Shown piece by piece: positions 1 through 20,248 of a stretch of 20,248 nucleotides of DNA. Positions within the stretch are counted from its first letter, which is position 1; the number at the start of each line of letters is the position of its first letter. This DNA is from Candidatus Heimdallarchaeota archaeon LC_2 (GTDB lineage: Archaea > Asgardarchaeota > Heimdallarchaeia > Heimdallarchaeales > Kariarchaeaceae), in NCBI GenBank assembly GCA_001940725.1, contig MDVR01000005.1:1-20248 (forward strand), given 5' to 3'. The position numbers were made by a program, and so were the translations under genes. The notes below the pieces were generated by a model, which saw only the letters and a list, made by a program, of their open reading frames with translations, was not told the DNA's origin and did not search any database.

Positions 1-498
1 TTTTAAGGCTTCTCGAGCTGCCTTGTTTAATGCAGGGTGACTTATAAAATCAAGGGCTGCTTCTACAGTGGTAGTCCCCATCATTCTTTCATAATACTCC
101 ATTCCATATTTACCAATTGGAATTATACTTTGTTTAATTTCATCTGTGACGCTTTCTTTAAGCACTGCTTGAAGAATCATTCGCATATTATCTGCTTCTA
201 TTAATAAAGAATACGCTTGTAGTAATTTAGCCACATCTGGTGATGCAGCCTTGGTGAAAGTCGTCAACAGTTTAGCATATTGTCTTCTTAACGCAATTTC
301 AAACTCTGACAGATTTACGCTAGGTCGATGTTCATTAACAACATCAGCATAATGAGTTTGTTGAAGAATGTTTTCAATTTCACTTACAGTTTGGGCTTGA
401 ACCATATTTGTTATCATTCCGAGCGTCGGTGCTTGAGAATGATAAGCGTGTGCTTTTGAAATTAAAAATGGAATTGTACTTGTGAAAATTGTAATCAC
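1..498 (-). CDS. atpC: A-type ATP synthase subunit C (partial, runs off left edge)
   Basis: Reading the complement gives an open frame of about 166 residues that continues beyond base 1. Near the N-terminus it has an alpha-helical pattern typical of A/V-ATPase subunit C (the d-type central-stalk cap): HAYHSQAPTLGMITNMVQAQ, then a segment resembling the 'SLDEIIxLLEDTDY' part of the family, then a long helix with a YSLLIEADNMRMILQAVLK stretch. Subunit C sits on the membrane rotor ring and couples it to the central stalk. The likely start is GTG at 498-496, directly after the TAG of subunit I (499-501). The run AGGTG at the junction doubles as stop, possible ribosome-binding sequence and start, so the two genes look translationally coupled. 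The C-terminal part is outside the window. Family assignment is by motif memory only. Confidence 0.75.
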   Translation of the reverse strand, partial: MITIFTSTIPFLISKAHAYHSQAPTLGMITNMVQAQTVSEIENILQQTHYADVVNEHRPSVNLSEFEIALRRQYAKLLTTFTKAASPDVAKLLQAYSLLIEADNMRMILQAVLKESVTDEIKQSIIPIGKYGMEYYERMMGTTTVEAALDFISHPALNKAAREALK

Positions 499-2637
499 CT
501 AAGTATCTGTGGTGTAGATTCTATTTACCTTTACAGGTTTAAATGCTACACCCTCACCTTTAAAGAATTTACCAAAAAATTCTACCCAGTTCAACCGTAA
601 TGATTGGAGTGTGCTGAACGTTGTCTCGACTGGAAGCACAATCATTGCTCCTAAAGCTGCAGAGATTATCCAGAGAATTATGAGTTGAGTTGAATCCATC
701 CAACTAATATGATTAACGTCATGATTAAGAAGTCCTTCAAATGCCATATCTAAAAAGAGATATGGTAAAAAGGCTAAGACGAAATGGATAGTGTTCATTG
801 CGAGTAACCGACCAAAACTGAAAGTGTTAGATAATAAACTGATAATATGATCAACACCTAACATCAATCCATCTACCCCATGGGCTTTCTTTTCAATATA
901 TAAAGTAGCAAATAGATTTACAACAATTAACAGCAGAAAAACAAGTTGTAATGATGATATTTCCAATACTGCAAACACTGCAGTAAGGATTGCAGATACG
1001 TAGATACCTGTCAAAGTCAATGCAGCATATAAATCTGAATTGCTATGTCGGTAGTTCCGAAGTTGGTATAGATTCAGAAATAAGCCTAATAAAATGACCA
1101 TAGCTCCCACAATGAAGGAAAATACCAAAAAGTTAACATAATTTCTTGCTATTCCACAGTGTTCACCAGAAACTGCTTCAGCATCACATGCTTGAATAGT
1201 TGAATATTCAGCTTCAGTATGATCATTTACAAATTTAAAAAAGAATTGCCAAGTATTGCCTTCAAACATATTCCTAATAGGCTCTACACTCCAGAGTAAA
1301 GTTTCATCGCCAAACACGGAATTCATCGGGAAGCCAATAATAAAAGACGTTGCCCCCAAAATAATTAGTAATTCAGCTCCTCCGAATAGATAACCACTTA
1401 TTCCTTGTGGGATTTCATCCATTTTTTGTTTCTTTTTGTAAGCCCATATGCCTATTAAAAACAGTAAGAAACCATGTCCGACATCAGCAAACATTATCCC
1501 AAATAATACGGGAAAGAGGAATCTGACAAAAGGGTAAGGATCAATTTCTTTTTGCGATGGTGTACCAAAAGCTGAAACTAAACCTCTCATCGGTTGCATG
1601 AATTCATTATTTTTTGTATATGTTGGTGTAATAGAAGGGTCAAATTGACCACTCTTGAAATCTACAATTGCTGATCCATCTGTAATAGAATGCATAGATG
1701 TTTTAAATTCATCTTTCCTATTATCCGGTAGCCAAGCCCATAGAATACAAGTATCTCGAGTTCTTTTCATTTTGAACTCCACCGCTACACGAGCTAATTC
1801 AATTTCACATGCTTCTAGAGCTGCAATCAAATCGAAACCATTATTCATCCCGAAATCACTAATTGATGCATCGATTCCATCATTTTCTGTTTTTAGTTTT
1901 TCAATCTCAGCATCACAATCAGCTACTGACAATCCCTCAAAATCACCATCAGAGGGAATTTCGATATTAATAAAATTCATTGATTTCAGTTTAACGTTTG
2001 CAGCTTCAGCATCGTCCTTGAGTACTGTCACAATGGCAATTTCTTCATTTTCAGCAAGTTGAGCTTCTTTTATGTAATATTTATTATCAGTAACTTCTGA
2101 AATATACCAATAAAGCAAATTGATCTGACTTGGAAGAAGTGATCCTACAAAAGTAGTTGTATGTCTTGTATCTTGTAATGTTGAGGTTTGTTCAGTAGTT
2201 TCAATACCAACTGTTCTCAACTCTGCTAATGTTTTTGATAATCCAATTAGTTCTGTGATTCTTCTCTCAATTTCCTCACCACGACCAACTATTTGTTCGA
2301 GTTGCTTTCCCTTAGTTTCATAAATATTTTCAACAAATTTGATTAATTCCTCCTCTGAAGTCCCTGTCTTAAGAGGATTGTGTTTAATAATTGTTGATTT
2401 AGGAAAAGAAGCAACCAATGGGGTTAACTTATTTCTCAGTAATTCCAATTTATTTCGACGATCTTCAATTAGTAATTGATCTGTACCTGTTCGTGGATCA
2501 ACTGTAATAGGTTCGATCTCACCATTATCTTCAATGGCTCGAACAATTGAACGTTTGTGTTTTAGTGGTGCTATAACTTTTACAATCGAAAGAGATTGGG
2601 GATATAGAAATTTAGTTTTTTCACTGCTTTGAGCCAT
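499..2637 (-). CDS. atpI: A-type ATP synthase subunit I (subunit a homologue)
   Basis: About 712 residues, the usual length for archaeal subunit I. The N-terminal half is soluble, with two alpha/beta lobes and coiled-coil segments that form the peripheral-stalk-binding arm. The C-terminal half has about seven or eight membrane helices starting at FVRFLFPVLFGIMFADVGHG, a signature of the family. Near the C-terminus the stretch LLSNTFSFGRLLAMNTIHF contains the Arg expected to face the rotor ring and act in proton or sodium translocation. I chose ATG at 2637 because the family alignment starts there. An in-frame GTG at 2658 would add seven residues. The gene is followed without spacing by subunit C. 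It is transcribed away from the small membrane gene at 2826. Subunit E lies about 16 kb away on the same strand, so the ATPase genes are not one operon here. Confidence 0.93.
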   Translation of the reverse strand: MAQSSEKTKFLYPQSLSIVKVIAPLKHKRSIVRAIEDNGEIEPITVDPRTGTDQLLIEDRRNKLELLRNKLTPLVASFPKSTIIKHNPLKTGTSEEELIKFVENIYETKGKQLEQIVGRGEEIERRITELIGLSKTLAELRTVGIETTEQTSTLQDTRHTTTFVGSLLPSQINLLYWYISEVTDNKYYIKEAQLAENEEIAIVTVLKDDAEAANVKLKSMNFINIEIPSDGDFEGLSVADCDAEIEKLKTENDGIDASISDFGMNNGFDLIAALEACEIELARVAVEFKMKRTRDTCILWAWLPDNRKDEFKTSMHSITDGSAIVDFKSGQFDPSITPTYTKNNEFMQPMRGLVSAFGTPSQKEIDPYPFVRFLFPVLFGIMFADVGHGFLLFLIGIWAYKKKQKMDEIPQGISGYLFGGAELLIILGATSFIIGFPMNSVFGDETLLWSVEPIRNMFEGNTWQFFFKFVNDHTEAEYSTIQACDAEAVSGEHCGIARNYVNFLVFSFIVGAMVILLGLFLNLYQLRNYRHSNSDLYAALTLTGIYVSAILTAVFAVLEISSLQLVFLLLIVVNLFATLYIEKKAHGVDGLMLGVDHIISLLSNTFSFGRLLAMNTIHFVLAFLPYLFLDMAFEGLLNHDVNHISWMDSTQLIILWIISAALGAMIVLPVETTFSTLQSLRLNWVEFFGKFFKGEGVAFKPVKVNRIYTTDT

Positions 2638-2825
2638 TATCTCAATCCAAGTTCTCACTCAGAGAAGTTTCTTAAAAGATTTTGTTTGAACACGAGAAAA
2701 GTAATTGATCTTTGAATTGATTCTTCCAAAATTGGAATTACAAGTTCTTAATATATTAATCCGATTTACGATAAATTTAGTAATTTGAACGATGGTATTT
2801 CTATTTTCTAATCTAAAAATATAAT

Positions 2826-3161
2826 ATGATAAAAATATTGATTGTTAAAGTGGCTTTTCAAACTAGACAAAACGGTTCAGCTCAACCGGTTGTAACATTC
2901 ATCGTGATAATTACATTAGGTATTATTTTGGCAGTCGGTGTAAACAAGAATGAAAATTATAGATTACCAATAATATTAATTAGCTTTTTTTTGGGTTTCT
3001 TTATTGCAGGACTAGAATTAAGAACTATGATAAAATTATCTCGAGAATTTAGTACAACAAACGATCATGAACTTACAAGAGATGAAAAAGTAGCTAGATA
3101 TGTGGCAGATCTATTTGAAGATGATATTTCATTTAATGAACAACAAAATGAAGAAGAATAA
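2826..3161 (+). CDS. small two-helix membrane protein, unknown function
   Basis: I do not recognise a family. The frame encodes 111 residues. Two hydrophobic segments (about residues 20-40, PVVTFIVIITLGIILAVGV, and 46-66, LPIILISFFLGFFIAGL) are separated by a short charged turn, which predicts a helical hairpin. A highly acidic cytosolic-type tail ends in NEQQNEEE. The first ATG (2826) lies only a few bases after an A/T-rich TATA-like stretch (about 2811-2824), so a start slightly downstream, such as GTG at 2850, is also possible. It is divergent from the ATPase subunit I gene and convergent with the nucleotidylyltransferase gene, whose stop is 15 bases away. Base composition and codon use look like the neighbours. 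The protein is probably real given the clear amphipathic/hydrophobic organisation. Confidence 0.6.
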   Translation: MIKILIVKVAFQTRQNGSAQPVVTFIVIITLGIILAVGVNKNENYRLPIILISFFLGFFIAGLELRTMIKLSREFSTTNDHELTRDEKVARYVADLFEDDISFNEQQNEEE

Positions 3162-3176
3162 AAAAAATTACAAATA

Positions 3177-4415
3177 TTATTTTTTCTGATCTCTTGATAG
3201 CGTTACACCTGCATTAATCCAAAGATCAGAATCGATTTTTATTCCAGGTAGAATATTGACTGAAATTCCTATCTTTACGTTATCTCCAATAATTGCTCCA
3301 AGTTTCCTTCTTCCTGTATCAATTCGTGAAGATTTTACAATGACTTTGACTCCTTTTTTATCGTGTCTCAAGTTCGCAGTAATTGTACCAGCTCCTAAAT
3401 TGCAATTTTCTCCTATAATGCTGTCACCAACATATGAAAGGTGAGCTGCATGGGTGTTTGAGTAAATTATTGAATTTTTTATTTCACAAGCATTTCCAAT
3501 ACGTACATTTTTTCCAATATATGATGTGCCTCTGATATAACAATTTGGACCTATATCAGCTCCTTCATCTATAAAAACAGGTCCTTCAATATAAGATCCA
3601 CTTCTGACCCTAGCATTTTTAGCAATGTGAACTTTTCCTATTAGCGTAACGTTTTCTTCAACTTCACCTTTAGATGTAAATTTTCCCATTTCCTTCATCA
3701 TTAAAGTTTCATTTGCGTTAAGTAACTCCCATGGGTATCCTATATCAAACCATTCATCTTTATTTACAATAACTTTGATGTCGATTCCAGAATTAACAAT
3801 TAGTTGAATTAAATCAGTTAATTCTATTTCATTTCTTGAACTTGGTTTTATCTTATTAATTAGATCAACTGCAATTTTAGGAAATATATAAATTCCAGCA
3901 TTTATTAGAGTATCATCTGGGGCATTAAGTGGTTTTTCTATTATCGATTTTAGCTTCCCATTTTGTAAATCTAAGATCCCGTATTTTTCAGGATTGTCAA
4001 CCGAAGTTCCTAGAATATAACCTCTATTTGGATTTTCACTATAACTCGCCAATATATTGATCAGAGAACTACCTACAAGTAAATCTCCATAAACGACAAT
4101 AAAATCATTATTTATCTCACCCATCTTGATTGCGGTAGAAACGGCATCTCCTGTTCCATTCGGTTCTTTTTGCGTAATAATATTTATTTTTTCCAAATTT
4201 TTATCTCTATACCACTTTTGAATGGTATCAGAGATCAAATCTGCTTGAAAATGAACAACAACAATAATTTCGTCTATCATTTCAATTTCAAGTAAACTAT
4301 CAATTAATCTTTTTAATATCGATTTACCTGCAATTTCAAGAAGATGTTTTGGACGGTAAGCGGTCAATGGAGACAATCTTGTCCCTTTCCCCGCCGCAAG
4401 TAAAATAGCTTTCAC
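3177..4415 (-). CDS. sugar-1-phosphate nucleotidylyltransferase with left-handed beta-helix domain (GlmU/RmlA-like)
   Basis: The first residues, VKAILLAAGKGTRLSPLT followed by RPKHLLEIAGKSIL, are the nucleotide-binding signature of sugar nucleotidyltransferases (GxGTRxxPxT, then PKxLxxxxGKPxx). These enzymes make NDP-sugars from NTP and a sugar 1-phosphate. The middle contains VVYGDLL, NAGIYIFP and DIGYPWELL, all typical of the catalytic domain. From about residue 255 onward there are hexapeptide-type repeats (IGPNCYIRGTSYIGKNVRIGNACEI, IIGENCNLGAGTI) forming a left-handed beta-helix, as in archaeal bifunctional GlmU-like proteins that make UDP-GlcNAc. Substrate cannot be read from sequence. 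I prefer GTG at 4415, which gives the family N-terminus exactly. The open frame extends to a TTG at 4487, adding 24 residues unlike the family. Convergent with the small membrane gene and divergent from rps15. Confidence 0.88.
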   Translation of the reverse strand: MKAILLAAGKGTRLSPLTAYRPKHLLEIAGKSILKRLIDSLLEIEMIDEIIVVVHFQADLISDTIQKWYRDKNLEKINIITQKEPNGTGDAVSTAIKMGEINNDFIVVYGDLLVGSSLINILASYSENPNRGYILGTSVDNPEKYGILDLQNGKLKSIIEKPLNAPDDTLINAGIYIFPKIAVDLINKIKPSSRNEIELTDLIQLIVNSGIDIKVIVNKDEWFDIGYPWELLNANETLMMKEMGKFTSKGEVEENVTLIGKVHIAKNARVRSGSYIEGPVFIDEGADIGPNCYIRGTSYIGKNVRIGNACEIKNSIIYSNTHAAHLSYVGDSIIGENCNLGAGTITANLRHDKKGVKVIVKSSRIDTGRRKLGAIIGDNVKIGISVNILPGIKIDSDLWINAGVTLSRDQKK

Positions 4416-4607
4416 AAACTTAATAATTATTTTTTCTTTAGAAACTATGTTTTTCGAAATTGGATATTCAAATAACAATTGACTCAAAACTTGTATTATA
4501 CCAAACTACTCTTAATTAGGAAATCATTGTTCAGATTAGAGACTTTAGGTGATTAAGAAACTTAGAGTCATTTGTGATCGAATCTTTCGGTCAGTCGGTG
4601 TAAACCT

Positions 4608-5063
4608 ATGGCAAGAATGCATAGTCGTGGAAAAGGAAAATCAGGATCAACCCACCCATATTTAACAGAACCCCAAAATTGGATACAAATGGAACCTTCT
4701 AAAATTGAGTCACAAATCATTCAATTGTATAAACAAGGTAATAGTCAAGCTACAATTGGAAATATTCTCAGAGACCAACACGGAATTCCATCCATAAAAT
4801 TAGTTACTGGGAAAAAATTACTTACAATTTTGAAAGAAAATGATGTAGCCCCTAGATACCCTGAGGATTTAATTTCTCTAATTCGAAGAGCAATGAGCTT
4901 ACGTAACCATATGACCGAAAATAAAAAAGATCTTAGCTCAAAACATGGATTAAGGAGAATCGAATCAAAAATATATAGATTGGCCGCTCATTATGTAAAA
5001 ACAGAAGTGCTTCCGGAAAATTGGAAATATAAGCCCGAATCAGCCTCAGTATTATTAAGATGA
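4608..5063 (+). CDS. rps15: 30S ribosomal protein uS15 (archaeal S15 / eukaryotic S13 type)
   Basis: 151 residues, the length of archaeal and eukaryotic S15 rather than the ~89 residues of bacteria. It begins MARMHSRGKGKSGSTHPY, the conserved archaeal/eukaryotic N-terminal extension. Next comes a helix-turn-helix-like segment QIIQLYKQGNSQATIGNILRDQHGIPSIK. The core S15 helices follow, with LRRIESKIYRLAAHYVKTEVLPENWKY. The protein binds 16S rRNA at the central-domain three-way junction. It is the first gene of a plus-strand cluster with the RecJ/Cdc45-like gene and pcc1, an order also known in Thermococcales. About 120 bp lie upstream of the ATG before the divergent nucleotidylyltransferase gene. 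Identification is secure. Confidence 0.97.
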   Translation: MARMHSRGKGKSGSTHPYLTEPQNWIQMEPSKIESQIIQLYKQGNSQATIGNILRDQHGIPSIKLVTGKKLLTILKENDVAPRYPEDLISLIRRAMSLRNHMTENKKDLSSKHGLRRIESKIYRLAAHYVKTEVLPENWKYKPESASVLLR

Positions 5064-5123
5064 TAATCATATTTCTGAAAAGATTTTTAATTTGACAGAA
5101 TAAAAATAATATAGGCGAGGATA

Positions 5124-6521
5124 CTGACTTTTCAAGAATTTTTAGATCATGCAGAAAAAATCTCAAACTTAATTTTATCTTGGAATGAGGTCATCCAAAT
5201 TGGATACACGAGAACAAGTGATGCCATGATTTCCGCTGCAATTATTGGAAAATCATTTTATGAAATTGACAAGCCTTGTGTGATCTTTGATGTGGTTGAG
5301 GATAATCTGATTAATAAGTTGGAGAGAAGAAGAAAGTGTCCAACAATATTAATTGGTATCAATTCCTCAATTATATTTAATAATCTAGGAAAGATTGAAC
5401 AACCATTATTGATCATTAACAATGAAGAAACCATCGAAAATAAAAAAGAATATGATAATAAATTCAATGTTCTAAATTCGCATATTTATAATTTTAAAAA
5501 TCGTGAAACTAGTTTATCTGCATGTACATATTTTATTTGTAGCTTTATTGTGAATAATTTGGATTATATTGTAAGGTTGCCTCTAATTGCCTCACATGCC
5601 AATAATTTATTTTCAAAATTCGAGGGACTTAACTCCTTTATTGCTCAAGATGCTAATACTGGGAACATTACAAAGTCTCGAAAACATTTAGCTATTCTTG
5701 GTTCTAGTGTATTTTCCCCTCAAGATGGAATAATTTTTAGTAATAATCCTTTTTTACCGGGACTTAGTGGTAATTCAAATGAAGTCGACAAATTGTTCGC
5801 AAAGGCTAATATTGAAAGCATGACTACCTCTACCTCAAGAAAATTAATTGATTTAACAAAAGATGAAATTACAGATTTAAATAATCTTTTGATAATTCAT
5901 TTGAGTACCCAAGAAGGGCATCAAGAAGAGAACCTTGTATTTATCAAGGAAATAACAATAATAAATAAGGAATCTGAGGATTCTATTACTAATAATGTAT
6001 GGGATTTTTCAACAGCCATCAACGATTCTATTAACCGTATGCAAATGACTTCCGCGGTTGCGGTTTTAATGGGAAATAGAACCAATCACTTAACAAAATT
6101 AACAAGACTTTTCATTGAAGAAAGAAAGGCAGTATCACTGTCTTATCAGTTAATAATTGATAAAAGACAAGATATTGTTGATCTCAGTGTTTTTCGATAT
6201 TTTAATGCAGATCGAAAAATAAACTGGTATAACACATCATTAATTGCTGGAATGGCATTATCTAACGGTTTAGTGGCTTCTGATTATCCATTTGCAGTTA
6301 CTGCCCCCGGTCCAGATAACTTAGTCACTATCGGAGTGAGAGCCTCAAAAAATATGATTACAGAATCAATTACAAATGTAGTCAATCATGTACTTGAAAA
6401 ATTGACAATACAATCGGATACTTACGGATCGAATTTAGATGTTCAGTTTTCTTTATTAAAAAAGGATGTAGATGCTGTATTGTTGCAAATCAATGCCTAC
6501 TTAATGAGTTTGATTTCATGA
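5124..6521 (+). CDS. DHH-family RecJ/Cdc45-like protein, catalytic motifs degenerate
   Basis: The position after rps15 and before pcc1, and the overall fold pattern, match the archaeal RecJ/GAN family, which binds GINS and is the counterpart of eukaryotic Cdc45. The first ATG is at 5226. Upstream of it the same frame is open back to a TAG (5111-5113) and encodes LTFQEFLDHAEKISNLI...EVIQIGYTRTSDA, which aligns with the family N-terminus (FLERV..AAE.I....V.LISHRDADG). I therefore start the gene at CTG 5124, next to a GGCGAGG, although AUA 5121 is possible. Metal-binding motifs are absent: the HxDxDG site reads YTRTSDA, the DHH motif reads INNEE (about residues 97-101), and no GGGH is seen near the C-terminus, where TYGSNLDV occurs. 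A C-terminal DHHA1-like region, with GMALSNGLVAS and VTIGVRASKNM, remains. The likely role is structural, in the replicative helicase complex, not as a nuclease. It overlaps pcc1 by ATGA. Confidence 0.75.
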   Translation: MTFQEFLDHAEKISNLILSWNEVIQIGYTRTSDAMISAAIIGKSFYEIDKPCVIFDVVEDNLINKLERRRKCPTILIGINSSIIFNNLGKIEQPLLIINNEETIENKKEYDNKFNVLNSHIYNFKNRETSLSACTYFICSFIVNNLDYIVRLPLIASHANNLFSKFEGLNSFIAQDANTGNITKSRKHLAILGSSVFSPQDGIIFSNNPFLPGLSGNSNEVDKLFAKANIESMTTSTSRKLIDLTKDEITDLNNLLIIHLSTQEGHQEENLVFIKEITIINKESEDSITNNVWDFSTAINDSINRMQMTSAVAVLMGNRTNHLTKLTRLFIEERKAVSLSYQLIIDKRQDIVDLSVFRYFNADRKINWYNTSLIAGMALSNGLVASDYPFAVTAPGPDNLVTIGVRASKNMITESITNVVNHVLEKLTIQSDTYGSNLDVQFSLLKKDVDAVLLQINAYLMSLIS

Positions 6522-6778
6522 ATTTAGATATTAGAGCAGTAATAAAAATATATGATGAAATTGACGTTCACATCTTAAATAGTACAATTTCTCCTGAAAA
6601 TGCGACGATGCCAAAGGAGAGTGGATTTGTAAAAAGTTCAATTATCGATAATGTATTTGTATCTACTATTGAAGGAAATATGAGCATAGGTAGATTGATT
6701 AATACAATGGATGATATTATTAAAACCGCGATTTTAAGCAAAAATATAGTTGATTCATCGAAAAAAGTTACAACCTAA
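6518..6778 (+). CDS. pcc1: KEOPS complex subunit Pcc1
   Basis: 86 residues, the normal size of archaeal Pcc1, the dimerising subunit of the KEOPS complex that makes t6A at position 37 of ANN-decoding tRNAs. The sequence runs beta-alpha-beta-beta-alpha: an N-terminal strand (LDIRAVIKIY), a segment with SPEN, two strands around SSIIDNVFVSTIEGN and a final helix (SIGRLINTMDDIIKTAILSKNIV), matching the family's 'R.A.NS.L.W....E'-type C-terminal helix. The ATG overlaps the stop of the upstream gene (ATGA), indicating translational coupling. Assignment rests on length, secondary structure pattern and the conserved rps15-recJ-pcc1 order. Its 3' end overlaps the convergent GNAT gene by about 11 bases. 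Confidence 0.75.
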   Translation: MNLDIRAVIKIYDEIDVHILNSTISPENATMPKESGFVKSSIIDNVFVSTIEGNMSIGRLINTMDDIIKTAILSKNIVDSSKKVTT

Positions 6779-7706
6779 AAACATAATCAGTATTATCATC
6801 CAATGAGAAACCAATTTCTCTCAATGGGTCTTGGACGTTATCTTCTGAATAAGTTTGTGCATAAATCTCATCAAACCCAGATTCAAAAATATCCTTCATA
6901 ATTTGACTTAGAATAAGTCGGAATCCAAACCTAGAGAAATTAGAATCTGGTACATATATTCTCAAGTATTGAGTCAGAATCACTACTATCTTCAATGATT
7001 TATATTGATAAACTTGAATAATGGATTTGTCTGTATTTCCCCATATATATTGATTCACTTCATCACTGGATCTTAATTGCTCAAGGTCAAAAATTGGTGC
7101 GTAATATCTTCCAATAACCGGGTAAAGCTTTGAATTTTGTACATCAATCATTAAATCATTGTAATTTATAACTTCAATTCGCTTGACGTCTTTGTGAATT
7201 ATTTTATTCATCTTAAAATTTTCAAATTTTAATGTCCAATTTGTAATATTTCTTCTCTTCTCTCCTAAGGATGAATATAGCGCTAAACTCCTTACATCCT
7301 CCGCTTCAACCCAAATTTCGATGTTGGGAAAATTAGTTTTTAAATTTTCAAGTAATAATTTTGCTATTCCTATATTCCTATAATCTCGTCTTACAATTAG
7401 CCAAATGATGTGTATCCGTTTAATTTTGCGAGATGTAAAATCTGGAGATATGACATAATCCAATTCAGAAATTATTTCGTTATTGTATTTAGCGATTAAA
7501 ATTTTGCCATCACAGTTATCAATAATTTGTCTATGCCATTTTAATAAGTCAGGAATTACCCACCATTTTCCTAATTTAAATAATTCCTCTAGATTTATTT
7601 GATCTTTATTTTCCCAATATTCTTCTTTGTTAATTTCTACTAATTCATATATGTCTTGAATCTTTGCATTTTCGATTATAACTTCCTTAAGGTTAATTCT
7701 TGACAA
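6768..7706 (-). CDS. GNAT-family N-acetyltransferase, possibly two tandem GNAT folds
   Basis: 312 residues. The first half has a good GNAT pattern: a strand [24 protein letters not shown] (residues about 99-122) containing the acetyl-CoA pyrophosphate-binding R-x-x-G-x-A motif as RNIGIA (110-115). This is followed by [24 protein letters not shown], the family's 'N..A..lYe.lGF' helix and strand. The second half ends ...[47 protein letters not shown], which resembles a degenerate second GNAT domain lacking a clear RxxGxG/A. Substrate unknown. The start is TTG at 7706; no ATG or GTG exists in the upstream open frame. The 3' end overlaps pcc1 by about 11 bases (convergent). The upstream 108 bp separate it from the divergent kbl gene. 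Confidence 0.75.
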
Positions 7707-7764
7707 ATGATCGTCTTTTTGATTTATTTCATTGATTATAAGCAGTATTATTTATCAAAATTCT

Positions 7765-7776
7765 CTTCTATAGAAG
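7765..7776. promoter_or_regulatory. 12-bp perfect palindrome in the GNAT/kbl divergent promoter region
   Basis: CTTCTATAGAAG reads the same on both strands. It lies about 40 bp upstream of the kbl ATG and a few bases after an A/T-rich TATA-like stretch (about 7748-7756), a position where an archaeal regulator could block initiation. A 12-bp palindrome is expected several times by chance in 20 kb, so only its location makes it notable. Confidence 0.25.
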
Positions 7777-7814
7777 TAAATTATTTCAGCCCATTATTTC
7801 CGGATATTATATTG

Positions 7815-8993
7815 ATGACAAAACTCTCTCAAAAGTTTATGTATGATGAAATCCAGAGACTAAAAAAAGAAGGTCTATACAACAAGATTCCTGTTATTGA
7901 CTCACCTCAAGGTGCTTGGTTAACAATCGATGGGAATAAAGTTTTGAATTTATGTTCTAACAACTATCTAGGACTAGCGAATCATCCTCAATTAATTGAT
8001 GAAGCAAAGAAGATTTTAGATAAATTTGGCGTTGGACCCGGGGCAGTTAGATCAATTGCTGGTACAATGAGGCTACACCGAGATTTAGAAAATATATTAA
8101 GTGAATTCAAACAGGTTGAAGCTTCAATGGCACTTCAATCCGGATTTGTTGCGAACCAAGCTGTTATTCCATCACTATATGCAGATGCTATATTCACAGA
8201 CTCATTAAACCATGCCTCAATTATTGACGGTGTTAGGTTAACAAAAGCTGCTCGATTCATTTATGACCACAATTCTGCAGAAGATTTGGCAGTAAAATTA
8301 GAAGAAGGAAAAGAACATCAACGAAAATTAATAATCAGCGATGGAGTTTTTTCTATGGATGGAGATATTGCTCCTGTTGATGAAATTGTAAAAATTGCAG
8401 CTGAATATGATGCGTTAGTGATGATTGATGATGCTCACGGCGAAGGTGTTTTAGGTCAAAATGGGCGTGGTATAGCTGATCATTTTGGTCTACATAAAGG
8501 AGAGATCGATATTGAGATTGGGACCCTGAGTAAGGCAGTAGGTGTAGTTGGGGGTTTTGTTTCAGGGAGTAAATTGTTGATCGAATATCTAGAACAAAAA
8601 GCACGGCCATTCCTATTTTCTTCAGCATTAACTCCTCCAGACGTTGCTGCATCTATTGCTGCAATAAAAATTCTGATACAAGATGATTCATTGGTTCGGA
8701 AACTGTGGAAAAATGCTGCATTTTTTCAAAAAGGATTGCAGGATCTCGGATTTGATACGGGAAAAACTCAGACACCCATTACTCCTATTATGATAGGAGA
8801 CGCAAAGATAAGTTCAGATTTCTCTAAAAAACTACTTGACGAAGGTATTTTTGCAATGAGCATTGGATTCCCAACAGTTCCAAAAGGTAAAGCTAGAATA
8901 AGGGCGATGTTATCAGCAGCTCATTCCCAAGATGACTTAGAAATGGCACTTTCAAAAATTGAAACTGTCGGGAAAGAATTCAATATTATTTAA
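7815..8993 (+). CDS. kbl: glycine C-acetyltransferase (2-amino-3-ketobutyrate CoA ligase)
   Basis: 392 residues, full length for the alpha-oxoamine synthase family. It begins with a helix ([33 protein letters not shown]) characteristic of Kbl. CSNNYLGL (47-54) is the family's N-terminal signature. [10 protein letters not shown] (205-214) holds the PLP-ring Asp (205) and His (208). [13 protein letters not shown] contains the Schiff-base Lys (240). The enzyme interconverts 2-amino-3-oxobutyrate plus CoA with glycine plus acetyl-CoA in threonine breakdown; no threonine dehydrogenase is nearby. Other members of the superfamily (BioF, HemA, serine palmitoyltransferase) are less likely given the N-terminus. 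I chose ATG 7815. The frame is open back to 7707, but those 36 residues do not resemble the family and would abut the divergent gene's start. The stop overlaps the convergent udp gene by about 4 bases. Confidence 0.92.
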
Positions 8994-9799
8994 TACCAAT
9001 ATTTCCAATTTTTCTTTTCTTTCAATTCATCATAGATTATTTTCGCTGCTTCATTTGCTGCTTTTATGGCAATTTTTTCCCCTTTGACCTCAAATTCATC
9101 AGTTACTCGATTTGCATAGACTGCACAAATCGCACCTACATTTAAGTTAAATAAAGATCCAAGAACAAACATCAAACTAGATTCCATTTCAAAGTTCAAC
9201 ACATTTGCTTTTTGAAGATCTTCAACCAAATTAGATCTATGACTGGGTAAATAATTCATATATTCTCGTCCTTGACCGACATAAAACGACGAAGAACTAG
9301 CTGTTATTCCAACATGATAAGGTAAATTGTTTTCTTCGCATGCTTGAATTAATGATGAGGTCACCATTCTGGATGCGAAAGCGGGAAATTCTTTCATTAC
9401 ATAATGATTACTAGTGTCTTCAAGTCTGACAGCTGCTTCTGAAATTATTAATTCACCTATTTCAATATCTTTTTTTATCGTTCCACATGACCCGACTCTA
9501 ATTATATTACTAACTCCGACGTTGTTTAACTCAGCTAGTACAATTTCACATGCGGAAGGCCCAATTCCACTTGAAATGGCAGCTATTTCTTCACCTTTGA
9601 ATTGTCCCTTATAAGTTACAAACTGTCTATATTCGGCAAATTTTTCCCTTTTATCCCAATTCTTCGCAATTTTTACAACACGTTTAGGATCTCCAGGCAT
9701 AATAACAACATTAGGTAAATCCCCCGGTTTTGCTTTGATGTGATATTGCAATCCTTCATCGGTTGAAACAGTTGTTGCACTTGTTTTTTTCTTTGCCAT
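8990..9799 (-). CDS. udp: nucleoside phosphorylase, uridine phosphorylase type
   Basis: 269 residues, the size of the PNP/UDP family 1 fold. The order of motifs is right: [14 protein letters not shown] (phosphate-binding GDP..R, about 28-41), [24 protein letters not shown] (101-108; the typical GxxG(S/T) with a Cys), and [14 protein letters not shown] with the EMES motif (204-207) that contacts ribose. It would split uridine, or a related nucleoside, with phosphate to the base plus ribose 1-phosphate in salvage. Base specificity is not certain from sequence, so it might be a broad purine/pyrimidine phosphorylase. A lysine-rich N-terminal tail of about 15 residues ([12 protein letters not shown]) precedes the fold. 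The start is ATG at 9799. It is convergent with kbl and divergent from the ABC ATPase gene, with 136 bp between. Confidence 0.88.
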
Positions 9800-9887
9800 G
9801 CAATTGATTTATCTGAAAAAGTTAATTTGTCCTTCTATAAGAACCCATTAAATTGCAAAATTGATTGAACAAATTCAAAACATTAAC

Positions 9888-9917
9888 TTCAGTAAATATC
9901 TGAATTAATTTATTTAA
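9888..9917 (+). promoter_or_regulatory. putative promoter and inverted repeat ahead of the ABC ATPase gene
   Basis: TTTATTTAA-like TATA sequence at about 9909-9917 stands roughly 22-25 bp before GTG 9936, which fits a leaderless archaeal transcript. Just upstream is an inverted repeat TTCAG-N7-CTGAA (9888-9892 and 9900-9904), a possible operator. The region is very A/T-rich, so support is modest. Confidence 0.3.
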
Positions 9918-9935
9918 TTAGAAAAATCATCAATC

Positions 9936-10688
9936 GTGAAAGAATTTTCTTCAATTAATTCCATACAGCTTGAATCAATTGAATTATCATTTAATGGCGT
10001 AATAATTCTTTCAAATTTAAACTTAAAACTAGATAAAACTGGGATTAATTGTATTTTAGGTCCAAACGGATCAGGAAAAACATTAACAAATAAAATTCTC
10101 TCTCTTCTTATTAAACCAAATAAGGGTAGAATAAGTTGGAATGGTATTCAAATTGATGATCAAAAGGATATTAATGATTTAGTTCATCTTAGAAGAAAAA
10201 TTGGATACATGTCACAAAAACCCCTGTTTCTAAAAAAATCATTACGTGAAAATGTTGAATTACCCTTAATATTCAGAGGTTATACAAAAGAAAAACGTCG
10301 TTTGATTGTTGATGAGGGATTAAAAGAGTTTAACTTATTAGAATTTCAAAATCGGTCACCTCAAAAATTATCTTTAGGAGAACAGCAAAGGGCTTCATTT
10401 CTTAGAACCATTATATCAGATCCACAGATATTAATTCTTGATGAGCCAACATCATCACTGGATCCAGCTAATACCCTTTGGTTCGAAGACTACATGAAAA
10501 ATAATATTGATTATAAAACACAATTAGTAGTAATAACGAGTCATGATCAATTTCAAGTAAAAAGAATCGCTCATAATATCAGTTTCATCATCAGAGGAAC
10601 AGTTGTGGAGAGCGGACTTGTAGATAAGATGGCAAATCCAGATAATTCGCAAGTTAAAAAATATCTATCAGGTGAATTGCGATTTTAA
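9936..10688 (+). CDS. tupC: ABC transporter ATPase, likely tungstate (TupC-type)
   Basis: 250 residues with all ABC motifs: Walker A GPNGSGKT (42-49), Q-loop YMSQKPLFLKKSLRENV (about 91-107), signature LSLGEQQRA (145-153), Walker B ILILDEP (165-171) followed by a D-loop TSSLD, and switch His in VVITSHDQ. It hydrolyses ATP to drive import through a paired permease. The best partner is the TupB-type permease at 11285-11965 with its binding protein, which has no ATPase gene of its own nearby. The two parts are on opposite strands and separated by a DUF1684 gene, so the pairing is an inference. The start is GTG at 9936, close to a TATA-like sequence, so the mRNA may be leaderless. No membrane segments are present. 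Confidence 0.82.
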   Translation: MKEFSSINSIQLESIELSFNGVIILSNLNLKLDKTGINCILGPNGSGKTLTNKILSLLIKPNKGRISWNGIQIDDQKDINDLVHLRRKIGYMSQKPLFLKKSLRENVELPLIFRGYTKEKRRLIVDEGLKEFNLLEFQNRSPQKLSLGEQQRASFLRTIISDPQILILDEPTSSLDPANTLWFEDYMKNNIDYKTQLVVITSHDQFQVKRIAHNISFIIRGTVVESGLVDKMANPDNSQVKKYLSGELRF

Positions 10689-10701
10689 GAATGTTCAACA
10701 A

Positions 10702-11223
10702 TTAATAAGTTGTATTTTTCTCTCCAGCTAATATTGATACTTTCAAATGGTTTTCAAAAGGGGGAAGTGGACAAGAATAATTTTCATTATATGCACAATA
10801 AGGTGAATACGCTTTATTAAAATCAAGAATAAATTTTTCTCCCTCTTTCTCTATGTCCAGGTATCTTCCAGCACCATATGTTTCATTCCCAGAAGTAACA
10901 TCTCTAAATGGAATAAAATAATAGTCTGGATTATCTGCTTGTTGATATATATGAATAGGAACTTCATCTGCGTCAAGTACAAATTTCAAGAATCCAATTC
11001 TGAAATAATCCCTTATCATACCATCTGAAGTTTCCATTTGGATTGTTTCTGGATTATCATATCTTTCTAACTGAAGTATGAAGACATAATTTTCATTAAT
11101 TGGGTAGTAATCCAAAGATACGAATTTGTTTCTGTCATGATGAGGAATTGGCGATTGGTGACTCTTTTTAAAAAATTGATCTTTTTGAGTTCGAGCAATT
11201 TCAATATCTTTTTTGTAACTCAT
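10702..11223 (-). CDS. DUF1684 family protein
   Basis: 173 residues. The C-terminal half carries the strongly conserved DUF1684 core: YFIPFRDVTSGNETYGAGRYLDIE, then DFNKAYSPYCAYNENYSCPLPPFEN and VSILAGEK. The N-terminal half contains a beta-rich region with FVSLDYYPINENYVFILQLER, also family-like. Family members are widespread in bacteria and archaea and their biochemical role is not established, so none is given here. There is no signal peptide or membrane helix. The gene lies between the tungstate-type ATPase gene (convergent, 13 bp apart) and the tupB permease gene (same strand, about 60 bp upstream). It could be the last gene of the minus-strand transporter operon, or have its own promoter. 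Start is ATG at 11223. Confidence 0.85.
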   Translation of the reverse strand: MSYKKDIEIARTQKDQFFKKSHQSPIPHHDRNKFVSLDYYPINENYVFILQLERYDNPETIQMETSDGMIRDYFRIGFLKFVLDADEVPIHIYQQADNPDYYFIPFRDVTSGNETYGAGRYLDIEKEGEKFILDFNKAYSPYCAYNENYSCPLPPFENHLKVSILAGEKNTTY

Positions 11224-11284
11224 TGTATAGTTATACTATTCTAAAGAATTTAAATCAATCGTATTGGATTCCGAACTTGATATA

Positions 11285-11965
11285 TTATTCTTGATTTGTT
11301 TTCATTTGTATTCTAGTCATCAGTAAGGTCACACTATAACTAATTGAAAGTAGAATCAAACCTAGAGCAAGTGCGATATCGTTTCTCCCTTTTGAAATTT
11401 CTGTTATAATTGCTGTTGTTAATACCCTTGTATGGAATCTGATATTACCTCCGACTATTAGGATGGCACCAACCTCAGACACTGCTCTTCCAAAAGCTAA
11501 AATTATTGCAATCATGATATCATATCGTGATTCATCAATAGTGATAAAAAATAGCTGCCTTTTAGTAGCTCCAAACGAAAGTACTGTTTCTGAAAAATCC
11601 GATGGCAATGCTCGAATTGAGGATCTAGTAACTCCAATAATAATTGGCATTGTCAGGATTGCTTGAGCAAGGATCATGGCTATTGGAGTAAATAAAATTT
11701 GTAATGATCCTAAAGGGCCATTCCTTGAGATCATTATATATACAACTAACCCAACAAGAACAGGAGGTAAACCCATTGCTGTATTCAAAATTGCAGTCAA
11801 TAACATGGAATTTTTATCTCGTCTAAGGCCTAAATAAACACCTACTGGAATACCAATTAAAATTGAAATTAGGACTGCTGTAATTGAAATGAATACTGAC
11901 AGACCAGCAATTTCCCAAATTTCTCTGGAATTGATTAATAATAATATTACATCAATAAATGCCAT
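11285..11965 (-). CDS. tupB: ABC transporter permease, tungstate (TupB-type)
   Basis: 226 residues with about five to six membrane helices. The cytoplasmic loop contains ALPSDFSETVLSFGATKRQLFFITIDESRYDIMIAIILAFGRAVSEVGAILIVGG. This is the EAA-type ATPase-coupling loop with the conserved 'GA...L......A........L...R...E.GA...VGGN' pattern of the TupB/WtpB group. It also has TMGLPPVLVGLVVYIMISRNGPLG, a TupB-specific N-terminal signature. The subunit forms the membrane channel that receives tungstate from the binding protein. The ATG follows the binding-protein stop by 6 bases, and GAGG spanning that stop serves as ribosome-binding site, so the two are co-translated. Tungstate is favoured over molybdate because of the TupA-type binding protein. 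Confidence 0.88.
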   Translation of the reverse strand: MAFIDVILLLINSREIWEIAGLSVFISITAVLISILIGIPVGVYLGLRRDKNSMLLTAILNTAMGLPPVLVGLVVYIMISRNGPLGSLQILFTPIAMILAQAILTMPIIIGVTRSSIRALPSDFSETVLSFGATKRQLFFITIDESRYDIMIAIILAFGRAVSEVGAILIVGGNIRFHTRVLTTAIITEISKGRNDIALALGLILLSISYSVTLLMTRIQMKTNQE

Positions 11966-11971
11966 TTTTCC

Positions 11972-12823
11972 TCACTTACTTGAAATAGGGGTAAATAATA
12001 CCTTTCCTGCAATTTTATAATTACTAACTAATTCCATGGTTGAATTTTTTAATAGAAATTCTAGAAATAGTAATGCAAATTCCTTATTGCGATCTGGAAA
12101 TTTTATTGGTGATACTATTAGGTAGCTATACGGATTATATAAAATTTGATCACCATCAAAAATAATATCGGATTTTATATTCGCATTTTCTTTTAACTGT
12201 AAATAAGTCCCCATATCTGATAATGTATATCCATTATTTTCAGCAGAAATTGTTAAAGTAGAAGCCATTCCTGTTCCAGTTTCAAGATACCAATCACTAT
12301 CTTCAGCAGAAACACGCAAACTGGAATTTTCCCAAATCTCCATTTCTTTAATATGGGTCCCTGATAAATCCCCCCGACTATAAAATTCGATTTTCTTGTT
12401 TTCACCTGCGGTATATATTCTCACGAATGCTTCCCTTGCTGATGAAGACATGCTGACATTAGCAGGGTCTTTTGAAGGACCTACAATTACAAAGAAATTG
12501 AACCACAAGGTTGTTTTATTGACCCCATATCCACTGTTAATTAATTCATCTTCAAGTGATGGTGCATGAATTAAAATTGCATCAACCTCACCATTTTTTG
12601 CTAAATCTGCTGCTACACCTGACCCTCTTGCGATAACTTTTACATTAACACCATATTGATTTTCGAAAACTGGGATTAAAATATCTAAAAGTCCTGAATT
12701 TTCAACACTTGTCGTTGTGGCTAAGACAATCACATCCTTTTGTGTTTGGTTTGCGATATACAAGTTGAATCCGATAATAATAGTTAGTATGATTGCTGAA
12801 GCAACATATTTTTTATGCACCAT
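11972..12823 (-). CDS. tupA: tungstate-binding protein, membrane-anchored (TupA-type)
   Basis: 283 residues. After an N-terminal hydrophobic helix (about 8-25) the mature part starts VIVLATTTSVENSGLLDILIPVFENQYGVNVKVIARGSG. This is the TupA family start, whose TTTS motif lines the oxyanion pocket. It continues with VDAILIHAPSLEDELINSGYGVNKTTLWFNFFVIVGPSKDPANV, also diagnostic. It captures tungstate outside the cell and delivers it to TupB. There is no lipobox Cys, so anchoring is probably by the uncleaved N-terminal helix, as common in archaea. It lies 11 bp downstream of the SPOUT-like gene and 6 bp upstream of tupB, forming one minus-strand operon. Tungsten use implies tungsto-enzymes such as aldehyde:ferredoxin oxidoreductases elsewhere in the genome. 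Confidence 0.9.
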   Translation of the reverse strand: MVHKKYVASAIILTIIIGFNLYIANQTQKDVIVLATTTSVENSGLLDILIPVFENQYGVNVKVIARGSGVAADLAKNGEVDAILIHAPSLEDELINSGYGVNKTTLWFNFFVIVGPSKDPANVSMSSSAREAFVRIYTAGENKKIEFYSRGDLSGTHIKEMEIWENSSLRVSAEDSDWYLETGTGMASTLTISAENNGYTLSDMGTYLQLKENANIKSDIIFDGDQILYNPYSYLIVSPIKFPDRNKEFALLFLEFLLKNSTMELVSNYKIAGKVLFTPISSK

Positions 12824-12834
12824 TTTGTTTGTTC

Positions 12835-13311
12835 CTACTTACTAAAAGTAAACTTACCCGTAAATAGAGCCAATCCCAAAGTTAATGTTCCTGTACTCCC
12901 TAAATCACCCGCAGGGATCTGAATTATCTCATCACCTTTCTCAAGATCCTTTCGAGATAATCCTGGTTCATTTCCTCCAAATACAATTGCATAGCGTTTG
13001 TTTCTTAAATCATTAAGGAATTCTTTTGTCAAATTCTTGTCACCATATGGTGGTGGTGCAATTACAATAATCACTTCTGGTTGAAAAAGTTCCTTTACAT
13101 CTTCAATATCCAACAATGACATGAAGTTTACATTTTGTTTGATAGCCATTTTTTGAGCAGCTGGTAGACCTCGCTGAGCAGCTGATCCTTGTGCATGGGT
13201 TATGATAAGTGTTTTAAAACCCATACCTGATGCAATTTTTATAAAATCTGTACAACTTTTGGGAGAAGTAACATTATGTAAAACTATAATTGGAAAGGAG
13301 GGATTATTCAT
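12835..13311 (-). CDS. SPOUT-superfamily (SpoU-like) methyltransferase-like protein, COG4080 type
   Basis: 158 residues with an alpha/beta pattern and a C-terminal segment YAIVFGGNEPGLSRKDLEKGDEIIQIPAGDLGSTGTLTLGLALF. This matches the knotted SAM-binding region of SpoU/TrmH-type RNA 2'-O-methyltransferases: motif 2 'GxExxGLs', and motif 3 'IPmxGxxxSLNvsvAxai' in altered form. The N-terminal HNVTSPKSCTDFIKIASGMGFKTLIITHAQGSAAQRGLPAA resembles motif 1 but keeps no obvious N-R catalytic pair. Archaeal proteins of this type have been labelled both 'SpoU rRNA methylase family' and, less plausibly, 'RecB-family nuclease'. The RNA target is unknown. It is the first gene of the operon with tupA (11 bp gap), while coaD lies 79 bp upstream. 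Confidence 0.7.
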   Translation of the reverse strand: MNNPSFPIIVLHNVTSPKSCTDFIKIASGMGFKTLIITHAQGSAAQRGLPAAQKMAIKQNVNFMSLLDIEDVKELFQPEVIIVIAPPPYGDKNLTKEFLNDLRNKRYAIVFGGNEPGLSRKDLEKGDEIIQIPAGDLGSTGTLTLGLALFTGKFTFSK

Positions 13312-13390
13312 GAACTAAATTAAATTGTTCAAAATATAACTCCTCATATTGTTTTGATTATTTGATGAATTGTTTTAGATATAATTTTAA

Positions 13391-13870
13391 TTATTCACCA
13401 TGATTTGAATATCTTTTAGTTCTAATCCTTGATGATGAAATTACCTCCCCATTTCCATCATATTCCCAAGGAATTGTTACAATATCTAGAATATTTAACC
13501 CATTGTTTATTCTAATTACATTTATTGAATCAGCAGTCCTTCTTGTTTCATACGAAACCACAATTAAATCTGCTTTTTTGTCGGTAATAGATGGTCCATA
13601 CGGGTTATCTAGAATTCCAACAGTAGCAATAAATTTGTTTTCTAAGAGAAAATCATTTACAGATTTAATTCTTACATCGAGTTTTTGGATTTTGTCATTA
13701 AACAATTTTCCTTCAAATAATGTTTTTCCAAATTGATCAGAAATTACACCTATGAAAGCATCCTTTGCTAAATTGCAAGCAGTTGAAATTAACAAAGCAT
13801 GTCCAGAATGGAAATTATCAAATGTCCCGCCCAATACAGCTTTCTTGAATAGTTTTATATCATTTCTGAT
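13391..13870 (-). CDS. coaD: phosphopantetheine adenylyltransferase, archaeal/eukaryotic type
   Basis: The motifs GGTFDNFHSGHALLI (HxGH nucleotidyl-transfer site) near the N-terminus and ISSSRIR near the C-terminus identify the archaeal/eukaryotic phosphopantetheine adenylyltransferase, which joins ATP and 4'-phosphopantetheine to dephospho-CoA plus pyrophosphate. The only standard start in frame is TTG at 13834, immediately before GGTFD. That would delete the first beta-strand of the Rossmann fold. The frame is open upstream and encodes IRNDIKLFKKAVLGGTFD, a normal family N-terminus. A perfect GAGGTGAT stands 5 bases before ATC 13870, so I extend the gene to that codon; ATA 13858 is an alternative. 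An in-frame TGA sits three codons further upstream. The product is about 159 residues. Confidence 0.85.
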   Translation of the reverse strand: MRNDIKLFKKAVLGGTFDNFHSGHALLISTACNLAKDAFIGVISDQFGKTLFEGKLFNDKIQKLDVRIKSVNDFLLENKFIATVGILDNPYGPSITDKKADLIVVSYETRRTADSINVIRINNGLNILDIVTIPWEYDGNGEVISSSRIRTKRYSNHGE

Positions 13871-13875
13871 ATTAT

Positions 13876-13883
13876 ATCACCTC
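13876..13883 (-). promoter_or_regulatory. strong Shine-Dalgarno of coaD without a standard start codon behind it
   Basis: GAGGTGAT on the minus strand is a perfect complement of the archaeal 16S rRNA 3' end (anti-SD). The next codons in the coaD frame are TAT AAT ATC AGA. A start at ATC 13870 would have a 5-base spacing. The spacing is far too long for TTG 13834. Confidence 0.55.
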
Positions 13884-14095
13884 ATAATACTTAATTTAAT
13901 TTTGTATATCTTTAGTTTTAATGCTTAACCAATATCTACATTCCTAGTTTAACAGTTATTTAGTGCACTAATATTATTCTTCAATTTAAAAAATGATTAA
14001 TTTGATATGTTATTAGTCAAATTATTTCACCAATAAAATGACCTCAATGGAAATTAAAGTATTTCTAGATGGTTTTCTTGTTCATTGAATATAAT

Positions 14096-14103
14096 TTTAT
14101 ATA
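14096..14103 (+). promoter_or_regulatory. archaeal TATA box for the permuted 5S rRNA locus
   Basis: TTTATATA, the closest match to the archaeal TATA consensus in this region, is preceded by the purine-rich GAATATAA. Transcription would begin about 25 bases further on, near 14126-14130, leaving a leader of about 60 bases before the pairing leader strand. A weaker TATA-like GATATAAT at about 14155-14162 could instead start transcripts close to 14184. Confidence 0.5.
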
Positions 14104-14130
14104 CTCTAATTTTTGACACTAAATTGTTGA

Positions 14131-14148
14131 CTGATCTTCCAAGATCGG
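14131..14148 (+). other. stem-loop in the leader of the permuted 5S transcript
   Basis: CTGATCT and AGATCGG pair over 7 bp (one G-U) around a TCCA tetraloop. A second short stem, TTGAT/ATCAA around TAAT, follows at 14171-14184. They lie between the predicted TATA box and the pre-5S leader strand and may be processing or protective elements. No tRNA or box C/D structure was found here. Confidence 0.3.
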
Positions 14149-14187
14149 TTCAAGAGATATAATCAATAAGTTGATTAATATCAAAGT

Positions 14188-14340
14188 AGGCTCCTTAACC
14201 GGGAAAGTTAAGCCTCGCATCGGGCTCTGTTTGTACTAATTTGCGCGAGCATTTGGGAAGGCTGCCACGTTGCATTTAATTGCGGCCATAGAGCGAGTGT
14301 GACACCGGGAAACATCCGAACCCCGATAGTTAAGGAGTTT
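14188..14340 (+). ncRNA. precursor of permuted 5S rRNA with terminal helix and bulge-helix-bulge splice motif
   Basis: Leader CTCCTTAAC (14191-14199) pairs perfectly with trailer GTTAAGGAG (14329-14337), and three more pairs (A-U and two G-U) extend it to 14188/14340. Moving inward, CGGG (14200-14203) pairs with CCCG (14322-14325). Bulge AAA (14204-14206) lies on the leader strand and bulge ATA (14326-14328) on the trailer strand. GTT (14207-14209) pairs with AAC (14319-14321). On each strand 5'-to-3' the order is helix, 4-bp helix, 3-nt bulge, helix, which is the polarity of canonical tRNA-splicing-endonuclease substrates. Cleavage is expected between the second and third bulge bases, 14205/14206 and 14327/14328. 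A competing hairpin pairs CTTAAC (14194-14199) with GTTAAG (14207-14212). Confidence 0.85.
14206..14327 (+). rRNA. 5S ribosomal RNA, circularly permuted (3' half before 5' half)
   Basis: 5S rRNA sits in the large subunit central protuberance with uL5 and uL18. Its landmarks are all present, but in swapped order. The 3' half comes first: GTTAAGCC (14207-14214), TTGTACT of loop E (14231-14237), a GCGA tetraloop (14245-14248) closed by TGC/GCA, and GGGAAG (14255-14260). The 5' half follows: GCGGCCATAG (14282-14291) and loop C ending CCGAAC (14316-14321). Joining 14327 to 14206 gives CCGAACCCCGAT-AGTTAAGCC, the standard helix III-loop B sequence. Predicted helices: I, GTTGCA/TGCGGC (14269-14274 with 14281-14286), capped by TTTAAT; II, GCGAG/CTCGC (14293-14297 with 14214-14218); III, CGGG/CCCG with a 12-nt loop; IV with the GCGA loop. 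Segment lengths in helix IV and loop E match those recalled for Thermoplasma 5S. Helix V pairs poorly by eye, and an alternative helix I (GGCTGC/GCGGCC) exists. The spliced product is 122 nt, or 116 nt without the hexaloop. Confidence 0.88.
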
Positions 14341-14345
14341 TTTTT
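14338..14345 (+). terminator. oligo-T terminator of the 5S locus
   Basis: Eight consecutive T residues directly follow the GTTAAGGAG trailer. U-tracts on the coding strand are sufficient terminators in archaea. This placement defines the 3' end of the precursor just past the terminal helix. Confidence 0.7.
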
Positions 14346-14534
14346 ATGCGCAAATTTTCACTATTTCCCAAAATTAGATTATACCTCCCTTTAATTCCTT
14401 AGCATCATAGCTTTAGGTTTTAATTTCAAACAATAACTATCGATTATGATACTCTCAATTGTTATACTAATAATATTCGATATTATATTTAGCCGATGGT
14501 TTGTATTTGTTTATATTAAAATAATTATGTTTCA

Positions 14535-15200
14535 TTATTTAATAAAAAGTGATAATGTGTTTTTTACTTTGTTTGGGAGAAAGATACTCAAGGTCATTAT
14601 TATTCGTCCAACTACTTCGATGGCAAAAAAAGTAGCGGCAACATAAAAATTCTCAGATCTCATTGCTATAACACCAATCCCTTCGAATAGGATCATCATT
14701 ATTGTTGCTAATGTCATAAGAAAAATTCTGTACCTTGCTAGAAGATATGGTGACTGTCGAAAGACAAACAAAAACATTTGAGTGATAATAATTATCATTG
14801 TTAAACTAAAAACAAAAATCCCTATTATACTCAAATAAGAATTTTCTATTATTGCGCCAACAATGAATAAAAGTATTCCTGAGGCTGTTGAAACAACAGC
14901 TGTTCTGTGTTTATCAGTATCTAAATTGATAACAAGTGCCCCCCATGTCACTAAAAATATTGCGGAAAATAATGCACTCAAGGCAGGGGCAAATTGTCTA
15001 AAATTACTATTTTGATATTTAATACCTAACGCCCGAGTTAAAAATATAAGATTATAAAAAATTAAAATGCCTATCATAGAAATTGTTGGTTTCTGTTTAA
15101 TTGAAGATTTTAGTCGAATCAATTCTGGAATTAAAAGTCCAAATCCTATTAAGCTCCTACTTACCTCAGTATAATATATTAACTGTAAATTTGAAATCAT
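14535..15200 (-). CDS. multi-pass membrane protein, unknown function
   Basis: I do not recognise a family. The 221 residues contain about seven predicted membrane helices: around 10-26, 39-56, 72-91, 101-118, 123-145, 156-175 and 185-208. Short loops are rich in Lys and Arg on alternating sides, and the topology resembles small seven-helix integral proteins. I see no retinal-binding Lys or other catalytic residue in a convincing place, so no rhodopsin claim is made. It is transcribed on the minus strand, toward the 5S locus, so the two are convergent with about 190 bp between. That gap (14346-14534) holds only A/T-rich sequence, apart from a short stretch complementary to part of the 5S. Start is ATG at 15200; the divergent GTPase gene begins 111 bp away. 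Confidence 0.7.
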   Translation of the reverse strand: MISNLQLIYYTEVSRSLIGFGLLIPELIRLKSSIKQKPTISMIGILIFYNLIFLTRALGIKYQNSNFRQFAPALSALFSAIFLVTWGALVINLDTDKHRTAVVSTASGILLFIVGAIIENSYLSIIGIFVFSLTMIIIITQMFLFVFRQSPYLLARYRIFLMTLATIMMILFEGIGVIAMRSENFYVAATFFAIEVVGRIIMTLSIFLPNKVKNTLSLFIK

Positions 15201-15311
15201 TTGTAACTGATAAAATTGATCGATTTTAGTATAAGAATACAGTAATTTCGAAATATTTGATATTTAGCTATTAATTAAGCTGTTTAAGAAGGATAATCTC
15301 CTAAATTAATC

Positions 15312-16196
15312 ATGGCTCAAAAATATGAAGAAAGTGAAGTGTTTGTTATTAGAACTCTAGAATGTGATTTGTGTCAAAGATTCGATTCAATAATGATTAC
15401 AAAAAGAGAAATGTTTGAACGAATTAGCAGAAATAAATTACAAATCGGAAGTTATTATTTGAATCACAATGATCACGTTCGTGTGGTTTATTTTGATTTG
15501 GATGGAAAATATCTTGGGGACACAATTTCTTTAAATTTAAGAGATGATATTACAACTCATATAAATGGATCAATTCCTATATTCCCAAAAGTTAAAAAAG
15601 GGGTCGCTTATACTTTTATTCGAAAAATGATGTCTCAATTTCTAAGCACAAGTCAAACCATAAGTATTATAGGGCCTTCTTTAGTTGGTAAAACATCATT
15701 AACATATTATTTGGAGACAGGAATCCCTGAACGGCATTCTCAGAGGATAGATCACTCAGCAACTATGGGGAAATCAGTTAAAAGAATGAAAATCGGGAAT
15801 ATTAATTTGAAAATACTAGATATGGGTGGGCAAAAAGATTTCTGGGGTGGTTGGGAGGAATCAATTCGCGAATCAGATAAAATTATATTTATTTTTGATG
15901 GAACTGCATTTAACTATGAAGAAATAGCAGATTCACTCTCATTAGCCATTGATTATAGAAGTGAACGTCTTGTACCATTTCTAATATTAGTTAACAAAAT
16001 GGACTTATTCATTGATGGGTATACAAACAAATTTTCTAGTGTTGATGAAATTAATAATTCACTTGAAATCACCAACCCAAGGGACATTTGGACCCTTGAA
16101 ACATCGATATATAATGGACTTTGTTACAACTATGGTGCTGAACAAAGTGAAACACCACTTTCTAAGGTTATCTCAGATTTTCTTATTTTAAATTAG
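15312..16196 (+). CDS. Arf/Rag-like small GTPase with an extra N-terminal domain
   Basis: 294 residues. The GTPase domain occupies about residues 112-294. It has P-loop GPSLVGKTS (121-129), a probable switch-I Thr in SATMGKS (about 141), switch II DMGGQKDFWGGWEESI (160-175), and NKMD (218-221) for guanine recognition. The DxGGQxxxWxxW pattern is typical of Arf, Rag and related small GTPases, with Gln164 as the catalytic residue, so hydrolysis is probably intact. The first ~110 residues form a separate domain of predicted beta strands with a C-D-L-C pair (18-21). It might bind metal with other residues, or be roadblock/longin-like in outline; I cannot name it. No lipid-attachment Cys or terminal membrane helix is seen. 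Such GTPases are strongly expanded in Asgard archaea, which drives the taxonomic inference. Start is ATG 15312. Confidence 0.85.
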   Translation: MAQKYEESEVFVIRTLECDLCQRFDSIMITKREMFERISRNKLQIGSYYLNHNDHVRVVYFDLDGKYLGDTISLNLRDDITTHINGSIPIFPKVKKGVAYTFIRKMMSQFLSTSQTISIIGPSLVGKTSLTYYLETGIPERHSQRIDHSATMGKSVKRMKIGNINLKILDMGGQKDFWGGWEESIRESDKIIFIFDGTAFNYEEIADSLSLAIDYRSERLVPFLILVNKMDLFIDGYTNKFSSVDEINNSLEITNPRDIWTLETSIYNGLCYNYGAEQSETPLSKVISDFLILN

Positions 16197-16300
16197 AAAG
16201 AAAAAATAGTTTATTTAATGATTTAAAGAATATCAAATATTTAATTCCACTTAGATGACAGTGTCCTCTTCTATTTAAATGAAGAAATGCAGTACTATCC

Positions 16301-16308
16301 TATATAAA
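16301..16308 (+). promoter_or_regulatory. probable TATA box of the RPA gene
   Basis: TATATAAA, a strong archaeal TATA match, lies about 160 bp before the RPA ATG. A transcript starting near 16330 would have a leader of about 140 bases. The rest of the 272-bp gap (16197-16468) is A/T-rich and I see no convincing gene in it. Confidence 0.4.
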
Positions 16309-16426
16309 GAGTTACAAAATATGATCTATTTAAATTCCTCTAATTTAAATTCTATTAAGTTTAATAGATTGGAAAATTTTGATAAGAATCATCTGACACT
16401 TAATTTACTCCTATCAAAATATCAAC

Positions 16427-16445
16427 AAGAGAGGTTAATTCTCTT
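16427..16445 (+). promoter_or_regulatory. stem-loop just before the RPA ribosome-binding site
   Basis: AAGAGA and TCTCTT pair over 6 bp around the loop GGTTAAT, ending about 10 bases before the purine-rich GAGAGGCAGG that serves as RBS for ATG 16469. Position suggests translational control, but the sequence is A/T-rich and the stem may be fortuitous. Confidence 0.25.
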
Positions 16446-16468
16446 TTGTATGAGAGGCAGGTATAATT

Positions 16469-18505
16469 ATGAGTAAAATGCTTTCAAAAGATGAAGTTGT
16501 TGAAATAATAATCAAAGAAACAGATTATACTAAAGATGATGTCATCAAGATGATTAATGAGACAATTGAAACCATGGATAACATGGTCAATGAAGAAGGA
16601 GCTGCATTTGTAGTGGCAAATAATTTAGGAGTATCTATTAACCCTAAGAAAATTACAGAAGCATTAAAGATAAATCAATTAGTTCCTGGACAATCAAATA
16701 TTACTGTAATTGGTAGACTGAATAGGATATATTCAGTTCGTGAATTCAATAGGAAAGATAACACTACCGGAAAAGTAAGAAATTTGGAAATTATTGATAG
16801 TACGGGTAACGCCCGAATTTCATTATGGGATGCAAAGACAGGTATCGTTGAGGAAAAGCAATTGAAAATTAACCAAATTGTCAAAATTTCTGGAGGAAGT
16901 ACTAAAATGGGATACAAGAATGAAATAGAAATTACATTAAGCCAAAGAGGATTAATTGAGATTGAAACAGAATCTAGTGAAAATGCTTTTCCAACTGTTG
17001 AAAGTGCTCCATTTTCAAGGCTAGAGGATATATCAGAATCCACCAAAAATATTTCTATTATTGCTAAAATTGTGGATAAACAAGGAGTAGTTGAATTTGA
17101 TAAGAATGATAAAAAGGGCAAAGTAACAAATCTTTTTGTAGATGATGGTACAAAGAAATTAAGGCTAATCTTTTGGAATGAAATGGTTGATATGGCTCTT
17201 ACCTTCGATAAAGGCGATGTAATAAAAGTTACAGATTTACGAGTTGGATTAAATAAATACAATGATGTGGAATTAACCTTTAACAACTATTCTGAAATTT
17301 CTAAAAGTCAAAACATAGATGAATTTAATAAAGTCGAAATAGCTCAAGAAATTGTAATACAGTCACTCTCCGATATAAAAGCCGGTATGAATGAATTAAC
17401 AATAACAGGTAAACTTCTAAGCAAGGGGGAAATTAGAACATTTGAGAGAAACAATCAAACCGGAAAAGTAGGGTCAATAATAATTAGAGATAATTCTCAA
17501 TCTATGAAAGTTAATCTTTGGGGGGAGGCAACAAATTATCTTGAATCAATGGATGAAGGTTGTCTTGTTAGAGTACACAACGCACGAGCTTCTTTGAGTG
17601 ATTATAGTGGAGAAATAGAACTTTCAGTTAGTGAAAAATCACTTATTGATATATCTAATGATGAGGTAGACACAGATCTTTTTGATTCCGAGCTTACAAC
17701 CATAAAATTTATTGATGTGACCACAGCGAAATTAGGCGTGAATATCCAAGTTTCAATTACAGGTAGTTATGATGCAAAAGAAATTGCAAGGGATGATGGA
17801 ACAACATCTCGTGTGCAGAATCTTTCAGTTGTAGATTTAGATGGTATTTATGGTAGAGTTGCTGCTTGGGATGATAATATTAAAACTATCCAAAGTTTAA
17901 TGACTGGAGATGGTGTTCAGTTGAATTTCGTCAAAGTTAAACCAGGTTCCGGCAATTATGGACCCGAAATAATAATTCAGAAGGAAACTAAAATTGAAAA
18001 ACTACCTGCTGATATCGTATTCGAAAAATCCGGTACAAGTGCTTCTGACGTGTCTTATGATGAAATTAGTCTTGACAATCAGGAAAAAATGACTACTGAA
18101 AATGCAAAAATTCAATTCTCAGGTAAAATTAGTGAAGTAGACAGTTTTCGAATTTATGATAGCTGCTCTGAATGTGCAAAGAAAGTTATTAGAAATTCTG
18201 AATTAGAAGATGTTGGTGTATGTGAATATCATGGAGAGGTACAAATTACTCCTAAGATGGTTTTAACATTAATAATAACAGATGATAATGGATCTGCCCG
18301 TGTCACATTCTTTAATGCGCAAACAGAAAACCTATTTGGATTTAATTCTAAAGATGCCAAAGATATGATTGATAGACTTGGTGAGCAAGAAGCTCCAATT
18401 AACAAAAGCCAAATAATAAATAAAACAATTACTATAAAGGCTTCAGTCTCATTTAATGAACATAGAGATGAATATTCAATAAGAGCTAATGCTTTTGAAA
18501 TATAA
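16469..18505 (+). CDS. rpa: replication protein A (single-stranded DNA-binding, five OB folds, zinc site)
   Basis: 678 residues. An N-terminal helical region (about 1-60) with EEGAAFVVANNLGV is typical of archaeal RPA. It is followed by four recognisable tandem OB folds with the repeating pattern 'ITxxGxLxxxxxxREFxRxxxxTGKVxNLxIxDxxGxxRxxLWD'. They start at about residues 78, 193, 313 and 432. A fifth C-terminal OB domain (about 550-678) contains a zinc-binding insert SCSECAKKV...VCEYHGE, matching the C-x2-C...C-x2-H type seen in RPA70 DBD-C. The protein coats single-stranded DNA in replication, repair and recombination. It is long and contains several high-affinity domains in one chain. ATG 16469 follows a GAGAGGCAGG ribosome-binding sequence. 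It may be co-transcribed with the GTPase gene, but a TATA box in the gap argues for its own promoter. Confidence 0.9.
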   Translation: MSKMLSKDEVVEIIIKETDYTKDDVIKMINETIETMDNMVNEEGAAFVVANNLGVSINPKKITEALKINQLVPGQSNITVIGRLNRIYSVREFNRKDNTTGKVRNLEIIDSTGNARISLWDAKTGIVEEKQLKINQIVKISGGSTKMGYKNEIEITLSQRGLIEIETESSENAFPTVESAPFSRLEDISESTKNISIIAKIVDKQGVVEFDKNDKKGKVTNLFVDDGTKKLRLIFWNEMVDMALTFDKGDVIKVTDLRVGLNKYNDVELTFNNYSEISKSQNIDEFNKVEIAQEIVIQSLSDIKAGMNELTITGKLLSKGEIRTFERNNQTGKVGSIIIRDNSQSMKVNLWGEATNYLESMDEGCLVRVHNARASLSDYSGEIELSVSEKSLIDISNDEVDTDLFDSELTTIKFIDVTTAKLGVNIQVSITGSYDAKEIARDDGTTSRVQNLSVVDLDGIYGRVAAWDDNIKTIQSLMTGDGVQLNFVKVKPGSGNYGPEIIIQKETKIEKLPADIVFEKSGTSASDVSYDEISLDNQEKMTTENAKIQFSGKISEVDSFRIYDSCSECAKKVIRNSELEDVGVCEYHGEVQITPKMVLTLIITDDNGSARVTFFNAQTENLFGFNSKDAKDMIDRLGEQEAPINKSQIINKTITIKASVSFNEHRDEYSIRANAFEI

Positions 18506-18513
18506 TTATTTAT

Positions 18514-19086
18514 TTATTTCCGGAATTTACTATAAATATAATACACAATTAGCAAACCTACGGTCCCCAATAAGAAATACCCTATGGCCCTTGCAATATT
18601 AACAGATTGAGTTGTACCAGTTACTTCAACTGTCTGATTTTCCAAAGCATATCTGTTTTCCCAAGATGTTCCATCAGCTATAGATGTGTTAAATACTGCA
18701 AATCCAATCGAAACATTATATTTCCCTGGATTTAGATCTATATTTTCTCTAAAGCTATCACTGTAAATATCATTTTTATTTAAAATTACGCTATCACGAG
18801 GGTAACTTCTACTATAGTCAAATAATTTGGGATCTCTAATACTTGATTGACCTAATAGCTCGATAAATGTCACATTCATTGAGAAAACCCAAATCGTTGT
18901 ATTTCCCAAATTATAAATTGAACCAGTAAATTCAATTGATTCCCCTTCTTTTATCCTATCGTTTTCAACAGAACCCACATAAGCATCTACTTGTGATAAC
19001 TGTGCATTTGTATTAATTCCAACATTTAATATGATGAATATAAGGAATCCAATAGTAATTCCTCTTAGCAACGAATTTAATTTCAT
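18514..19086 (-). CDS. predicted surface protein anchored by a C-terminal membrane helix
   Basis: 190 residues; no family recognised with confidence. A signal peptide (KLNSLLRGITIGFLIFIILNVGINTNA, about residues 2-28) is followed by a beta-rich extracellular region that reads like an immunoglobulin-like or CARDB-like domain: VDAYVGSVENDRIKEGESIEFTGSIYNLGNTTIWVFSMNVTFIEL ... LNPGKYNVSIGFAVFN. It has several N-x-S/T sites. A single C-terminal helix (AIGYFLLGTVGLLIVYYIYSKFRK) would anchor it with a short basic tail inside. It is separated from ATPase subunit E by 2 bp and appears to be translated from the same mRNA. Its link to the ATPase may be only transcriptional. Start is ATG at 19086. Confidence 0.7.
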   Translation of the reverse strand: MKLNSLLRGITIGFLIFIILNVGINTNAQLSQVDAYVGSVENDRIKEGESIEFTGSIYNLGNTTIWVFSMNVTFIELLGQSSIRDPKLFDYSRSYPRDSVILNKNDIYSDSFRENIDLNPGKYNVSIGFAVFNTSIADGTSWENRYALENQTVEVTGTTQSVNIARAIGYFLLGTVGLLIVYYIYSKFRK

Positions 19087-19088
19087 AA

Positions 19089-19760
19089 TTATTCACTTAT
19101 TAATTCTGATAGTTCAATGCGAATTTCATCGCCTGCTCTCTCTAATCTCTTTTCAAAAGTATTATCAACAAAAACCTTTGTATCCTTTCTCACAAGTTTA
19201 AGGCCTCCCAATGATTTTAAATCATCATCAGATAATTTAATTTCAGTTTTTTGTTTGCAATAATTATTAATTTTACTTTCTATATCTGTAATAGTTGATT
19301 TCGAAAAAATAGACATATCTTCCTTTCTAACATATAAAATTAGATCACCACCACCAATACTATTTCCACTGATTTCTAACAAACTTTGTAAATACTTTTT
19401 ATAATCATCACTAGTAGTATAGGATTGGATTTTGGACCTTGCCTCAACAAAAATCTCATCAAATAATTGTTCTCTTGTATCCAAATAATCCATTTTTAGG
19501 GCTAGTTTTTTTCTGGATATATCTTGAACCTTGATGTTGTTTGAATCTCGTTCAGCTTTAATCAAAACTTCATTTTTTACTTTTTGTGCCTCTCCTTTTG
19601 CTGTATCCAATACTTTTGCAACATCTAACTTAGCTTGTGTTATAACATTCTCTGCTAACGTCTTAGCTTTCACTTCGATTTCTTCTTTAATTCTTGAAAA
19701 TGCAAGATCATCGTCCGGCTTACTCGAAGGTGTAGTAGGGCTATCTTCATCAAAGCTCAA
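19089..19760 (-). CDS. atpE: A-type ATP synthase subunit E (peripheral stalk)
   Basis: 223 residues. The N-terminal two-fifths form a long, charged helix (about 20-105: RIKEEIEVKAKTLAENVITQAKLDVAKVLDTAKGEAQKVKNEVL...), expected to pair with subunit H in the peripheral stalk. The C-terminal globular part ends ...DLKSLGGLKLVRKDTKVFVDNTFEKRLERAGDEIRIELSELI, matching the family's 'GGvvlesedGkirvdNTfeaRLe...e.lrpei...Lf' signature. The start is TTG at 19760, the only standard start before the helix. The first ~17 residues (SFDEDSPTTPSSKPDDD) are acidic and probably disordered, which is longer than usual. The gene is separated from subunits I and C by about 16 kb, and no other ATPase subunit adjoins it within the window. 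Confidence 0.85.
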   Translation of the reverse strand: MSFDEDSPTTPSSKPDDDLAFSRIKEEIEVKAKTLAENVITQAKLDVAKVLDTAKGEAQKVKNEVLIKAERDSNNIKVQDISRKKLALKMDYLDTREQLFDEIFVEARSKIQSYTTSDDYKKYLQSLLEISGNSIGGGDLILYVRKEDMSIFSKSTITDIESKINNYCKQKTEIKLSDDDLKSLGGLKLVRKDTKVFVDNTFEKRLERAGDEIRIELSELISE

Positions 19761-19848
19761 TTGTACTCAATCAAATATTTTCCCCTATATTTTAATGATT
19801 ATGACTTTGCCTCTAGAATGATACAAATAATTTTGGAATTAATGTTAT

Positions 19849-20124
19849 TCAGTAATCGGAAGAAAACATCAAAATTATCATGTTATGATATTTAATTATC
19901 CAAATTTGATCATCTTCAAACCGACTTAGCACATATAACTGCATTTGATCGTTTTCTTCGAATTTAATTAATTGTATATCTACGGTATCCAACATTTTTT
20001 GTACATCGTTTTTATTTATTTTCCGCATTATTTGATAACTTAGAATAATTCCTTTAGGTATTGTGATATCAAGTATTTGTGTAAAAAACAATGAGATTTC
20101 TGGAAAAATCTCTCGTTCATCCAT
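19849..20124 (-). CDS. small hypothetical protein
   Basis: About 91 residues from ATG 20124 (a TTG at 20130 would add two). I recognise no family. The sequence has an alpha/beta alternation (VQKMLDTVDIQLIKFEENDQMQLYVLSRFEDDQIWIIKYHNMIILMF) and ends in hydrophobic residues, without a clear signal or membrane helix. It lies 5' of subunit E on the same strand, with about 90 bp between, and at the window's right-hand edge. It could be a real short gene or chance; the absence of a good ribosome-binding site keeps confidence low. Confidence 0.45.
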   Translation of the reverse strand: MDEREIFPEISLFFTQILDITIPKGIILSYQIMRKINKNDVQKMLDTVDIQLIKFEENDQMQLYVLSRFEDDQIWIIKYHNMIILMFSSDY

Positions 20125-20248
20125 TAACAATCATTAATACTTGCACAATTAAAGTAATGAAAATGAAGTTCGAATAAAATTATCATTTCAGTAACTTTCA
20201 ACAGAATATTTGAAAAATTCAATATTTAATTTACAAATACACTAAAAA

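Follow-up and report, generated by a model that had tools for sequence, protein, structure and literature searches.

The 5S rRNA is nearly universal, and in its ordinary form both ends of the molecule lie at helix I. A permuted version reportedly occurs in brown-algal mitochondria, as Valach is said to have described in 2014 (Rfam family RF02547, mtPerm-5S), and we know of no bulge-helix-bulge (BHB) processing of that RNA. Among archaea, the SRP RNA genes of Thermoproteus are circularly permuted, the RNA is circular, and its BHB is cleaved by the splicing endonuclease in vitro, as far as the accessible sections of the original report go (Plagens 2015, PMC4731332). Archaeal 16S and 23S rRNAs are circularised via a BHB, with the 23S rRNA of Pyrococcus furiosus being permuted, according to the available parts of two further papers (PMC7758197, PMC12918454); the second describes circularisation as shown for 16S and 23S rRNAs, but not for 5S rRNAs. 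Permuted tRNA genes are expressed through a circular intermediate (Soma, cited in the available part of PMC10085705). In Halobacterium, circular RNAs with several variable junctions arise from an ordinary 5S gene and may be degradation products (available extract of PMC12558985). Permuted 5S rRNA goes unmentioned in the available portions of PMC8997704, PMC8339473 and PMC9723677, and our search, which covered open-licence PMC papers only, found no report of an archaeal permuted 5S gene.

Here, we analyzed a 20,248-base stretch of DNA, referred to as the window, and it is near certain that its positions 14206-14327 are a circularly permuted 5S rRNA gene in an archaeon. The 3' half of the molecule, recognizable by GTTAAGCC from 14207, TTGTACT, the GCGA loop and GGGAAG, comes first and is followed by the 5' half with GCGGCCATAG and CCGAAC. 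A preceding sequence-only reading of the window had named these landmarks, and all of them were found where it placed them, including TTTAAT at 14275-14280. The features of the locus are the following:

14157-14164, + strand: TATA-like box ATATAATC, possible promoter of the 5S transcript (identified only as a string match)
14188-14199, + strand: 5' arm of the outer BHB helix, core CTCCTTAAC at 14191-14199, 12 pairs with G-U; pairs with 14329-14340 and is present in the unconstrained fold
14200-14203, + strand: 5' strand of the central 4-bp BHB helix, CGGG; pairs with CCCG at 14322-14325
14204-14206, + strand: 5' bulge AAA, read from the sequence; predicted cut between 14205 and 14206 following the known BHB rule
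14206-14274, + strand: 3' half of 5S rRNA (loop B/helix II 3' strand, helices V and IV, helix I 3' strand); permuted covariance model R1 at 14207-14327, nhmmer profile 50-107 at 14205-14264
14275-14280, + strand: loop TTTAAT, joining the ancestral 3' and 5' ends and capping helix I, with the 6-bp helix GTTGCA/TGCGGC around it
14281-14327, + strand: 5' half of 5S rRNA (5' strands of helices I and II, helix III with loop C); R1 match, nhmmer profile 3-59 at 14280-14336
14322-14325, + strand: 3' strand of the central BHB helix, CCCG, by pairing with CGGG; also part of helix III of the mature 5S
14326-14328, + strand: 3' bulge ATA, read from the sequence; predicted cut between 14327 and 14328
14329-14337, + strand: 3' arm of the outer BHB helix, GTTAAGGAG, by pairing with the 5' arm
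14338-14345, + strand: run of eight T directly 3' of the stem, likely transcription terminator judging from the sequence

The covariance model R1 was built from 22 ordinary-order Asgard 5S sequences permuted in silico: the sequences were taken from other genomes of the phylum via RF00001, cut before GTTAAG, their halves swapped, and aligned, giving a consensus without helix II. Against the complete window, R1 returned a single match at E ≤ 10, located at 14207-14327 on the + strand and covering model positions 1-120 of 120 with 55.7 bits and an E-value of 8.6e-17, covariance-search E-values being rough. Linear Rfam families, RF00001 and RF02547 included, had no match anywhere in the window at E ≤ 1, in line with the expectation that a linear 5S model would miss the gene, and no tRNA was found in the window. 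The proposed rejoining check was run with an nhmmer profile of the 22 sequences in ordinary order. The rejoined window halves scored 43.0 bits (E 2.9e-12), whereas the genomic order gave two fragments of 20.6 and 20.5 bits in reversed succession (profile 50-107, then 3-59); five wrong rotations of the window sequence reached 21.0-36.8 bits. The locus in its genomic order is thus not a linear 5S gene by RF00001, but the molecule is recognized as 5S rRNA when rejoined or when compared with the permuted model. The reading as a permuted archaeal 5S gene is supported, and our analysis adds to it the BHB flanks and the wide occurrence of the permuted order.

The sequences on both sides of the gene (5'-CTCCTTAAC-CGGG-AAA-GTT ... 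AAC-CCCG-ATA-GTTAAGGAG-3') form a BHB with all of its defining elements, namely a 4-bp CGGG/CCCG helix, two 3-nt bulges and an outer helix contributed by both flanks, which measures 9 bp (12 with G-U). A BHB is cleaved between the second and third base of each 3-nt bulge, so that cuts at these places would yield a product of 122 nt, 14206-14327. This is the predicted mature segment, with the BHB processing stem and the T-run as its flanks. When the precursor is folded without constraints, the outer helix, the 4-bp helix and the ATA bulge all appear; the folding energy is unremarkable (z -1.56, 17/200 shuffles as stable) and not decisive.

We consider it likely that the tRNA-splicing endonuclease cuts the transcript of the permuted gene at the BHB and that ligation then yields a circular 5S rRNA. 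The gene would be transcribed as one short unit ending at the T-run, EndA would cut each bulge between its second and third base, and RtcB would join 14327 to 14206, restoring helix III (CCGAACCCCGAT/AGTTAAGCC). In the resulting circle of 122 nt, which is the likely product under this model, helix I would be closed by UUUAAU in place of free ends, and the circle would be incorporated into the large subunit in the role of its 5S rRNA. EndA-family genes were present in 12/12 relatives searched, as were RtcB genes, of which 11 scored over the cut-off and some were only fragments. Regarding the transcription signals, TATA-like matches were found in 55/100 loci with flanks compared to 33% of shuffles, and downstream T-runs in 74/100 loci with flanks compared to 48% of shuffles, both representing a moderate enrichment only. 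A sigma-70/terminator pattern scan was uninformative and was set aside.

The same permutation was also sought in related genomes, as had been suggested for the window gene. With the search centred on L001 (genome G001, a Kariarchaeota MAG), the one useful locus of three from a genome-contig scan, the swapped order was read in 106 further loci from 105 other genomes of the phylum. All 107 loci, including the window, align to R1 over positions 1-120 and score between 51.7 and 92.4 bits; two loci in ordinary order scored 34 and 38 bits. R1 matches at E ≤ 1e-4 occur in at least 186/227 genomes of the phylum, a figure that does not give the number of permuted genes, since an ordinary gene also produces R1 matches, as two weaker pieces side by side. 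The counts leave out L006 and L007 (ordinary order), L009 (cut by a contig end), extra copies in multi-copy genomes, the permuted-looking matches of G020, G033, G060, G110, G133, G135 and G156 and, among the matches listed, about 15 unclassified genomes with weak R1 matches (e.g. G101, G102 and G108). As a separate observation, L114 (G063:C510:3678-3949) is a tandem pair of permuted 5S genes, each with different BHB flanks. The window is probably a metagenome contig, which might raise the concern of an assembly artefact or a chance resemblance. This has a negligible probability, as it is contradicted by the R1 E-value and by the presence of the same order in 105 other genomes, several of the permuted loci sitting in contigs over 1 Mb.

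Next, we looked into the conservation of the BHB. Under strict rules (4 of 4 pairs in the central helix, bulges of 3 nt and at least 4 uninterrupted pairs in the outer helix), it was detected in 53/107 loci compared to 14/1783 flank pairings swapped between genomes. A relaxed score of at least 8 was reached by 39 of the 53 distinct flank sets and by 80/2756 swapped pairings, and a score of at least 10 by 31/53 and 23/2756, respectively; the script behind this score took another register in some loci (e.g. G129). Each of the outer-helix positions 1-12 shows 4-6 pair types, with base pairing preserved as the bases themselves vary. At the predicted joint, the sequence is often CCGGAA/GTTAAG or CACGGA/AGTTAAG (slash at the joint), the same as in ordinary 5S rRNA. 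No BHB was seen in 8/53 flank sets, with relaxed scores of 4 or less (G003, G012, G015, G024, G081, G158, G160 and G162). In the block from G012 to G035 (L012, L014, L016 and related loci), an 11-bp stem and the 4-bp helix are separated by a hairpin of some 30 nt whose own stem varies, and GGTCAG on both sides of this hairpin makes the cut site ambiguous in some members.

These data bear on an alternative in which the transcript is trimmed or cut without ligation, leaving a linear, permuted mature 5S whose two ends lie in helix III. The closed helix I would allow such a molecule, the permuted mitochondrial 5S, as far as described, provides a precedent, and some loci are without a clear BHB. 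However, plain trimming needs no BHB, yet the BHB with its 3-nt bulges is kept by compensatory changes in most flank sets, and we regard this alternative as unlikely compared to cleavage and ligation into a circle.

In the permuted loci, the two strands of helix I are connected by a loop. A script assigned this loop in 106/107 permuted loci; it measures 3-6 nt in 87/107 and 4 nt in 65, and often reads TTCG, TGCG or TACG, with TTTAAT in the window. The script misplaced the loop in some loci (11-33 nt, e.g. G129) and several of the longer loops are script errors, while those of G105-G107 may be real. As there is mostly no spacer to remove, we take helix I to stay closed for good. In a circular fold of the window segment, all five helices (I to V) form, with an internal loop and mismatches in helix V. 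Among 12 circles folded by minimum energy, some relatives, e.g. G003, do not show the full helix set.

The absence of any ordinary 5S gene had been put forward as a further check, and no convincing one was found in the 105 permuted genomes. RF00001 matches over the cut-off were present in 64/227 genomes of the phylum, in 3/56 relatives, with at least 10 of the 56 showing two adjacent sub-threshold pieces, and in 3/105 permuted genomes (G010, G051 and G134). The match of G010 is the permuted locus itself. In four permuted genomes assembled into almost a single contig (G015, G049, G053 and G054), checked with stricter filters, all listed RF00001 matches at E ≤ 1 overlap the permuted locus. The ordinary 5S matches of G051, G110 and G134 were rejected as host genes, as they adjoin bacterial 23S rRNA and are likely contaminants. 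The same applies to the ordinary 5S of G033, which lies on a contig with a DPANN-like RNA polymerase; the nearest match of this polymerase is at 90%, the named matches are mostly Aenigmarchaeota/Aenigmatarchaeota (best 78%), and one 'Heimdallarchaeota' match has 72%.

One could also imagine that the window copy is decayed or extra and that another 5S gene works in the same genome. Its 55.7 bits are low within the range of the 107 loci and helix V contains mismatches, but the BHB and T-run are intact, the circular fold has all five helices, and 105 genomes share the order and lack a convincing ordinary 5S, making a decayed or extra copy very improbable.

Extending this reading beyond the window, much of the Asgard phylum probably uses a covalently closed 5S circle in its ribosomes, produced from a permuted gene by the tRNA-splicing enzymes, and the gene would have switched several times between ordinary and permuted order, with another breakpoint in G084. 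In an RpoB tree covering 60 genomes (39 permuted, 20 ordinary, 1 unknown), at least 4 changes of state are required, 2 of them forced by well supported branches, and 0/500 label shuffles were as low in state changes; the tree is unrooted and was made by a quick method with SH-aLRT support only, and it does not separate gain from loss. EF-2 was dropped in favor of RpoB as tree marker because many genomes have two EF-2 matches. One block is likely Loki-like: the best named relatives of the G157 EF-2 are Promethearchaeota and Lokiarchaeota, with other Asgard labels lower down.

In G084 (L270, G084:C63, about 7500-7650), the 5S gene is permuted at a different point and starts in loop B. Rejoining lifts its score to 50.0 bits compared to 37.1 in genomic order, and a possible BHB consists of CCGA/TCGG, the bulges AAA and AAA and an outer helix of only 3 bp. 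L269 (G033:C117, 8277-8414, minus strand) has the 5S halves in ordinary order, interrupted by a BHB intron of 23 nt at the position of the permutation point, and removal of this intron raises the score from 21.7 to 35.9 bits. It is possible that L269 represents an intermediate between linear and permuted genes. Both loci fit an origin of permuted 5S genes via BHB splicing and circles, as we infer. The patchy distribution, the second breakpoint of G084 and the intron of L269 suggest a testable route connecting linear, intron-bearing and permuted genes. The DPANN-like contig of L269 also carries an intron-bearing tRNA. Another ordinary-order 5S, L263 (G212:C15:39893-40044, minus strand), has an insert of about 30 nt after GTTAA, either a further intron or an expansion.

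The genes near the window 5S include those for ribosomal protein S15 and a V-ATPase subunit. Adjoining the 5S gene, 15312-16196 on the + strand encodes a small Arf/Rag-like GTPase whose N terminus is extended by about 110 residues. Within 26 relatives of this GTPase, those with organism names (15 or fewer close ones) are all Kariarchaeaceae or Heimdallarchaeota. The window probably stems from an Asgard archaeon belonging or close to Kariarchaeaceae.

According to the available part of PMC8813620, the 5S genes of closed Heimdallarchaeum genomes are not predictable by existing HMMs. In our view, permutation of the gene is the likely cause. If the circle exists, a universal ribosomal RNA lacking ends would occur in the closest archaeal relatives of eukaryotes, the maturation of Asgard 5S would depend on tRNA-splicing enzymes, and annotation pipelines would need permuted 5S models.

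When compared with the known systems, as far as the available parts of the cited sources describe them, the Asgard 5S gene has its closest precedents in the permuted mitochondrial 5S and the Thermoproteus SRP RNA (PMC4731332). The SRP RNA gene and the Asgard 5S gene are both permuted archaeal non-coding RNA genes with a terminal BHB that are missed by standard models. However, the circle has been shown for the SRP RNA and is predicted for the Asgard 5S; moreover, the Asgard case concerns a ribosomal RNA, a different phylum and 105 genomes. A BHB stem around the rRNA is also shared with archaeal 16S and 23S rRNAs, where it is cut by EndA and the RNA ligated (PMC7758197, PMC12918454), but those genes have the ordinary order and permutation arises only in the RNA, after transcription, whereas in Asgard archaea the 5S gene itself is permuted. 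The circles of permuted tRNAs are reopened to the ordinary form; in contrast, a short loop closes helix I of the Asgard 5S, and the circle is therefore likely final. The Halobacterium RNAs and the predicted Asgard product are both circular and 5S-derived, but the Halobacterium gene has the ordinary order (PMC12558985).

The brown-algal 5S rRNA, reportedly with its halves swapped as in the Asgard gene, is mitochondrial, and its model RF02547 had no match at E ≤ 1 in the window or in any of 12 permuted Asgard genomes. Altogether, BHB-processed permutation has precedents in tRNA and SRP RNA, and permuted 5S in mitochondria; judging from the open-licence literature searched, the two coming together in a ribosomal RNA, and in 105 genomes from one archaeal phylum, seems to be new.
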